From contig JALHMF010000009.1 in NCBI GenBank assembly GCA_022844205.1, positions 1-64,000 on the forward strand: a stretch of DNA of 64,000 bases, written 5' to 3'. The notes beneath the pieces were generated by a model, which saw only the letters and a program-made list of their open reading frames with translations, did no database searches and was not told the DNA's origin. This DNA is from Xanthobacteraceae bacterium (GTDB taxonomy: Bacteria > Pseudomonadota > Alphaproteobacteria > Rhizobiales > Xanthobacteraceae). A program made the position numbers and the translations under genes. Each line of letters opens with the position of its first letter. Position 1 is the first letter of the stretch. Below are positions 1-64,000 of this stretch, in pieces.

Positions 1-161
1 GTCTCTCCGGCTTCGGATCACGCTTTCGCGTCCGCTCCACTTCACGAACGCCTCATGATGCGTCCCCGGTGAGCGGGAGTGCGCGGAGAATAAGGGAAGT
101 GGAAGGAGCGGGGATAAGGGGTCGTAAGCGATTGAAAAATCAGTGGGGCTGTTCACACAAC

Positions 162-582
162 CCTCATCCTGAGGAGCCCGCCGCTCATCCTTCGAGACGC
201 GCCCTGCGGGCGCTCCTCAGGATGAGGCAAAGAGAGGCAAGACGGCGGGCGTCTCGAAGGATGAAGGCCACAGCCTTAAGTAATCTATGCCATGCGCGCA
301 ATGTTTGACTCCCGCGTTATGGATTCCGGGCTCGCGGCTCGTTCCACTCGCCGCGCCCCGGAATGACGGAAGCCGCGGATGGCCGGGACAAGCTCGGCTG
401 ACCTCTTGTAATGTGTCGTCCCCGCGAAAGCGGGGACCCATACTCACAGCGCCAAATTCAAGCAGGCGTTTATGGATCCCGGCTCTCGCCTTGCTTCGCC
501 CGGCATGACCGGGCGATCCAGTAATCACTAAGCGAATTCTCTGACGCCTGTATTCATCGTCCGCCTTCGCGGACGATGACAA
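162..582. repeat. Cluster of palindromic intergenic repeats
   Basis: This gene-free stretch downstream of thiC is packed with short inverted repeats. Positions 162-268 carry the CTCATCCTGAGGAGC / CTTCGAGACG / CTCCTCAGGATGAGG family. Positions 311-367 carry an ATTCCGGG...CCCCGGAAT palindrome, 414-442 a CCCCGCGAAAGCGGGG hairpin, 469-512 a second CCGG-type unit, and 555-582 CATCGTCCGC...GCGGACGATG. The last one lies just past the thiC stop and could help end its transcript, but it has no clear U tract. I see no gene in positions 1-589. Confidence 0.8.
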
Positions 583-589
583 GAAAGTT

Positions 590-2825
<2,236 letters not shown>

Positions 2826-2843
2826 GGCCGATGCGGGTTCGAG

Positions 2844-3470
2844 TCAATCGGACGCAAAGGTCGCGCGCACGAGATCGCGGTACAGCAAAATCTGCCGCGG
2901 CAGGATGGTCTGGTCTTTCAGCAGGCGCCCGAGGATCAATCCGCCTTCCACGCTGGAAGCCGCCATGTCGGCGAGCGCCTCAAAATCGACCGGCTGTTTC
3001 GGCGGATAGGTTTTCGCGATCAGTTCCAGCCGCTCGCGGAACCGCTTTCGCCAGGCGAGGACGCTCGCGGCATTGAGGTCGCGGATTTCCCCGTTGAAGA
3101 GCTGGTCCTGATAGCAAAAGGACGCCGCGAGACAGCCCGGATGCGCTTCCGGCAGATTGGCGAACATTTCGGCAAAGAGTTTCAGGCCGACGAGAAAGCC
3201 GTGCAATGGATCGTCGTGCAGTTCGTCGCCGCGCTGGAAGATGTCGTTCAGGACCTTGGTGTCCTGCTCGATGTAGCGCAGCATCATCGCCTTGGCGAGT
3301 TCGCCCTTGTCCTTGAAGTGATAGAAGAAGCCGCTCTTGGTGATGCCGACGGCGGCGATCAGTTCCTCGATCGAGGTCGAAGCAAAACCCTTGGCGAGGA
3401 CGGCGGCCTCGGCCACAGCAAGGATTTTCTCCCGCGTATCGCGTGGTTTTTTCTCGGCGGCTTCGAGCAT
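2844..3470 (-). CDS. TetR/AcrR family transcriptional regulator
   Basis: A 208-residue repressor-type protein. The N-terminal TetR helix-turn-helix is clear (TREKILAVAEAAVLAKGFAS, then IEELIAAVGITKSGFFYHFK). The rest is a ligand-binding helical domain with no specific ligand signature. The frame stays open far upstream, but the TetR domain begins immediately after the ATG at 3470, so that start is used. It is divergent from the homocysteine methyltransferase-like gene at 3648. A perfect 7-bp inverted repeat (3478-3494) lies just upstream of its start. Autoregulation and control of the neighbour are inferred from position. Confidence 0.9.
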   Translation of the reverse strand: MLEAAEKKPRDTREKILAVAEAAVLAKGFASTSIEELIAAVGITKSGFFYHFKDKGELAKAMMLRYIEQDTKVLNDIFQRGDELHDDPLHGFLVGLKLFAEMFANLPEAHPGCLAASFCYQDQLFNGEIRDLNAASVLAWRKRFRERLELIAKTYPPKQPVDFEALADMAASSVEGGLILGRLLKDQTILPRQILLYRDLVRATFASD

Positions 3471-3477
3471 GGACCTA

Positions 3478-3494
3478 CTGTACCACGGGTACAG
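3478..3494. promoter_or_regulatory. Candidate TetR operator
   Basis: CTGTACC-ACG-GGTACAG is a perfect 7-bp inverted repeat in the divergent intergenic region, 8 bp from the TetR start codon. Its position and symmetry suit a TetR-family operator controlling both directions. The assignment is inference. Confidence 0.55.
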
Positions 3495-3647
3495 TTGCGC
3501 AATGAAGACCGCCGGAATCTGGACAAAATCCGGCGGTTTGCGCGGTTTGCGCGCTCCTCGCAGCCGTACCGCAAGTCGGCTAGGCGCGGCTCCCGATTTT
3601 TGCGAAATGCCGCGTCCGAAATTCACAACCCATAAGGACGAACCGCG

Positions 3648-4607
3648 ATGAGCAAGTACCGCAACAACCTGCCGCAGCTTGGCGATAAGATGTTTCTTAC
3701 CGACAGCGGCTTCGAGACTTCGATGATCTTTCACGAGGGCATCGAGCTTCCCTGTTTCGCGAGCTTCGACCTGATGAAGTCGGCGGACGGTGTCGCCCGC
3801 ACGCGCGCCTACTACGAGCGCCACATCGCGATGGCGAAACGGCACGGTCTCGGCTTCGTGCTGGAAAGCGCCACCTGGCGGGCGTCGCCGGACTGGGGCG
3901 CGAAGCTCGGCTATTCGCTCGATCAGTTGGCGGCAGCCAACCGCGCCTGTCTCCGGCTGATGGCGGAACTGCGCGCGCAGCACGAGACGCCGCCAATGCC
4001 GATGGTGATCTCCGGCAATATCGGCCCGCGCGGCGACGGCTACAAAGTCGAGAACGCCATGAGCGCGAAGGAAGCGCAGGACTATCACGGCTGGCAGATC
4101 GGCCTGTTCTATCGCGACACCGAGGCCGACATGGTGAGCGCCTTCACGCTGAACTATGTCGAGGAGGCGCTCGGTGTCGTGCGCGCAGCGAAGTTCGCCG
4201 GAATGCCGTGCGTGATTTCCTTCACGCTGGAAACCGACGGCCATCTGCCGAGCGGTCAATCGCTGAGCGAGGCGATCCGTCAGGTCGACAGCGAGACGGG
4301 CCATGCGCCGGCCTATTACATGATCAACTGCGCGCACCCGGCGCATTTCCAGGATGCGATTGCGCGCAACGAAGTCTGGGTCGATCGCGTCCGAGGTTTG
4401 CGGGCGAATTCCTCAAGGCGCAGCCACGCGGAACTCGACGCCGCCACCGATCTCGACATCGGCAATCCGGCGGAGCTTGGCCGCGAATATGCCGGCCTGC
4501 GGCGGCGCATGCGGCATCTGAATGTGCTCGGCGGCTGCTGCGGCACCGATCAACGGCATATCGAGGAGATCTGCCTGAGCTGCGTCGCGGTTCCGGCTGC
4601 GGCTTGA
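3648..4607 (+). CDS. Homocysteine S-methyltransferase family protein
   Basis: A 319-residue protein of the homocysteine S-methyltransferase (MmuM/BHMT, Pfam S-methyl_trans) family. It has the N-terminal DSGFETSM segment, a Cys in INCAHP near residue 226, and the C-terminal GGCCGTDQRHI, which together supply the three zinc-binding cysteines. An AAGGACG ribosome-binding site precedes the ATG. The family moves a methyl group from a donor such as S-methylmethionine to homocysteine; the donor here cannot be told from sequence. It sits divergent from a TetR gene, which suggests regulated expression. Confidence 0.85.
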   Translation: MSKYRNNLPQLGDKMFLTDSGFETSMIFHEGIELPCFASFDLMKSADGVARTRAYYERHIAMAKRHGLGFVLESATWRASPDWGAKLGYSLDQLAAANRACLRLMAELRAQHETPPMPMVISGNIGPRGDGYKVENAMSAKEAQDYHGWQIGLFYRDTEADMVSAFTLNYVEEALGVVRAAKFAGMPCVISFTLETDGHLPSGQSLSEAIRQVDSETGHAPAYYMINCAHPAHFQDAIARNEVWVDRVRGLRANSSRRSHAELDAATDLDIGNPAELGREYAGLRRRMRHLNVLGGCCGTDQRHIEEICLSCVAVPAAA

Positions 4608-4745
4608 AGGATGACGGCCGGGGAAATTCCGGCCGCCATCGGTTCGCTGCTAACCAAACATTAACCGGCCACATGGGACTGGAATACCAGATGGCACGGA
4701 ATTCGCCTTGAATCCGGCAGCGAACAAGAAGAAGGAATTTCCCGG

Positions 4746-5045
4746 ATGCACATCGCCTATGTTTCCTTCGCGTTGATCGCAGGCATGATCGCGAGCTTCG
4801 TCCCCGCGCCGATGCAGGGCAGCCTCGCGGGGATACCTTTTCTAGCGATGCAGCAGCAGGTTAGCCCGGTCTCCGAGCGCAGCACGGCGACTGCCTTGGC
4901 GACCGCGCTTGAACGGGCTGCGGTTCAGGAGAACGAGCCGGAAGAAACCGGCTCGATCGGCAAGAGCCTCACTTGCGAGCAGATCCGCATCTTGGATGAG
5001 GTCGAATTAATCACCGACGACTCTTACTGCACCGAGCGCGGCTAG
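4746..5045 (+). CDS. Hypothetical small exported or membrane-anchored protein
   Basis: A 99-residue protein I do not recognise. It starts with a hydrophobic stretch (residues 3-20, YVSFALIAGMIASFVPAP) that could be a signal or anchor, followed by an acidic Glu-rich middle and two cysteines near the C-terminus (SLTCEQIR and SYCTERG). The stop overlaps the stop of the convergent TetR gene. Coding status rests on an intact frame and plausible composition. Confidence 0.55.
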   Translation: MHIAYVSFALIAGMIASFVPAPMQGSLAGIPFLAMQQQVSPVSERSTATALATALERAAVQENEPEETGSIGKSLTCEQIRILDEVELITDDSYCTERG

Positions 5046-5629
5046 GCCGTCCCGGACAGAAGCGCGGCCCTGGCCGCCGCGGCAATCACCGCATCGATCT
5101 CCGCGGGCGGCACCGCCTGCGGAAGAAACACCCGCACCGCTCCGTACGGAATGCCGATCAAGGCAACCGCCATCCGCTCCCGGCCCTTTGGGTCGGCGGG
5201 CAGCAGGCGTTTGGCCGCATCGGCGATGTTCTTTTGCAGGTCGCGGGTGAGGGCGCTCGCCCTGTTTTTCGTCTCTTCCGGTGCCTCGTCGAGAAAATCC
5301 TCGCGCCGGCTTGCGAGCAGCAGCACTGCGGCGGCGTGATCCTCCCGCGCGAAGCGTGGGGTCAGAAGGGCTGCTTCCACGGCCTCATCGAGCGATTTTG
5401 CCTGTTCCAGGCGGTTGAAAAATCCGGCGGCGAAGCGCTCGGCCGCCTTCACCCAGCAATCGGCGAGCAGGGCTGAGCGGGAAGGCACCCGGTGATAGAC
5501 CGAACCTACGGGGACACCGGCTTCCTTTGCGATAGCAGCGACACTCGCCCGGGCCGGACCATGACGGGCGGCCACGCGCATCGCGGCGTTGAGCAGGTCT
5601 TCGTCCGTAATGTGTGCCGGCCGGCCCAT
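5042..5629 (-). CDS. TetR/AcrR family transcriptional regulator
   Basis: A 195-residue TetR-family protein. The N-terminal DNA-binding domain is clear (ITDEDLLNAAMRVAARHGPA ... VAAIAKEAGVPVGSVYHRVP). The C-terminal domain is not assigned. It is convergent with the small gene at 4746. Its upstream region (5630-5740) is A/T-rich compared with the surroundings and contains a 14-bp perfect palindrome at 5724-5737. Target genes are unknown. Confidence 0.9.
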   Translation of the reverse strand: MGRPAHITDEDLLNAAMRVAARHGPARASVAAIAKEAGVPVGSVYHRVPSRSALLADCWVKAAERFAAGFFNRLEQAKSLDEAVEAALLTPRFAREDHAAAVLLLASRREDFLDEAPEETKNRASALTRDLQKNIADAAKRLLPADPKGRERMAVALIGIPYGAVRVFLPQAVPPAEIDAVIAAAARAALLSGTA

Positions 5630-5723
5630 GGAGCAATCCGAATCGCCTTTTGCATGGATTATAGACTGTTGATTCTAATTATGGGCCTAGTGCTTCCTGC
5701 GCCTCGGGGCATGGCCACGTAAT

Positions 5724-5737
5724 AGAATATATATTCT
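5724..5737. promoter_or_regulatory. A/T-rich perfect palindrome upstream of TetR gene
   Basis: AGAATATATATTCT is a perfect 14-bp palindrome in a locally A/T-rich stretch between the TetR gene and the 24-codon ORF. It may be a regulator binding site. There is no second copy or other support. Confidence 0.3.
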
Positions 5738-5777
5738 TTTATGGTTCCAGGCTGCCAAAATGTTCCTCGCCCCATTT

Positions 5778-5802
5778 GGAACGGGAAGGCTGGTCTCGCG
5801 TT
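5778..5802 (+). promoter_or_regulatory. Candidate sigma-EcfG promoter
   Basis: GGAAC (5778-5782), 16 nt, CGTT (5799-5802): an exact match to the published sigma-EcfG consensus GGAAC-N16/17-CGTT. The -10 element lies 40 nt before the 24-codon ORF at 5843. The same motif and spacer occur at phyR and nepR in this window. Confidence 0.7.
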
Positions 5803-5842
5803 AGTCCGGAAATCGCTCGAGCAATCACGCCAGGAGGCAAGA

Positions 5843-5917
5843 ATGCTCAGCCCCTTCTGCCTAACTTTGACGATCGTTGTTGGATTTGCGCTCGGCGTTT
5901 TCCTGCCCGTGATCTAG
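5843..5917 (+). CDS. 24-residue hydrophobic small protein, probable stress-induced
   Basis: An ATG preceded by a strong AGGAGG ribosome-binding site (5832-5837) opens 24 codons. The product starts MLSPFCLTLTIVVGFALG and is one single hydrophobic segment with no charged residue, typical of a one-pass membrane microprotein. It has its own sigma-EcfG-type promoter (5778-5802) and its own strong terminator (5980-6018), so it would make a monocistronic RNA of about 200 nt. I do not recognise a family. The RNA could alternatively act as a small RNA. Confidence 0.6.
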   Translation: MLSPFCLTLTIVVGFALGVFLPVI

Positions 5918-5979
5918 GAGCCGAGTCTGAAAAGCTGCTGACGGCACTCCCCATCCCCCCGCTGCCGCAGTGGCGAAGT

Positions 5980-6018
5980 GGCGTCCCGAGCCGACCCCGA
6001 CTCGGGACGCCTTTTTTT
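5980..6018 (+). terminator. Rho-independent terminator
   Basis: GGCGTCCCGAG (5980-5990) and CTCGGGACGCC (6001-6011) form a perfect 11-bp stem, followed by seven T residues. It closes the transcript of the 24-codon ORF before thyA. Confidence 0.9.
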
Positions 6019-6105
6019 GTGCGCCATTTCCCCGGCTCAATTTTCATCCATTGGCTTCGTCCGGTCTCGCGCATAGCGTGACCCGATAAAGGACGAGTCG
6101 AGCGG

Positions 6106-6900
6106 ATGCGCCAATATCTCGACCTGATGCAAAGGATCATTTCGGAGGGCGCCCAGAAGGGCGACCGGACCGGAACCGGCACGCTGTCTGTGTTCGGACA
6201 CCAGATGCGCTTCGATCTCGCCGAGGGATTTCCGCTCGTCACCACCAAGAAACTGCATCTGAAATCCATCGTACATGAACTGCTCTGGTTCCTGAACGGC
6301 GACACCAACATCCGGTACCTGAAGGACAACGGTGTCAGCATCTGGGACGAGTGGGCGGACGAGGACGGCAATCTGGGCCCGGTCTATGGCGCGCAATGGC
6401 GTTCCTGGCCGGCGGCGGACGGCGAGGCGGTGGACCAGATCGCGGAAGTAATCGCGGAGATCAAACACAATCCCGACTCGCGCCGCCTGATCGTGAGTGC
6501 GTGGAATCCGGCGGCGGTGAAGAAGATGGCGCTGCCGCCCTGTCATTGTCTTTTTCAGTTCTATGTCGCGGATGGAAAACTTTCTTGCCAGCTCTACCAG
6601 CGCTCGGCCGATGTCTTTCTCGGGGTGCCCTTCAACATCGCTTCCTATGCGCTGCTAACCCACATGGTGGCGCAGGTGACGGGATTCAAACCGGGCGAGT
6701 TCATCCATACGCTCGGCGACGCGCATCTCTATGCCAATCACATGGAACAGGCGCAGTTGCAGCTCTCGCGCGCGCCGCGCAAACTGCCGCGGCTTGTGCT
6801 GAATCCGGCGGTGAAGGACCTATTCGGCTTCCGCTACGAAGACGTGGTTTTTGAAGGATACGACCCGCACCCCGCGATCAAGGCGGCGGTCGCGGTATAA
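6106..6900 (+). CDS. thyA: Thymidylate synthase
   Basis: Converts dUMP to dTMP with methylenetetrahydrofolate in the cytoplasm. The 264-residue length is that of the classical ThyA family. The catalytic cysteine is C146 in [11 protein letters not shown]. The folate/nucleotide segments [17 protein letters not shown] and HLYANHMEQ are intact. It is followed after 22 nt by an exported protein gene. dfrA is not adjacent in this window. Confidence 0.98.
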
Positions 6901-6922
6901 AAAAACAAAAAGAGGAAATAAT

Positions 6923-7417
6923 ATGCGCAACGCCATTCGTCTGCTGTTCGCGGGCCTGCTCTGCACCGCGTTTACCTTCCCGGCTGCATTCGCGGCAACA
7001 TCCACCAAGGGCACGAAGAAAGACGACAGCCCGCGTGCGTTCCTGGAAGCGATCTACAAGCGCTATACCATGCCCGAATCCAAGGGCGTGCAGCTTGGAT
7101 CGCGGCCGCTGCTCGACCGTTACTTCACCGCTTCGGTGGCGGCCCAGATCGACCGCGACTTCGCCACTGCCAAGCGCAAGAACGAGCCGCCGGAGTTGAA
7201 CAGCGATCCGTTCGTCGGCGCGCAGGACTGGGAAATCAAGAATGTGCGGGTCGCGATCAGCAACGAGACGTCCGCGTCCGCGTCGGGCCTGGTGACGTTC
7301 AACAATGCCGGCCGCGACCAGTCGATCCGGTACGATCTCGTCCGCACCACCTATGGCTGGCGCATCGACGACATTAAATGGCGCGATGGCAGCCTGCGGG
7401 GGATTTACAGGAAGTGA
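6923..7417 (+). CDS. Exported DUF3828-like protein
   Basis: A 164-residue protein with a clear signal peptide (MRNAIRLLFAGLLCTAFT..., cleavage likely after AFA). The mature part resembles the DUF3828 type: a YKRYTMPESKG segment, a central DPFVGAQDWEIKNVRV and a C-terminal YGWRIDDIKW. The ATG at 6923 has an AGAGGAAA ribosome-binding site and removes an unlikely basic extension present if the frame were started further upstream. Function is unknown; the protein is probably periplasmic. Confidence 0.75.
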   Translation: MRNAIRLLFAGLLCTAFTFPAAFAATSTKGTKKDDSPRAFLEAIYKRYTMPESKGVQLGSRPLLDRYFTASVAAQIDRDFATAKRKNEPPELNSDPFVGAQDWEIKNVRVAISNETSASASGLVTFNNAGRDQSIRYDLVRTTYGWRIDDIKWRDGSLRGIYRK

Positions 7418-7421
7418 AGAA

Positions 7422-7537
7422 CCTCTCCCCGTTTACGGGGAGAGGTCGGCGCGTGAAACGCGCCGGGTGAGGGGCTTTTTTCAAACTAGTGACGCTGCCC
7501 CTCACTCCGACCCTCTCCCCGCAAGCGGGGAGAGGGA
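7422..7537. repeat. Palindromic repeat CCTCTCCCCG type
   Basis: CCTCTCCCCGTTTACGGGGAGAGG at the left end and CCCTCTCCCCGCAAGCGGGGAGAGGG at the right, enclosing GGCGCGTGAAACGCGCC. A related element with GAAAGGGGGAGG arms lies at 25949-26050. Confidence 0.8.
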
Positions 7538-7546
7538 GAAACGAAA

Positions 7547-7576
7547 ACGGGCCGCGCGAGCGGCCCGTCTGCATTT
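7547..7576. terminator. Bidirectional terminator hairpin
   Basis: ACGGGCCGC (7547-7555) pairs with GCGGCCCGT (7560-7568), with T-rich sequence on both sides. It separates the convergent DUF3828-like and Spy-like genes. Confidence 0.75.
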
Positions 7577-7593
7577 TTCAGCACAAAACAAAA

Positions 7594-8217
7594 TCAGGTG
7601 CGGTCGTTGTCCGAACCGTCATCGTCGTCATTGTCCCAATTGGTACGCTCGTGATGGCGATTGCCGAAGCGGCCGCGCTCCTCGTGGTGGCGCGGGCCCA
7701 TATGGCGGTCTTCATTGTCACCATGACGGCGCCACTGTCGGCGCTCCTCGTTCATGTGCGAGCGCATGCCGGCGCGGGAGAGCATGTCGAAGCGGCGCTT
7801 CTGGGACTCGTCGAGCGAGGCATAAAGCGGCTGTGTCGCGTCGGCGAGGCGCTTGAGGTCGCTACCGCGCTCGGTCATGCGCTCGGCGCCGCGGCGCATG
7901 CGCTCGACCGGATCGGGGCGAACGCCGCTTTCCTTGCGGGCCTGCATCTCGGCGCGGAATTTTTCGCGGGTGTCGATGCGCTTCTTCGCCATGTCCTTGA
8001 GCGCGGTTTCGACCGGCGGCCAGAGTTTCTGCTGGTCGGCGCTGAGCGCGAGCCCTGCCTTCAGGGCCGCGATGCGCGCATCGGCGAATGCGGTGAGGTC
8101 GGCGGCGTCCGCGCGGTAGCGGCCGTGGCCGTAATAGCCTTGCGCATAGGCAGTGTAGGCGAGGCCGGAACCGCCCAGCAGCGCGACGGTGGTTGCCACG
8201 ATCAATGTTTTCTTCAT
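7594..8217 (-). CDS. Spy/CpxP-family periplasmic protein (LTXXQ motif)
   Basis: A 207-residue protein with a signal peptide (MKKTLIVATTVALLGGSGLA). Two LTxxQ-type motifs, LSADQQKLW near residue 59 and LDESQKRRFDML near residue 135, place it in the Spy/CpxP group, periplasmic proteins linked to envelope stress and metal tolerance. The C-terminal 50 residues are unusually rich in His, Arg and Asp and end in a DNDDDDGSDN stretch, which could bind metal (inference). The gene stands alone between two repeat elements. Confidence 0.8.
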   Translation of the reverse strand: MKKTLIVATTVALLGGSGLAYTAYAQGYYGHGRYRADAADLTAFADARIAALKAGLALSADQQKLWPPVETALKDMAKKRIDTREKFRAEMQARKESGVRPDPVERMRRGAERMTERGSDLKRLADATQPLYASLDESQKRRFDMLSRAGMRSHMNEERRQWRRHGDNEDRHMGPRHHEERGRFGNRHHERTNWDNDDDDGSDNDRT

Positions 8218-8358
8218 CGGAGAGTCCTTCCAGATAAACGGCAGCCCCCGTATCCAGTGCCCTGATGATGGGGACTGACCAGGCCTTGATCAAATGAATC
8301 TTGTGTAATGCTGATGAACGGCTGTTAAGGGGGAACTGCGTGGTTGGCATCCAACATT

Positions 8359-8455
8359 GTCATCGCCGGGCTTGTCCCGGCGATCCCGGATAGGAGGCAG
8401 TGCCTTATGAATCGGGATCACCGGGACTCGGCGCTGCGCGCCGCCCGGTGATGAC
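8359..8455. repeat. Palindromic intergenic repeat
   Basis: GTCATCGCCGGGCTTGTCCC ... CGCCCGGTGATGAC, with internal GGCGCTGCGCGCC. It shares GGAGGCAGTGCCTTA-like internal sequence with the repeats at 37045-37130 and 63701-63820. It lies between the Spy-like gene and fumC. Confidence 0.8.
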
Positions 8456-8463
8456 ACCCAAAT

Positions 8464-9855
8464 TTACCCCGGGCCGATCATCTTTTCCGGCCGCACGAGC
8501 GAATCGAATTCCTCGTTGGTGACGTAGCCGCCGCCGACCGCTTCCTCGCGCAGCGAGGTTCCATTCTTGTGCGCGGTCTTGGCGATCTTGGCGGCAGCGT
8601 CGTAGCCGATCTTCGGGGCCAATGCCGTCACCAGCATCAGCGACATTTCCATCAGATCGGCGATGCGCTTCTCATTCGCCTTGATTCCCACGACGCAGTT
8701 ATCGGTGAAGGAGCGTGCCGCGTCCGCGGTGAGGCGGATCGATTGCAACAGCGCGTAGGCCATGACCGGCTTGTAGACGTTCAACTCAAAATGCCCTTGC
8801 GAGCCGGCGATGGCGACGGCCTGACCGTTGCCCATCACCTGACAGCACACCATCGTCAGCGCCTCGCACTGGGTCGGGTTCACCTTGCCCGGCATGATCG
8901 ACGAGCCCGGCTCGTTTTCCGGCAGCGATAGTTCGCCCAGGCCCGAGCGCGGGCCGGAGCCGAGAAAACGAATATCGTTCGCGATCTTGAACAGTGCCGT
9001 CGCCACGGAGGTGAGCGCGCCGGCGGCCGCGACATAGGCATCGTGCGCGGCCATCACCTCAAACTTGTTCGGCGCGGTGACGAAGGGAAGCCCGGTGATC
9101 TCGGCGACCTTCTTCGCGAAAGCTTCGGCGAAACCCTTCTTCGCATTCAGTCCGGTGCCGACCGCCGTGCCGCCCTGGGCCAGCCAATACAATTCGCCGA
9201 GCGAGTGCTGCATGCGCGCGATAGAGGATGCGACCTGCGCGGTGTAGCCGGAAAATTCCTGGCCAAGGGTGAGCGGCGTCGCATCCTGCGTATGCGTGCG
9301 TCCAATCTTGATAATTTTGTCAAACTCCTTCGACTTTCGATCCAGGGCGGCCTTCAGATGCTCCAGCGAAGGCAGGAGCCGATGGACGATTTCCTCCGCG
9401 GCGGCGATGTGCATCGCGGTAGGGAAAGAATCGTTGGATGACTGGCTCATATTTACGTGATCGTTCGGATGGACCGGCTTCTTCGAGCCCATCGTTCCGC
9501 CAAGCATTTCGATGGCCCGGTTGCCGATCACCTCATTGGCATTCATGTTCGACTGGGTGCCGGAGCCGGTCTGCCAGACCACCAGCGGGAAATGGTCGTC
9601 GAGTTTTCCGTCGATCACTTCCTGGGCGGAGGCTGCGATCGTGTCGGCGATCTTCCCGTCGATCAGATTCATCTCCTTGTTGGTGAGTGCCGCCGCGCGC
9701 TTCACGATTCCAAATGCCCGCACGATGGGCTTCGGCATGCGCTCGGTTCCGATCTTGAAGTTTTCCAAACTGCGCTCGGTCTGCGCTCCCCAGTAACGGC
9801 CGGATGAAACTTCTATGGGTCCGAAAGTGTCGGTTTCGGTGCGGGTCGTAGCCAT
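8464..9855 (-). CDS. fumC: Class II fumarate hydratase
   Basis: Converts fumarate to malate in the TCA cycle; an oxygen-stable homotetramer. The chosen ATG at 9855 gives 463 residues, the usual length. The fumarase/aspartase signature [11 protein letters not shown] is present, as are [24 protein letters not shown] and [16 protein letters not shown]. The frame continues upstream, but the extra 126 residues have no fumarase homology. The gene is monocistronic and starts divergently from the RHH gene at 10333. Confidence 0.98.
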
Positions 9856-10332
9856 GAGCGTCTGTGCTTTCCGTTTTGTGCAGCGCGGGCGGGTTTTAAC
9901 ACGCTCATGGGGAACACGCACGGGCGCGCGGTGGCCCGGAGCCGAACGGCGTGCAAAGCGGCGGCCGGGCGCGGCCAGAGCATTGCACCCACAACCGAGT
10001 TTCGGCCAGAGGTGGCAGAGAACGCTTGCGAACTGTGGCTTTGACTCTATCTTGCCTCTTGCGCCAGTCTTTGAGGACTCGCGACCACGCTCGGTTACGG
10101 GACCAGGTTGACGCTCTCTCTCTCTTCGATGTCCAACGGGGGTGGAATCGACCGATGGCCGAGTCAGCATTTCTATTTTTTCATCAACAGGCTCCGCGCG
10201 TTGTGCGGGCAATTCATTGGGCGCGGACGCCACGGACCTTTGCGTTTCAGTCCAATTCCGCGCTTTTTTTCAGGACCGATCCGGTAACCGTCATCGCCTT
10301 CGGGGAACGTCCTCTCCAATTCGAGGCGTGAA
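9856..10332. other. Gene-free interval between fumC and the RHH gene
   Basis: About 480 nt holding the divergent promoters of fumC and the RHH gene. I see no convincing coding frame, RNA gene or repeat. The only notable composition is a CT-rich run near 10111-10126. Confidence 0.6.
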
Positions 10333-10584
10333 ATGAAAAGTCCCGTTGTCAAACGTTCGGTCGTCATTGCCGGTCACAAGACAAGCGTCAGTCTGGAGGA
10401 TGCATTCTGGGATGCGCTGAAGGAAATCGCTGCCCGCCGGAATGTGACACTCTCCGATCTCGTCGCGAGCATCGATGCGTCGCGCAATCAGGGCAATCTT
10501 TCGTCGGCGATCCGGCTGTTCGTACTGGACTATTTTCGTTCCAACGGAGGCAGCGGCGCAACTCGTCAGGCAGCAGGTGCTTAG
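10333..10584 (+). CDS. Ribbon-helix-helix domain protein
   Basis: An 83-residue protein matching the single-domain RHH_4-type family common in alphaproteobacteria. KRSVVIAGHKTSVSLEDAFW supplies the beta strand and first helix, and WDALKEIAARRNVTLSDLVA the core. RHH proteins usually bind DNA as dimers, though this subfamily is poorly characterised. No toxin gene is adjacent, so it is not an obvious antitoxin. It is followed by the hfl operon in the same direction. Confidence 0.75.
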   Translation: MKSPVVKRSVVIAGHKTSVSLEDAFWDALKEIAARRNVTLSDLVASIDASRNQGNLSSAIRLFVLDYFRSNGGSGATRQAAGA

Positions 10585-10727
10585 GCCGTTGTCGTTGATT
10601 TGAACCACGTTTTCAGGCCTGTGCGGTGGTCCGCCGCACCGGCGTAGCTTCTCGCGTTGTATGCGAGGCACGGCTCCCCTATAAAGCACGCGAATTCGCG
10701 CCGGATTTCCGGCAGCGGCGGAGTGCA

Positions 10728-11885
10728 ATGATGGCTTGGAAAAATCAGAGTGGCGGGCCGTGGGGCGGCGGTGGAAGCGGCGGCGGCGGCGGCGGCGGTG
10801 GTGGCCGTGGTCCCTGGGGCTCCGGTCCCCAATCGGGCGGCCCGACGCCCCCCGATCTTGAAGACCTCATCCGGCGCGGTCAGGACAAGCTGAAGAGCGT
10901 CCTGCCGGGCGGCGGCGGCGCACTGGGCGGCCTTGGCGGCGTGCTCATTGCAGTCGGTCTCTTCACGGTCTGGATGCTGTCCGGTTTCTATATCGTCCGG
11001 CCCGACGAACAGGGCGTTGAGCTTCGCTTCGGCAAGATCAGCCAGCTCACCCAGCCCGGCTGGAACTATCATCTTCCGTATCCGATCGAGACGGTGGAGC
11101 GGCCGAACGTCACCCGCATCAACCGCATCGATGTCGGCATGCGCGTCACCGAAGACCCGCGCCGCGGCAGCGTCATGCGCGACGTTCCGGAGGAAAGCCT
11201 GATGCTCACGGGCGACGAGAACATCGTCGATGTCGACTTCTCGGTGTTCTGGAAGGTCAGCAACGCATCCGATTATCTCTTCAACGTCCAGAACGTCGAA
11301 GGCACCATCAAGGCGATCGCCGAAAGCGCGATGCGCGAGGTGATCGGCCGTTCGCTGATTCAACCGATCCTCACCGGAGCGCGGCAAGTGACCGAGCAGG
11401 GCGTGCAGGACCTGATGCAGAAAGCGCTCGACGAGTACAAGACGGGCGTGGACATCACGCAGGTGCAGTTGCAGAAGGTCGATCCGCCCTCGCAGGTGAT
11501 CGACAGCTTCCGCGACGTGCAGGCCGCACGCGCCGATGCCGAACGTTTGCAGAACGAAGCGCAGACCTATGCCAACCGGGTCGTGCCGGAAGCGCGCGGC
11601 GACGCTTCGCGCATCCTGCAGGCCGCGGAAGGCTATCGCGAGCGGACCGTCGTCGAGGCGACCGGTCAGGCCGACCGTTTCCTCGCGGTCTATGAGGAAT
11701 ACCGCAAGGCGCCGGGCGTCACGCGCCGCCGTCTCTATCTCGAGACCATGGAGCGGGTGTTCGGCGGCATGGACAAGATTATCGTCGACTCCAAAAGCGG
11801 ATCGGGCGTCGTCCCGTATCTTCCGCTCAATGAATTCGGGCGTCCTCCGGGACAAACGGTACAGCCGCAGGGAGGTCGCCGATGA
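10728..11885 (+). CDS. hflK: FtsH protease modulator HflK
   Basis: Membrane-anchored SPFH/band-7 protein that forms the HflKC complex around FtsH. About 385 residues: a Gly-rich N-terminus with long GGGGG runs (residues 8-35), one transmembrane segment (GGVLIAVGLFTVWMLSGFYI), then the band-7 domain beginning VRPDEQGVELRFGK and a coiled C-terminal part. Two adjacent ATGs (10728 and 10731) are possible; the open frame further upstream lacks homology. The stop overlaps the hflC start (ATGA), indicating translational coupling. Confidence 0.95.
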   Translation: MMAWKNQSGGPWGGGGSGGGGGGGGGRGPWGSGPQSGGPTPPDLEDLIRRGQDKLKSVLPGGGGALGGLGGVLIAVGLFTVWMLSGFYIVRPDEQGVELRFGKISQLTQPGWNYHLPYPIETVERPNVTRINRIDVGMRVTEDPRRGSVMRDVPEESLMLTGDENIVDVDFSVFWKVSNASDYLFNVQNVEGTIKAIAESAMREVIGRSLIQPILTGARQVTEQGVQDLMQKALDEYKTGVDITQVQLQKVDPPSQVIDSFRDVQAARADAERLQNEAQTYANRVVPEARGDASRILQAAEGYRERTVVEATGQADRFLAVYEEYRKAPGVTRRRLYLETMERVFGGMDKIIVDSKSGSGVVPYLPLNEFGRPPGQTVQPQGGRR

Positions 11886-12787
11886 TCAAGGGTATTCTCG
11901 GCCTGGTCGGCCTTGTCGTCGCGGTCCTGCTGATCGCGGCCTACACGTCGGTCTTCTTCATCACGCCCACGCAGCAGGCGCTCGTGCTCCGGCTCGGCGA
12001 GCCGATCCGCACCCTCAACGATGGCGACAAGAAAGACTCCGGGCTGCACTTCAAGACGCCGCTGATCGACACCGTCGTCTATCTCGACAAGCGCATCCTC
12101 GATCTCGACAACGCGGCACAGGAAGTCATCGCGGCCGACCAGAAGCGGCTCGTGGTGGATGCCTTCGCACGCTACAAGATCACCGATCCGCTGCGTTTCT
12201 TCCAGTCGGTCAACAACACCGATCGCGCCAACTCGCAGCTTTCCAACATCCTGAACTCCTCGATGCGCCGCGTACTCGGCGAATCGAGCTTCATCCAGGT
12301 GGTTCGCGACGAGCGCGCCGGTCTCATGGCCCGCATCCGCGAGCTGGTGAACCGCGAGGCGGCGAGCTTCGGCATCTCGGTGGTGGATGTCCGCATCCGC
12401 CGCGCCGACCTGCCGGATGCGAACAGCCAGGCCGTGTTCCAGCGCATGCAGACGGAACGCCAGCGTGAAGCGGCTGAAATCCGCGCCGGCGGCGCACAGC
12501 TGGCGCAGACCATCCGCGCCCGCGCGGATCGCGACGTGACGGTGCTGCTCGCCGAAGCGACCTCGAAGTCGGAGCAGACCCGAGGCGAGGGCGACGGCAA
12601 GCGCAACGCGATCTTCGCGGCCGCCTACGGCCGCGACCCGGACTTCTTTTCCTTCTATCGCTCCATGCAGGCGTATGAAGCGGGACTGAAGCAGGGCGAG
12701 ACGCGGATGTTGCTGTCGCCGGATTCGGATTTCTTCCGGTACTTCAACGACGCCGCCGGACGGTTCGATAACACGCCGCGGCGCTAA
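11882..12787 (+). CDS. hflC: FtsH protease modulator HflC
   Basis: Partner of HflK in the periplasm-facing HflKC complex. The 301 residues contain an N-terminal membrane anchor (GLVGLVVAVLLIAAYTSVFF) and a band-7 domain (TPTQQALVLRLGEPIRTLND). It overlaps hflK by 4 nt and is followed 8 nt later by a DUF2065 gene and then degP, the common alphaproteobacterial membrane-quality-control order. Confidence 0.96.
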   Translation: MIKGILGLVGLVVAVLLIAAYTSVFFITPTQQALVLRLGEPIRTLNDGDKKDSGLHFKTPLIDTVVYLDKRILDLDNAAQEVIAADQKRLVVDAFARYKITDPLRFFQSVNNTDRANSQLSNILNSSMRRVLGESSFIQVVRDERAGLMARIRELVNREAASFGISVVDVRIRRADLPDANSQAVFQRMQTERQREAAEIRAGGAQLAQTIRARADRDVTVLLAEATSKSEQTRGEGDGKRNAIFAAAYGRDPDFFSFYRSMQAYEAGLKQGETRMLLSPDSDFFRYFNDAAGRFDNTPRR

Positions 12788-12795
12788 CACGCCGC

Positions 12796-12981
12796 ATGGC
12801 GGATTTTTTGGCCGCGCTTGGCCTCGTGCTCGTGATCGAGGGCCTGACCTTCGCCGCGTTTCCCGCGGCGACGCGCCGGGCCCTCGAGACGCTCCTGGAG
12901 GCCAAGGACGGGAACCTGCGCGTAACCGGAATCGTTGCCGCGATCGCAGGCGTTCTGCTGGTCTGGTTGATCCGGGGCTGA
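12796..12981 (+). CDS. DUF2065 (YjeT-type) small membrane protein
   Basis: A 61-residue protein with two hydrophobic segments (residues 4-23 and 44-59) separated by a short basic/acidic loop. It matches DUF2065, which is typically encoded with hflKC. Function unknown. It is tightly linked behind hflC, so probably cotranscribed. Confidence 0.85.
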   Translation: MADFLAALGLVLVIEGLTFAAFPAATRRALETLLEAKDGNLRVTGIVAAIAGVLLVWLIRG

Positions 12982-13096
12982 CGGAAACGTCAGCCGCTTT
13001 TCCGCCGGAATCCGTCACCACTTAACATGAAGTACTTGCGCTCCGGACGAGACCGGAGCAGCGTACCGCCCGAATTTGTTCAGCAAAGGAAAACCC

Positions 13097-14602
13097 ATGG
13101 CTGGTTCGTTTCTAGCCCGTCCCGTACTTCCGCGCCGTTCGGGCGCGGCTGTTGCATTTGCCGCCACACTCGCCGGCCTCGTGGCCGCCAGCGGCGTGCT
13201 CGCTGCACAGAGCAAGGGGCCGGATTCCGTCGCCGACATCGCCGAGAAGGTGCTCGACGCGGTGGTCAATATCTCAACCTCGCAGACCGTGGCCAGCCAG
13301 CGCAGTGTGCCGATGCCGCAGCTTCCGCCCGGCTCCCCGTTCGAGGAATTCTTCGAGGAATTCTTCAAGCGCAAGGAAGGCGAGGGCACCCCGAACCAGA
13401 ATCGCGGCAGCCGCCGCGTCTCCTCGCTCGGCTCCGGCTTCGTGGTCGATCCGTCCGGGATCATCGTGACCAATAATCACGTCATCGCCGACGCCGACGA
13501 GATCTTCGCGAATTTCAACGACGGCTCCAAGCTGAAAGCCGACGTAATCGGCCGCGACAGCAAGACCGATCTCGCCGTGTTGCGGGTGAAATCCGACAAG
13601 CCGCTGAAGGCGGTGGGTTTTGGCGATTCCGAAAAGCTCCGCGTGGGCGACTGGGTGATGGCGATCGGCAATCCGTTCGGCCTCGGCGGTTCGCTCACCG
13701 TGGGCGTCGTCTCCGCGCGCAACCGCGACATCAACGCGGGGCCTTATGACAACTTCATTCAGACCGACGCCGCCATCAACCGCGGCAATTCCGGCGGGCC
13801 CTTGTTCAACATGCAGGGTGAAGTGGTCGGCGTGAACACGGCGATCATCTCACCGTCGGGCGGCTCCATCGGTATCGGTTTCTCGGTGCCCTCGAAGACC
13901 GTGGTGGCGGTGATCGGCCAGCTCCGCGAATTCGGCGAGACGCGCCGCGGCTGGATCGGTGTCCGCATCCAGCAGGTCGACGACCAGATCGCGGAAACGC
14001 TCGGCCTCGGCCGTGCGCGCGGCGCGCTCGTCGCGGGCGTCACCGACAACGGACCGGCCGCCAAGGCCGGCATCCAGTCGGGCGATGTGATCGTGAAATT
14101 CGACGGCCGCGACATCCGCGAGATGCGCGACCTGCCGCGCGCGGTGGCCGATACCGCCGTCGGCAAGGCATCGGATATTGTGGTCGTCCGCAAGGGCAAG
14201 GAGCAGACGCTGAAGATCACGCTCGGCCGTCTCGAGGACGGCGAGAAGATAGAGCAGGCATCCTTGCAGAAGCCGCAGGAAGCGCCGAAGCAGGAGTCCG
14301 CCACGCGCAAGCTCCTCGGCGCGGAATTCGCCGCCATGAGCAACGATCTGCGCAAGCGCTTCAAGATCAAGGACACGGTGAAGGGCATCGTCGTGGTGTC
14401 GGTCGAACCCGGCTCCACGCTCGCCGACGCGCAGGTGAAGGCCGGCGATGTGATCGTGGACGTGCAGGGCGATGTAATCGCTAACCCCGCCGATCTTTCC
14501 AAGAAGTTCGAGGTGCTGAAGCGGGCGGGCAAGAAATCCGCGCTGCTGCTGCTCTCGAACGCCGAAGGCGAGCAGCGCTTCGTGCCGGTGACGATCCCCT
14601 AA
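13097..14602 (+). CDS. degP: Do-family periplasmic serine endoprotease DegP/HtrA
   Basis: Periplasmic chaperone-protease that clears misfolded envelope proteins. About 501 residues: an N-terminal export sequence (AAVAFAATLAGLVAASGVLA), a trypsin-like domain with the triad H128 (TNNHVI), D158 (KTDLAVL) and S232 (GNSGGPL), then two PDZ domains (about 285-370 and 405-500). The ATG at 13097 has an AAAGGA ribosome-binding site; a TTG seven codons upstream is less likely. It sits downstream of hflKC-DUF2065. Confidence 0.96.
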   Translation: MAGSFLARPVLPRRSGAAVAFAATLAGLVAASGVLAAQSKGPDSVADIAEKVLDAVVNISTSQTVASQRSVPMPQLPPGSPFEEFFEEFFKRKEGEGTPNQNRGSRRVSSLGSGFVVDPSGIIVTNNHVIADADEIFANFNDGSKLKADVIGRDSKTDLAVLRVKSDKPLKAVGFGDSEKLRVGDWVMAIGNPFGLGGSLTVGVVSARNRDINAGPYDNFIQTDAAINRGNSGGPLFNMQGEVVGVNTAIISPSGGSIGIGFSVPSKTVVAVIGQLREFGETRRGWIGVRIQQVDDQIAETLGLGRARGALVAGVTDNGPAAKAGIQSGDVIVKFDGRDIREMRDLPRAVADTAVGKASDIVVVRKGKEQTLKITLGRLEDGEKIEQASLQKPQEAPKQESATRKLLGAEFAAMSNDLRKRFKIKDTVKGIVVVSVEPGSTLADAQVKAGDVIVDVQGDVIANPADLSKKFEVLKRAGKKSALLLLSNAEGEQRFVPVTIP

Positions 14603-14612
14603 CGAGGATATC

Positions 14613-14831
14613 GTGAACGAAAAAGCCAAGAACCTCAGCGAACGAGCGCGGTAGCTAAGTCCGCACGATCGCATTGCGCTCGTGGAGGATGTTCTCGACA
14701 GTCTCGTCAGGCCCAATCAGGAGATGGACCGTTTATGGGCGGATGAGGCTAGGGAACGGCTTGCCGCTTATCGGCGCGGTGAACTTTCCGCGAGCGATCT
14801 CAGCGAGGTCATTGCTAAATACCGGCCGTGA
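14613..14831 (+). pseudogene. Broken antitoxin, addiction-module (PF09720-like) type
   Basis: Starting at a GTG with a GAGGA ribosome-binding site, the frame reads NEKAKNLSERAR, stop, LSPHDRIALVEDVLDSL and ends ELSASDLSEVIAKYRP. The order matches small addiction-module antitoxins of the TIGR02574/PF09720 type. A TAG at 14652-14654 (codon 14) interrupts it. It overlaps the start of the toxin remnant by 4 nt, the normal arrangement for an intact pair. Confidence 0.75.
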
Positions 14832-15126
14832 AAGTCCGCTTTCTTCAAACCGCCGAGATCGAGCTGGATCAGGCGGTCCGATGGTACGAACAGTAATCGG
14901 CAGGGCTGGGCGGGACCTTCTTGATTGAAATCCTGTCAGTAATCAACCGTATTTCGTTATACCCGGATGCTTGGCAGCCACTGGAAGAGGGTCTTCGGCG
15001 TTGCCGTATGAGCCGCTTTCCATATGGTGTAATCTATTCAGTGGAAGGCGGAAACATTCTCGTGCCGCGATATCGCATCTCCACCGCGCACCCGGTCATT
15101 GGCGCGACCGACTTCAACAGAAATAG
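14828..15126 (+). pseudogene. Broken RelE/ParE-family toxin
   Basis: From a GTG overlapping the antitoxin stop: VKVRFLQTAEIELDQAVRWY, then EQ, then a TAA at 14894-14896, then AGLGGTFLIEILSVINRI ... RFPYGVIYSVEGGNILV. The conserved end AISHLHRAPGHWRDR is present only in another frame, showing a 1-nt frameshift near 15068. The two lesions make an inactive ParE/RelE toxin. Confidence 0.8.
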
Positions 15127-15148
15127 CCGAGATGCCCTCACGGGCCGG

Positions 15149-15433
15149 TTATTTGTTTTTCCCCAGAAACACCAGCGCGAACTCCATGACGAGCCGGGCG
15201 ACCATCAGATAAACGATGCGCCACAAGAGATCACCGATCAGGAACGTCACGCTCACAGTCTCGAATGATCCCATGAGGTACATCGAGTTGATGCTGGAAT
15301 AGGCGGTGCTGAAGAACTGCCAGAGCCAGACCGCGAGATATGCGTACCAGAGCAGCCGGATACGATCCGGCGTGAAGAAGCGGTCGAGATGAATGAAATT
15401 CTTGAATGGCCTGCGTGCCCGGTCAGATGGCAT
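15149..15433 (-). CDS. DUF4282-like small membrane protein
   Basis: A 94-residue protein with two hydrophobic segments (LLWYAYLAVWLWQFFSTAY and VTFLIGDLLWRIVYLMVARL). Layout and the RLVMEFALVFL end resemble DUF4282 membrane proteins. Function unknown. It lies just downstream of serB on the same strand (50 nt gap) and converges on the toxin remnant. Confidence 0.65.
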   Translation of the reverse strand: MPSDRARRPFKNFIHLDRFFTPDRIRLLWYAYLAVWLWQFFSTAYSSINSMYLMGSFETVSVTFLIGDLLWRIVYLMVARLVMEFALVFLGKNK

Positions 15434-15482
15434 GTGGCGCTCCTGGTCGTCGTTGATTGTTGCGGTTTACCGTTCGAACAAC

Positions 15483-16385
15483 TCAATCGGCCGATTGGAC
15501 GAACTGTTCCCTGCGATAGCCCTGCAGATAGAGTAGCGCGGTGAGGTCGCCGTGGTCGATGCGCGCCGCGGCGGCGGCCGCCACCGCCGGTTTGGCGTGG
15601 ATCGCCACACCAAGCCCGGCTTCCTCGAGCATGGCAAGGTCGTTCGCCCCGTCGCCCACGGCGATGGTTTCCTCCGGCTTCAGCGAATGCTTCGCGGTGA
15701 GGTCGCGGAGGGTGGCGAGCTTCGCCGCGCGGCCGAGGACCGGTTCCCGCACCAATCCGCTGAGTTTGCCGCCTTCGGACAGCAGCACATTCGCGCGCTG
15801 CTCCTGAAAGCCGATCATGGCGGCCACCCTCTCCGTGAAGCGGGTGAAGCCGCCCGATACGAGGCAGGCATAGGCGCCGTTCGCGCGCATGGTGGCGACC
15901 AGCGTGCGCGCGCCTTTCGCGACGGTGATACGGTTCGCGATCACTTCGTCGATCACCTTGTCATCGAGGCCTTTCAGCAGCGCCACTCTTTCCCGAAGTG
16001 CCGGCTCAAATTCGATCTCGCCGCGCATCGCGCGTTCGGTGATCGCAGCGACATGCGCCTTCAGGCCCACATAGTCCGCCAGTTCATCGATGCATTCCTG
16101 GTCGATCATGGTGGAGTCCATATCGGCGAGAAACAATTTCTTGCGGCGGTGGGCGGTGTTTTGCAGAACGATATCGACCGGCGCGCCGGCGAGGAGGGCG
16201 CGCAGGTCGTCCGCGAACCGGCGCGGTTCGGCGTTGGCCGCGTTGAAAGCAATATCCACGGCGATGCCCGGATCGAGAATGTCCGGCTGGCCCGCACCCG
16301 GAAGCGCCACACGCACCGTCTCGATCGCCGCGTCGGTGACGGCCGGGTTTTCCGGACTGGAAATCAGTGTCGCGATATAGGGCAT
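15483..16385 (-). CDS. serB: Phosphoserine phosphatase
   Basis: HAD-family enzyme that removes phosphate from phosphoserine in the last step of serine synthesis. The 300 residues include an N-terminal regulatory region (about 1-85), then the HAD motif I FLADMDSTMIDQECIDEL with the catalytic Asp pair, motif II SGGFT and motif IV GDGANDLAMLEEAG. The start lies only 26 nt from the divergent miaA start, so the two promoters overlap. Confidence 0.96.
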   Translation of the reverse strand: MPYIATLISSPENPAVTDAAIETVRVALPGAGQPDILDPGIAVDIAFNAANAEPRRFADDLRALLAGAPVDIVLQNTAHRRKKLFLADMDSTMIDQECIDELADYVGLKAHVAAITERAMRGEIEFEPALRERVALLKGLDDKVIDEVIANRITVAKGARTLVATMRANGAYACLVSGGFTRFTERVAAMIGFQEQRANVLLSEGGKLSGLVREPVLGRAAKLATLRDLTAKHSLKPEETIAVGDGANDLAMLEEAGLGVAIHAKPAVAAAAAARIDHGDLTALLYLQGYRREQFVQSAD

Positions 16386-16411
16386 GCTAAAGGAATGGCC
16401 GGGGTGGATGA

Positions 16412-17362
16412 ATGATCCGCGCGTTGCTCATTGCAGGTCCGACCGCGAGCGGCAAGTCCGCGCTGGCGCTCGATCTCGCGCGGCAAACCGGCGGGGCGGT
16501 GGTGAACGCCGATTCCATGCAGGTCTATCGCGATCTGCGCGTGATCACCGCAAGGCCGACGGAGGAAGAGGAACGCGCGGCCACCCATCTTCTCTATGGC
16601 CATGTGGACGCCGCGGAAAATTTTTCCGCCGGACGCTGGGCGGTGGATGCGGAGCGAACGCTGCGAGAACTGCACGGGAAGCGCCTGCCGATTTTCGTGG
16701 GCGGCACGGGTTTGTATTTCCGTGCGCTGACGCAAGGGCTTTCCGACATGCCGCAGGTGCCGGCTTTGGTCCGGGCAAAGGTTCGCTTTGAGTCGGAAGG
16801 TCTTGCGACGCCGGAACTGCATGCGCGGCTCGATCCGCAGATGGCGTCACGCCTGCGGCCGAGCGACCGGCAACGGATCATCCGTGCGCTGGAAGTGTTT
16901 GAGGCGACCGGCCGTTCGCTGGCGGAGTGGCAGCGGAATCCGCGCGCCCCCATTCTGAAGCCGGAAGAAACGGCGGCAGTGTTCTTGTCGGTTGACCGCA
17001 AGGAACTGCATGCCCGCATCAACGCGCGGTTCGACAAGATGCTGGGTGAGGGCGCGCTGGAAGAAGTGAAAGCGCTGGCCGCGCGCAAGCTCGATCCGGC
17101 ACTGCCCGCCATGAAGGCGCATGGCGTGCCGTGGCTATTGAGCCATCTGCGCGGAGAGATTTCTCTCGATGAGGCCGCCGAGGGCGGCAAGGGCGACACG
17201 CGGAAATACGCCAAGCGGCAGGAGACCTGGTTCCGGCATCAGATGCCGGATTTCAAATGGATGGGTGCGGAGGAGGCGCTGGAATATCTTCTTTTGTCAT
17301 CCCGGGCGCAGCGCGGCACGCAGGGCCGCGATGCAGACCCGGGATCGCATGAGAATGTTTAG
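16412..17362 (+). CDS. miaA: tRNA dimethylallyltransferase
   Basis: Adds dimethylallyl to A37 of tRNAs that read UNN codons. It has the P-loop GPTASGKS at the N-terminus, [27 protein letters not shown] and the C-terminal [10 protein letters not shown] motif typical of MiaA. The 316 residues include an atypical tail: the last about 23 residues ([20 protein letters not shown] region) are encoded by the palindromic repeat starting at 17296, where the stop codon also lies. The conserved enzyme is otherwise intact. Confidence 0.95.
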
Positions 17363-17412
17363 AGCGGTCCCGGGTTAGCAGCGCACCGCTGCGCTGCTAA
17401 CCCGGGACGACA
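17296..17412. repeat. Palindromic repeat overlapping the miaA 3' end
   Basis: GTCATCCCGGGCGCAGCGCG ... GCAGACCCGGGATCGC, then TCCCGGGTTAGCAGCGCA ... TGCGCTGCTAACCCGGGA. The second half is a long near-perfect hairpin between miaA and msrQ that may act as a bidirectional transcription stop. The first half encodes the miaA C-terminus. Confidence 0.85.
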
Positions 17413-17417
17413 AATAA

Positions 17418-18275
17418 TTATTGCGCAGGCGTCGGATTCAACTTCGCCCTTGCCGGCTCTCTTGGCCAGATCCATTGCGCGGCTACGCTCAACCCAATGG
17501 CCGCAGCCGCACTCGCGAACACCCACCAGGCCGGACGGATGGCGATGTCGAACATGAAATTCGCCTGCAGCACGCGCGAAGCGGGGACGCCGGTGAGAAA
17601 ATAATACCAGACCGCCTCGAACAGCGCGGTCGCAAGCGGTACGGCGACGGCGAGCGCGATCAGCTTCGGCATGTTCACCGGCGGCCAGTAACGCTGCATC
17701 GCGCGCCACGACAACAGCCAGATCAGCAGGCCCATCATCAGCACAGGTTCATAAATATCGAGCTTCTTCTGAAGCGCGAAATGCACAATGCCGACGATGC
17801 CGATGTAGTAGGTGGCCTTGTGCAGCGTGGTCCATTGTGAGCCGAGCCGCCGCACCATCGCGTCGGTCGATGTCACCGCCAGCGCGATCAGGCCGAGCAG
17901 CGCCACAAAACCAATGGTCAGGTAAAACCGCAGCGCGATTTCCGTGAACACGGTGACGAGGTTGAATTTCTGGTCGATGATGTAGAGAAAGAAATGCCCG
18001 ACGATGTAAAGCGCCGCGGCGACACCGAGGGTGCGGCGCATGTTCAGCAGCTTCGGCCAGTTGAACAGCCGCCGTGCGGGCGTCACGGCGAGGGCGGCCA
18101 GAATAAAGCGCACGCCCCAGCGGCCGGTGAAATGGGTCATCTCGGTGATCGGCCGCGCCCCGAAATCCCAGATGCCGATGCGATAAAGCATCCAAAGTGC
18201 CGGCAAGCTCACGGCCACGAAGGCCACGATTTTTTCGGGCGACCAGGCGCCGGTCTTTTCACGCAGGAAGGGCAT
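17418..18275 (-). CDS. msrQ: MsrQ-like heme-binding membrane protein
   Basis: A 285-residue protein with a ferric-reductase-like transmembrane domain. Features are HFTGRWGVRFILAALAVTPA, MRRTLGVAAALYIVGHFFLY and WTTLHKATYYIGIVGIVHFA, with histidines placed as heme ligands. This matches MsrQ, the inner-membrane electron donor of the MsrP methionine-sulfoxide reductase. The C-terminal 90 residues, with further hydrophobic segments, are longer than in compact MsrQ proteins. No msrP is adjacent; it may lie elsewhere. Confidence 0.8.
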   Translation of the reverse strand: MPFLREKTGAWSPEKIVAFVAVSLPALWMLYRIGIWDFGARPITEMTHFTGRWGVRFILAALAVTPARRLFNWPKLLNMRRTLGVAAALYIVGHFFLYIIDQKFNLVTVFTEIALRFYLTIGFVALLGLIALAVTSTDAMVRRLGSQWTTLHKATYYIGIVGIVHFALQKKLDIYEPVLMMGLLIWLLSWRAMQRYWPPVNMPKLIALAVAVPLATALFEAVWYYFLTGVPASRVLQANFMFDIAIRPAWWVFASAAAAIGLSVAAQWIWPREPARAKLNPTPAQ

Positions 18276-18452
18276 GTCGATTCCGCTGTTCGCGGGACCC
18301 TAGGCGGAAGCGTCTGGTTTCCGAAGCCTCAAACCAGCAAAGTTGCGTGAAAGCAGGCCGGGTGTATGCTTACGAAATTGCGCGAATACCGCTTGACGGT
18401 CGGAAACCGGAACGGTAGAACCCGCGCAACTTTGGAACCCAAACGGCGATCT

Positions 18453-18500
18453 ATGCGCAATTTTCTTTCAATTATCGTAGTAGGGACTCGCACCGCCTAA
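18453..18500 (+). CDS. ilvB leader peptide
   Basis: A 15-residue frame, MRNFLSIIVVGTRTA, lies 118 nt before ilvB. It carries Leu, Ile-Ile and Val-Val codons in its centre and is followed by an attenuator-type hairpin (18531-18554). This is the classical arrangement for sensing branched-chain aminoacyl-tRNA through ribosome stalling. It has no other likely function. A stem pairing 18488-18494 (end of the leader) with 18525-18531 could be the alternative structure. Confidence 0.75.
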   Translation: MRNFLSIIVVGTRTA

Positions 18501-18530
18501 CGGCCGGAATGGCTGTTGCTGGTTGGTGCG

Positions 18531-18554
18531 AAAGGGCCTGAGAGGGCCCTTTTC
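18531..18554 (+). terminator. Transcription attenuator upstream of ilvB
   Basis: AAAGGGCC-TGAGAG-GGCCCTTTT: an 8-bp stem with a short T run, 30 nt after the leader peptide stop and 64 nt before the ilvB start. Termination would be relieved when ribosomes stall on the Ile/Val codons. Confidence 0.75.
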
Positions 18555-18617
18555 GATTCTTGGTGTAGAGCCTTGGGCTGCCGATACACGACGGATGCGA
18601 GTGGACGGAGCGAGACG

Positions 18618-20378
18618 ATGAACAAGGAAATGACCGGTGCGGAAATGGTGATCCAGGCCCTCCTCGATCAGGGCGTGGAGCACATTTTCGGCTATCCCGG
18701 CGGCGCGGTGCTGCCGATCTACGACGCGCTGTTTCAGCAGGACAAGCTCCAGCACATTCTGGTCCGCCACGAGCAGGGTGCCGTGCACGCCGCCGAAGGC
18801 TATTCGCGCTCGTCCGGCAAGATCGGCTGCGTGCTGGTCACGTCCGGTCCCGGCGCCACCAACGCCGTCACCGGCCTCGTCGATGCGCTGATGGATTCGA
18901 TCCCGATCGTCGTCATCACCGGACAGGTGCCGACGCATCTGATCGGCAACGACGCGTTCCAGGAATGCGACACGGTCGGCATCACGCGCCCCTGCACAAA
19001 ACACAATTATCTCGTGAAGGACGTGAAGGATCTTCCGCGCATCATCCACGAGGCGTTCTATGTCGCGCAGAACGGCCGGCCGGGACCGGTCGTCATCGAT
19101 ATCCCGAAAGACATTCAGTTCAACAAAGGCATGTATGTCGGCCCGAAGAACATCCAGCACAAAACCTATCGGCCGAAGCTGAAGGGCGACCTGGAGAAGA
19201 TCAAGCAGGCCGTCGAGCTGATGCGCCACGCGAAGAAACCGCTGTTTTATACGGGCGGCGGCGTCATCAATTCCGGTTCGGAAGCATCCGTGTTGTTGCG
19301 CGAACTCGTGAAGCTCTCGGGCTTCCCGATCACCTCCACGCTGATGGGGCTTGGCGCCTATCCCGCCGCCGACAAGCAATGGCTTGGGATGCTCGGCATG
19401 CACGGCACCTGGGAAGCGAACTGGGCGATGCACGATTGCGACGTGATGATCTGCATCGGCGCCCGCTTCGACGACCGCATCACCGGGCGGCTCGATGCGT
19501 TCGCGCCGCATTCGAAAAAGATCCACGTCGATATCGATCCAAGCTCGATCAACAAGAACGTGAAAGCCGATGTCGGCATCATCGGCGATGTCGCGCATGT
19601 GCTGGAAGACATGCTGCGCCTGTGGCGCACCGGCGCCGTCACGCCCGACAAGAAGGCGCTCGGCGACTGGTGGGCGCAGATCGAGAAATGGCGCGCGCGC
19701 AAATCGCTCGCCTTCAAGAATTCCAAGGAGGTCATCAAGCCGCAATACGCGATCCAGCGGCTCTATGAACTGACCAAGGACATGGACACCTACATCACCA
19801 CCGAAGTCGGCCAGCATCAGATGTGGGCCGCACAGCACTATCATTTCCAGGAACCGCGGCGCTGGATGACGTCCGGCGGATTGGGAACGATGGGCTATGG
19901 CCTGCCGGCCGCGGTCGGCGTGCAGATGGCGCATCCCAAGTCATTGGTCATCGACATCGCGGGCGAAGCGTCGGTGCAGATGACGATGCAGGAAATGTCC
20001 ACGGCCGCGCAGTACGACCTGCCGATCAAGATCTTCATCCTGAACAACGAATATATGGGCATGGTGCGTCAGTGGCAGGAACTGCTGCATGGCGGCCGCT
20101 ACTCGCACTCCTATTCGGAGGCGCTGCCGGATTTCGTGAAGCTCGCCGAGGCTTATCGCTGCGTCGGGATGCGCTGCGAAAAGCCGGGCGACCTCGACGG
20201 CGTCATCAAGGAAATGATCAAGGTGAAGAAGCCGGTCATCTTCGATTGCGTCGTGGACAAGATGGAAAACTGCTTCCCGATGATCCCGTCGGGACGCGCC
20301 CACAATGAAATGCTGCTCGGAGATGCCGGCGTCGCCATCGAGGACGCGATCACCGAAGAAGGAAAGGTGATGGTGTGA
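18618..20378 (+). CDS. ilvB: Acetolactate synthase large subunit
   Basis: Thiamine-diphosphate enzyme making acetolactate or acetohydroxybutyrate, the first step for valine, leucine and isoleucine. 586 residues from the ATG at 18618. Visible landmarks are the catalytic Glu in RHEQGAVHAAEGYSR, TSGPGATNAVTGL, and the ThDP/Mg region AGEASVQMTMQEMSTAAQYD (usual GDGS/GDAS replaced by GEAS) ending with the NNEYMGMVRQWQE motif. It overlaps ilvN by 4 nt (GTGA) and is controlled by the upstream leader. Confidence 0.97.
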   Translation: MNKEMTGAEMVIQALLDQGVEHIFGYPGGAVLPIYDALFQQDKLQHILVRHEQGAVHAAEGYSRSSGKIGCVLVTSGPGATNAVTGLVDALMDSIPIVVITGQVPTHLIGNDAFQECDTVGITRPCTKHNYLVKDVKDLPRIIHEAFYVAQNGRPGPVVIDIPKDIQFNKGMYVGPKNIQHKTYRPKLKGDLEKIKQAVELMRHAKKPLFYTGGGVINSGSEASVLLRELVKLSGFPITSTLMGLGAYPAADKQWLGMLGMHGTWEANWAMHDCDVMICIGARFDDRITGRLDAFAPHSKKIHVDIDPSSINKNVKADVGIIGDVAHVLEDMLRLWRTGAVTPDKKALGDWWAQIEKWRARKSLAFKNSKEVIKPQYAIQRLYELTKDMDTYITTEVGQHQMWAAQHYHFQEPRRWMTSGGLGTMGYGLPAAVGVQMAHPKSLVIDIAGEASVQMTMQEMSTAAQYDLPIKIFILNNEYMGMVRQWQELLHGGRYSHSYSEALPDFVKLAEAYRCVGMRCEKPGDLDGVIKEMIKVKKPVIFDCVVDKMENCFPMIPSGRAHNEMLLGDAGVAIEDAITEEGKVMV

Positions 20379-20935
20379 ACATCATGTCCAAACCCAGCGG
20401 TACGACATCGCATTACCCCGCCCAGCAGACCGTCGAGCAGGTGGTGCATAGAACCTTATCCGTGCTCGTCGACAACGAGCCGGGCGTGCTGGCGCGCGTG
20501 ATCGGGCTGTTTTCGGGGCGCGGCTACAATATCGACTCGCTGACCGTCTCCGAGACGGAGCACGAGAAGCATCTGTCGCGCATCACGATCGCCACCACCG
20601 GCACGCCGATGGTGATCGAGCAGATCAAGCACCAATTGGAAAGATTGGTCCCGGTGCATCGCGTCGTGGACCTGACGGAGTCAGGCAAGGCGATGGAGCG
20701 GGAGCTTGCGCTCGTGAAGGTGCGCGGCAAGGACAACAGCCGCGTCGAGGCGCTGCGCCTCGCCGATGCGTTCCGCGCGCGCGTGATCGACGCCACCACC
20801 GAGAGCTTCGTGTTCGAGCTCACCGGCAAGCCGGAAAAGATCGACCAGTTCGTGGTGCTGATGCAGCCGCTCGGTCTCGTCGAGGTTTCGCGCACCGGCA
20901 TCTGCGCCATCTCGCGCGGTCCGGAGGGGATGTAA
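20375..20935 (+). CDS. ilvN: Acetolactate synthase small (regulatory) subunit
   Basis: Regulatory subunit giving valine feedback inhibition of IlvB. An ACT domain starts at HRTLSVLVDNEPGVLARVIG and is followed by FSGRGYNIDSLTVSETE. A C-terminal ALS_ss_C domain ends GLVEVSRTGICAISRGPEGM. The GTG at 20375 overlaps the ilvB stop and has AAGGA upstream; an ATG at 20384 is the alternative. About 186 residues. Confidence 0.96.
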   Translation: MNIMSKPSGTTSHYPAQQTVEQVVHRTLSVLVDNEPGVLARVIGLFSGRGYNIDSLTVSETEHEKHLSRITIATTGTPMVIEQIKHQLERLVPVHRVVDLTESGKAMERELALVKVRGKDNSRVEALRLADAFRARVIDATTESFVFELTGKPEKIDQFVVLMQPLGLVEVSRTGICAISRGPEGM

Positions 20936-20944
20936 TTCAACTTG

Positions 20945-21130
20945 TTGCCGGGACGCTGCGCCCGGCGAGCACCTTGCCGTTCCCCGGACGCCCGCGTAGC
21001 GGGCGAGCCGGGGTCCCGTTCCAAGATAGTGCAAAAAGTTCTGGACCCCGGGTCTCGCGCTTCGCGCTCGCCCGGGGAACGCCACCATCCCGTTCGCTAC
21101 GCTCGCCGGCATGCGGCCCGGTAATGACCG
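20945..21130. repeat. Palindromic intergenic repeat
   Basis: CCGGGACGCTGCGCCCGG followed by CCCCGGACGCCCGCGTAGCG and a mirrored CGCGCTTCGCGCTCGCCCGG block ending at CTCGCCGGCATGCGG. It lies between ilvN and the first LysE gene. A long start for that gene would have to begin inside it. Confidence 0.75.
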
Positions 21131-21149
21131 GAAAAATAGGATCGGATCA

Positions 21150-21755
21150 TTGTCCCTCGACCTTCTCCTCGCCGCCACGCTGTTCGCCGTCGTGATGACC
21201 TGCACGCCGGGTCCGAACACGCTCATGCTGATGACATCGGCGCTCAACTTTGGCATTCGGCCGACGATGCCGCACGCTTACGGCGTAACCATCGGCTACA
21301 CGTTCATGGCGCTGGTGATCGGCCTCGGCCTCGGCGCGACCTTCACGCTCTACCCGATGCTCAACACCATTTTGAAATATGCCGGTGCCGCCTACATGCT
21401 GTGGCTCGCCTGGATCATCGGCAACTCCGTGAGCGTGAAGGAGGGCGAGCGGAAAGGCCGTCCGCTGAAGTTTTTGGAGGCGGCGGCCTTCCAGTGGATC
21501 AATGTGAAAGCGGTGCTCACCTCGATCACCGCGATGACCACCTACGGGGCGATCTCCGTCTTCCCGTGGAACGCGATCCTGATCGCTTTCATTTTTCTGC
21601 TGTCTTGCATCCTTGCCTGCGTGATCTGGGTCGGTTTCGGGTCCATGCTGCGGCGGGTCCTGAAGGAGCCGCGCCATATCCGCATTTTCAACATCGTCAT
21701 GGCGGTGCTGCTCGTCGCCTCGCTCTATCCCGTGTTTGCGGATGGATGGAGCTGA
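21150..21755 (+). CDS. LysE/RhtB-family amino acid exporter (copy 1)
   Basis: A multi-pass inner-membrane exporter with the family signature FAVVMTCTPGPNTLMLMTSA and KYAGAAYMLWLAWIIGNS. The best start is TTG at 21150, because the resulting N-terminus, SLDLLLAATLFAVVMT, aligns residue for residue with the neighbouring paralogue (SFEILLAAAVFAVVMT) and both are then 201 residues. A longer ATG start at 21111 would lie in a repeat. It is 3 nt upstream of the second copy. Lying in the ilv cluster, export of branched-chain amino acids is possible but unproven. Confidence 0.9.
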   Translation: MSLDLLLAATLFAVVMTCTPGPNTLMLMTSALNFGIRPTMPHAYGVTIGYTFMALVIGLGLGATFTLYPMLNTILKYAGAAYMLWLAWIIGNSVSVKEGERKGRPLKFLEAAAFQWINVKAVLTSITAMTTYGAISVFPWNAILIAFIFLLSCILACVIWVGFGSMLRRVLKEPRHIRIFNIVMAVLLVASLYPVFADGWS

Positions 21756-21758
21756 TTC

Positions 21759-22364
21759 ATGTCGTTTGAGATTCTCCTCGCCGCCGCTGTGTTCGCCGTT
21801 GTGATGACGTTCACGCCGGGGCCGAACAACATCATGCTGATGGCGTCCGCACTGAATTTCGGATTCCAGCGCACGCTGCCGCTGGTGTTCGGCGTCTTCC
21901 TCGGCTTCGGTTTCATGGTGTTTCTAGTCGGCATCGGGCTTGGCGCGATCTTCAAGCTCTATCCGGTGCTGCTGACGATCCTGAAATATGCGGGTGCGGC
22001 CTACATCATCTGGCTCGCCTGGATGATCGGAAAGTCGGATGGCGTGGAGGAGGGGAAGAAGAATTCGCGGCCCTTCACCTTTCTGGAAGGTGCCGCTTTT
22101 CAGTGGGTCAACGCGAAGGGCTGGATTGCGGCGGTGACGGCGGTTTCGGCCTATGCAGGGATCGCGAGCTTCCCGTGGAACGTCATCGCATTGGCCCTCA
22201 TTTTCACCGTGGCGGGTGCCGGCTCCAGCTCCACCTGGGCGTTTTTCGGCTCCGCGCTGCGGCGCGTCCTGAAAGACCCGCTGCACGTGAAACTGTTCAA
22301 CTTCATCATGGCGGTGCTGCTCGTCGCCTCGCTCTATCCGGTATTCGCGGACAGGTGGAAATGA
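21759..22364 (+). CDS. LysE/RhtB-family amino acid exporter (copy 2)
   Basis: A 201-residue paralogue of the preceding gene. It has FAVVMTFTPGPNNIMLMASA, the repeated LKYAGAAYIIWLAWMIGKS and the same ending LLVASLYPVFADRWK. About six hydrophobic segments are visible. The close similarity and head-to-tail order indicate a tandem duplication. It lies 107 nt upstream of ilvC. Confidence 0.92.
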   Translation: MSFEILLAAAVFAVVMTFTPGPNNIMLMASALNFGFQRTLPLVFGVFLGFGFMVFLVGIGLGAIFKLYPVLLTILKYAGAAYIIWLAWMIGKSDGVEEGKKNSRPFTFLEGAAFQWVNAKGWIAAVTAVSAYAGIASFPWNVIALALIFTVAGAGSSSTWAFFGSALRRVLKDPLHVKLFNFIMAVLLVASLYPVFADRWK

Positions 22365-22414
22365 GTCAGAGCCATGCATTGACGGGGCTTGTCGCGGCGG
22401 CTCTAAAAAACTAG

Positions 22415-23491
<1,077 letters not shown>

Positions 23492-23499
23492 CGCGAAGC

Positions 23500-23598
23500 G
23501 TCATCCCGGCCGACCCCGGACTTGATCCGGGGGAGAGCCGGGATCGTTCTACAATCAAGCGATCCCGGATCAGCGCTTCGCGCTGTCCGGGATGACGG
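23500..23598. repeat. Palindromic repeat behind ilvC
   Basis: GTCATCCCGGCCGACCCCGG ... CCGGGATCG, then GATCCCGGATCAGCGCTTCG ... TGTCCGGGATGAC. It belongs to the TCATCCCGG family and separates ilvC from a duplicate of its 3' end. Confidence 0.85.
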
Positions 23599-23641
23599 AT
23601 AAGATTGCTATTGCGAACGGGATCGCTCGCGCGATCCCTAT

Positions 23642-23684
23642 GGGATCAAGCAGGGCGCATTGGTGGACAGGAGCAAGCACTAAG
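23642..23684 (+). pseudogene. Duplicated 3' end of ilvC
   Basis: GGATCAAGCAGGGCGCATTG followed by GTGGACAGGAGCAAGCACTAA repeats the ilvC tail at 23451-23491 with only a few changes; it would read [13 protein letters not shown]-stop. It is followed by a GC-rich hairpin ACGGGCC...GGCCCGT (23694-23715), probably the original end of the ilvC transcript. Confidence 0.8.
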
Positions 23685-23802
23685 TTCGAAAAAACGGGCC
23701 CGCGAAAGCGGCCCGTGGTATCAATGCCGCCGGGCCCGCGACAACCGCCCGTTTAGCTGTACGCAGCCAAGCGTTGTCTCGCTCCGTTACGGGAGGTGAG
23801 AC

Positions 23803-25023
23803 GTGCTGCGTGGGATCAATCCAAAAATTTCATCCGGTTTCGTTACCTTGCTTTATGCCGCTCGCGGCGTTCGAGCGTTTGGCGACGGTTTCGCGGTCAT
23901 CCTGCTGCCCGCGTATTTATCGGCAATCGGGTTCGACCCCGTGTCGATCGGATTGATTGCAACCTGCGCCTTGCTTGGTTCGTCACTGATCACGCTCGGC
24001 ACCGGTCTGATCGGAGGCCGTTTCGATCCGCGCAGCCTGATGATTGCGGGCGCGGTTCTGATGCTGCTGACGGGACTGGCGATCCCGAATTTCGAGCGTT
24101 TCATCTTCATCGCGTTCGTCGCCGCGATCGGTACGCTCAATCCGTCCAGCAGCGATGTCGGCTTTCTCGTTCCGCTCGAACATGCAATGCTGGCCAGCGG
24201 CGCAAGCGATGCACAACGCACCCGCGCATTCGCGCGCTACAGTTTCATCGGTGCGATGGCTTCCGCTGCCGGCGCTTTGTTCGCGGCAGTACCGGAGTTT
24301 CTCCCGGCGAGAGGGCTGTCGCAGCTCGATGCGTTGCGGGCTATGTTTTATTTCTATGCTTTTTTGGGGCTGGCGGGCGCAGCAATCTATTGGATGCTGC
24401 CAGCGATGAAGCCGAGCGCGGAGGAAAAGCGTGTGCCGCTCGGTCCATCGAAGGGAATTGTATTCAAGCTCGCGATTCTCTTCAGCGTGGATTCATTCGC
24501 GGGCGGGCTGGTGGTGCAATCGCTGCTGGCACTCTGGCTGTTCGAGAAGTTCGATCTGTCGCTGAGCGCCGCGGCGGTTTTCTTCTTCTGGACCAGCGTG
24601 CTCAGCGCGTTTTCCTATCCGGTTGCGGTTCACGCCGCCAGACGTTTTGGGCTGGTGAACACGATGGTGTTCACGCATATCCCGTCCAGTCTATTTCTGA
24701 TCGTCGCGGCCTTGTCGAATTCGCTGCCGATCGTTCTCGGGCTGCTGCTGTTGCGCTCCGCGCTCTCGCAAATGGATGTGCCGACGCGCACGTCTTATGT
24801 CATGGCCGTGGTGACGCCAGCCGAACGGCCCGCCGCGGCGAGTTTTACGACCGTGCCGCGCAGCCTGGCGGCTTCGCTCAGTCCGGCCCTCGCTGGAATG
24901 TTGCTTGCGACGCCATTCCCGGGTTTGCCGCTGGTCTTATGCGGCGTATTCAAAATCGGATACGACATCGCGCTCTTGTATGCGTTCCGGCACATCAAGC
25001 CGCCGGAAGAAAGAACGGATTAG
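23803..25023 (+). CDS. Major facilitator superfamily transporter
   Basis: A 406-residue protein with about twelve hydrophobic segments. The GTG start follows GGGAGGTGAG. Features include an N-terminal LLYAARGVRAFGDGFAVILLP, a short central loop (KPSAEEKRVPLGPSKGIVFK) splitting two six-helix halves, and the DVPTRTSYVMAVVTPAERPAAASF segment typical of MFS_1 drug/multisolute porters. Substrate unknown. Its stop overlaps the convergent small gene at 25020. Confidence 0.88.
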   Translation: MLRGINPKISSGFVTLLYAARGVRAFGDGFAVILLPAYLSAIGFDPVSIGLIATCALLGSSLITLGTGLIGGRFDPRSLMIAGAVLMLLTGLAIPNFERFIFIAFVAAIGTLNPSSSDVGFLVPLEHAMLASGASDAQRTRAFARYSFIGAMASAAGALFAAVPEFLPARGLSQLDALRAMFYFYAFLGLAGAAIYWMLPAMKPSAEEKRVPLGPSKGIVFKLAILFSVDSFAGGLVVQSLLALWLFEKFDLSLSAAAVFFFWTSVLSAFSYPVAVHAARRFGLVNTMVFTHIPSSLFLIVAALSNSLPIVLGLLLLRSALSQMDVPTRTSYVMAVVTPAERPAAASFTTVPRSLAASLSPALAGMLLATPFPGLPLVLCGVFKIGYDIALLYAFRHIKPPEERTD

Positions 25024-25340
25024 CGGAACACCGGCGTCGATGAGACCTTGTCGCGGTACTGGCGGCAGCCGTTCTGCAACACGCAGTGCACCGCGACATT
25101 GTTCAGGATTTGCGTTGCCCGTTCCGGCTGCTTCTCCGTGCAGAGCTGTCCCGCCTCATCGATCCGCGAAGCGATCGCGGGGGCGTTGCGGCGAGGCTGG
25201 CTCGTCTCGAACGATGTGCGCAGCATCTGGACGTTGTTCAGGCACCGCTCGGAGCGCTGCTCCAGACGCACGTGGTTCGCGGCCAGGGAGCCGACGATCA
25301 TGACGGCGATCACGCCGATTGCCTTGAAAAACGGGTTCAT
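25020..25340 (-). CDS. Hypothetical membrane-anchored small protein
   Basis: A 106-residue protein with an N-terminal hydrophobic anchor (FFKAIGVIAVMIVGSLA), then a soluble part with four cysteines (ERCLNN, GQLCTEKQ, VHCVLQNGC). Paired cysteines suggest a periplasmic domain with disulfides. I do not recognise the family. The stop overlaps the MFS transporter stop. Confidence 0.6.
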   Translation of the reverse strand: MNPFFKAIGVIAVMIVGSLAANHVRLEQRSERCLNNVQMLRTSFETSQPRRNAPAIASRIDEAGQLCTEKQPERATQILNNVAVHCVLQNGCRQYRDKVSSTPVFR

Positions 25341-25424
25341 GAAAAGACCCTCGATCGGGAGGGCTTCTACAGGAATCTCCCTGAGTTCCCGTGAGCGAAT
25401 TGATTCAAATTTGAATGAATCGCC

Positions 25425-25925
25425 CTATCGCCTCCAGTCGATCTGGCCGGAAAGCCAGTTTGAGGCCTGCTCCGGGGTTTCCTTCTGTTCGCTGCGGTCG
25501 GCCCGAAGATTGGCCACGCGCATGGTCTCAACCTTTATTTTACCAAGAACGGAAGCAAGCGTCTGTTTCAGCGGCTCGTCATTCGCGCGCCTGGGCGCGA
25601 GCAGGAGGATGGCGTCGTGGCGGGATCGCCTGTTCGGATCGCCGAGTACCGAGATCAAGCTCCGCCACGCGCCCATCGCTGGAGAAAGCGGAAATCACAT
25701 CGACTTCGCCGCCCGCCACGGCGCGATACAGGAACGAGGGGTCCATCTGGCGGCGAAGGCGAGCAGCGGCCAGCGCAGCCCGGCCCGGCGCGTGGCGAGG
25801 ACCGCAAGCGGCAGGCTGATCGCAAGCCCGATCGCCAGCGCGGTGATGCTGACTTTCACATGACTGCCGAGATAATCCGGCAGCCGCGCTAGCGCTTCGG
25901 AAATGCGGGGATCGAGGCCCGTCAC
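25425..25925 (-). pseudogene. Remnant of osmoprotectant ABC permease fused to substrate-binding domain
   Basis: The first part reads as the start of an OpuC/YehW-type permease (DPRISEALARLPDYLGSHVK ... LAIGLAISLPLAVLATRR). It then jumps, in another frame, to a substrate-binding segment (SFLYRAVAGGEVDVISAFSS) and, after a further frame change, to HDAILLLAPRRANDEPLKQT and the end SNWLSGQIDWRR. Most of the permease and binding domain is deleted and at least two frameshifts are needed. The parent was probably a fused permease/binding protein for glycine betaine-like solutes. Confidence 0.75.
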
Positions 25926-25948
25926 TTGCGCAGCTTGTCTGAGTTTTT

Positions 25949-26050
25949 CCCTCCCCCTGAAAGGGGGAGGGTCAGGGAGGGGGTCTTGTTCGAAACGGAT
26001 AACCCCCTCCCGGCGCGCTTCGCACGCCGACCTCCCCCTAGGGGGAGGTG
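25949..26050. repeat. Palindromic repeat CCTCCCCCT type
   Basis: CCCTCCCCCTGAAAGGGGGAGGG at the left and CCTCCCCCTAGGGGGAGG at the right, around GGCGCGCTTCGCACGCC. It is related to the element at 7422-7537 and separates two pieces of the decayed ABC transporter. Confidence 0.8.
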
Positions 26051-26085
26051 AGTGAAGGAGATTCCTTTTACAAAATCGCCAAACA

Positions 26086-26259
26086 TCACGATCGTTCTTG
26101 CTTCATCAGCTCATTCAGCCGCTCCGCATGCCGATGCGGCGTCTGCAACAGCTCGCGCACATAGGCGTGTTTCGCCTCGCGCATCAGGGCCTTGGGCGTG
26201 CCTTGCTCGAGCCAGCCATGCCGTGTGCCGGCCTCGCAAGATGCGGATTTCCAGTCCAT
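26086..26259 (-). pseudogene. Remnant of osmoprotectant ABC transporter ATPase
   Basis: About the last 50 residues of an OpuCA/YehX-type ATPase: WLEQGTPKALMREAKHAYVR, then ELLQTPHRHAERLNELMKQE. The nucleotide-binding domain with Walker motifs is absent. It lies upstream of, and on the same strand as, the permease/binding-protein remnant, so the whole operon has decayed. Confidence 0.7.
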
Positions 26260-26362
26260 CGAACGGCCGCTTTCGCTCTAGGCCGGTAACCGTCAAAAGG
26301 TTAAAGGGTCGACAGCAGCGGAAGCCAATGTCACCGTTGAGAGAGTTCGGGAGGAGTAGCCA

Positions 26363-27814
26363 ATGAATAATCTGGCAATGCGTATCGGCGGACGCGACGC
26401 CGCTTCCGGCGACGGCCGCACCTACGACAAGCGCAATCCGTTCACCGGCGAGATCGTGGCGCGCGTGCCGGATGCCGGCCCGCTCGATGCCGTGGCCGCC
26501 GTGGGGGCCGCGTCTGCTGCGTTCCGCGAATGGTCGAAGACGCCGCCCGGAAAACGCCGGGCGGTTCTGTGGAAGGCGGCTGACCTTCTGGAAGCGCGCG
26601 CGCCGGAAGTGGCGAAGACCATGACCATGGAGACCGGCAGCACGTTCGGCTGGGGCATGTTCAATACGTTCTTCGCCGCCAACATGCTGCGCGAGGCGGC
26701 GTCCGCCACCACGCAGATCACCGGCGAAGTGATCCCCTCGGATATTCCCGGCAATATCGCGCTTGCCGTGCGGCAACCTGTTGGCGTGGTGCTTGGCATA
26801 GCACCCTGGAACGCGCCGATGATTTTGGGCGTGCGCGCGGTGGCGATGCCGCTCGCCTGCGGAAATACGGTGGTGCTGAAGGCTTCCGAGGAATGCCCGC
26901 AGACCCATCGCATTATCGGCGAAGTGCTGGAGCAGGCGGGCCTGCCTGCGGGTGCCATCAATGTGCTCACGACCTCGCGCGACGGTGCCGCGCCGGTGGT
27001 GGATGCGCTGATCGCCGATCCGCGCGTGCGGCGCGTGAATTTCACCGGCTCCACGCATGTCGGAAAAATCATCGCGGTGAAATGCGCGCAGTACCTGAAG
27101 CCGGTGCTGCTCGAACTCGGCGGCAAGGCGCCGCTCGTGGTGCTCGACGACGCCGATCTCGACGAAGCGGCGGCGGCGGCGAATTTTGGCGCCTTCATGC
27201 ATCAGGGACAAATCTGCATGTCCACGGAACGTCTCGTGGTGCAGAAGGCCGTTGTGCAACCGTTCATCGAGAAGCTCGTCGCGAAGGCGCAGAATCTCAA
27301 GGTCGGCGATCCGGCGGATCAGGCGACGCAGATCGGCTCGCTCGTGAGCGAGCGTTCGGTCGCGCGGCTGCATGAACTGATCAAGGACGCCACCAACCGC
27401 GGCGCGCGCATCGTGACGGGCGGCGAGGCAACGGGCACGCTGTTCAAGCCGACGGTGATCGACCGCGTGACACCGGAAATGCGGATCTATCGCGAAGAGA
27501 CGTTCGGTCCGGTGGTGATCGTGCTGCCGGTGCAGGACGACGAGGAAGCGATCCGCACCGCCAACGACACCGAATACGGTTTGTCGGCAAGCGTGTTCAG
27601 CCAGAATATCGATCGCGCTTACGCGGTCGCGCAACGCATCGAATCCGGCATCTGCCATATCAACGGGCCGACGGTGGCGGACGAACCGCAGATGCCGTTC
27701 GGCGGCACCAAGGAATCCGGCTACGGCCGCTTTGGCGGCAAGGCGGGCATCGCCGAGTTCACCGAGCTGCGCTGGATCACGCTGCAGACCGGACACCGGC
27801 ATTATCCGATTTGA
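26363..27814 (+). CDS. NAD(P)-dependent aldehyde dehydrogenase
   Basis: A 483-residue aldehyde dehydrogenase with all key motifs: PWNAPMILGVRAVAMPLACG, NFTGSTHVGKI, catalytic Glu in LELGGKAPLVVLDDADLDEA, catalytic Cys in HQGQICMSTERLV, and FGPVVIVLPV. The N-terminus (GGRDAASGDGRTYDKRNPFT) and GQICMST motif resemble the vanillin/salicylaldehyde dehydrogenase branch, so an aromatic aldehyde is plausible. A good GGAGGAG site precedes the ATG. It has no operon partners. Confidence 0.9.
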   Translation: MNNLAMRIGGRDAASGDGRTYDKRNPFTGEIVARVPDAGPLDAVAAVGAASAAFREWSKTPPGKRRAVLWKAADLLEARAPEVAKTMTMETGSTFGWGMFNTFFAANMLREAASATTQITGEVIPSDIPGNIALAVRQPVGVVLGIAPWNAPMILGVRAVAMPLACGNTVVLKASEECPQTHRIIGEVLEQAGLPAGAINVLTTSRDGAAPVVDALIADPRVRRVNFTGSTHVGKIIAVKCAQYLKPVLLELGGKAPLVVLDDADLDEAAAAANFGAFMHQGQICMSTERLVVQKAVVQPFIEKLVAKAQNLKVGDPADQATQIGSLVSERSVARLHELIKDATNRGARIVTGGEATGTLFKPTVIDRVTPEMRIYREETFGPVVIVLPVQDDEEAIRTANDTEYGLSASVFSQNIDRAYAVAQRIESGICHINGPTVADEPQMPFGGTKESGYGRFGGKAGIAEFTELRWITLQTGHRHYPI

Positions 27815-27850
27815 ACTCGGCCTCATGCGCGTCGAAGCATGCGACCGCCT

Positions 27851-27898
27851 TCATCCTTCGAGACGCCGCGCTGAAGCGCGGCTCCTCAGGATGAGGCG
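27851..27898. repeat. Palindromic intergenic repeat
   Basis: TTCATCCTTCGAGACGCCGC ... GCGGCTCCTCAGGATGAGGC: the same family as the thiC insertion. Confidence 0.8.
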
Positions 27899-27904
27899 GA
27901 GATA

Positions 27905-27935
27905 CAAAAAAGCGGGCGGGGAAATTCCCCGCCCG
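27905..27935 (-). terminator. Rho-independent terminator of ecfG
   Basis: CGGGCGGGG (27913-27921) pairs with CCCCGCCCG (27927-27935). On the minus strand the stem is followed by a T run, placing it 29 nt after the ecfG stop. Confidence 0.85.
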
Positions 27936-27963
27936 TTAGTTGCTCTTGGGGGGCCGATAAAAA

Positions 27964-28518
27964 CTAGCGATGCTTGGTGCCGCTCAGCACGGCACGCATT
28001 TCCTGATCCGAACCGACTTCGTTCACGTCCTCGATCTGCATCAGCTCGATCAGGCGATTGCGGGCGCGATTAACGCGGCTCTTCACGGTGCCGACGGCGC
28101 AGCCGGAAATCTTGGCGGCCTCTTCGTAGGAAAAGCCGGAGGCACCGACCAGAATGAGCGCTTCGCGCTGGTCCTCGGGAAGCTGCAACAGTGCCTTGCG
28201 CAATTCCTCGAATTCGAGCCGGCCGCCCTGTTCGGGCTGCGTGGTCAGCGTATCCGAATAGCGGCCATCGATGTCTTCGACCTCGCGGCGGCGCTTGCGG
28301 TATTCCGAACGGAACAAGTTACGCAGGATCGTGAACAGCCATGCCGGCATGTTGGTGCCCGGCTGAAAGGTGTGGATATTGGCGATGGCCTTGGCGAGCG
28401 TCTCCTGCACGAGATCGTCGGCACGATCGACGTTGCCGCTCAGCGAAATGGCGAAGGCACGCAGGTTCGGCACTGCCGCCAGAATCGCCGCCTTGGTTTC
28501 TCGATCGAGGCTGCTCAT
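27964..28518 (-). CDS. ecfG: General stress response sigma factor EcfG
   Basis: ECF sigma factor of the alphaproteobacterial general stress response. The 184 residues have sigma region 2 (LSGNVDRADDLVQETLAKAI ... FQPGTNMPAWLFTILRNLF) and region 4 (LPEDQREALILVGASGFSYE, then GCAVGTVKSRVNRAR). It lies 10 nt behind nepR on the same strand and is divergent from phyR, the standard locus. In this system NepR holds EcfG inactive until phosphorylated PhyR removes NepR. Confidence 0.96.
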   Translation of the reverse strand: MSSLDRETKAAILAAVPNLRAFAISLSGNVDRADDLVQETLAKAIANIHTFQPGTNMPAWLFTILRNLFRSEYRKRRREVEDIDGRYSDTLTTQPEQGGRLEFEELRKALLQLPEDQREALILVGASGFSYEEAAKISGCAVGTVKSRVNRARNRLIELMQIEDVNEVGSDQEMRAVLSGTKHR

Positions 28519-28528
28519 GCGGGGACCC

Positions 28529-28738
28529 TCAATCTTTCTTCTCGAAACGGCTCAGGATGTCTTCGAGATGGCTGGGCACCCCTTCCTTGACCACTTCGTC
28601 GTACATGGCACGCAGTTGATGGCCGATCTTGACCTGTACCTCACGGTCGAGCCGGCCGGACTTGCTTGCATCTGAAGGGTTCATTTTTGCGGTTCCCGGC
28701 TCCCCGGAAGACCCCGCCTCATCCAGCTTCTTTTTCAT
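28529..28738 (-). CDS. nepR: Anti-sigma factor NepR
   Basis: A 69-residue anti-sigma factor. The conserved helical core VQVKIGHQLRAMYDEVVKEG and PSHLEDILSRFEK is clear; the N-terminal 30 residues are disordered in character. It is cotranscribed with ecfG and has an exact GGAAC-N16-CGTT promoter upstream (28798-28822), so its own sigma factor probably drives it. Confidence 0.92.
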   Translation of the reverse strand: MKKKLDEAGSSGEPGTAKMNPSDASKSGRLDREVQVKIGHQLRAMYDEVVKEGVPSHLEDILSRFEKKD

Positions 28739-28797
28739 TTGGCCCTCGTTGCCCAGATCACCCCGAAATCACGGAATTGCCTTATAATTCAGGGAGA

Positions 28798-28822
28798 AAC
28801 GCTACCCTGTTAAATTGGTTCC
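28798..28822 (-). promoter_or_regulatory. Sigma-EcfG promoter of nepR-ecfG
   Basis: On the minus strand: GGAAC (28822-28818), 16 nt, CGTT (28801-28798), an exact consensus match. The -35 element lies 7 nt from the oppositely oriented -35 element of phyR. Confidence 0.88.
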
Positions 28823-28829
28823 ACCATAT

Positions 28830-28854
28830 GGAACTTATTTTTTGTGGCCGCGTT
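28830..28854 (+). promoter_or_regulatory. Sigma-EcfG promoter of phyR
   Basis: GGAAC (28830-28834), 16 nt, CGTT (28851-28854), 39 nt before the phyR start. It forms a back-to-back pair with the nepR-ecfG promoter. Confidence 0.88.
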
Positions 28855-28893
28855 ATGGTCCGTACGAAATTTTGATGGAACCGGAGGGGGTCA

Positions 28894-29688
28894 ATGTCGG
28901 TATCCGAGACTGTCGCTAAACATCTCCCATTTCTGCGCCGTTATGCGCGGGCCCTGACCGGTTCGCAGGATTCCGGCGATAAATACGTCACCGTAGTCCT
29001 TGAAGCGCTGCTCGAAGATCCGGGCCCGCTGCAGGAAGGGGACGGGCGAGTGGGCCTCTACAAGGCCTTTACGAAGGCGTGGAATTCGCTCGCCGTGAAC
29101 GGCCAGTCGGATCCTGCCTTCGCCAATCTCCCGGGCGAGAAGCGCCTGATCCAGATTACCGCCAAGCCTCGGCAGGCGTTCCTGCTGACCGCCCTTGAAG
29201 GCTTCTCCGAGAACGATGCAGCGTCGATTTTGGACGTGGACGTAGCGGGCGTGCGCAACCTTATCGACAAGGCGGGCCGCGAGCTTGCCGCCGACATTGC
29301 GACGGACGTTCTCATCATCGAGGACGAGCCGTTCATCGCGGCGGACCTCGAAGGCCTCGTGCAGAAGCTCGGCCACAACGTGCTGGGCATCGCGCGCACC
29401 CACAAGGAAGCCGTGTCGCTCGCGGGCAAGCATCGGCCGGGTCTGATCCTCGCCGACATCAAGCTCGCCGACGGAAGTTCAGGCCTCGACGCGGTGAACG
29501 AACTCCTGAAGACGTTCGAGGTGCCGGTGGTGTTCATCACCGCCTATCCCGAGCGCTTCCTCACCGGCGAACGCCCCGAACCTGCGTTCCTGATCCCGAA
29601 GCCGTTTCAGCCAGCGACCGTATCGGCGGTTATCAGCCAGGCGCTCTTCTTCGAGCGCTCGGCCAAGCCGCGGACGATGGCTTCGTAG
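28894..29688 (+). CDS. phyR: General stress response regulator PhyR
   Basis: Anti-anti-sigma response regulator. The 264 residues start with a sigma-like domain (about 1-125: LPFLRRYARALTGSQDSGDK ... FSENDAASILDVDVAGVRN) that mimics EcfG. A receiver domain follows (about 138-255) with E143-D144, phospho-acceptor D188 (ILADIKLAD), ITAYPERF and K236 (IPKPF). When phosphorylated it binds NepR. The GGAGGGGG ribosome-binding site is strong. It is divergent from nepR-ecfG. Confidence 0.97.
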   Translation: MSVSETVAKHLPFLRRYARALTGSQDSGDKYVTVVLEALLEDPGPLQEGDGRVGLYKAFTKAWNSLAVNGQSDPAFANLPGEKRLIQITAKPRQAFLLTALEGFSENDAASILDVDVAGVRNLIDKAGRELAADIATDVLIIEDEPFIAADLEGLVQKLGHNVLGIARTHKEAVSLAGKHRPGLILADIKLADGSSGLDAVNELLKTFEVPVVFITAYPERFLTGERPEPAFLIPKPFQPATVSAVISQALFFERSAKPRTMAS

Positions 29689-29701
29689 TTCCGCAAAAAA
29701 A

Positions 29702-29734
29702 GACGCCGCGGCTTTTTACCCGCGGCGTCTTCTG
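29702..29734. terminator. Bidirectional terminator between phyR and csbD
   Basis: GACGCCGCGG (29702-29711) pairs with CCGCGGCGTC (29720-29729). An A run lies just left of it (a T run on the minus strand) and TTCT on the right, so it serves both convergent genes. Confidence 0.88.
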
Positions 29735-29744
29735 AAGAACACGA

Positions 29745-29945
29745 TCAGTTGACCGAGTTCAGCCAGGTGTCGATCTGCTTTTCGGCGTCGTCTTTGGCGA
29801 TGCCGTAGTGCTTCTGAAGGCGTCCGGTGAGTTCCTCACGCTTGCCCTCGATTACGTCGAGGTCGTCGTTGGTGAGCTTGCCCCAATTCTGCTGGGCCTT
29901 GCCCTTGAACTCTTTCCAGTTGCCTTCAATGCGATCCCAATTCAT
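29745..29945 (-). CDS. CsbD family stress protein
   Basis: A 66-residue hydrophilic CsbD-like protein: NWDRIEGNWKEFKGKAQQNW, then GKLTNDDLDVIEGKREELTG. The family is typical of general-stress regulons; biochemical role unknown. The ATG at 29945 is preceded by GGAGG, and a TTG four codons upstream is rejected because it would overlap that site. A near-consensus sigma-EcfG promoter lies at 29994-30018. Confidence 0.93.
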   Translation of the reverse strand: MNWDRIEGNWKEFKGKAQQNWGKLTNDDLDVIEGKREELTGRLQKHYGIAKDDAEKQIDTWLNSVN

Positions 29946-29993
29946 GTGGACCTCCAATTTTCTTCCGGGTTATCGGGTTTCGACAAGTCAGAG

Positions 29994-30018
29994 AACGAAT
30001 CTCTGGCGGAAAAGTTGC
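29994..30018 (-). promoter_or_regulatory. Near-consensus sigma-EcfG promoter of csbD
   Basis: On the minus strand: GCAAC (30018-30014; consensus GGAAC), 16 nt, CGTT (29997-29994), 49 nt upstream of the csbD start. One mismatch. Confidence 0.6.
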
Positions 30019-30152
30019 AAGGTGCCGGTCGCGGGTGCTCCGTGCATAAAAAGGCCGCGACGGCAGGGCCCTTGCCGCAGCCTTGGTCATCAATCGGCTA
30101 AAATGCGGCAGGATGTTTAAGCGCATCGAAAGAACGGGAAGGAAGAAGGGCG

Positions 30153-32066
30153 ATGTTCACTGAATTTGCTGGCTGGCTGCGCGATGCGCTGAATTTCATG
30201 CCGCAAAGCCATTTTCAGTCATGGCGTCCGGACATGGTCACGCTGCACGCGGCCTCCGATCTGCTGATCGCGGCCAGCTATCTTGCGCTCTCGATCGGCA
30301 TGATCTGGTTGATGTTCCAGCGATCCGATATTCGGGGGGGCCATCGCCTGCTTGCGGGGCTGCTGATTTTCTTCTGCCTCACAGGTGCGATCAATCACGG
30401 CCTATCCGCGGCACTCTACTGGCATCCGATCTATGGCGTTCAGGGCATTGTGAAGTTCGTCACGGTGCTGATCGCGATCCTCACCATCTCGTTCACGTTA
30501 CCGCTGCTGCCGCGGCTTGCGCGTCTGCCGAGCCCGCGCCAGCTCGCCGAAGCCAACGAGAGCCTGCGCCGCGAGGTCGGCGCGCACCAGGCAACGCTGA
30601 CCGAACTCGGCGCGATCCAGCGCGAACTCGAGCAACGCGTTGCCGAGCGCACGCGGGAACTGAGCCAAGTGAAGGCGCGCTTCGAGACGGCACTGCGCGG
30701 GGCCAAGGTTTACGTGTTCTCGCAGGACCGCGATCTCCGCTACAACTGGGCCTACAATCCGCGCGGCGAGGATGTCGCCGCCTCGATCCTCGGCCAAACC
30801 GACAGCGAAATTGTCTCGTCGCCCGACCGCGAAATGATCATTGCGACGAAAATGCGCGTGCTCGGCAGCGGAACGCCGGAAGACGCCGAAGTCTCCTACA
30901 TGCTGCCCGAAGGCCGCGTGATCTTCGCGCTCCACATCGAGCCGACCCGCGGCGCGGACGGGGAAATCGACGGGATCATGTGCGCCGCGGTGGACATCAC
31001 GCGCCTGCGCACGCTGGAACGCGAGCAACGGCGCCTGATGGAGGAGTTGAGCAACACCCTCCAGCGCTACGAAATCGGCATGCAGGGTTCCAACGTGACG
31101 GTGTTCACGCAGGACCGCGAACTTCGCTACACCTCGATCAGCAAGCCGATGTTCGGCAAGACCGTGAACGAGATCGTCGGCCGCACGGACGAGGAAATGT
31201 TGCCGCCCGCGAACCGGCTGGCCATCGTCGGTTTCAAGCGGGAAGTGCTGAAAACCGGCCAGTCGCAAAAGCAGGAAGTAAAGGTGATCGAGCACGTCAA
31301 CGGCACGGAGATCGAGCGCTGGTATGATATTCACGTCGATGCGCTGCGGGATATTTCCGGGGCCATCGTCGGCCTCACGAGTTCCGCCGTGGACATTACC
31401 GACCGCAAGGGCGCGGAATCGCACCTGCGGCTTCTAATGCACGAACTCACGCACCGTTCCAAGAATCTGCTTGCCGTCATCCAGGCGATGGCGCACCAGA
31501 CCGGGCGGCAGGCCGGTTCCATCAACCGCTTCCTCGAACGCTTCGGCGAACGCCTGCAGGCGCTGGCGAAGTCCCACGATATTCTTGTGCAGGAAGACTG
31601 GCATGGTGCGTCACTGGTGGAACTCGTGCGCTCGCAGCTTGGCCATTATCTCGACCAGAGCGGCTCACAGATTTCGATCAAGGGGCCGCCGCTGCAACTG
31701 AAGCCCGAAGGCGCCCAAAGCCTCGGCCTTGCCCTGCACGAGCTTGCGACCAACGCCGCGAAATACGGGGCACTTTCCGTGCCCGCAGGCCGCGTCAGCA
31801 TCGATTGGAAACGCCGCCCGACCTCGCAGGGCGGCGGCCTTGAAATCGTGTGGCAGGAAAAGGGCGGGCCGGAAGTCGCCGCGCCGAAGGCCCGCGGCTT
31901 CGGCAGCCTCGTGATCGAGCGCAATCTTGCCCGTTCCATGGACGCCGAGGTGAACCTCGATTTCAACGCCGGCGGCGTGACCTGCCGGGTGCTGATCCCG
32001 GAGGAACACATCCTCTCCACCACGGCCGCACCCGAAAGATTGCGGATGCGGAATGTTGCGGGCTGA
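30153..32066 (+). CDS. HWE-type sensor histidine kinase, probable PhyR-pathway kinase
   Basis: A 637-residue membrane kinase. The N-terminus has three hydrophobic helices (about 32-55, 64-82, 92-118) with an ethylene-receptor-like layout, and a coiled linker follows (about 125-172). Two PAS-like domains each open with a similar phrase (VYVFSQDRDLRYNWAYNP near 185 and VTVFTQDRELRYTSISKP near 318). The kinase core has HELTHRSKNLLAVIQAMAHQ with phospho-acceptor H434, then the ATPase domain LGLALHELATNAAKYGALSV. Kinases of the HWE/HisKA2 group feed PhyR, and it sits next to phyR and csbD, so a PhyK role is likely but inferred. Confidence 0.88.
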   Translation: MFTEFAGWLRDALNFMPQSHFQSWRPDMVTLHAASDLLIAASYLALSIGMIWLMFQRSDIRGGHRLLAGLLIFFCLTGAINHGLSAALYWHPIYGVQGIVKFVTVLIAILTISFTLPLLPRLARLPSPRQLAEANESLRREVGAHQATLTELGAIQRELEQRVAERTRELSQVKARFETALRGAKVYVFSQDRDLRYNWAYNPRGEDVAASILGQTDSEIVSSPDREMIIATKMRVLGSGTPEDAEVSYMLPEGRVIFALHIEPTRGADGEIDGIMCAAVDITRLRTLEREQRRLMEELSNTLQRYEIGMQGSNVTVFTQDRELRYTSISKPMFGKTVNEIVGRTDEEMLPPANRLAIVGFKREVLKTGQSQKQEVKVIEHVNGTEIERWYDIHVDALRDISGAIVGLTSSAVDITDRKGAESHLRLLMHELTHRSKNLLAVIQAMAHQTGRQAGSINRFLERFGERLQALAKSHDILVQEDWHGASLVELVRSQLGHYLDQSGSQISIKGPPLQLKPEGAQSLGLALHELATNAAKYGALSVPAGRVSIDWKRRPTSQGGGLEIVWQEKGGPEVAAPKARGFGSLVIERNLARSMDAEVNLDFNAGGVTCRVLIPEEHILSTTAAPERLRMRNVAG

Positions 32067-32093
32067 CACCTGGCCCTGCCTGAAAATACCTCA

Positions 32094-32118
32094 GGAACCG
32101 TGAGCCGAGTCCGGCGTT
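32094..32118 (+). promoter_or_regulatory. Candidate sigma-EcfG promoter
   Basis: GGAAC (32094-32098), 16 nt, CGTT (32115-32118), an exact consensus match 99 nt before the membrane-anchored hypothetical gene at 32218. Confidence 0.7.
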
Positions 32119-32217
32119 GCTTTCCTGCAGGCCTGATGATGGGTGCGGATGATCTGTACCCGATCGCAGTGCGGCTATCACAATAGATCGCGCTGACGTG
32201 CCTTGCGGGAGAGCAAC

Positions 32218-32769
32218 ATGTTCCGCACCGCAATCGATATTGCCGGTGGGGTGGCCGCGGTGGTGATCGCCGTGTGTCTGGGGGTTGTAATCGCCGGCGC
32301 GGATCGTCCCGCGCAGACGAACCAAGCATCAGTCGCTCAACATTCCGTGAACCGGGAAGCCAAAGGCGACAAGCTTCCGGTCCATGAAACCACGCAACAG
32401 CGCAACAAGATTTCCGTGATCGAAGTGATCGGCGTCAGCGAGACGGCGGTGGTCTATCGCGACCGCGGCGGGCATGTTCTTTTCAACAAGGATCCCGTTT
32501 CCAACATCACGTTCGTCTCGAAGAATTCTCCGCTGCCGGGAATCACGATGCGCGAGACAGAACAGGACGAGGTCATGCCAGTTCCGGTCGAGATGACGCA
32601 AAAGCCTGCTGCTGTCCGTGAAATCCCGAATTCGGTTACTGTTCCGCCAGCCAAGCGCATTCCAGAAGGCTGCGAGTCCGCATTCAGCAATTTCCTCGTT
32701 CCGTCGCAGTCGATGATCGCCCGGCGCTGCGTGTCCAGCTTCGGAGACACGACAAAGCTTTCGGGCTGA
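32218..32769 (+). CDS. Hypothetical membrane-anchored protein of the stress locus
   Basis: A 183-residue protein not recognised. The N-terminus is one membrane segment (AIDIAGGVAAVVIAVCLGVV), followed by a polar region and a compact middle (ISVIEVIGVSETAVVYRDRG, GHVLFNKDPVSNITFVSKN) and a C-terminal part with two cysteines (EGCESAF and RRCVSSF). The ATG at 32218 has a GGGAGAG site. It follows the sensor kinase and has its own sigma-EcfG-type promoter, so it is probably a stress-induced envelope protein. Confidence 0.7.
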   Translation: MFRTAIDIAGGVAAVVIAVCLGVVIAGADRPAQTNQASVAQHSVNREAKGDKLPVHETTQQRNKISVIEVIGVSETAVVYRDRGGHVLFNKDPVSNITFVSKNSPLPGITMRETEQDEVMPVPVEMTQKPAAVREIPNSVTVPPAKRIPEGCESAFSNFLVPSQSMIARRCVSSFGDTTKLSG

Positions 32770-32797
32770 ATTAAAATTAGCCAAAGACAAATGAAAG

Positions 32798-32820
32798 GCG
32801 CGCTCCGGCGCGCTTTTTTT
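32798..32820 (+). terminator. Rho-independent terminator
   Basis: GCGCGC-TCCG-GCGCGC followed by a run of Ts; it ends the transcript of the 32218 gene. The T run overlaps the stop codon of the convergent dedA gene. Confidence 0.85.
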
Positions 32821-33344
32821 TAGATCAGCTTCTGCAGGGTCGCAAATCCCGGTGCCAGCAACAGGAACGCCCACAGCATCGCCGACAGCACATTCGCGAT
32901 CTGGAATTGCAGGTGCGGCATCTCGAAGACGCCCGCGATCAACGGAATGATCGCGCGCACCGGCCCGAAGAAGCGGCCGATGAAAACGCTCCACATGCCC
33001 CATTTCTCGAAGAAGCGTTCGCCCCTGGCGTAGAGATCGGGATAGCGAGACAGCGGCCAGACATGCTTCGCACGGTCTTCCAGTTTGTAGCCGACCCAGA
33101 ACGAGACCCAGTCGCCGAGCGAGGCGCCGATCACCGCCGCGAACCAGACCGGCCAGAAAGCAATGTCGGAGGCGCCGATCAGCGCGCCGATGCCGATGAG
33201 CGCGATGGTCGCCGGTATGAACAGCGAGATCACCGCCAGCGATTCTCCGAACGCCAGCAGGAAGACGATCAGCGGCGCCCACGTCTGATGCATCTTCACG
33301 AAGGCGAGCAGTTCATGGCCATAGGTGGTCAGGGTCAATTGCAT
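32820..33344 (-). CDS. DedA family membrane protein
   Basis: A 174-residue DedA/SNARE-associated family protein with several membrane segments. Key motifs are FGESLAVISLFIPATIALIG, GASLGDWVSFWVGYKL and FIGRFFGPVRAIIPLIAGV (the conserved RFxPxxR-like segment). DedA proteins are linked to lipid-carrier recycling and membrane homeostasis. The ATG at 33344 is chosen because the 18-residue extension upstream is proline/arginine-rich and not family-like. Confidence 0.9.
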   Translation of the reverse strand: MQLTLTTYGHELLAFVKMHQTWAPLIVFLLAFGESLAVISLFIPATIALIGIGALIGASDIAFWPVWFAAVIGASLGDWVSFWVGYKLEDRAKHVWPLSRYPDLYARGERFFEKWGMWSVFIGRFFGPVRAIIPLIAGVFEMPHLQFQIANVLSAMLWAFLLLAPGFATLQKLI

Positions 33345-33539
33345 CGGCGGACCGTAGATTTGCGGTGAAGGGTACCGGGCGGCAGGGCGGGGGCGCATTT
33401 GTCAGGCTTTGCGGGCGGAGCGCAATCCCCCACCGTGCTTTCGCCGCGCCGCGGCGGCCGTTTTGTTTGGCGAAATGCATGCGGGCCGCTAGTCTGCGGC
33501 AACAAGAACAGAATCCGGCCAAAGGCCGGGCGGGGAGCA

Positions 33540-34391
33540 ATGGAAGCGTTGCAGAAAGAGGGAAGCCGGCCCGATACAGGGCCGGCGGCGGGTCTGCCGG
33601 CCGTGCGTTTCGACGGCACCCGTGTTGCCTTCGTCATCAAGAACAATCCGTATGTTGCCGTGGAGCGCGCCGACCTTGAGGTGGCCGATGGCGAATTCGT
33701 TTCCATTGTCGGGCCGACGGGATGCGGCAAGTCCACGCTCCTGAACATTGCGGCCGGGCTGATCACACCGTCGGCCGGCGCCATCGAAATTTCCGGCAAG
33801 CCGCTGAAGGGGCTGAACCGGCAGGCGGGCTATCTCTTTCAGGCGGACTCGCTGTTCCCGTGGAAGACGGTTCTTGAAAACGTAGCGATCGGACTTGAGG
33901 TCGCCAATGTAGGCCAGCAGGCTGCGCGCGAGCGCGCGCATGGCTGGCTGAAGCGCGTCGGCCTCGGGGCCTTCACTGACCGTTACCCGCACATGCTGTC
34001 CGGTGGCCAGCGCAAGCGAGTGGGTCTCGCGCAGGTGCTGATCCGCGATCCGAAAATTCTCCTTATGGACGAGCCGTTCGGACCGCTCGACGCCCAGACC
34101 CGGCAGATCATGGGCAACCTGCTGCTCGACCTCTGGAGCGCCGACAAAAAAGCCGTGCTGTTCGTCACGCACGATCTGGAAGAAGCGATCGCGCTCTCCG
34201 ACCGCGTCGTCATCATGGCCGCGGGTCCCAACTCGCGCATCATCGGCAACTGGAAGATCGATCTCGCGCGCCCGCGCGATATTTCCGACATCCGGCTCGA
34301 ACATCGCTTCCACGAAATCCATCGCGAGATCTGGACCAAGCTGAAGGACGAGGTGATGAAGGGTTATTCGCAAGCGGGAGGCGAGGGGTGA
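33540..34391 (+). CDS. ABC transporter ATP-binding protein (SsuB/TauB type)
   Basis: A 283-residue ATPase with Walker A GPTGCGKST, Q-loop LFQADSLFPWKTV, signature LSGGQRKRV, Walker B ILLMDEPFGPLDAQTR and switch VTHDLEEAIALSD. This is the nitrate/sulfonate/taurine import class. The ATG at 33540 follows GGGGAG. It forms an uptake operon with the permease at 34522 and the binding protein at 35399, although a 100-nt palindromic repeat separates ATPase and permease. The solute is unknown. Confidence 0.93.
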   Translation: MEALQKEGSRPDTGPAAGLPAVRFDGTRVAFVIKNNPYVAVERADLEVADGEFVSIVGPTGCGKSTLLNIAAGLITPSAGAIEISGKPLKGLNRQAGYLFQADSLFPWKTVLENVAIGLEVANVGQQAARERAHGWLKRVGLGAFTDRYPHMLSGGQRKRVGLAQVLIRDPKILLMDEPFGPLDAQTRQIMGNLLLDLWSADKKAVLFVTHDLEEAIALSDRVVIMAAGPNSRIIGNWKIDLARPRDISDIRLEHRFHEIHREIWTKLKDEVMKGYSQAGGEG

Positions 34392-34402
34392 ATTTATTAC
34401 TT

Positions 34403-34504
34403 CGTCATTCCGGGGCGCACCGCAGGTGCGAACCCGGAATCCGGCAACAAATTCAGTGCTTGCATCTGGATTCCGGATCGCCGCTCGGCGGCGTCCGGAA
34501 TAAC
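34403..34504. repeat. Palindromic repeat inside the ABC operon
   Basis: CGTCATTCCGGGGCGCACCG ... GAACCCGGAAT, then GGATTCCGGATCGCCGCTCG ... CGTCCGGAATAACG. It is a TCATTCCGG-family element between ATPase and permease genes. Confidence 0.82.
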
Positions 34505-34521
34505 GGCGAAGGAGAGCGTAT

Positions 34522-35316
34522 TTGAAACGCCTCGGCCTCATCTCCGCGCAGCTCGGCGTCGCGGTCGTGCTGCTGCTGCTGTGGCACGTGCTGACCACGA
34601 TGCCGTGGGGTGCGGGCGGCAAGCCGCTGGTGCCGCCGTTCTTCTTCTCGACGCCGCTCGATGTGATCGCGCGCATCCACAAATGGTTCAGCGAGGGTAC
34701 GATCTGGCGGCATCTGTGGATCACGCTGACGGAGTCGGCGCTTGCTTTCGTCATCGGCTCGGTCGCGGGTGTGCTGGTCGGCTTCTGGTTCGCGCGCCAG
34801 CCGCTGATCGCCGCGATCTTCGATCCCTATGTGAAGATGGTGAATGCGCTGCCGCGCATCGTGCTGGCGCCGATCTTCACACTCTGGTTCGGGCTCGGTA
34901 TCGCGTCGAAGGTGGCGCTCGGCGTGACGCTGGTTTTTTTCATTGTGTTCTTCAACGTCTATCAGGGCGTGCGCGAAGTCAGCCCGACGGTGCTCGCCAA
35001 CGCGCGCATGCTCGGCATGAACGAGCGCCAGTTGATGCGCCACGTCTACTGGCCGTCGGCGCTGTCGTGGATGTTCTCCTCTTTGCACACATCCGTCGGT
35101 TTTGCGGTCGTCGGTGCCGTGGTCGGCGAATATCTCGGCTCCGCCGCCGGTCTCGGTTACCTCATCCTGCAGGCGGAAGGCACCTTCGACATCGCCGGCG
35201 TATTCGCGGGCATGTTCGTGCTCGCCGTATTCGTGCTTGTGATCGACGGGCTGGTGACGCTCGTGGAAAGGCGCCTGCTGGTATGGCGGCCGACCGCCGC
35301 CGACACGCATAAATGA
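34522..35316 (+). CDS. ABC transporter permease (SsuC/TauC type)
   Basis: A 264-residue inner-membrane permease with about six hydrophobic segments and the BPD_transp_1 EAA-like loop (VSPTVLANARMLGMNERQLM). It starts at a TTG (34522) after GGAGAG; the N-terminal helix is GLISAQLGVAVVLLLLWHVL. Second gene of the uptake operon. Confidence 0.93.
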   Translation: MKRLGLISAQLGVAVVLLLLWHVLTTMPWGAGGKPLVPPFFFSTPLDVIARIHKWFSEGTIWRHLWITLTESALAFVIGSVAGVLVGFWFARQPLIAAIFDPYVKMVNALPRIVLAPIFTLWFGLGIASKVALGVTLVFFIVFFNVYQGVREVSPTVLANARMLGMNERQLMRHVYWPSALSWMFSSLHTSVGFAVVGAVVGEYLGSAAGLGYLILQAEGTFDIAGVFAGMFVLAVFVLVIDGLVTLVERRLLVWRPTAADTHK

Positions 35317-35398
35317 GCCTTCCTGCGGGGAGGCCGCTGTTCTATCGTTGTTGCAAAGCGAGGCCGCTGAACGGCCCGCATAACCGGGAGGAATGCCA

Positions 35399-36403
35399 AT
35401 GTTCTTGAGGAGGATTCTGTCTTCGCTCGCCGCACTCGCTTTGATGAGCGGTGCCGCGATGGCGCAGACGAAGGTGACCATCGCCGTCGGCGGCGCGTCT
35501 TGCCTTTGCTATCTGCCGACCGTGCTCGCGCAACAACTCGGCGAATACGACAAGGCCGGGCTGAAGGTCGAGCTTGTCGACTTCAAGGGCGGCTCGCAGG
35601 CGCTGACCGCGGTGCTCGGCGGCAGCGCGGATGTGGTGTCCGGCTATTTCGATCACTGCGTCAATCTCGCGGCCAAGGGCCAGTTCATGCAGTCGATGGT
35701 GGTCTATGACCGCTATCCCGGCTTCGCGCTCGTGGTCTCGCCGAAGTCCGATGTGAAGTCGATCAAGGACCTTGCCAACAAGCGCGTCGGCGTTTCGGCG
35801 CCGGGCTCCTCCACCGACTTTTTTCTCAAATTCATCCTGAAGAAGAACGGCGTCGATCCGAACGGCGTCGGCGTGATCGGCGTTGGCCTCGGGGCCACGG
35901 CGGTGGCGGCGATGGAGCAGGGTTCGATCGATGCCGCGATCATGCTCGATCCGGCGGTGACGCAGTTGCAGGGCCGCAACAAGGACCTGCGTATCCTCGT
36001 GGATACCCGCAACCAGAAGGATACGCTCGACGTGTTCGGCGGCGAATATCCGGGCGGCGCGCTCTACACCCGCGCCGACTGGATCGAGAAGAACGGCAAG
36101 ACCGCGCAGGCGCTTGTCAACGCCATCATCAACACGCTGAAATTCATCAAGACCAATTCGCCGGAAGCGATCATGGCGAAGATGCCGGACGAATATGTCG
36201 GCGCGGACAAGGCGCTCTATTTGCAGGCGCTGAAGAATACGCTGCCGATGTTCTCGGAGACCGGCCGCATGGACCCGAAGGGCGCGAAAGCCGTGCTCGA
36301 CGTGTTCTCGCAGTCGAATCCGGATGTGGCGAAGGCCAATATCGACTTGTCGAAGACCTACACCAACTCGTTCGTCGAACAGGCGTTGAAGGTGACGAAC
36401 TAA
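35399..36403 (+). CDS. ABC transporter substrate-binding protein (NMT1/SsuA-like)
   Basis: A 334-residue periplasmic binding protein with signal peptide ILSSLAALALMSGAAMAQ, then KVTIAVGGASCLCYLPTVLA, GSADVVSGYFDHCVNLAAKG and KRVGVSAPGSSTDFFLKFIL, as in the NMT1/SsuA group. Two ATGs are possible; the second (35399) is 7 nt from the GGGAGGA ribosome-binding site, whereas the first (35393) would abut it. The ligand could be a sulfonate, nitrate, pyrimidine or similar; sequence does not decide. Confidence 0.92.
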   Translation: MFLRRILSSLAALALMSGAAMAQTKVTIAVGGASCLCYLPTVLAQQLGEYDKAGLKVELVDFKGGSQALTAVLGGSADVVSGYFDHCVNLAAKGQFMQSMVVYDRYPGFALVVSPKSDVKSIKDLANKRVGVSAPGSSTDFFLKFILKKNGVDPNGVGVIGVGLGATAVAAMEQGSIDAAIMLDPAVTQLQGRNKDLRILVDTRNQKDTLDVFGGEYPGGALYTRADWIEKNGKTAQALVNAIINTLKFIKTNSPEAIMAKMPDEYVGADKALYLQALKNTLPMFSETGRMDPKGAKAVLDVFSQSNPDVAKANIDLSKTYTNSFVEQALKVTN

Positions 36404-36412
36404 CAATAATTG

Positions 36413-36530
36413 ACGTGTCCCGGACGCGGCGCAGCGCAAAGCGATGCGCCGCAGAGCCGGGACCCACGCTTGGACTGGACCCCGGGTCTGCAACGCACCA
36501 CTTCGTGCTGCGTTGCGCCCGGGGAACGTC
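36413..36530. repeat. Palindromic intergenic repeat
   Basis: GTGTCCCGGACGCGGCGCAG ... GCGATGCGCCGCAGAGCCGGG and CCCGGGTCTGCAACGCACCA ... TGCGTTGCGCCCGGGG: two long imperfect hairpins between the ABC operon and the pdxY remnant. Confidence 0.8.
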
Positions 36531-36545
36531 GTGTAGAATGTTCCG

Positions 36546-37036
36546 ATGAACATCCTCTCCATCCAGTCGCATGTCGCCTACGGGCATGTCGGCAACGCAT
36601 CGGCGGCGTTTCCCTTGCAGCGGCTCGGCGTGGAAGTCTGGCTGATCCATACGGAGCAGTTCTCCAATCATACGGGGTACGGCAAGTGGCGCGGCGAGGT
36701 GTTCGACGCAAAACAGATTTCCGATGTGATGCAGGGCATTGCCGAGCGTGGTGTGCCGCCGAAATGCGACGGCGTGCTCTCCCGGACGGCCAGTTCCGCG
36801 TGCGTACGCCGAAGCTCGATCTCTAAGTGAATGGCGCCGGCGACGCCATCGCGGCGCTGTTTTTCTTTCACGTGCTGAAAACCGGCTCGACCGCCGACGC
36901 GCTGTCGAATGCGTCGTCCTCGATCTTCGGTCTGATGAAGCGCACCGCCGATGCGGGCTCACGCAAAATCCTGCTCATCGACGCGCAGGAGGAATATGTG
37001 AAGCCGTCGCGGGTGTTTCGGGCGGAGGCGGTTTGA
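36546..37036 (+). pseudogene. pdxY: Pyridoxal kinase remnant
   Basis: The N-terminal 79 residues are good pyridoxal kinase ([40 protein letters not shown]). The C-terminal part ([20 protein letters not shown]) is also recognisable, including the GAGD catalytic segment. About 130 central residues are deleted at the junction near 36780, the frame is shifted, and a TAA just before VNGAGD stops the downstream frame. A working enzyme would be about 285 residues. Confidence 0.85.
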
Positions 37037-37044
37037 TTCCCCTT

Positions 37045-37130
37045 GTCATGGCCGGGCTTGTCCCGGCCATCCCGATTATTTATGCACTGCCTTCCTAAGC
37101 GAGATGCCCGGCACAAGGCCGGGCATGACA
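37045..37130. repeat. Palindromic intergenic repeat
   Basis: GTCATGGCCGGGCTTGTCCC ... GATGCCCGGCACAAGGCCGG ending GCATGAC. Its internal CACTGCCTTCCTAAGCGAGA is shared almost exactly with the element at 63701-63820. Confidence 0.85.
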
Positions 37131-37150
37131 ATCAATTTGAGGATTCGCAA

Positions 37151-37498
37151 TCAGCGATACCCGTATTTCCGCTTCACCGAGGCAAGCTGGGTCAGTGCCT
37201 CTTTCTCGCGGTTGGAAGCGCAGGTCTTGCGCACGGCGTCGAGGTCTTCCGAAACGCGATTGAATACGCTGGGGCTGAGACTGCCTGTTTCGGAATCCCT
37301 GTTCACGACCGAGATGTATTCGCCGATCGGACCCGCGCATCCGGCCGGCCCGGAAACCATCGGCGGTGCGGAGATCACGGACGGCCCTGCCGCGAATTGC
37401 TGCCCACCGGGGGAACTCGAGCGGGAGAATGTATCTCCGCCCGACGCGCAGGCGGCCAGCGCGGCGACGGAACCAAGAGCGAAAACTACGCGAAACAT
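37151..37498 (-). CDS. Small lipoprotein, function unknown
   Basis: A 115-residue protein with a lipoprotein signal (VVFALGSVAALAACASG; lipobox LAAC with the cysteine at position 17). The mature part has a Ser/Pro/Gly-rich spacer and then a helical C-terminal region (DLDAVRKTCASNREKEALTQ). No family recognised. Predicted to be anchored in the envelope. Confidence 0.7.
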   Translation of the reverse strand: MFRVVFALGSVAALAACASGGDTFSRSSSPGGQQFAAGPSVISAPPMVSGPAGCAGPIGEYISVVNRDSETGSLSPSVFNRVSEDLDAVRKTCASNREKEALTQLASVKRKYGYR

Positions 37499-37597
37499 TC
37501 GGGCCTCCGGGGGAAGGCTATTGGCGTTGCGAATCGAAACTTGTACCGGAACTGCGGCGGGAGCAAGCTCCGCGATCCCGTGGAAAAAAGGCGGCTC

Positions 37598-38398
37598 ATG
37601 CGCGCATTCACATTTATTTTATTGTTTCTTGTCCAGTTTTTTGCCGTTCCGGCCTTCGCGCAGCAGGAAGCCGTCGTCGAAATTCCCTCGCGGGGCGTGA
37701 AGATTCGCGCGCTCCTGATCCGGCCCGCGCAATCCGCCGGCAGCGTGATCCTGCTCGCGGGCGGGCACGGAAATTTGCAAATTTCTCCACAGGGCAAGAT
37801 CGGCTGGGGTGCCGGCAACCAGCTCGTCCGCACGCGCGCGGAATACGCCAAGGCCGGCTTCGCCGTGCTCGTGCCCGATGTGGCGCCCGATCTCAAGCTG
37901 CCCGGCGGCGGCGTGCGGCAGGGTGCGCGCTACAGCCGGGAATGGGGCGAGGATATCGGCTCGCTCGTCGGCTACATGCGCCGCATGAAGGAGCCGGTGA
38001 CGGTGGTGGCGACCAGCCGCGGCGCCGTCACCGCGGGGGTGGCGCTGAAGGAGGCGGAGAAATTCACCCGCCCCGACGCGATGGTGCTCACGGCGCCCAT
38101 GCTGATGAAGGTGGAGAACCAGCCGAGCTTCCAGATGGCGGCGGACAACCGGCCGGAAAAGGCGCGTGCGATTCCGATGCTCGTGATCGCGCATCGCAAG
38201 GACGCGTGCAGCTACACCAACGCCGACGTGATCAAGCGCTTCGAGGACTGGATGAAGGGCGGCAAACTGGAGGTCACCTGGCTCGACGGGCCGCAAGGCA
38301 CCGGCGATCCCTGCGAGGCGCAATCGGCGCACGGCTTTTTCGGCATCGACGGGCAGGTGGTGCGGACGGTGACGGGGTGGATCAAGGCGAGGAAGTGA
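37598..38398 (+). CDS. Exported alpha/beta-hydrolase-fold protein
   Basis: A 266-residue protein with signal peptide (FILLFLVQFFAVPAFAQ). The mature part fits an alpha/beta hydrolase: VILLAGGHGNLQIS forms the oxyanion-type loop, TVVATSRGAVTAGVA holds the likely nucleophile Ser, RKDACSYTNADV carries an acid residue and QSAHGFFG the likely catalytic His. This resembles dienelactone-hydrolase-like or esterase proteins. Substrate unknown. The open frame continues upstream but only the ATG at 37598 starts a signal peptide. Confidence 0.75.
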   Translation: MRAFTFILLFLVQFFAVPAFAQQEAVVEIPSRGVKIRALLIRPAQSAGSVILLAGGHGNLQISPQGKIGWGAGNQLVRTRAEYAKAGFAVLVPDVAPDLKLPGGGVRQGARYSREWGEDIGSLVGYMRRMKEPVTVVATSRGAVTAGVALKEAEKFTRPDAMVLTAPMLMKVENQPSFQMAADNRPEKARAIPMLVIAHRKDACSYTNADVIKRFEDWMKGGKLEVTWLDGPQGTGDPCEAQSAHGFFGIDGQVVRTVTGWIKARK

Positions 38399-38430
38399 AG
38401 CTACCGAGCTGATGAAAGCTTAGTAGCGTC

Positions 38431-38530
38431 GTCATGGCCAAGCGCGCAGCGCGCGAGCCGGGACCGTTCTCGATGATACGGTGACCGATCCCGGCTCTCG
38501 CGCCGCTTCGCGGCACTCGGCCGGGATGAC
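38431..38530. repeat. Palindromic intergenic repeat
   Basis: GTCATGGCCAAGCGCGCAGC ... CCGGGACCG, then GATCCCGGCTCTCGCGCCGC ... GGCCGGGATGAC. It fills most of the gap between the hydrolase gene and the leuA leader. Confidence 0.8.
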
Positions 38531-38649
38531 GCCAAAGCCGTCTTGCCACGCCCCCGCAAACTCCGCTAAAACCCCTGTCCGCGCCGGTTTTACGGGCCGT
38601 TAACCAAACCCGTCCGAGACTGGCCGAACACGAGAGCACGCCGAACGCC

Positions 38650-38751
38650 ATGAGCACGCATTACCAAGGCCGTTCCGCCGACCCGATCGCGTCCGCGATT
38701 TCGGGCCGTGCTCTCATTCTCGCTTCGCTGCTTCTCCTTCGCCGCCCCTGA
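38650..38751 (+). CDS. leuA leader peptide
   Basis: A 33-residue frame whose C-terminal third reads ALILASLLLLRRP: six leucine codons and one isoleucine codon within ten, 96 nt before leuA. This fits a leucine-sensing leader. A GC-rich hairpin (GGGCGCATGCGCC region, 38760-38775) follows, but I see no stem with a U run, so the stop mechanism is not resolved. Translation is inferred from codon content and position. Confidence 0.65.
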   Translation: MSTHYQGRSADPIASAISGRALILASLLLLRRP

Positions 38752-38847
38752 GGGCCGGCCGGGCGCATGCGCCTTGGCACTCAGGGGGACGGAAGCCGAA
38801 CCCGGAGAGCGCTCGATCGGCGCAGAGCGAAGAGAAGGAATAGCGAA

Positions 38848-40413
38848 ATGACCACTCAACCGATCAAAGGCGACGACAGGAATCGCGTCGTCATCTTCGA
38901 CACCACCTTGCGCGACGGCGAGCAGTGTCCCGGCGCGTCCATGACCTTCGAGGAAAAGATCGAGGTCGCCGAACTCCTCGACGCGATGGGCGTCGACATC
39001 ATCGAGGCCGGTTTTCCCATCGCCTCGGAAGGCGATTTCCATGCGGTCTCTGAAATCGCCAAGCGCAGCCAGAACGCGGTGGTCGCCGGGCTTTCGCGCG
39101 CGTCCATCAAGGACATCGACCGTTGCGCGGAGGCGGTGAAGCATGCGCACCGCCCGCGCATCCATACGTTTCTCTCCACTTCGCCTGTGCATATGAAGTG
39201 GAAGCTCCAGAAGGAGCCGCATGAAGTTTTCGAGATGGTGGTCGCGCAGGTGACACGTGCCCGCAATCACGTCGACAACGTGGAATGGTCGGCGGAAGAC
39301 GGCACCCGCACGGAAATCGATTTCCTCTGCCGCTGCGTCGAGGCCGCCATTAAAGCCGGCGCCACCACGATCAACATTCCCGACACCGTCGGCTACACGA
39401 CGCCGTCGGAATACGCGCAACTGTTCAGGACGGTGCGCGAGCGCGTGCCGAATTCCGACAAGGCGGTATTCTCCGTGCATTGCCATGACGATCTCGGCAT
39501 GGCGGTGGCGAATTCGCTCGCGGGCGTCGACGGCGGCGCGCGCCAGATCGAATGTACCATCAACGGCATCGGCGAGCGCGCGGGCAACGCGGCGCTCGAG
39601 GAAATCGTGATGGCGATGCGCGTGCGCAACGACGTGCTGCCGTACTGGAACGAGATCAACGCGCAGATGCTGACGCGCGCCTCCAAGCTCGTCTCGGCGG
39701 TCACGTCCTTTCCGGTGCAGTACAACAAGGCGATCGTCGGCCGTAACGCGTTCGCGCATGAATCCGGCATCCATCAGGACGGGATGCTGAAGCACACGCA
39801 GACCTACGAGATCATGCTGCCCGAGGATGTCGGCGTGTCGAAGACCTCGCTCGTGATGGGCAAGCATTCCGGCCGCCACGCCTTCCGGGAAAAACTGAAG
39901 GAGCTGGGCTACGAACTCGGCGACAACGCGCTGAACGACGCCTTCAACCGTTTCAAGGCGCTCGCCGACAAGAAGAAGCACGTTTACGACGAGGACATCG
40001 TGGCGCTCGTGGACGACGAGATCGCGCAGGCGAACGATCGCGTGAAGATCGTCTCGCTGACGGTGATCGCCGGCACGCAAGGGCCGCAGCAGGCCACCCT
40101 CGTGCTCGATATCGACGGCACCCACAAGACGACGCAGGCGACCGGCAACGGTCCGGTGGATGCGATCTTCAACGCGATCAAGTCGCTGGTGCCGCATCAG
40201 GCCCGTTTGCAGCTCTATCAGGTGCATGCCGTGACCGAAGGCACGGACGCGCAGGCGGAAGTATCGGTGCGGCTGGAGGAGAACGGTCATACGGTGACGG
40301 CGCGTGGCGCCGACTCCGATACGCTGGTCGCTTCCGCCAAAGCCTACATCAATGCGTTGAATAAGCTCGCGCAGAAGCGCCAGTCGGTGAACCCGCAGAC
40401 GGCCTACGGGTAA
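38848..40413 (+). CDS. leuA: 2-isopropylmalate synthase
   Basis: First committed enzyme of leucine synthesis; condenses acetyl-CoA with 2-oxoisovalerate. 521 residues from the ATG at 38848 (AAGGAATAG site). The DRE-TIM catalytic motif is RVVIFDTTLRDGEQCPGAS, the metal-binding motif is VHCHDDLGMAVANSLAGVDG, and the C-terminal LeuA dimer domain begins near residue 390 and gives leucine feedback. It stands alone behind a Leu-rich leader peptide. Confidence 0.97.
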   Translation: MTTQPIKGDDRNRVVIFDTTLRDGEQCPGASMTFEEKIEVAELLDAMGVDIIEAGFPIASEGDFHAVSEIAKRSQNAVVAGLSRASIKDIDRCAEAVKHAHRPRIHTFLSTSPVHMKWKLQKEPHEVFEMVVAQVTRARNHVDNVEWSAEDGTRTEIDFLCRCVEAAIKAGATTINIPDTVGYTTPSEYAQLFRTVRERVPNSDKAVFSVHCHDDLGMAVANSLAGVDGGARQIECTINGIGERAGNAALEEIVMAMRVRNDVLPYWNEINAQMLTRASKLVSAVTSFPVQYNKAIVGRNAFAHESGIHQDGMLKHTQTYEIMLPEDVGVSKTSLVMGKHSGRHAFREKLKELGYELGDNALNDAFNRFKALADKKKHVYDEDIVALVDDEIAQANDRVKIVSLTVIAGTQGPQQATLVLDIDGTHKTTQATGNGPVDAIFNAIKSLVPHQARLQLYQVHAVTEGTDAQAEVSVRLEENGHTVTARGADSDTLVASAKAYINALNKLAQKRQSVNPQTAYG

Positions 40414-40432
40414 TAGACCGCTTCCAAAATCT

Positions 40433-40512
40433 GTCATCGCCCGCGAAAGCGGGCGATCCAGTACTCTCTGATTCAGCGATTACTGGATGCCCCGCCTGCG
40501 CGGGGCATGACA
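40433..40512. repeat. Palindromic intergenic repeat
   Basis: GTCATCGCCCGCGAAAGCGG ... and TGCCCCGCCTGCGCGGGGCA: two hairpins flanking CCAGTA...TACTGG inverted segments, downstream of leuA. Confidence 0.8.
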
Positions 40513-40561
40513 CTGTTGTTGGCTTGTTTTCTTCAAATGAATCTTTGCTAAGCTGTCCCGG

Positions 40562-40717
40562 CCTCATGCTGAGGAGCGCGTAAGCGCGTCTGGAACACAC
40601 AAGTCCGGTTTACCCGACTTGTGATCGATTTAATGTACTGATCTCGGGTGACCCGAGATCAGATGGCCGCCCATCCTTCGAGACGCCGCCCTTCGTGCGG
40701 CTCTTCAGGATGAGGCG
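40562..40717. repeat. Long composite palindromic element
   Basis: The outer ends are CCTCATGCTGAGGAGCGCG on the left and CTCTTCAGGATGAGGCGG on the right, the same family as the thiC insertion, but 156 nt long. Inside are two separate palindromes: CACAAGTC...GACTTGTG (40598-40623) and GATCTCGGGTGACCCGAGATC-type (40640-40660). It may be a fuller version of the element whose shorter forms occur elsewhere in the window. Confidence 0.75.
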
Positions 40718-40737
40718 GGTTTGGCCTGGGGACAGCG

Positions 40738-41415
40738 ATGCGGGTGAAGAAACGGATTCTGGCGACGGTGCTTTTTTCGGCGGCAGCACTCGCCGCATTG
40801 CTGCCGATGGACGGTAGCGCCCAGCTGAAACAAAAACGCCCGCCGGATTGCGGCGGAAAATCCGAGCCGGTCTGCGCGCGCACGACGCTCGGCCAGCTCG
40901 CCACTTACGAGAACAGGTGTTTTGCCGAATCCGACGGAGCGAAGGTTCTGATCAAGGGCTCCTGCCTGGCCCGCCAGTGCAATTCGGCTTCAAAACCTGT
41001 CTGCGCGCATGTGGGCGGAAAGAACAAAAGTTATCCGAACTCATGCGTCGCCGAGAACGAAGGCGGAATGGTGCTGACCTTCGGCAACTGCCCGGAAGCC
41101 TGCACGATGGATTTCAAACCGGTCTGCGGGGTCAACGACAAGGGGGCGCGGGCGGATTTTCCCAATGCCTGTGTCGCGCAAACGGCGGGATCGCGCGTGC
41201 TGCATCCGGGCAAGTGCGTCGGCAAGGTGAATTGCGCGGCCGAAGGCGTACGCGTCTGCGCCTACGATGTGCGAACCGGACGTGGCGAGACGTTCGCCAA
41301 CCAGTGCGAAGCCGAGGCCTCCAACGCCACCTTCCTGCATCGCGGCAAGTGCGATGCGCGCTGGCGCAAGCTCTGGAAAAAGTTCAGGGGCGGCGCGCAG
41401 GCCGCAACCCCTTAG
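40738..41415 (+). CDS. Exported protein with four Kazal-like repeats
   Basis: A 225-residue protein with an N-terminal signal (ILATVLFSAAALAALLPMD). Four consecutive cysteine modules of about 40 residues follow, beginning near residues 38, 79, 119 and 160. Each has the order C, (K/R)(P)VC, a Y/F-x-N-x-C step and a closing GxC; examples are KPVCAHVGGKNKSYPNSC and KPVCGVNDKGARADFPNAC. This is the Kazal-type (serine protease inhibitor-like) pattern in a four-cysteine form. A basic tail (RWRKLWKKFRGG) ends it. Role unknown; protease inhibition is possible. Confidence 0.8.
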   Translation: MRVKKRILATVLFSAAALAALLPMDGSAQLKQKRPPDCGGKSEPVCARTTLGQLATYENRCFAESDGAKVLIKGSCLARQCNSASKPVCAHVGGKNKSYPNSCVAENEGGMVLTFGNCPEACTMDFKPVCGVNDKGARADFPNACVAQTAGSRVLHPGKCVGKVNCAAEGVRVCAYDVRTGRGETFANQCEAEASNATFLHRGKCDARWRKLWKKFRGGAQAATP

Positions 41416-43421
41416 CCCTCGGAGGCGAGATTCGCAGTGGCGGGTTTGGCACCCAGCGGTGTCCGCTCCGGTTCTTCCTCGATCACCGACGTCGGCGGCA
41501 CGACCACCTTCGAGTGCTGCCAGATTCCAAACACGATAACCGGGAGCGCCACGGCAGCCGCGCCGAGGGCGACCGACCCGTCCGGGTGCAACAGCACCAC
41601 GAACGAGAACATCGCAATCATACATCGCAGCATGATGTCGGCCGAAGGCCTCTTATGGATTCGACCGAACATCGCGAAAGCGATGCCGCTGGTGCCGATC
41701 AGCACGAGGAGCGTATCCCGGACCTGCAGCCAGCCGGGGTTCACGACGATGTCGGAGCGCGTGAAGATCGCAAACGTCATGAGCGTGATGGGCGCGCAGA
41801 TTTTCAGCGCCTCCCACATGGTTTTCATAAAGGACGCATTCGCGATGCGGGCGGAAACGGCGGCGGTGAGGGATGTAGGCGGCGAGACTTCCCCCCAGAC
41901 CGAAAGCAGGAAAACGAAGAAGTGGGCGACCCACGGGTTGATGCCAAGTTCTTGCAGGGGCCGCACGATCACCACGGCGCCGATGATGTAGGTGGCGGTG
42001 GGCGGCAGACCCGCACCCACCAGCCAGCCGAACAGATAGGCCATCAGGATCATCGCCACGATGTTCCATGAGCCGAGATCGAGCAGGGCCGCGCCCATGC
42101 GGTTGATAAAGCCGGTCACGGTGAACAGGCCAATCATGATCCCGAGCGTGGCCAGCAGGAGCGTCAGGTAGGACGTCATGTCCGCGTGGGTCTCGATGCT
42201 GTTGCGGATATTGCCGAACAGCGTTTCATCCTCCACCAGCGGATCTTTCAGCACATACTTGAAGAAGAGAAACAGACCCATCAGCGCAAAAAACATGAAG
42301 CCTGATGTGTAGAGAGCAGCAAGCAGTTCACCCATTCCGTCACCGGCGAGCAGGAAAATAAGAACCACCACCGACAGAAAGAAAACGGCTGTTTTGAGCT
42401 GGTCGTACAAAGCAACTCTTGGCGCGGCTACCTCATCGTGCGGTAAAAGCCGGACACAGAGCAGATACACTGCGAGCGCGATGCAGGCGTAATAGACAAA
42501 CGCAAGCGCGAAGCCGCGGATCACCACGTCCCAGTAGGGAACGCCGAGGAATTCGGACATTAGGAATGCGCCGACGCCCATCATCGGCGGCATGATGAGG
42601 CCGCCCATCGAGGCGGCGGTTTCCACCGCGCCCGCGAATGCGCCGGGCACGCCGTAACGCTTCATCAGCGGAATCGTGATGCTGCCGACAACGATCGCGT
42701 TGGCGGAGCCTGAGCCGCTGATCATGCCGACGGAAAGCGAGCCGAGCACGGCGGTCTGCGGCACCATCTGCCTGTTGCGGCCGGCAAAGCGTCGCATGAC
42801 ATTGATCATTGCGCGCTGCGCACCGAAGCCGTTGGCAGCGGCGGCCAGCAGCAGGAATGCCGCGATCAGCGTCAGCGCAAGCTGGCCGTAGATTCCATAA
42901 ATTCCGGTCGACAGTTCGACCGTGCTGGAGGTCACCACGCGATAGAAGCTCGTGCCGGGATGCCAGAAGAAATCGAATGGGCTGAGATAGCCGTAAAGCG
43001 TGTACACAACGAGAATTATATTCACCCAGAACAGCGATGGGTGAGCAAGACGGGATAGTTCCATCACGAGCAGGAACATCAACAGGCCAACGATGAAATC
43101 CTGGCGCGTATAGGAACCCTGCCGGTAAATCGCGATCTGCTCGAAGTTTTGCCAGAAATACCCGAACGCATAGATGCAGATCCCGATATAGATCAGGACG
43201 ATGATGTTATTCACAGCCGGAGGCAGGAATTTGTAGAGATAATCCTGCTTGTACATGAACAGGATTTGCAGGATCAGCGTGATCGAAAGAACGTGCGCGA
43301 CAAGTTCCTGCGGGCCGCCCGAACCCGTGTAGAAATACCAGCCAAGCCATACGAGTTGCACGACCGAAACGAAGAAAATGATATTTCGCAGGCTGATAAC
43401 GCCGCGGATTCCGTCGCTCAT
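41412..43421 (-). CDS. TRAP transporter fused permease (4TM/12TM)
   Basis: A 669-residue inner-membrane protein combining the small (DctQ-like) and large (DctM-like) TRAP permease subunits, as is usual for TAXI-type systems. It has many hydrophobic segments, VMELSRLAHPSLFWVNIILV near residue 115, GSGSANAIVVGSITIPLMKR and PPTATYIIGAVVIVRPLQEL. The ATG at 43421 follows GGGGAAG; a GTG four codons upstream is the alternative. It is downstream of the TAXI binding protein gene on the same strand. Confidence 0.93.
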   Translation of the reverse strand: MSDGIRGVISLRNIIFFVSVVQLVWLGWYFYTGSGGPQELVAHVLSITLILQILFMYKQDYLYKFLPPAVNNIIVLIYIGICIYAFGYFWQNFEQIAIYRQGSYTRQDFIVGLLMFLLVMELSRLAHPSLFWVNIILVVYTLYGYLSPFDFFWHPGTSFYRVVTSSTVELSTGIYGIYGQLALTLIAAFLLLAAAANGFGAQRAMINVMRRFAGRNRQMVPQTAVLGSLSVGMISGSGSANAIVVGSITIPLMKRYGVPGAFAGAVETAASMGGLIMPPMMGVGAFLMSEFLGVPYWDVVIRGFALAFVYYACIALAVYLLCVRLLPHDEVAAPRVALYDQLKTAVFFLSVVVLIFLLAGDGMGELLAALYTSGFMFFALMGLFLFFKYVLKDPLVEDETLFGNIRNSIETHADMTSYLTLLLATLGIMIGLFTVTGFINRMGAALLDLGSWNIVAMILMAYLFGWLVGAGLPPTATYIIGAVVIVRPLQELGINPWVAHFFVFLLSVWGEVSPPTSLTAAVSARIANASFMKTMWEALKICAPITLMTFAIFTRSDIVVNPGWLQVRDTLLVLIGTSGIAFAMFGRIHKRPSADIMLRCMIAMFSFVVLLHPDGSVALGAAAVALPVIVFGIWQHSKVVVPPTSVIEEEPERTPLGAKPATANLASEG

Positions 43422-43565
43422 TCGCTTCCCCACCTGGACGGCATGCCTTCTTATGGTGGTGCCGGCGCACCCGCGGGATCGCGGTGGCCGGCTCCGGCAA
43501 TTCCGTCACGTTACTTCCGCCATTTCCCCGATGCGCGGACACCATCCGATCCATAAACCGGAAGC

Positions 43566-43591
43566 GTGACCGGCGCTGGCGCGCCGGTCAC
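43566..43591 (-). promoter_or_regulatory. Intercistronic hairpin between TAXI gene and TRAP permease
   Basis: GTGACCGGCGC (43566-43576), loop of 4, GCGCCGGTCAC (43581-43591): a perfect 11-bp stem with no T run. It lies 31 nt after the binding protein stop and may stabilise its mRNA over the permease message (inference). Confidence 0.6.
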
Positions 43592-43621
43592 CGTCTCCGT
43601 TCCGTCAATCAAGGATCGCGG

Positions 43622-44662
43622 TCAGCTCTTGCCGTCCGCGATCTTCCACTTGTTGTTCCAGGCGTTCTGTTCCTTCAGGAACTTGGCGAGGCCCGCATGC
43701 ACCGGAATGTCCGGATTGGCGTTGATGCCGGCGACTTGCAAGCCGACGAAGTCCTTCGCCATCGGACCGAAGCCGGCGTCGATCTTGGCTAACGCCTCGC
43801 GATTTTTGTTGAAGGCGCTGATGAGTTTGTAGACGACGTCTTCCGGCATGTCGGCGCGCATGTTGTAGCCGAACAGGATCGGTACGCCTTCGATGTTTTT
43901 CACGCCAACATCCTTGGCGAAAGCCTTCGGATCGACGTTCTGGATCGTCATGCCGGCAGCCTTCAGCTTCGCGACTTCATCCGGGCACGGATTGACCACG
44001 CGGACATCCATGCGGACTTCGGTTTCCTTCCAGTACGGAGCGAGCGACGTACCCGACGTTGTATAGGCGACGGAGCCGACAATCGTGCCGCCCTTGAGGG
44101 CGTCCGACTGCGTCTTCGGATCGATCTGGACATGCTTGAAGTCGTAGCCGAGCGCCTTGAACATGCGCTGGAAGTTCAGCCAGTTCATGAAGCCCGCGGG
44201 CGTAAAGAACACCGGCTTGCCGCTGAAGTCCTTCAGGCACTTGAAGCCGCCCACTTTGTCGGCGGGCACGGCCATGAAGGATTCCATCGGATAGGCATAC
44301 CAGGTGTGAACGAGACGGCCCTTCTCCGGCTTATAATCCTTGAAACCGCCTTCACCGGCGTAAATCTGCGTCATGCCGACATCGGCCGTGTAGCCGATCT
44401 CGCCGGTGCCATCCATCGCGGCCTTCATCGCGGCGGTCGTCGCCGGATACGGGTTCACGGTGATCGTGTATTCACCGCCGAGCGCTTCCTCGGCGATTTT
44501 CACCATCGAGGCGGCGACCTTGTAGCCGTAGGAGTCGACGCTGGAAGTGGACCAGCGGATTGACTTGCGTTCCTGCGCCGAGAGCGGCTCCATCGCTGAT
44601 ACGGTGAACAGGGCGGCGAGTGCAGCCGCTGAAATCGTGTAGGTCAGTCTTGTCTTCAACAT
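43622..44662 (-). CDS. TAXI family TRAP transporter solute-binding protein
   Basis: A 346-residue periplasmic binding protein with a signal peptide (TISAAALAALFTVSAMEPLS, cleavage near LSAQ). TAXI-family features are RWSTSSVDSYGYKVAASMVK, TADVGMTQIYAGEGGFKD and GKPVFFTPAGFMNWLNFQRM. GGGAGG precedes the ATG. It pairs with the fused permease at 41412. TAXI systems take up organic acids or amino acids using an ion gradient; the ligand here is unknown. Confidence 0.93.
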   Translation of the reverse strand: MLKTRLTYTISAAALAALFTVSAMEPLSAQERKSIRWSTSSVDSYGYKVAASMVKIAEEALGGEYTITVNPYPATTAAMKAAMDGTGEIGYTADVGMTQIYAGEGGFKDYKPEKGRLVHTWYAYPMESFMAVPADKVGGFKCLKDFSGKPVFFTPAGFMNWLNFQRMFKALGYDFKHVQIDPKTQSDALKGGTIVGSVAYTTSGTSLAPYWKETEVRMDVRVVNPCPDEVAKLKAAGMTIQNVDPKAFAKDVGVKNIEGVPILFGYNMRADMPEDVVYKLISAFNKNREALAKIDAGFGPMAKDFVGLQVAGINANPDIPVHAGLAKFLKEQNAWNNKWKIADGKS

Positions 44663-45200
44663 TTAGCATCCTCCCTGGATTTACTTTTTAGGTTGCGCAA
44701 AGCCTGTCCAAAAACCGGACATGCGCCGCGCGGCAAAGGGCGGCTCGGAATTTGCAATATAAATTTCGCAAAGTGGCCGGATGCGGTGTCCACAGAGCGG
44801 ACTCCGATCCTGCCGGCGCTTCCTCCTCACCCACTTGAACGAATCTGATCGGCCCGGAACTGCTTGAACAGCATATATTTTTGTTGATTTGAGCCTTTCT
44901 GCGTTCGCCGTGTCAACGGAAACCGGACGCTGTAGCGCTGCAAATTTGCAGCCGTGCCCGCGAACAGATTTGCTGCATTGCGGCCGCCGCAGGATCGCGC
45001 GCATGTTCACGGAAGTTTTTGATAACCAGCGGAAAAGTGACGCTTTTTGCTACTTGACGGGCTTGAGCATGGATGGTGCTTAGGCCCGCCCGATCGAGCG
45101 GCCATTCGTTCCGCCGAAACCCGAAACAACCCAATGGGCGCAAGCTTCACATGACGCCTGGCAGGGTTCGGGCGGAGGATGTTCTTTCAGGAGACTGTAA
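44663..45200. other. Divergent control region of two uptake systems
   Basis: About 540 nt between the TAXI and TctC genes, which point away from each other. It is somewhat less GC-rich than its neighbours (for example GCATATATTTTTGTTGATTT at 44870-44889). I see no gene, repeat family member or clear operator. It must hold both promoters. Confidence 0.6.
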
Positions 45201-46172
45201 ATGCGCAAATGGCTTCTCGCGGCTGCGGCGATCTATGCGATCACCGTTACCGGTGCCGCGGCCCAAGGTTATCCGACCCGCAATATCACGATGGTCATTC
45301 CGTTCGCCGCCGGCGGCCCGACCGACACCGTCGGCCGTCTCATCGCCGAGGCGATGACCAAGGCGCTCGGCCAAACGGTCGTCGTCGAAAACGTCGCCGG
45401 TGCCGGTGGCACGCGTGCGGCCGGCCAGGTCGCGAAAGCGCCTGCCGACGGCTACCAGATTCTGCTCCACCACATCGGCATGTCGACGGCGCCGACGCTT
45501 TACCGCAAGCTGCCGTTCAATGTGATCTCCGATTTCGAAACCATCGGCCTCGTCACCGACGCGCCAATGTCGCTGATCGGCAAGCCGGGGCTCGAGGCCA
45601 AGAATTTCGCGGAAGTCCTTCAGTACGTGAAGACGCAGAAGGACAAGGTCTCCTACGGCAATGCCGGTGTAGGCTCCGCCTCGCATCTCTGCGGCATGCT
45701 GCTGATGTCCACGATGGGCGTGCAGATGACGACCATCCCGTATAACGGCACCGGCCCGGCGATGACCGATCTTCTCGGCGGCCAGATCGATCTGATGTGC
45801 GACCAGACCACCAACACCACCTCCCAGATCAAGGGCGGCAAGGTGAAGGCGTATGGCGTCACCACCAAGACTCGCGTGAAGTCGCTTTCGGACCTTCCGA
45901 CGCTCGACGAAGCCGGTCTCAAGGGCTTCGAGGTCGCGGTCTGGCACGGCCTCTATGCGCCGAAGGGTACGCCGGCCGATGTGGTCGCGAAACTCACGGC
46001 TGCCTTGCAGGCCGCCCTCAAGGACCAGAAGGTCATTGATCGCTTCGCCGATCTCGGCACCGAGCCGGTTGCGCAGGCGGAAGCGACTCCGGCCGCGCAC
46101 AAAAAGAAACTTGAATCCGAAATCGCGCGCTGGCGTCCTCTAATTCAGGCGGCAGGCGTTTACGCCGACTGA
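45201..46172 (+). CDS. Tripartite tricarboxylate transporter binding protein (TctC/Bug family)
   Basis: A 323-residue periplasmic binding protein. Signal peptide WLLAAAAIYAITVTGAAAQ, then the Bug-family signature YPTRNITMVIPFAAGGPTDT and VVVENVAGAGGTRAAGQVAK, YGNAGVGSASHLCGMLLM. An AGGAG site lies 8 nt before the ATG. It is followed by tctB- and tctA-type genes, giving a complete system. The ligand is probably a carboxylate, but Bug proteins vary. Confidence 0.94.
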   Translation: MRKWLLAAAAIYAITVTGAAAQGYPTRNITMVIPFAAGGPTDTVGRLIAEAMTKALGQTVVVENVAGAGGTRAAGQVAKAPADGYQILLHHIGMSTAPTLYRKLPFNVISDFETIGLVTDAPMSLIGKPGLEAKNFAEVLQYVKTQKDKVSYGNAGVGSASHLCGMLLMSTMGVQMTTIPYNGTGPAMTDLLGGQIDLMCDQTTNTTSQIKGGKVKAYGVTTKTRVKSLSDLPTLDEAGLKGFEVAVWHGLYAPKGTPADVVAKLTAALQAALKDQKVIDRFADLGTEPVAQAEATPAAHKKKLESEIARWRPLIQAAGVYAD

Positions 46173-46191
46173 TAAAAGAATAATCTAGACT

Positions 46192-46219
46192 GGCCGGGTT
46201 GGAGCCAACCAACCCGGCC
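46192..46219 (+). promoter_or_regulatory. Intercistronic hairpin between tctC- and tctB-type genes
   Basis: GGCCGGGTTGG (46192-46202) pairs perfectly with CCAACCCGGCC (46209-46219), an 11-bp stem without a T run, 20 nt after the binding protein stop. It parallels the hairpin in the TRAP operon. Confidence 0.65.
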
Positions 46220-46243
46220 GGTGTTGCGTAGGGGGAGGGGCGT

Positions 46244-46708
46244 ATGCCGGGCTTCATCAAGAACCCGAAAGATTTCTTCGCGGGGCTTCTGTTTCTCGTG
46301 ATCGTGGCTATCTTCGGCTGGGGCTTGCGCGAACTTCCGATCGGCACCGCGTTCCGCATGGGCCCGGGTTATTTCCCGATGGTCCTGCTCATCATTCTGA
46401 CCGGGCTCGGCGTCGCGATCCTCGTGAATGGACTGCGCACGTCCGGCGAGCCGATCGGAATGATCCCCTGGCGCGGCCTCGCGCTGATTACGTTTCCCAT
46501 CATCTTTTTCGGGGCGACACTGAAAGGACTGGGCCTTGTCGCCTCCCTCGGCATCAGCGTGTTCGCCACCACGCTTGCGAGCCGTGAGTGGAACATCCTG
46601 TATGCGGTGGCGACGACGGTCGTGCTGGTGGTCGCAAGCTGGCTGATTTTCATCAAAGGTCTGGGCCTGCCGATTTCGCTGCGCGGCCCCTGGATCGGCG
46701 GATACTGA
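46244..46708 (+). CDS. Tripartite tricarboxylate transporter small membrane subunit (TctB)
   Basis: A 154-residue membrane protein with four hydrophobic segments, first DFFAGLLFLVIVAIFGWGL, followed by AFRMGPGYFPMVLLIILTGL, the typical TctB MGPGYFP motif. It lies 10 nt upstream of the tctA-type gene. Confidence 0.92.
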   Translation: MPGFIKNPKDFFAGLLFLVIVAIFGWGLRELPIGTAFRMGPGYFPMVLLIILTGLGVAILVNGLRTSGEPIGMIPWRGLALITFPIIFFGATLKGLGLVASLGISVFATTLASREWNILYAVATTVVLVVASWLIFIKGLGLPISLRGPWIGGY

Positions 46709-46718
46709 GGGAAGCAGC

Positions 46719-48404
46719 ATGATCGAACTTCTCTCAAATCTCGCGATTGGTTTCGATCAGGCGCTGACCGCCACCAACATCTTCTATTGCTTTATCGGCG
46801 TGTTGCTCGGCACGGCGGTGGGCGTGCTGCCGGGCCTTGGACCGGTTGCGACGATTGCGATGCTGTTGCCGATCACCTTCGGCCTGCCGCCCGTATCCGC
46901 GCTCATCATGCTCGCTGGTATCTATTACGGCGCGCAATATGGCGGCTCGACCACGGCCATCCTCATCAACCTGCCCGGTGAATCGAGTTCCGTGGTCACT
47001 GCCATCGACGGCTACAAGCTCGCCCAGCAGGGCAAGGCGGGTGTCGCACTCTTTACGTCAGCCGTGGGCTCGTTCTTCGCCGGCACCGTTGCAACCTTCC
47101 TGATTGCGGGCTTCGCGCCACCGCTTGCCGAGGTCGCGCTGAAATTCGGACCGGCGGAGTATTTCTCACTGATGGTTCTGGGCCTGGCCGCCTCGGTGGC
47201 GCTCGCGCATGGCTCGATCGTGAAGGCGCTGGCGATGGTCGTGCTCGGCCTTCTTCTAGGCACCATGGGTCAGGACCTCTACACCGGCGCGCCGCGTTTC
47301 AATTTTGGCCTTGTGGAATTGGCCGACGGCATCGACTTCGTGGCGCTCGCGATGGGCGTGTTCGGCATCGGCGAAATCATCCGCAACCTGGAAGACAGCA
47401 CCGAGCGGAAACTGGTTTACTCTCCAATCAGCAATTTCCGCTATTTCATCATCGGACCGGTGCTGCTCGCGGTCGCCGGTACGCTCGAATATCTCGATAT
47501 CGGACCCTCGTTCAATTTCCTCGGGCACAACCCGAATGTGCTTTCGATGGTCGTGGCCGTGCCTTCGCTTGGCCTGTTCGGCTACCACCTGTCCCATCTG
47601 ATGAAAGATCTGGTGCCGACCAAGGAAGAACTGAAATCCATTATCGCGCCGATCCTGCGCGGCACCGTGATCGGCTCTTTCCTCGGGATTCTGCCGGGCG
47701 GCGGCGCGATCCTCGGCTCGTTCGGCGCCTATACGATCGAAAAACGCATCTCCAAGACGCCGGAACGTTTCGGCAAGGGCGCCATTGAGGGCGTGGCCGC
47801 ACCCGAAGCCGCCAACAATGCCGGCGCGCAGACCTCATTCATCCCGATGCTGACGCTCGGCATCCCGTCGAATCCGGTGATGGCGCTGATGATCGGCGCC
47901 ATGATCATCCAGGGCATTGTGCCGGGTCCGAACGTCATCAACGACAAGCCGGAGCTGTTCTGGGGCATCGTCGCCTCGATGTGGCTCGGCAACTTCCTGC
48001 TGCTCGTGCTCAACCTGCCGCTGATCGGTATATGGGTGAAGTTGCTGACGGTGCCCTATCGCGTGCTGTTCCCGGCGATCATCGCGGTCTGCTGTATCGG
48101 CGTGTATTCGGTCAGCAACAATCCGTTCGACGTTTACTGGATGGCGATCTTCGGGGTGATCGGTTACTTTCTGATCAAGCTTGACTGCGAGCCGGCACCG
48201 CTCCTGCTCGGTTTCGTCATCGGGCGGCTGCTCGAGGAATATCTGCGGCGCGCCATGCTGCTCTCGCGCGGCGATCCGTTCGTCTTCTTCCAGCGGCCGA
48301 TCAGCGCGGTGCTGATGATCCTCGCGATCCTGGCGCTGGTGATCGTGCTGATCCCGTCGGTCAGCAAGAAGCGCGACGAGGCGTTCCGGGAAGAGACGAA
48401 ATAG
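46719..48404 (+). CDS. Tripartite tricarboxylate transporter large permease (TctA)
   Basis: A 561-residue permease with the TctA landmarks GTAVGVLPGLGPVATIAMLL, YYGAQYGGSTTAILINLPGE, LGILPGGGAILGSFGAYTIE and AAPEAANNAGAQTSFIPML. It is about 60 residues longer than the usual 500. The extra part lies near residues 236-295 (FRYFIIGPVLLAVAGTLEYL ... PSLGLFGYHLSHLMKDL), before the VPTKEELKSIIAPILRGT segment. Confidence 0.93.
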   Translation: MIELLSNLAIGFDQALTATNIFYCFIGVLLGTAVGVLPGLGPVATIAMLLPITFGLPPVSALIMLAGIYYGAQYGGSTTAILINLPGESSSVVTAIDGYKLAQQGKAGVALFTSAVGSFFAGTVATFLIAGFAPPLAEVALKFGPAEYFSLMVLGLAASVALAHGSIVKALAMVVLGLLLGTMGQDLYTGAPRFNFGLVELADGIDFVALAMGVFGIGEIIRNLEDSTERKLVYSPISNFRYFIIGPVLLAVAGTLEYLDIGPSFNFLGHNPNVLSMVVAVPSLGLFGYHLSHLMKDLVPTKEELKSIIAPILRGTVIGSFLGILPGGGAILGSFGAYTIEKRISKTPERFGKGAIEGVAAPEAANNAGAQTSFIPMLTLGIPSNPVMALMIGAMIIQGIVPGPNVINDKPELFWGIVASMWLGNFLLLVLNLPLIGIWVKLLTVPYRVLFPAIIAVCCIGVYSVSNNPFDVYWMAIFGVIGYFLIKLDCEPAPLLLGFVIGRLLEEYLRRAMLLSRGDPFVFFQRPISAVLMILAILALVIVLIPSVSKKRDEAFREETK

Positions 48405-48521
48405 AGATGCAAAATAGAGATTGCGGCGGCGGCTTTCAGGCCGCCTTCGCTGGACAGAGGCAGGGGGGCTTGCTACATGACCCCCCGCTCCGGCGCTTCA
48501 GGCCCCGGGGACATCCATGGC

Positions 48522-48597
48522 GGGCGCATAGCTCAGTTGGTAGAGCAGGTGACTCTTAATCACCGGGTCCAAGGTTCGAGTCCTTGTGCGCCCACCA
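48522..48597 (+). tRNA. tRNA-Lys (anticodon CTT)
   Basis: A complete cloverleaf of 76 nt: acceptor GGGCGCA/TGCGCCC, D-arm GCTCAGTTGGTAGAGC, anticodon arm GGTGA-CTCTTAA-TCACC giving anticodon CTT (reads AAG), T-arm with GGTTCGAGTCC, and encoded CCA at the 3' end. No integrase or attachment-site duplication is visible nearby. Confidence 0.97.
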
Positions 48598-48732
48598 CTT
48601 TCCCGCCTGAAAATTTGTAGACTGAAAGCGCGCCGTCGTTCGCGCCGCGCACATAGACTTGGCTACCGTTGGCGTTTCTTCGAAACGCGCATAGCATCAG
48701 TTTCACAGACCGGTGCATAAGGCGCGTTTGTC

Positions 48733-50043
48733 ATGTTGAGCCAGCAGCAAAACGATCTGATCACGCGGATCGGGCCGAAGACGCCTGCCGGCGTGCTGAT
48801 GCGGCGCTACTGGCAGCCGGCCGCACTCGTGGAGGAACTCGCGGGCAATCGTCCGGTGAAGCCGGTGAAGCTGCTCGGCGAAAATCTCGTCATCTTCAAG
48901 AACGGGCACGGCGAATACGGACTGATGGAGCGGCACTGTCCGCATCGGGGGGCGGATCTCGCCTATGGCCGTCTGGAAGACGGCGGCCTGCGCTGCTCGT
49001 TCCACGGCTGGCTGTTCGCGACCGACGGCCAATGTTTGCAGACACCGGCGGAACCGGACGACAGCAATCTCTGCAAGAACATCCGGCTGAAGGCGTATCC
49101 CGTGCGCGAGAAGAGCGGAATTCTGTTTGCTTACATGGGACCTGGCGAGCCGCCGGCATTGCCGGACTTCGACTGTTTCGTGGCGCCGGACGAATACACC
49201 TTCGCGTTCAAGGGCATGATCGATTGCAACTGGCTGCAGGCGCTGGAGGTCGGCATCGATCCGGCGCATGCGTCGTTCCTGCATCGCTTCTTCGAGGACG
49301 AGGACCCGGACGCGGGCTACGGCAAGCAGTTTCGCGGAGAGAGTGCCGACTCCGACATGCCGATGACCAAGGTGCTGCGCGAATTTCCGCGCCCGGAGAT
49401 CGAAGTGGATGCCACCGACTATGGCCTGCGCATCACCACGCTGCGCAAGATCAGCGAAACAAACACGCATGTGCGCGTGACCAACGCGATCTTTCCGCAC
49501 GGCATTGTCATTCCGATGAGCAAGGAAATGACGATCACCCAGTGGCATGTGCCGGTCGATGACACGCACTGCTACTGGTACGCGATCTTCACGAGCTTCG
49601 GCGCGAAGGTGGACAAGACAGAAATGCGCCGCCAGCGGCTCGAACTCTATTCGCTGCCGGATTACATCTCGACCAAGAACAAGGCGAACGATTACGGCTT
49701 CGATCCGCACGAGCAGGAGCATGATACTTACACCGGCATGGGCGCCGACATTAACGTCCACGACCAGTGGGCGGTGGAATCGATGGGGCCGATCCAGGAC
49801 CGCACGCAGGAGCATCTCGGCAAGAGCGACAAGGCGATCGTCGCCTATCGCAAGATGCTCGTGAAGGCGATCGAGCAGGCGGGCAAGGGCGAGACGCCGA
49901 TCATGGCGCTCGACGCGGCGGCGGCGAAATCCGTCACCGGCCCGGTCGCGGTGGACGGCATCGGTCCCGCGGCGTGGCAGAATTATCCGGCGCAGCTCGA
50001 TGCGCAGCGGCGCAAGGCGGCCGCATGGTGGAAGGCGAACTGA
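48733..50043 (+). CDS. Rieske non-heme iron aromatic ring-hydroxylating oxygenase, alpha subunit
   Basis: A 436-residue oxygenase of the phthalate-dioxygenase-like type. The Rieske 2Fe-2S site is CPHRGADLAYGRLEDGGLRC followed by SFHGW (residues about 69-92). The mononuclear iron site is within ALEVGIDPAHASFLHRFF. The stop overlaps the ATG of the glutamine synthetase-like gene (TGATG), so the two are translationally coupled. No dedicated ferredoxin or reductase gene is adjacent. The pairing hints at an amine or amide-containing aromatic substrate (inference). Confidence 0.92.
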   Translation: MLSQQQNDLITRIGPKTPAGVLMRRYWQPAALVEELAGNRPVKPVKLLGENLVIFKNGHGEYGLMERHCPHRGADLAYGRLEDGGLRCSFHGWLFATDGQCLQTPAEPDDSNLCKNIRLKAYPVREKSGILFAYMGPGEPPALPDFDCFVAPDEYTFAFKGMIDCNWLQALEVGIDPAHASFLHRFFEDEDPDAGYGKQFRGESADSDMPMTKVLREFPRPEIEVDATDYGLRITTLRKISETNTHVRVTNAIFPHGIVIPMSKEMTITQWHVPVDDTHCYWYAIFTSFGAKVDKTEMRRQRLELYSLPDYISTKNKANDYGFDPHEQEHDTYTGMGADINVHDQWAVESMGPIQDRTQEHLGKSDKAIVAYRKMLVKAIEQAGKGETPIMALDAAAAKSVTGPVAVDGIGPAAWQNYPAQLDAQRRKAAAWWKAN

Positions 50044-51491
50044 TGCGCGGCGGCCAGACCTTCATCGAGAAGCACGGACTCTGGACGAAAGAGCAGACGG
50101 CGGCCGCCGCCGAAATCGACAAGCGTATCGAACGCGACAAGATCGAGGTCGTGCGGTTTTCGTTCGCCGACCAGCACGGCATCCTGCGTGGCAAGACGGT
50201 GGTGGCATCCGAGGGCGCCAGCATGATGCGGTCGGGCTGCTCGATCACGACAACCCTTTTGGCAAAAGACACGTCGCACAAGACCGTGTTTCCCGTCTTC
50301 ACGCAGGGCGGCGGCTTGGGCCTGCCGGAAATGCAGGGCGGCGGGGATTTTTTGATGATCCCCGATCCGCTGACGTTTCAAGTGCTGCCGTGGGCGCCGG
50401 GCACCGGCTGGCTCTTGTGCGACATGGTGTTCAACGACGGCAAGCAGGTGCCGTTCTCCACGCGCAATCTCGCGCGCATCGCGGTGAGCAAGCTTGCCGA
50501 CGCGGGCTACGATTTCATCTCCGGGCTTGAAGTTGAATTCCATCTCTTCAAGCTGGAAGACACGATGCTGCGCCCCGAAGACGCGACCTGGCCGGGGGCC
50601 GCGCCGAAAGTGAGCCACACGCATCAGGGCTATCAGTATCTGACCGAAGTGCGTATCGACCAGATCGATCCGCTGCTGGAAATCATCCGGCGCGATTTGC
50701 TTGCCATTGGTTTGCCGCTGCGTTCGCTGGAGCTGGAACTTGGACCAAGCCAGGTCGAACTCACCTTCGGCATCGGCACCGGCATTGAATCCGCCGATGC
50801 GATGATGCTGCTGCGGAGTGCGGTGAAGCAAATCGCCCGCCGGCACGGGTATCTCGCGAGCTTCATGTGTCGGCCGAAAGTACCGAACACGGTGTCCAGC
50901 GGCTGGCATCTGCATCAGTCATTGAAAGACAAAAAATCCGGCGACAATGCCTTTGCCGCCAAGGCACAGGGCGAGCCGTTTTCGCCGCTGGCGAAACACT
51001 ATCTCGGCGGATTGCTGGGGCACGCGCGCGCGGCGGCGGCGTTCACCACGCCCACGATCAACGGCTACAAGCGCTATCGTCCGTATTCGCTGGCGCCGGA
51101 CCGCGCGATCTGGGCCCGCGACAATCGCGGCGTGATGATCCGGATGCTCGGCGGAGAGGGGTCCGCCGACACGCGGCTCGAAAACCGCGTCGGCGAGCCT
51201 GCGGCCAATCCTTACCTCTATGTCGCTTCGCAGATTTACAGCGGGCTGGATGGGATGGCGCGCCGTCTCGATCCCGGCCCGTCGGCGGACACGCCCTACG
51301 AGACAAAAGCGGCGTCCTTGCCGAAAAGCCTGATCGAGGCGCTGGATGCGCTGCGCGACAGCAAGATGCTGCGCGCTTCACTCGGCGACGGGTTCGTGGA
51401 TTATTATCTGCGGATCAAGGACGCCGAAGTCGCGCGCTTCCTCAGCGAAGTCACCGACTGGGAAGAGAAAGAGTATTTTGATCTGTTCTGA
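50043..51491 (+). CDS. Glutamine synthetase-like gamma-glutamyl ligase
   Basis: A 482-residue member of the glutamine synthetase superfamily. It has VRFSFADQHGILRGKTVVAS, the metal-binding GLEVEFHLFKLED, SGWHLHQSLKD (glutamate/metal His) and NGYKRYRPYSLAPDRAIWAR for nucleotide binding. It is more divergent than housekeeping GlnA (no NRSA-type adenylylation tyrosine loop seen) and resembles enzymes that attach glutamate to amines, as in polyamine or aniline breakdown. The coupled Rieske gene supports a catabolic role. The exact amine is unknown. Confidence 0.88.
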   Translation: MRGGQTFIEKHGLWTKEQTAAAAEIDKRIERDKIEVVRFSFADQHGILRGKTVVASEGASMMRSGCSITTTLLAKDTSHKTVFPVFTQGGGLGLPEMQGGGDFLMIPDPLTFQVLPWAPGTGWLLCDMVFNDGKQVPFSTRNLARIAVSKLADAGYDFISGLEVEFHLFKLEDTMLRPEDATWPGAAPKVSHTHQGYQYLTEVRIDQIDPLLEIIRRDLLAIGLPLRSLELELGPSQVELTFGIGTGIESADAMMLLRSAVKQIARRHGYLASFMCRPKVPNTVSSGWHLHQSLKDKKSGDNAFAAKAQGEPFSPLAKHYLGGLLGHARAAAAFTTPTINGYKRYRPYSLAPDRAIWARDNRGVMIRMLGGEGSADTRLENRVGEPAANPYLYVASQIYSGLDGMARRLDPGPSADTPYETKAASLPKSLIEALDALRDSKMLRASLGDGFVDYYLRIKDAEVARFLSEVTDWEEKEYFDLF

Positions 51492-51803
51492 CTACTTCTT
51501 CTCCAGCATCAGGTTGCCCTTCGCCTTCACGACACCCTTTACCTTCTCGGCGACTTTCGCCAAAAGCCAGGGCAGGGTGACCTCCAGCTTCACGTGATCT
51601 TCTTCCACGTCGATGGTCCCGTTGCAGCGCTGGCCGAGGGCGGCCACTCGAAAAGTGAGCCGGTCGCCGGTCCAGGTTTCCTCCTCGACAGTCATCAGGC
51701 TCGCGAATTCGCCGCGCGCCTTGCCGAGACCGTTCTTGATCCGGGTGCAGGCTTCCTGCTTGCCGAGGCGGTGGGGGATCGAGACGGTGACGTTCTGGGA
51801 CAT
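51492..51803 (-). CDS. Polyhydroxyalkanoic acid system family protein
   Basis: A 103-residue protein of the PHA_gran_rgn type (PF09650): VSIPHRLGKQEACTRIKNGL near the start and VKLEVTLPWLLAKVAEKVKG near the end. The family is linked to polyhydroxyalkanoate granules or general stress; biochemical role unclear. It converges on the GS-like gene, with adjacent stop codons. An exact sigma-EcfG-type promoter lies 48 nt upstream. Confidence 0.82.
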   Translation of the reverse strand: MSQNVTVSIPHRLGKQEACTRIKNGLGKARGEFASLMTVEEETWTGDRLTFRVAALGQRCNGTIDVEEDHVKLEVTLPWLLAKVAEKVKGVVKAKGNLMLEKK

Positions 51804-51851
51804 GGTTCAGCCTGTGCTTTCGTTCAAACGCATATAGGAGGCTGTTTCCAG

Positions 51852-51876
51852 AACGAAAGAGGCGGCCAGCCGTTCC
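51852..51876 (-). promoter_or_regulatory. Candidate sigma-EcfG promoter
   Basis: On the minus strand: GGAAC (51876-51872), 16 nt, CGTT (51855-51852), an exact consensus match located 48 nt before the PHA-type gene start. Confidence 0.7.
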
Positions 51877-51964
51877 CTGTGGCCCGTTGCAAGGCTTTCC
51901 GGGCCATCGCATTCTCCGGAGAACGCCCGCATCCGCCGGGCGATTTTTTCGGGGAGGCAGGCGA

Positions 51965-52597
51965 TTGGCAAATAAAATCAAGATCTGGGGCCGAACCAGC
52001 TCCGGCAATGTGAAGAAGACGCTCGTGGTCGCCGACGAACTGGGCGTGCCCTATGAGCGCATCGATGCGGGCATGCATTTCGGCGTCGTCGATACGCCGG
52101 AATACCGCAGCCTCAATCCGAACGGGCGCATCCCCACGATACAGGACGGCGATGTCGTGCTGTGGGAGTCGAATTCGATCTGCCGCTATCTCTGCATGCA
52201 GTATGGCGGCGAGGCGATCTATCCCGCCGACCCGGCGGCGCGCGCGGGCATCGACCGCTGGCTCGACTGGCTGCTGTCCACGGTCATTCCGCTCGATGTG
52301 CCGGTGTTCTGGGGCACAATCCGCACGCCGCCCGAAAAGCAGGACAAGGCGGCGATCGCGGAGGCGGCGAAAAAACTCGGTGCCGCTTTCGGCATTCTCG
52401 ATGCGCAACTTTCTGGAAAGAAATTCCTCGGTGGCGAGCGCTACATGCTCTCCGACCTTATCCTCGGCATTTTCGCGCACCGCTATCTGGCCAATCCGCA
52501 TATCGAGCGGCCGGACCAGCCGAACTTGAAAGCATGGTATGAACGAATGCGCGTGCTGCCGGTTTACAAGAAGCATGTCGATTTTCCGCTGGAGTGA
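51965..52597 (+). CDS. Glutathione S-transferase family protein
   Basis: A 210-residue cytosolic GST. The thioredoxin-like N-terminal domain reads IKIWGRTSSGNVKKTLVVAD and ends NPNGRIPTIQDGDVVLWESN; the helical C-terminal domain includes KKFLGGERYMLSDLILGIFA. The best start is TTG at 51965, 7 nt after GGGGAGG. It is 12 nt upstream of the FMN reductase gene, a probable two-gene unit. Substrate unknown. Confidence 0.9.
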   Translation: MANKIKIWGRTSSGNVKKTLVVADELGVPYERIDAGMHFGVVDTPEYRSLNPNGRIPTIQDGDVVLWESNSICRYLCMQYGGEAIYPADPAARAGIDRWLDWLLSTVIPLDVPVFWGTIRTPPEKQDKAAIAEAAKKLGAAFGILDAQLSGKKFLGGERYMLSDLILGIFAHRYLANPHIERPDQPNLKAWYERMRVLPVYKKHVDFPLE

Positions 52598-52609
52598 AGG
52601 ACTGACCGA

Positions 52610-53173
52610 ATGGCCGACCTGAACATTGCCGTGATCTGCGGAAGCCTCCGCAAGGAATCCTGGAACCGGATGGTGGCGAATACGCTGCCTTCGGTGGCGC
52701 CCGGTCTCAAATTCAAGGACGCGCCGCCGTTCGACAAGATGCCGAACTACAATCAGGACGACCAGAAGGCGAACGGCTTTCCCGACAGCGTGAAGGCGTG
52801 GGCCGATGCGATCCGCGGCGCGGATGGGGTGGTGTTCGTGACGCCGGAATACAATTTCTCGGTGCCGGGTGTGCTGAAGAACGCGATCGACTGGGTGTCG
52901 CGCATGGACGCGAAAGAGCAGCCGTTTTTCGGCAGGCCCTGCGCGATTCTCACGGCATCCGGCGGCCCGGTCGGCGGCTCGCGCGTGCAGTATGAATTGC
53001 GGAAAATCCTTCAGTCCATCGAAGGGATCGTGCTGCCGAAGCCGGAAGTGTTCGTGACACTCGCACCGACGAAGATCGATACAACGAAGGGCGTCGTCAC
53101 CGACGCAACCACGCTCGATTTCATGAAAAAGCAGATGGAAGCCTTCGCCGCTTTCATCCAGCGGCTTTCCTGA
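52610..53173 (+). CDS. NAD(P)H-dependent FMN reductase
   Basis: A 187-residue flavodoxin-fold reductase: AVICGSLRKESWNRMVAN is the phosphate-binding start, FVTPEYNFSVPGVLKNAIDW the FMN/active-site motif and GGPVGGSRVQYELRKIL a third conserved segment. It could supply reduced flavin or reduce quinones or azo compounds. It follows the GST gene and ends against the stop of scfR. Confidence 0.92.
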   Translation: MADLNIAVICGSLRKESWNRMVANTLPSVAPGLKFKDAPPFDKMPNYNQDDQKANGFPDSVKAWADAIRGADGVVFVTPEYNFSVPGVLKNAIDWVSRMDAKEQPFFGRPCAILTASGGPVGGSRVQYELRKILQSIEGIVLPKPEVFVTLAPTKIDTTKGVVTDATTLDFMKKQMEAFAAFIQRLS

Positions 53174-54628
53174 TCAGGTCTCGCTCGCATCGCTGAAGCT
53201 GAAGGGCGACACGCCGCGCGTGGTCTCGTCGAGTACCAGCCCGCGCGTCAGCGGCGGCTCGGCGCGCTGGCTGCAGTGGGGCCGCTCGCACAGGCGGCAA
53301 TTGACGCCGATCGGGGTCACTTCCGCCGTATCCAGATCGAGGCCCTGCGAATAAACCAGCCGGTTGGCGTATTTCAGTTCGCAGCCGAGGCCGAGCGCAT
53401 AGCGTGGCTGCGGGGTCGCGTGCGGAACGCGGGCGCGGCGTACGGTTTGAGCGATACTGAAATAACGCGCGCCGTCCGGCAGTTCCACGATCTGCGTGAA
53501 CATCTTGCCCGGCGTGTCGAAGGTCGCATGCACGTTCCAGAGCGGGCAGGTGCCGCCGAATTTCGAGAACGGAAACGAACCCGACGAGAAACGCTTCGAG
53601 ACATTGCCCGCGTGATCCACGCGCAGCATGAAGAAGGGCACGCCGCGCGCGTTGGGGCGCTGAAGCGTGGTCAGCCGGTGGCAGACCTGTTCATAGCTCG
53701 CGCCAAATCTGTGGGTGAGCACGCCGAGATCGTAGCCAAGCGCCTCCGCGGCTTCGTGAAAGCTGCGGTATGGCATGATCACGGCGGCGGCGAAGTAATT
53801 CGCGAGCGTGATGCGATAGAGCCGCTTCGTGGTGTCGTCGTTGTCCTTGCTCCTGGCCACGATGGTGTCGAGGAGCGTGTCGCCTTCCACGAGGGCGAGC
53901 TGGAAGGCGATCTGGAATACGCGGCCGGGCACGTCGGTCAGTTCGGAAATCAGCAGTTGTTTGCGATGCCGGTCGTAGCGGCGGAGCGTGTCGCGCATCA
54001 CGTCGATCGGCAGCACGCGGACGAGAATGCCGTGGCGCTGGCGCAGACGTTCGGACAGCGCGCGGAATAGATCATGGGCGGGCGCGTCCACCTCGTCGCG
54101 CAGCTTTTCCGCGGCTGTTTCCAGTTCCGGAAAGTGATTGCGGGATTCTTCGATAAGGTCGCGTACGCGCTCGACCGGGTTGGCGACGAATTCGCCGCTC
54201 TGGTCGCGCCCGGCGAACCGAGAGGCGGCAATCGTTTCGCCTCGCCGCGCCTCGGTGTAGGCGCGGTAGAGGCGCTGGATCGCGTTGGTGGCGCCGGGGC
54301 AAAGTTCGGCGAGGTCGTGCAGTTCCTGTTTGGGCAATTCGATCTGGCGGAAGAGCGGATCGCTGAAGACCTCGTTCATCTCCGCGAAAACGCGGTCATC
54401 GTCGCCGGAAGCGAGTTCGCGCAGATCCACATCATAGGTGTCGGCGATCCGGAGCAGGATCTGCGCCGTCACGGGACGCTGGTTGCGTTCGATCAGGTTG
54501 ACGTAGCTCGGCGAGATGGCGAGCGCCTCGGCCATCTCTGTTTGCGACAGGCCAAGCTGCCGCCGGATGCGCCGGAAGCGCGGACCCACGAACAGCTTGC
54601 GCGCTTTAGGCTCGGTTGCTTGTGACAA
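53174..54628 (-). CDS. ScfR/RamB-type short-chain fatty acyl transcriptional regulator
   Basis: A 484-residue regulator. The N-terminal XRE helix-turn-helix (RRIRRQLGLSQTEMAEALAI) is followed by an IrrE/ImmA-like peptidase domain (about 190-320: ITLANYFAAAVIMPYRSFHE) and a C-terminal DUF2083 region with a four-cysteine cluster (VNCRLCERPHC, GLGC). This matches the ScfR/RamB/PrpC-regulator group that controls acetate and propionate use. It is divergent from aceA, its expected target. The intergenic region carries repeated GTTACA motifs. Confidence 0.9.
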   Translation of the reverse strand: MSQATEPKARKLFVGPRFRRIRRQLGLSQTEMAEALAISPSYVNLIERNQRPVTAQILLRIADTYDVDLRELASGDDDRVFAEMNEVFSDPLFRQIELPKQELHDLAELCPGATNAIQRLYRAYTEARRGETIAASRFAGRDQSGEFVANPVERVRDLIEESRNHFPELETAAEKLRDEVDAPAHDLFRALSERLRQRHGILVRVLPIDVMRDTLRRYDRHRKQLLISELTDVPGRVFQIAFQLALVEGDTLLDTIVARSKDNDDTTKRLYRITLANYFAAAVIMPYRSFHEAAEALGYDLGVLTHRFGASYEQVCHRLTTLQRPNARGVPFFMLRVDHAGNVSKRFSSGSFPFSKFGGTCPLWNVHATFDTPGKMFTQIVELPDGARYFSIAQTVRRARVPHATPQPRYALGLGCELKYANRLVYSQGLDLDTAEVTPIGVNCRLCERPHCSQRAEPPLTRGLVLDETTRGVSPFSFSDASET

Positions 54629-54775
54629 TTGTTACATCTCTACAGTCGAGTTAGTATGAATGTTACAGCATGGCACGATTTTATCGCAAGAGCCATAAAC
54701 ACCGCTATTAATGGGCTTTCTCAAGCGTTACAGAAATAACGAGCGAGATCGCTATGGAATTGTAACTTCTGTAAT
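54629..54775. promoter_or_regulatory. scfR-aceA control region with repeated GTTACA motifs
   Basis: GTTACA occurs at 54631-54636, 54662-54667 and 54727-54732. Its complement TGTAAC lies at 54761-54766, with TGTAAT at 54770-54775. The dense, two-strand arrangement in the divergent promoter region suggests operator sites for the regulator (inference). Confidence 0.6.
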
Positions 54776-54791
54776 AATTGAGAGGAAAAAA

Positions 54792-56096
<1,305 letters not shown>

Positions 56097-56123
56097 CACA
56101 GTCACGCATCAAGGAGACAAGCC

Positions 56124-56330
56124 ATGTCACGCAGGTTCTGGGTTATTGGCGGCGAATACCAATCGATCAAGTTCGACCAGATGATCGGCGGCACCGAGAA
56201 GCTGTACGGGCCGTTCGTGGAACGCAACGACGCCGAGCGGACCTGGCGCTCGGTATCGGAGCGGCATCGTTCCGAGTGCTGCATGCGCTTCTCGATCGTC
56301 GAGGAACGGGCTTTGGCAGCGGTGAGCTGA
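56124..56330 (+). CDS. DUF4170 family protein
   Basis: A 68-residue protein matching DUF4170 (RRFWVIGGEYQSIKFDQMIG, then EKLYGPFVERNDAERTW). AAGGAG precedes the ATG. It sits 27 nt downstream of aceA and ahead of a strong terminator, so it is probably cotranscribed with aceA. Function unknown. Confidence 0.85.
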   Translation: MSRRFWVIGGEYQSIKFDQMIGGTEKLYGPFVERNDAERTWRSVSERHRSECCMRFSIVEERALAAVS

Positions 56331-56347
56331 GAACCGCGGGCCCCTTC

Positions 56348-56391
56348 TGGCTCAAGGGTGTCATCCTCCCCCTTGAGCCAGCTTTATTTCA
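56348..56391 (+). terminator. Rho-independent terminator
   Basis: CTGGCTCAAGGG and CCCTTGAGCCAG form a 12-bp stem followed by CTTTATTTC, 18 nt after the DUF4170 stop. Confidence 0.85.
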
Positions 56392-56460
56392 GGCGGGCCG
56401 GCCCGGCGATGCGCCGGCCCGTCGTTTTTCCGCCCGCCGTTTCCTGCTAGAGCAACGGCC

Positions 56461-57087
56461 ATGAGCGATCATTCCGAGCAGGAACTTTCCGAGGCAGCCG
56501 CACAGGCCGAAGCCCTGATCGTGCCGGGCCGCGCCTGCGGCACCTGCGGCATGTGCTGCAAGATTCCAAAGATCGAGGTGCTGGAAAAGCCGTCGGGCAA
56601 ATGGTGCGTGAACGCCGTGGCCGGCAAGGGCTGCAAGATCTACGAGACACGGCCGATGGTCTGCCGCCGTTTCATGTGCCTTTGGCTACAGGACGCGAAC
56701 ATCAGCGCCGAGTGGAAGCCCGATAAATCGAAGATGTATCTGAGTCTTGAATTGAGCGGCGAGCGGCTGGCGGCGCATGTCGATCCGGCAACGCCGGGCG
56801 CCTGGCTGAAGCAGCCTTACTACGACGACCTGAAACGCTGGGCCGTTCAGGCTGCGCGGAATGAAACACAGGTCAGCGTTTTCATCGGCCGCCATGCCAT
56901 CGTGATTACGCCGGAACGAGACATCGATCTCGGTATGGTCGGCGAGGATGAACTCATCATTTCCACGAAAGAGAAGCAGGGCGATCGCTTCGTGCTGGGC
57001 GCCGAAAAGATCAAGCGCGACGATCTGGAGCGGCATCAAAAGCAATGGGCTGCGGCGCGCAGCCGGGCCGCCATGCCGAAGCTTTAG
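56461..57087 (+). CDS. YkgJ-type CxxCxxCC cysteine cluster protein
   Basis: A 208-residue protein of the YkgJ/CxxCxxCC (zinc- or iron-chelating) family. The cluster CGTCGMCCKIP lies near residues 24-34, with further conserved GKGCKIYETRPMVCRRFMCL. Family members are thought to bind metal or an Fe-S cluster; no precise role is established. It is upstream of the gentisate dioxygenase gene in the same direction. Confidence 0.85.
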   Translation: MSDHSEQELSEAAAQAEALIVPGRACGTCGMCCKIPKIEVLEKPSGKWCVNAVAGKGCKIYETRPMVCRRFMCLWLQDANISAEWKPDKSKMYLSLELSGERLAAHVDPATPGAWLKQPYYDDLKRWAVQAARNETQVSVFIGRHAIVITPERDIDLGMVGEDELIISTKEKQGDRFVLGAEKIKRDDLERHQKQWAAARSRAAMPKL

Positions 57088-57173
57088 GAACTTCGCGAAA
57101 CGCCCACTTCGTTGACAGGCCGGAACGCGAGTGTAACGTTCCGCGAAATCTCAGAAATTTCCGGGAGCGCAAT

Positions 57174-58244
57174 ATGGAAGCCGCCAACAGCAGCGCAATG
57201 GCCAAATCGGGCGACTCGGTTGCCGGTGCGGTAACGCCTGAGCGAGCGGCCTATTACGAAAAGATCGGCAAGAAGAATCTGGCGCCGCTCTGGGAAGTGC
57301 TGAAGGGCCTGGTACCCGCCGAGCCGCGCACGCCGTGCGCGACCGCGATGTGGCGCTTCGAGGACGTGAAGAACATGGTGCTGGAAGCGGGCACGCTCAT
57401 CACCGCGAAGGAGGCGGAACGGCGCGTGCTGGTGTTCGAGAACCCGGCCTTGCGCGGACGCTCGCGCATCACGCAGTCCTTGTACGCCGGCTTGCAGCTC
57501 ATCATGCCGGGCGAGGTCGCGCCCGCGCACCGCCACACGGCGTCCGCCATCCGCCTTGTGCTGGACGGCGAGGGGGCCTACACGGCGGTCGATGGCGAAA
57601 AGACCGTCATGCGCCGCGGGGATTTCGTCATCACGCCGAACTGGGCGCCGCACGATCACGGAAACACATCCAAGGAGCCGATGATCTGGCTCGACGTGCT
57701 GGATTTGCCCACGGTGAATTTCTTCGACGCAGCGTTCTCCGAGCATCTCGATCAGGAGAAGCAGTCGAATACGCGCGAGGACGGCGACAGCTATGCGCGC
57801 TTCGGTTCGGGCGTGTTGCCGGATGGCGCCAAGGTGCTGAACCGCAGCCCGATCATCAACTACCCATACGCCCGCCTGAAGCCGGTGCTGGAGCGCATGG
57901 AAGGCGCGGGCGAGATCGACCCGCATCACGGCGCGCGCGTGCGGTACGCCAATCCGTTCAATGGCGGCTGGGCCACGCCGACCATGGGCGCGCAGCTTGC
58001 GATGATGCCGAAGGGCTTCAAGGGCAAGGACTACCGTTCCACTGACGGCACCATCTTCGTCTGCCTTGAGGGTGAGGGCACCACGAAAGTGGACGGCGAG
58101 ACGCTAGAGTGGGGCCGCAACGACGTGTTCGTGGTGCCGTCCTGGAAGCGTTACGCGCACATGACCAAGAACAAGTCGGTGCTGTTTTCGATCTCGGACC
58201 GGCCGGCGCAGGAATCGCTCGGCATCTGGCGTGAGCAGAATTGA
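57174..58244 (+). CDS. gtdA: Gentisate 1,2-dioxygenase
   Basis: Bicupin iron enzyme that opens the ring of gentisate to maleylpyruvate. About 356 residues. The first cupin carries PAHRHTASAIRLVLDGEG and NWAPHDHGN (iron-binding His-x-His and His). The second cupin (GTIFVCLEGEGTTKVDGETL) is the structural partner. The chosen ATG at 57174 follows GGGAGCG; the open frame upstream is not family-like. Maleylpyruvate isomerase and hydrolase genes are not seen nearby. Confidence 0.93.
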   Translation: MEAANSSAMAKSGDSVAGAVTPERAAYYEKIGKKNLAPLWEVLKGLVPAEPRTPCATAMWRFEDVKNMVLEAGTLITAKEAERRVLVFENPALRGRSRITQSLYAGLQLIMPGEVAPAHRHTASAIRLVLDGEGAYTAVDGEKTVMRRGDFVITPNWAPHDHGNTSKEPMIWLDVLDLPTVNFFDAAFSEHLDQEKQSNTREDGDSYARFGSGVLPDGAKVLNRSPIINYPYARLKPVLERMEGAGEIDPHHGARVRYANPFNGGWATPTMGAQLAMMPKGFKGKDYRSTDGTIFVCLEGEGTTKVDGETLEWGRNDVFVVPSWKRYAHMTKNKSVLFSISDRPAQESLGIWREQN

Positions 58245-58291
58245 AACAACGCGGAACCACTTTTAATCGGATCAATAAGCCAGCCTAGTTC

Positions 58292-58398
58292 CGTCATCCT
58301 GAGGTGCGAGCCGCGTCAGCGGCGAGCCTCGAAGGATGAACGGCCCGGGCCGTCGCCCTTCGAGGGTCGCGCTGTGCGCGACCACCTCAGGGTGACGG
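58292..58398. repeat. Palindromic intergenic repeat
   Basis: GTCATCCTGAGGTGCGAGCC ... CCTCGAAGGATGAACGGCCC and CCTTCGAGGGTCGCGC ... ACCACCTCAGGGTGAC: outer and inner inverted arms between gtdA and the polysaccharide genes. Confidence 0.82.
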
Positions 58399-58427
58399 AG
58401 TGGCTGTTTCATTGGAGCGACCGCGCT

Positions 58428-59849
58428 CTAATCATTCTCGCGTTTGTAAACATCCTCGATGCGAACGATGTCGTCCTCGCCGAGATAGCTGCCGGTCTGC
58501 ACCTCGATCAGTTCGAGCGGCGTTTCGCCCGGATTTTCGAGACGGTGGACTTCGCCGAGCGGGATGTAGGTCGACTCGTTGGGCTTCAGCAGTTTGACCT
58601 GATCGCCGATCGTGACCTTGGCCGTGCCATTCACCACCACCCAATGCTCGGCGCGATGCTTGTGCTTTTGCAAAGAGAGCTGGCCGCCCGGGTTCACGAC
58701 GATCCGCTTGACCTGAAAGCCCTCGCCCCGGTCCACGCCCTGGTACGAGCCCCACGGGCGATAGACGCGGGCGTGGGTGTCGGCCTCGGCTTTTTTCTTT
58801 TCGCGTAACGTATCGACGAGCTTGCGCAGGCTTTCCGTGCTGTCCTTATGGGCGACGAGCACCGCGTCGTCCTCGACCACCACCACCATATCTTCCGCGC
58901 CGAGGAGGACAGCGAGCTTGCCGCTGCTCGACACATAAGATCCCTTGGAGTCGAGCACGAGCACATTGCCCCTGGCGACGTTGCCGGCGGCATCCTGTTC
59001 CGAGATCGCCCACAGCGCCTGCCAGCCGCCAAGATCGGACCAGCCGTAGTCGGCGGCGATTACGGCTGCCTTCTTGGTGCGCTCCATCACCGCATAGTCG
59101 ATGGATTTCCTTTCGGCTTCCCCAAATGCCTTTGGGTCGAGCTGCAGGAAATCGAGATCGGTCTTGCTGCCATCGACCGCGTTCTGGATTGTCTTTGCGC
59201 TCTCCGGCAAGAAGGCTCGATATTCATCGAGCAGCACATCGGCGCGGAACAGGAAGTTTCCGGAATTCCAGAGATAGCCCTGTTGCACATACCCGGCGGC
59301 GGTTTTCGCGTCTGGCTTTTCCACGAATGCATCGACGTCGCGTGCTCCCATGCCGGCGATTTCCTTGCCGGGCTTGATGTAGCCGTAGGCGGTCGCCGGG
59401 TGATCCGGCTGCATGCCGAAAGTCACGATGCGGCCTTCTCGCGCGGCGGGGATTGCGCGCCGCACCGAGTCCACGAATTTCTCCGGTGCCCGTACATAAT
59501 GATCGGCGGCGAGCACCAGCAGCAATTCCCCGGGTCTTGACCTTGAAGCGATCATGCTCGCCGCCACAATCGCCGGCGCAGAGTCGCGCCGCGACGGCTC
59601 CAGCACGATGTCGGCCTCGACCCCGAGTTCGGCGAATTGTTCGCGCACGATAAAGCGATAGTCGCGATGGGTGATGACCAGCGGCTTGCCGAACACGCGG
59701 CCGTCGCCGACCCGCTTCAACGTCTCCTGCAGACTCGAAAGCTCACCGGTGAGACGCAGGAATTGTTTTGGAAAGCTGTCGCGCGAGGCGGGCCACAAAC
59801 GCGTGCCGGCGCCCCCACACAAGATCACCGGACGAACGAGGTCCGACAT
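58428..59849 (-). CDS. Mannose-1-phosphate guanylyltransferase / mannose-6-phosphate isomerase
   Basis: A 473-residue bifunctional enzyme making GDP-mannose for surface polysaccharide. The N-terminal nucleotidyltransferase (VILCGGAGTRLWPASRDSFP, FVEKPDAKTAAGYVQQGYLW) is followed by a C-terminal cupin isomerase (PGGQLSLQKHKHRAEHWVVV). It is 11 nt downstream of the ABC exporter gene, probably one operon. Class II AlgA/ManC/XanB type. Confidence 0.95.
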   Translation of the reverse strand: MSDLVRPVILCGGAGTRLWPASRDSFPKQFLRLTGELSSLQETLKRVGDGRVFGKPLVITHRDYRFIVREQFAELGVEADIVLEPSRRDSAPAIVAASMIASRSRPGELLLVLAADHYVRAPEKFVDSVRRAIPAAREGRIVTFGMQPDHPATAYGYIKPGKEIAGMGARDVDAFVEKPDAKTAAGYVQQGYLWNSGNFLFRADVLLDEYRAFLPESAKTIQNAVDGSKTDLDFLQLDPKAFGEAERKSIDYAVMERTKKAAVIAADYGWSDLGGWQALWAISEQDAAGNVARGNVLVLDSKGSYVSSSGKLAVLLGAEDMVVVVEDDAVLVAHKDSTESLRKLVDTLREKKKAEADTHARVYRPWGSYQGVDRGEGFQVKRIVVNPGGQLSLQKHKHRAEHWVVVNGTAKVTIGDQVKLLKPNESTYIPLGEVHRLENPGETPLELIEVQTGSYLGEDDIVRIEDVYKREND

Positions 59850-59860
59850 TCAATCCGCTC

Positions 59861-61657
59861 TCAGGCAATAGCGATTGTTAGTTCTTCGAACTGCGTCTGG
59901 TAGAGAGCATAATAACGTCCGCGCCGCGCGATCAATTCATCATGCTTGCCGCTCTCGATGATGCGGCCCTCATCCATGGCGCAAATCTTGTCGGCGGCCA
60001 TGATGGTCTGCAGCCGGTGCGCGATTACCAGGGTCGTTCGCGAAGCCTGAAGCGACTCCAGCGCGCGCTGCACCTCGCGCTCGGACTCGGAATCTAGTGC
60101 GGCGGTCGGTTCATCGAGCAGCAGAATGGGTGCGTTCTTCAGGAACGCGCGGGCGATTGCGATGCGTGCCCGCTGGCCGCCGGAAATCTGCACGCCCTGC
60201 TCGCCGACCTGCGAGTCGTAACCCTTCGGGAAGCCCTGGATAAAATCGTGAGCGTGCGCGGCTTTCGCCGCCTTCACGATCTCTTCCTCGGTGGCGTCGA
60301 GTTTGCCAAGCGCGATGTTGTCGCGAATGGTGCCAGAAAACATGAACACGTCCTGGCTGACATAGGCGATCTGCGCGCGCAGCGAGCGGCGCGAGAATTG
60401 CGAGATGTCGTGATCGTCGATGAAAATCTTGCCGGTCTGCGGCTCCCAGAACCGCTCCACGAGATTCATGATGGTGGACTTGCCGGAGCCGGAGGAGCCG
60501 ACCAGCGCGGTGGTCGTGCCGGGCTCGGCGATGAAGGAAATCCCCCGCAAGACGGCTTCTTCCGGCCGGTAGCGGAAGGACACTTCGCGGAACTCGATGC
60601 GGCCGCGGCCGACCTTGATCGCGGGCATCCTCGCTTCGTCGTGTTCCGCCGGAAGGCTGTCGATCGTATCGAACAGGAAGCGGGTGAGCGTCAGCGACGC
60701 CGCCAGTTCGATCTGCAGACGGGCGAGGCGCTTGGCCGGTTCATAGGCAAGCAGAAGGGCGGTTACGACCGAGAAGAATTCGCCCGGCAACTGCGAGCCG
60801 GCGAGTACCCCGTGTCCCGCATACATCACGAAGCCAGCGATCGCGAAACCGCCGAGCATTTCCATCACCGGGCTCGAGAACGCCTTGATGCGCGCCATTT
60901 TGTTCTGGTTGAGTTCGACCTGGTCGATGCTCGCGGACATGCGCTTCCGCATCAAGTCCTCGAGATTGTAGGACTTCACGATGCGGATGCCCTGCACAGA
61001 CTCCTGCAGGTGTTTCAGAATTTCGCCGGTGCTGCCGAACTGCGCGCGCATCGCATGGCGGGCGCGGCGGGACAGGTTGCGGATAAAATACACCGATGCC
61101 GGCAGCGTAATCATCCCGGCGATCATGATGATCGGGTCTTGCAGGACCATCACGATCACGAGACCGGTGAGGGTCAGCACATCGCGGCCGATGCTGGTGA
61201 TGAGAAGATCGAGCACGGTGCGGGCACCGGCGGCACCCGAATTCAGCCGGTTGAGGAACTCGGTCGAATGGCGCTCCGCGAAGAAGGAGACGCCCTGCGA
61301 GAGCATGGAGTCGTACAGGCGGCGCTGGTAATCGGCGATGATGCGGTTGCCGATCCGCGCGAGCGTCGTCATCTGACCGTAGGTTGCGAAGCCCTTCACC
61401 GTGAACAGGCCCATCAGCGTACCGCCGAGGACCCAGATCGCGGTATAATTGCCCTCGACGAAAATCTTGTTCACAACATCGCGCATCAGCCAGGCGGCAA
61501 AGGCGGTGCAGCCGGCGACGATTGCCATGTAGATGAAGGCTCGCAAATACCGCCAGGCGTGCTTGCGGCCGTCGGTCTTCACCAGACGTGGAATGATGAT
61601 CCTTGCGTCTTCGCTGAAGACGCGGGACAGCCGGTTGCGGATTTTTTCCATAAACAT
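59861..61657 (-). CDS. MsbA-like ABC exporter (fused membrane and ATPase domains)
   Basis: A 598-residue half-transporter. The membrane domain spans about residues 35-330 with six helices, and the nucleotide-binding domain carries VGSSGSGKSTIMNLVERFWE (Walker A), QISGGQRARIAIARA (signature) and ILLLDEPTAALDSESE (Walker B). It resembles MsbA and related lipid or polysaccharide exporters. Its place between galU and mannose genes suggests a surface glycan or lipid substrate. Start ATG at 61657 or 61651. Confidence 0.92.
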   Translation of the reverse strand: MFMEKIRNRLSRVFSEDARIIIPRLVKTDGRKHAWRYLRAFIYMAIVAGCTAFAAWLMRDVVNKIFVEGNYTAIWVLGGTLMGLFTVKGFATYGQMTTLARIGNRIIADYQRRLYDSMLSQGVSFFAERHSTEFLNRLNSGAAGARTVLDLLITSIGRDVLTLTGLVIVMVLQDPIIMIAGMITLPASVYFIRNLSRRARHAMRAQFGSTGEILKHLQESVQGIRIVKSYNLEDLMRKRMSASIDQVELNQNKMARIKAFSSPVMEMLGGFAIAGFVMYAGHGVLAGSQLPGEFFSVVTALLLAYEPAKRLARLQIELAASLTLTRFLFDTIDSLPAEHDEARMPAIKVGRGRIEFREVSFRYRPEEAVLRGISFIAEPGTTTALVGSSGSGKSTIMNLVERFWEPQTGKIFIDDHDISQFSRRSLRAQIAYVSQDVFMFSGTIRDNIALGKLDATEEEIVKAAKAAHAHDFIQGFPKGYDSQVGEQGVQISGGQRARIAIARAFLKNAPILLLDEPTAALDSESEREVQRALESLQASRTTLVIAHRLQTIMAADKICAMDEGRIIESGKHDELIARRGRYYALYQTQFEELTIAIA

Positions 61658-61753
61658 ATCGGCTGGGGCGCTCAGGTTGTCTCGCGGCGCACAATGCGGT
61701 TTTTGCGCGGAGTGTCAATTCGATGGGCCGGCCGTGAAAATGTGACGCGGACC

Positions 61754-62635
61754 CTATTTAGCAGCGAGCAAACGCTGCAATTCCGTCCGAAATGCGGGCG
61801 CAAGATCGTCGCGTTCTAGCGCGTAGGCGACATTGGCCGACAAGAACCCGAGTTTTGAACCGCAGTCATAGGTGCGGCCCTCGAATTTCAGACCGTAGAA
61901 GGCCTGGCGCTGCGACAATCTGATCATCGCGTCGGTGATCTGGATTTCGTTGCCCGCACCGCGCTCGTGCGCGGAGAGCATGTCGAAGATCTCCGGTTGC
62001 AGGATGTAGCGCCCGGTGATGATGAGGTTGGAAGGGGCCGTGCCCTTCGCGGGCTTCTCCACCATCGAGGTGATCTCGAAGGCGTTGTCCCGCTTCTTGC
62101 CGGTGCCGACGACGCCGTACATGTGCGTCATGTCATCGGGAACTTCCTCCACGGCGATCACGTTCGAGGCCTCGCCGATCGCAAGATACGCCTCGATCAT
62201 CTGCGCGAGGCAGCCCTTCTTCGCGTGCACCAGCACGTCCGGCAGGAGCAGCGCGAACGGTTCGCGGCCCACGAGTTCACGCGCGCACCAGACGGCGTGT
62301 CCCAATCCGAGCGGAGACTGCTGGCGGGTGAAGCTCGTCGTGCCGGCGCCGGGAAGATCGTTCTCCAGCGCTACGAGTTCGGACTTCTTGTTGCGTTCGG
62401 AAAGCGTCATCTCCAGTTCGACCTGCCGGTCGAAATGGTCCTCGATCACCGCCTTGTTGCGCCCCGTCACGAAGATGAAATGTTCGACGCCCGCCGCGCG
62501 GGCTTCATCCACGACATACTGGATGACGGGACGGTCGACGACCGGCAGCATTTCCTTCGGCATCGCCTTGGTGGCGGGCAAAAAGCGGGTGCCCAGACCG
62601 GCGACGGGGAACACGGCCTTGCGGATTTTCTTCAT
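61754..62635 (-). CDS. galU: UTP-glucose-1-phosphate uridylyltransferase
   Basis: Makes UDP-glucose from UTP and glucose-1-phosphate. 293 residues with AVFPVAGLGTRFLPATKAMP at the N-terminus, KEMLPVVDRPVIQYVVDEA and MVEKPAKGTAPSNLIITGRY. It is divergent from rfbD and lies upstream of the ABC exporter on the same strand. UDP-glucose dehydrogenase at the window end would use its product. Confidence 0.96.
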   Translation of the reverse strand: MKKIRKAVFPVAGLGTRFLPATKAMPKEMLPVVDRPVIQYVVDEARAAGVEHFIFVTGRNKAVIEDHFDRQVELEMTLSERNKKSELVALENDLPGAGTTSFTRQQSPLGLGHAVWCARELVGREPFALLLPDVLVHAKKGCLAQMIEAYLAIGEASNVIAVEEVPDDMTHMYGVVGTGKKRDNAFEITSMVEKPAKGTAPSNLIITGRYILQPEIFDMLSAHERGAGNEIQITDAMIRLSQRQAFYGLKFEGRTYDCGSKLGFLSANVAYALERDDLAPAFRTELQRLLAAK

Positions 62636-62773
62636 GGTCTACTCGCGGGTGGGATCGCGGGGCGGTTGCCGTTCTATGTCCCGACTCGGCCCCGTTGGCA
62701 AATCGGAGGAACGGCGCTTGACGCTTGCCGGGGATGCGCGGTTTCTGCATGGTGCCGCGACGGAACAGCACGC

Positions 62774-63694
62774 ATGAACGGCGGACCCATTCTAGTTTTC
62801 GGCGCGCGCGGCCAAATCGGCCGCGAATTTGTGGCGCTTGCCACCGCACGGCGCGTGCCGGTGGCCGCCCTGTCGCGCGCCGATGCCGACATCACCAACG
62901 AGACGACGGTGCGCACGGTGATGGACATCCACCGGCCGTCGGCGGTCGTGAATGCCGCCGGTTATACGGCGGTGTCGAATGCCGAGCGCGAGCCGGAGGC
63001 GGCACAGCTCGGCAATGTCGTCGGGCCGGCGGTGCTGGCGACCGCTTGTTCCGATCTTTCCGTGCCGCTCATTCATATCTCCACTGACTATGTGTTCGAC
63101 GGAAACAAGAAGGCCGCCTATGTCGAGGGCGACCGCGTCAATCCGCTCGGCGTCTATGGGCGCACCAAGGCGGAAGGCGAGGCGAAGGTGCGCGAGATCG
63201 CGAAACGCCACGTCATCCTGCGTACGTCCTGGGTTTATGGAGTCTACGGCCGCAACTTCATGAAGACGGTGTTGCGGCTTGCCGCCGAGCGCGACGAATT
63301 GCGCATGGTGTCGGACCAGTATGGCTGCCCGACCGCGACGTTCGACCTTGCCGAAGCCCTGCTCGTCGTCGCGCGCAAACTGCCGGAAAAAGTCTCCAAC
63401 GCCGGCACGTTCCATTTCGCAGGAAGCGGCTCGACGTCATGGTTCGGGTTCGCGGAAGAGATCGTAAAACGGCAGGCGATCTTCACCGGACGCACGCCGA
63501 AGGTGGTGGCGATCAAGGCGTCCGAATATCCGGCTTCGGTGAAGCGTCCACTGAATTCCGAACTCGACTCGACAAAATTTTCGAATGTGTACGGTTTCCG
63601 CGCGCGGCCGTGGCAGGAACGGGTGGCGGAGATAGTCGCCGTGCTCTCGAAGGCGAAGACGCCGGAAACGGCGCCGCAAACTCAGCAAAGTTAA
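62774..63694 (+). CDS. rfbD: dTDP-4-dehydrorhamnose reductase
   Basis: Last step of dTDP-L-rhamnose synthesis. About 306 residues: the NAD(P)-binding start ILVFGARGQIGREFVALA, the catalytic YGRTKAEGEA (Tyr/Lys pair), STDYVFDGNKKAAYVEGD and ILRTSWVYGVYGRNFMKTVL. The ATG at 62774 is the first that leaves a normal Rossmann start; the open frame continues far upstream without homology. The rfbA, rfbB and rfbC partners are not in this window. Confidence 0.94.
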   Translation: MNGGPILVFGARGQIGREFVALATARRVPVAALSRADADITNETTVRTVMDIHRPSAVVNAAGYTAVSNAEREPEAAQLGNVVGPAVLATACSDLSVPLIHISTDYVFDGNKKAAYVEGDRVNPLGVYGRTKAEGEAKVREIAKRHVILRTSWVYGVYGRNFMKTVLRLAAERDELRMVSDQYGCPTATFDLAEALLVVARKLPEKVSNAGTFHFAGSGSTSWFGFAEEIVKRQAIFTGRTPKVVAIKASEYPASVKRPLNSELDSTKFSNVYGFRARPWQERVAEIVAVLSKAKTPETAPQTQQS

Positions 63695-63700
63695 AGCGCC

Positions 63701-63820
63701 GTCATGGCCGGGCTCGCAGCCAACTTTAGGCAGGCTGCGCAAGCTTGCCTGCCCCGGCCATCCCGATTGTAAGGCACTGCCCTCCTAAGCGAGATGCCCG
63801 CAACAAGTGCGGGCATGACA
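63701..63820. repeat. Palindromic repeat with nested insertion
   Basis: GTCATGGCCGGGCTC ... CCCCGGCCATCCCGATTGT, then CACTGCCCTCCTAAGCGAGA and GCCCGCAACAAGTGCGGGC. It matches the repeat at 37045-37130 except for an extra hairpin (GCAGCCAACTTTAGGCAGGC ... GCCTGCC) in the first loop. The final hairpin is followed by a T run and may end rfbD transcription. Confidence 0.82.
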
Positions 63821-63835
63821 GTTTTTTTCTGGAAG

Positions 63836-64000
63836 CTAGTCCGGCCTTCCGATGCTCGAATACTGAAAGCCCTTGGCTTTCATTTCCTCGGGCCGGTAGA
63901 CGTTGCGCAGATCGACCACGACCGGCGACTTCAGCGACTTCTTCACCTGATCGAGGTCGAGCGCGCGATAGGCGTCCCACTCGGTCAGGATGACAAGCGC
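63836..64000 (-). CDS. UDP-glucose 6-dehydrogenase, C-terminal end (cut by window edge)
   Basis: The last 54 codons of a UDP-glucose/GDP-mannose dehydrogenase, which makes UDP-glucuronate. ALVILTEWDAYRALDLDQVK and VVVDLRNVYRPEEMKAKGFQ match the C-terminal nucleotide-binding domain. The 5' part lies beyond position 64000. Stop at 63836-63838. Confidence 0.9.
   Translation of the reverse strand, partial: ALVILTEWDAYRALDLDQVKKSLKSPVVVDLRNVYRPEEMKAKGFQYSSIGRPD

Follow-up and report, generated by a model that had tools for sequence, protein, structure and literature searches.

Little is known so far, to our knowledge, of the effectors of the general stress response in Alphaproteobacteria. Under general stress, PhyR frees EcfG from NepR. 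Frames of 20 to 30 codons fall under usual gene-calling limits. Among the closest described systems, GsrN of Caulobacter is a sigma-T/EcfG small RNA (sRNA) whose C-rich loop pairs with G-rich mRNA, for example that of katG, as set out in the accessible part of the report (PMC5869019). Pos19 of Rhodobacter is an RpoE coding sRNA for which translation and Hfq binding were shown (PMC5036791), and the ccaF1-CcsR1-4 unit, or CIN1, joins a 71-amino-acid (aa) DUF1127 RNA-binding protein to four sRNAs under an RpoHI/HII promoter (PMC10253847), both according to excerpts of the papers. In S. meliloti, excerpts of another study give 33% of 54 nonannotated translated small open reading frames (sORFs) as lying on annotated sRNAs (PMC10117765), and dual coding and RNA units are plausible because sORFs overlap sRNAs there.

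The locus described here lies in a 64-kb stretch of DNA, the whole of which was analyzed and is called the window. The original prediction was of a free-standing 24-codon microprotein gene with its own sigma-EcfG promoter and terminator, and every part that it named was confirmed in the sequence, in order and on the + strand: an exact match to the predicted sigma-EcfG promoter GGAAC-N16-CGTT (5778 to 5802, with GGAAC at 5778 to 5782, 16 nt, and CGTT at 5799 to 5802); a Shine-Dalgarno (SD) sequence, AGGAGG (5832 to 5837), 5 nt ahead of the ATG; the frame MLSPFCLTLTIVVGFALGVFLPVI (5843 to 5914, with TAG at 5915 to 5917); and an intrinsic terminator (5980 to 6018) made of an 11-bp stem (GGCGTCCCGAG at 5980 to 5990 and CTCGGGACGCC at 6001 to 6011), a 10-nt loop, and T7 at 6012 to 6018. 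What the prediction missed is a C-rich segment (5934 to 5974) between the stop codon and the terminator, which is conserved in three genomes and in the window is predicted to fold as a hairpin with the 16-nt loop CUCCCCAUCCCCCCGC (5947 to 5962). The transcript presumably starts at about 5807 to 5811, by a rule of thumb on distance from a sigma-EcfG promoter. A simple terminator scan, which accepts loops of up to 8 nt, reported none for the unit, where the loop is 10 nt. Upstream stands the divergent gene tetR (5042 to 5629; Pfam TetR_N), and downstream, separated from the end of the terminator by 87 nt, stands thyA (6106 to 6900; Pfam E value = 2.5e-129).

The genus was sampled by five genomes, including that of the window (G000). 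A 561-bp DNA query matched in three of the five, the same three that hold thyA; the other two genomes are 84% and 68% complete. All three genomes with thyA (the other two being G001 and G002) share the order of tetR, promoter, microframe, C-rich segment, terminator, and thyA, and the neighboring TetR proteins are identical to that of the window at 126/190 and 124/192 positions. Conservation of the promoter is exact in one congener and falls one base short in the other: the G001 unit has GGAAC-N16-CGTT, the SD sequence GAGG, and the peptide MISSPYVATALALGFVLGVFLI, and the G002 unit has GCAAC-N16-CGTT, GGAGG, and MHVSTYILMTAVVGMVLGAFLPLV. From promoter start to ATG, the distances are 65, 65, and 69 nt in the window, G001, and G002, respectively. 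With gaps scored as differences, pairwise DNA identity among the three units is 20 to 22% upstream, 39 to 50% in the 5′ untranslated region, 45 to 56% in the frame, 78 to 84% in the C-rich segment, 64 to 86% in the terminator, and 12 to 31% beyond it; thyA coding DNA is 78% (G001) and 76% (G002) identical to that of the window. The best-conserved DNA is therefore the segment after the stop codon, at about the level of thyA, and not the frame. In the spacer between tetR and the microgene, as a neighbor outside the unit, lies an inverted repeat, AGAATATATATTCT (5724 to 5737), which is probably a TetR operator; the 64-kb window contains AGAA-N6-TTCT a single time, and each searched stretch of the syntenic spacer in G001 and in G002 likewise has one copy.

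The general-stress assignment made in the original prediction fits the rest of the window: ecfG, nepR, and phyR share both the window and the promoter motif with the microgene. These are nepR (28529 to 28738, − strand; Pfam NepR, 2.8e-11), phyR (28894 to 29688, + strand; PhyR domains, 1.5e-22 and 2.8e-19), and, adjoining nepR, an ECF-type sigma gene with sigma-70 domains (27964 to 28518, − strand), which we read as ecfG given its position beside nepR. GGAAC-N16-CGTT precedes both nepR-ecfG and phyR, with an exact match at phyR; phyR was not found in the G002 assembly, which is 80% complete. The same general stress locus (27964 to 32066) contains a CsbD gene (29745 to 29957, − strand) and, after phyR, a gene for an HWE histidine kinase with an ETR1-like N-terminal domain. 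The sigma-EcfG1 motif of R. etli is identical, with a spacer of exactly 16 nt, and the start of ReC64, an R. etli noncoding RNA with the EcfG1 motif, was mapped by 5′ rapid amplification of cDNA ends, as given in part of that report (PMC3892343). We consider it very probable that a real sigma-EcfG transcript arises at the microgene.

Taken by itself, the bare promoter motif with spacers of 15 to 17 nt is not enriched in the genome of the window (89 matches versus 123 for the reversed control). Spacers of 15, 16, and 17 nt numbered 21, 46, and 22 among the 89 matches in a hand count, an excess of N16 (binomial P value = 2.7e-4). The composite of promoter, GGAGG, and ATG in that order, by contrast, is highly specific and well beyond chance, as it matched in 87 of 100 family genomes, versus one control match in all 100; the genome of the window has four such matches (control, 0), including the microgene site and phyR (28830 to 28896). 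This strict composite finds the microgene unit in its own genome only, the SD sequence being GAGG in G001 and the promoter GCAAC in G002, and we regard the layout conserved in G001 and G002 as stronger evidence than the composite-motif count. For the N16 sites of the genome of the window, of which 45 of 46 could be parsed, GGAGG-ATG lies downstream in 10 of 45, and 3 of those 10 open frames of 24, 27, and 34 residues that include a hydrophobic stretch. Several other N16 sites precede genes that, by eye and with no profile, look usual for the general stress response (PRC-barrel, glycine-zipper, and YciE-like), and several are located within long open frames, where the match may be fortuitous.

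Conservation of the peptide beside thyA, which would be expected of the predicted microprotein, was borne out: the frame and the SD sequence are kept in both other thyA-bearing congeners, and the peptides can be aligned beyond what composition gives, with global alignment scores equaled by 5, 0, and 5 of 20,000 composition-preserving shuffles. The three frames have 22 to 24 codons and are uncharged and hydrophobic; MLSPFCLTLTIVVGFALGVFLPVI, with 24 aa and without D, E, K, or R, has a mean hydropathy of 2.22, from which one transmembrane helix is likely. M1, G14, L17, G18, F20, and L21 are invariant in the three peptides, and from the conserved glycine pair we infer that G14xxxG18 serves helix packing. 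Differences at codon positions 1/2/3 number 9/5/9, 11/8/15, and 11/7/15 in the three pairs, so that second positions, which set hydrophobicity, are the least changed. A single-sequence peptide search was weak (E value = 0.26 for G002; no match for G001), and the microgene peptides had no match above cutoff in Pfam or NCBIfam, with none at all from NCBIfam and only weak ones from Pfam, such as DUF883_C for the G001 peptide (E value = 0.14). By eye, the microprotein resembles the tails of DUF883-type stress proteins. A longer TTG frame over the same region (5776 to 6081; 101 aa) was rejected, as its translation is by eye unconserved in G001 and G002, with a stop in G001. With good confidence, these patterns suggest that the 24-codon frame is selected and translated.

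The original prediction had also allowed that the RNA itself could be regulatory, an idea somewhat strengthened by the finding that no other part of the unit is as well conserved as the segment after the stop codon. Folded in isolation, the C-rich segments form hairpins in all three genomes (z = −2.6, −2.2, and −3.1), with two extra pairs inside the loop in G001 and G002. For the full predicted transcripts, folding gives the hairpin in G000 (loop 94% unpaired), where it is separate from the terminator hairpin, and in G001 (79%) but gives none in G002, with pair probabilities of 0. There, the post-stop sequence GGGAGGAG (L011, minus strand), upstream of the loop, pairs with CUCCCC of the C-rich segment, and the C-rich sequence may be sequestered in G002. 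In folds that include 170 nt after the stop codon, past the terminator, the hairpin is lost in both G001 and G002; together with its loss in the G002 transcript, this speaks against an exposed loop as a conserved feature. With lengths of 16, 17, and 19 nt, the loops do not preserve a reading frame, which is what noncoding RNA would be expected to show. Two-sided changes preserve no pair of the C-rich hairpin (there are one GC-to-GU change and one broken pair), so that it is the sequence that is conserved; in the terminator stem, two pairs are altered on both sides yet kept among the three sequences. A small target scan over 45 open reading frame (ORF) starts of the window gave no convincing general stress target. 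Of these starts, that of a TctB-family gene (46244) gave the most stable predicted duplex with the C-rich loop, at −23.3 kcal/mol, and the leader of this gene (46204 to 46258) has GUAGGGGGAGGGGCG ahead of the ATG; phyR was rejected as a target, ranking 8th of the 45 mechanical ORF starts and having a shorter G-run in G003 and G001. Since the G002 fold failure lowers the odds, we hold a trans-acting RNA function to be somewhat short of an even prospect.

Within the genomes searched, the unit appears to be found in this genus only. A profile of the three peptides gave no convincing match in any other of 296 family genomes among the matches listed, where the next best (E value = 0.006) lies inside a 471-aa frame; matches without a fetched locus were assessed on frame length alone. 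A covariance model built from the three genus genomes matched strongly only in those three among 198 family genomes (next E value = 7e-5) and only in the genome of the window among the 297 genomes of the order (next E value = 4e-5). Scanned on both strands, none of 27 family loci (L174 to L200) and none of 7 order loci (L271 to L277) with weak RNA matches had a promoter plus microframe, and promoter-like sites alone occurred at L175, L183, L186, L192, L196, and L277. A weak RNA match upstream of thyA in Pseudolabrys (L030) was rejected, being a terminator that overlaps the end of a different gene. Apart from the genus loci, a both-strand scan of weak peptide-profile loci (L014 to L021 and L105 to L133) yielded only L129 and L124; L124 forms the terminal part of a longer frame, presumably like a DUF883-type glycine-zipper tail, and on the minus strand of L129, from 1560, begins a separate sigma-EcfG-linked 41-aa frame, MWISLFSVALAIALGFGLGAVKLESSG..., with a GFxxG motif. 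No comparable unit was seen in the thyA neighborhoods outside the genus (80 loci and a further 28 loci of the family scanned, some of which start near thyA); L077 matched a loose motif but had no promoter. A repeat element was rejected on one DNA match in the genome of the window and one strong RNA-model match there, with a weak one next (E value = 0.027), and plasmid or phage cargo was rejected on the lack of any match in a plasmid search and on a viral-contig scan with the three-peptide profile (42 pattern matches, 0 confirmed). Rfam gave two matches between 4500 and 7000, both far below the gathering score.

Other microproteins are linked to sigma-EcfG promoters. Four of 30 composite-motif loci examined start frames of 22 to 27 hydrophobic residues, and three of those four, together with a copy in the genome of the window, form a family with the consensus MGRGLLLWLIGIPxPIILLxWLF (GIPxPI), whose members are mostly 22 to 27 aa with one hydrophobic helix. 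The copy in the genome of the window lies on contig C1 (G000:C1:282757-282837, + strand; L006/L288), with relatives at L278 to L307 and L313 to L340. At E values up to 0.01, a GIPxPI profile matched in 132 of 149 family genomes and 41 of 47 genera. Among the best 30 family loci, the frame is present in 30, an exact promoter in 22, and an exact or loose one in 26 at −50 to −67, compared with 2 exact and 7 exact or loose matches in 1,140 control windows. In the class as a whole, the profile matched 54 of 385 genomes at E values up to 0.001, and the 27 of 28 loci that could be parsed had 5 exact and 13 exact or loose promoters; these lower counts suggest that the promoter link weakens with distance. 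The GIPxPI peptide has no Pfam or NCBIfam model. It is like the microgene peptide in its small size, single hydrophobic helix, and sigma-EcfG promoter but differs in its WLxGxPxPII motif, absent from the window peptide, and in being class-wide, whereas the microgene is genus limited. Two further sigma-EcfG-linked hydrophobic frames are a 34-aa frame, MVEMIAFFGVAALLVAIGFAAGPMVARHSGPTHQ, with a GFxxG motif (L253; G000:C4, about 194278 to 194382, − strand) and a 27-aa frame, MTIVGPLSVVAAYASLILVGAIVLGMF (L205, minus strand). Overall, the sigma-EcfG promoter used as a search anchor reveals recurrent, conserved frames of 20 to 30 codons at exact loci. Neither the unit nor the GIPxPI peptide was met in the open-access PMC literature, surveyed in part, and the accessible parts of PMC5082802 and PMC4842269 contain nothing on such peptides.

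We propose, at about even chances, that the microgene yields a stress transcript with two outputs, a sigma-EcfG coding RNA for a GxxxG microprotein and a possible C-rich riboregulator. Under general stress, PhyR would release EcfG from NepR, and the microgene would then be transcribed by EcfG into a coding RNA of about 210 nt, monocistronic and dependent on sigma-EcfG. Translation of this short mRNA would give a 24-residue single-pass inner-membrane microprotein whose G14xxxG18 face may pack on itself or on a partner membrane protein. Toward its 3′ end the transcript would carry the C-rich segment, predicted as a hairpin loop in two of the genomes and not in the third, followed by the intrinsic terminator; this 3′ part, intact or processed, would probably be a small regulatory RNA that base-pairs with G-rich ribosome-binding regions much as GsrN does with katG. 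We infer this RNA role from the conserved segment. A bolder form, in which one 210-nt RNA delivers a GxxxG membrane effector and a GsrN-like translation regulator and in which single-helix microproteins, the class-wide GIPxPI peptides included, would be a standard unannotated arm of the general stress response in Alphaproteobacteria, is offered tentatively.

How much of the unit is RNA and how much is peptide can be read otherwise. The locus might be a microprotein gene only, its conserved 3′ segment being an element of mRNA stability, translation tuning, or termination. Other sigma-EcfG microprotein genes exist in the same genome and family, six other microgene 3′ ends are by eye without a C-rich hairpin, and the G002 C-rich stretch is predicted to be paired within its transcript; set against this, the segment including its loop comes close to thyA coding DNA in conservation and far exceeds the frame, which is more than a stability element seems to need, and we judge this reading rather unlikely. 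The reverse case, a noncoding GsrN-like sRNA whose 24-codon frame is fortuitous, draws on an RNA part conserved better than the frame and on sigma-EcfG sRNAs described in the accessible parts of PMC5869019 and, for ReC64, PMC3892343. It appears improbable when start codon, SD sequence, length, hydrophobicity, and GxxxG are kept in three genomes at 45 to 56% nucleotide identity and peptide similarity exceeds that of shuffles.

Small size, hydrophobicity, a stress promoter, and a structured 3′ untranslated region would also suit a TisB-like type I toxin, that is, a hydrophobic peptide depolarizing the membrane under stress and held by an antisense RNA. TisB-type peptides carry charges, whereas D, E, K, and R are all absent from this one. 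A promoter search of both strands of 5600 to 6200, limited to the sigma-70-like type, found none, the genome of the window holds one match, and a plasmid search, of low sensitivity for a 24-residue query, gave no match; a toxin is thus very improbable. Least credible is a leader peptide or attenuator of thyA transcribed from the stress promoter, to which the conserved order and the spacing of 87 nt between terminator end and thyA in the window might point: inspection by eye showed neither antiterminator pairing nor a run of regulatory codons, the conserved peptide is a hydrophobic helix, and the two hairpins are separate in the window fold. Under the two-output proposal, by comparison with all of these, the locus may be a two-in-one stress gene overlooked by annotation, with peptide and RNA both kept by selection, and if the 3′ part acts in trans, it would be a compact coding sRNA under sigma-EcfG.

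Set beside the described systems, the microgene shares with GsrN a sigma-EcfG-type promoter and, in two of three predicted transcripts, a cytosine-rich loop. They differ in the place of that element: the C loop stands at the 5′ end of GsrN, according to the accessible part of its description, whereas the C-rich part of the microgene stands 3′ of a conserved frame and not in the 5′ part of the transcript. Pos19, as far as excerpts of its report describe it, is similarly a stress-sigma transcript of about 210 to 220 nt with a short frame and possible riboregulation, but it has a 150-nt frame, belongs to the RpoE regulon, and has had translation and Hfq binding shown, whereas the microgene frame is a prediction from sequence. 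A further parallel in layout is ccaF1-CcsR, where, again from excerpts, a stress-sigma promoter, a small protein, sRNAs, and one terminator are combined in an order like that predicted here; in place of a 71-aa protein and four sRNAs, the microgene would encode a 24-aa membrane peptide followed by one C-rich segment.
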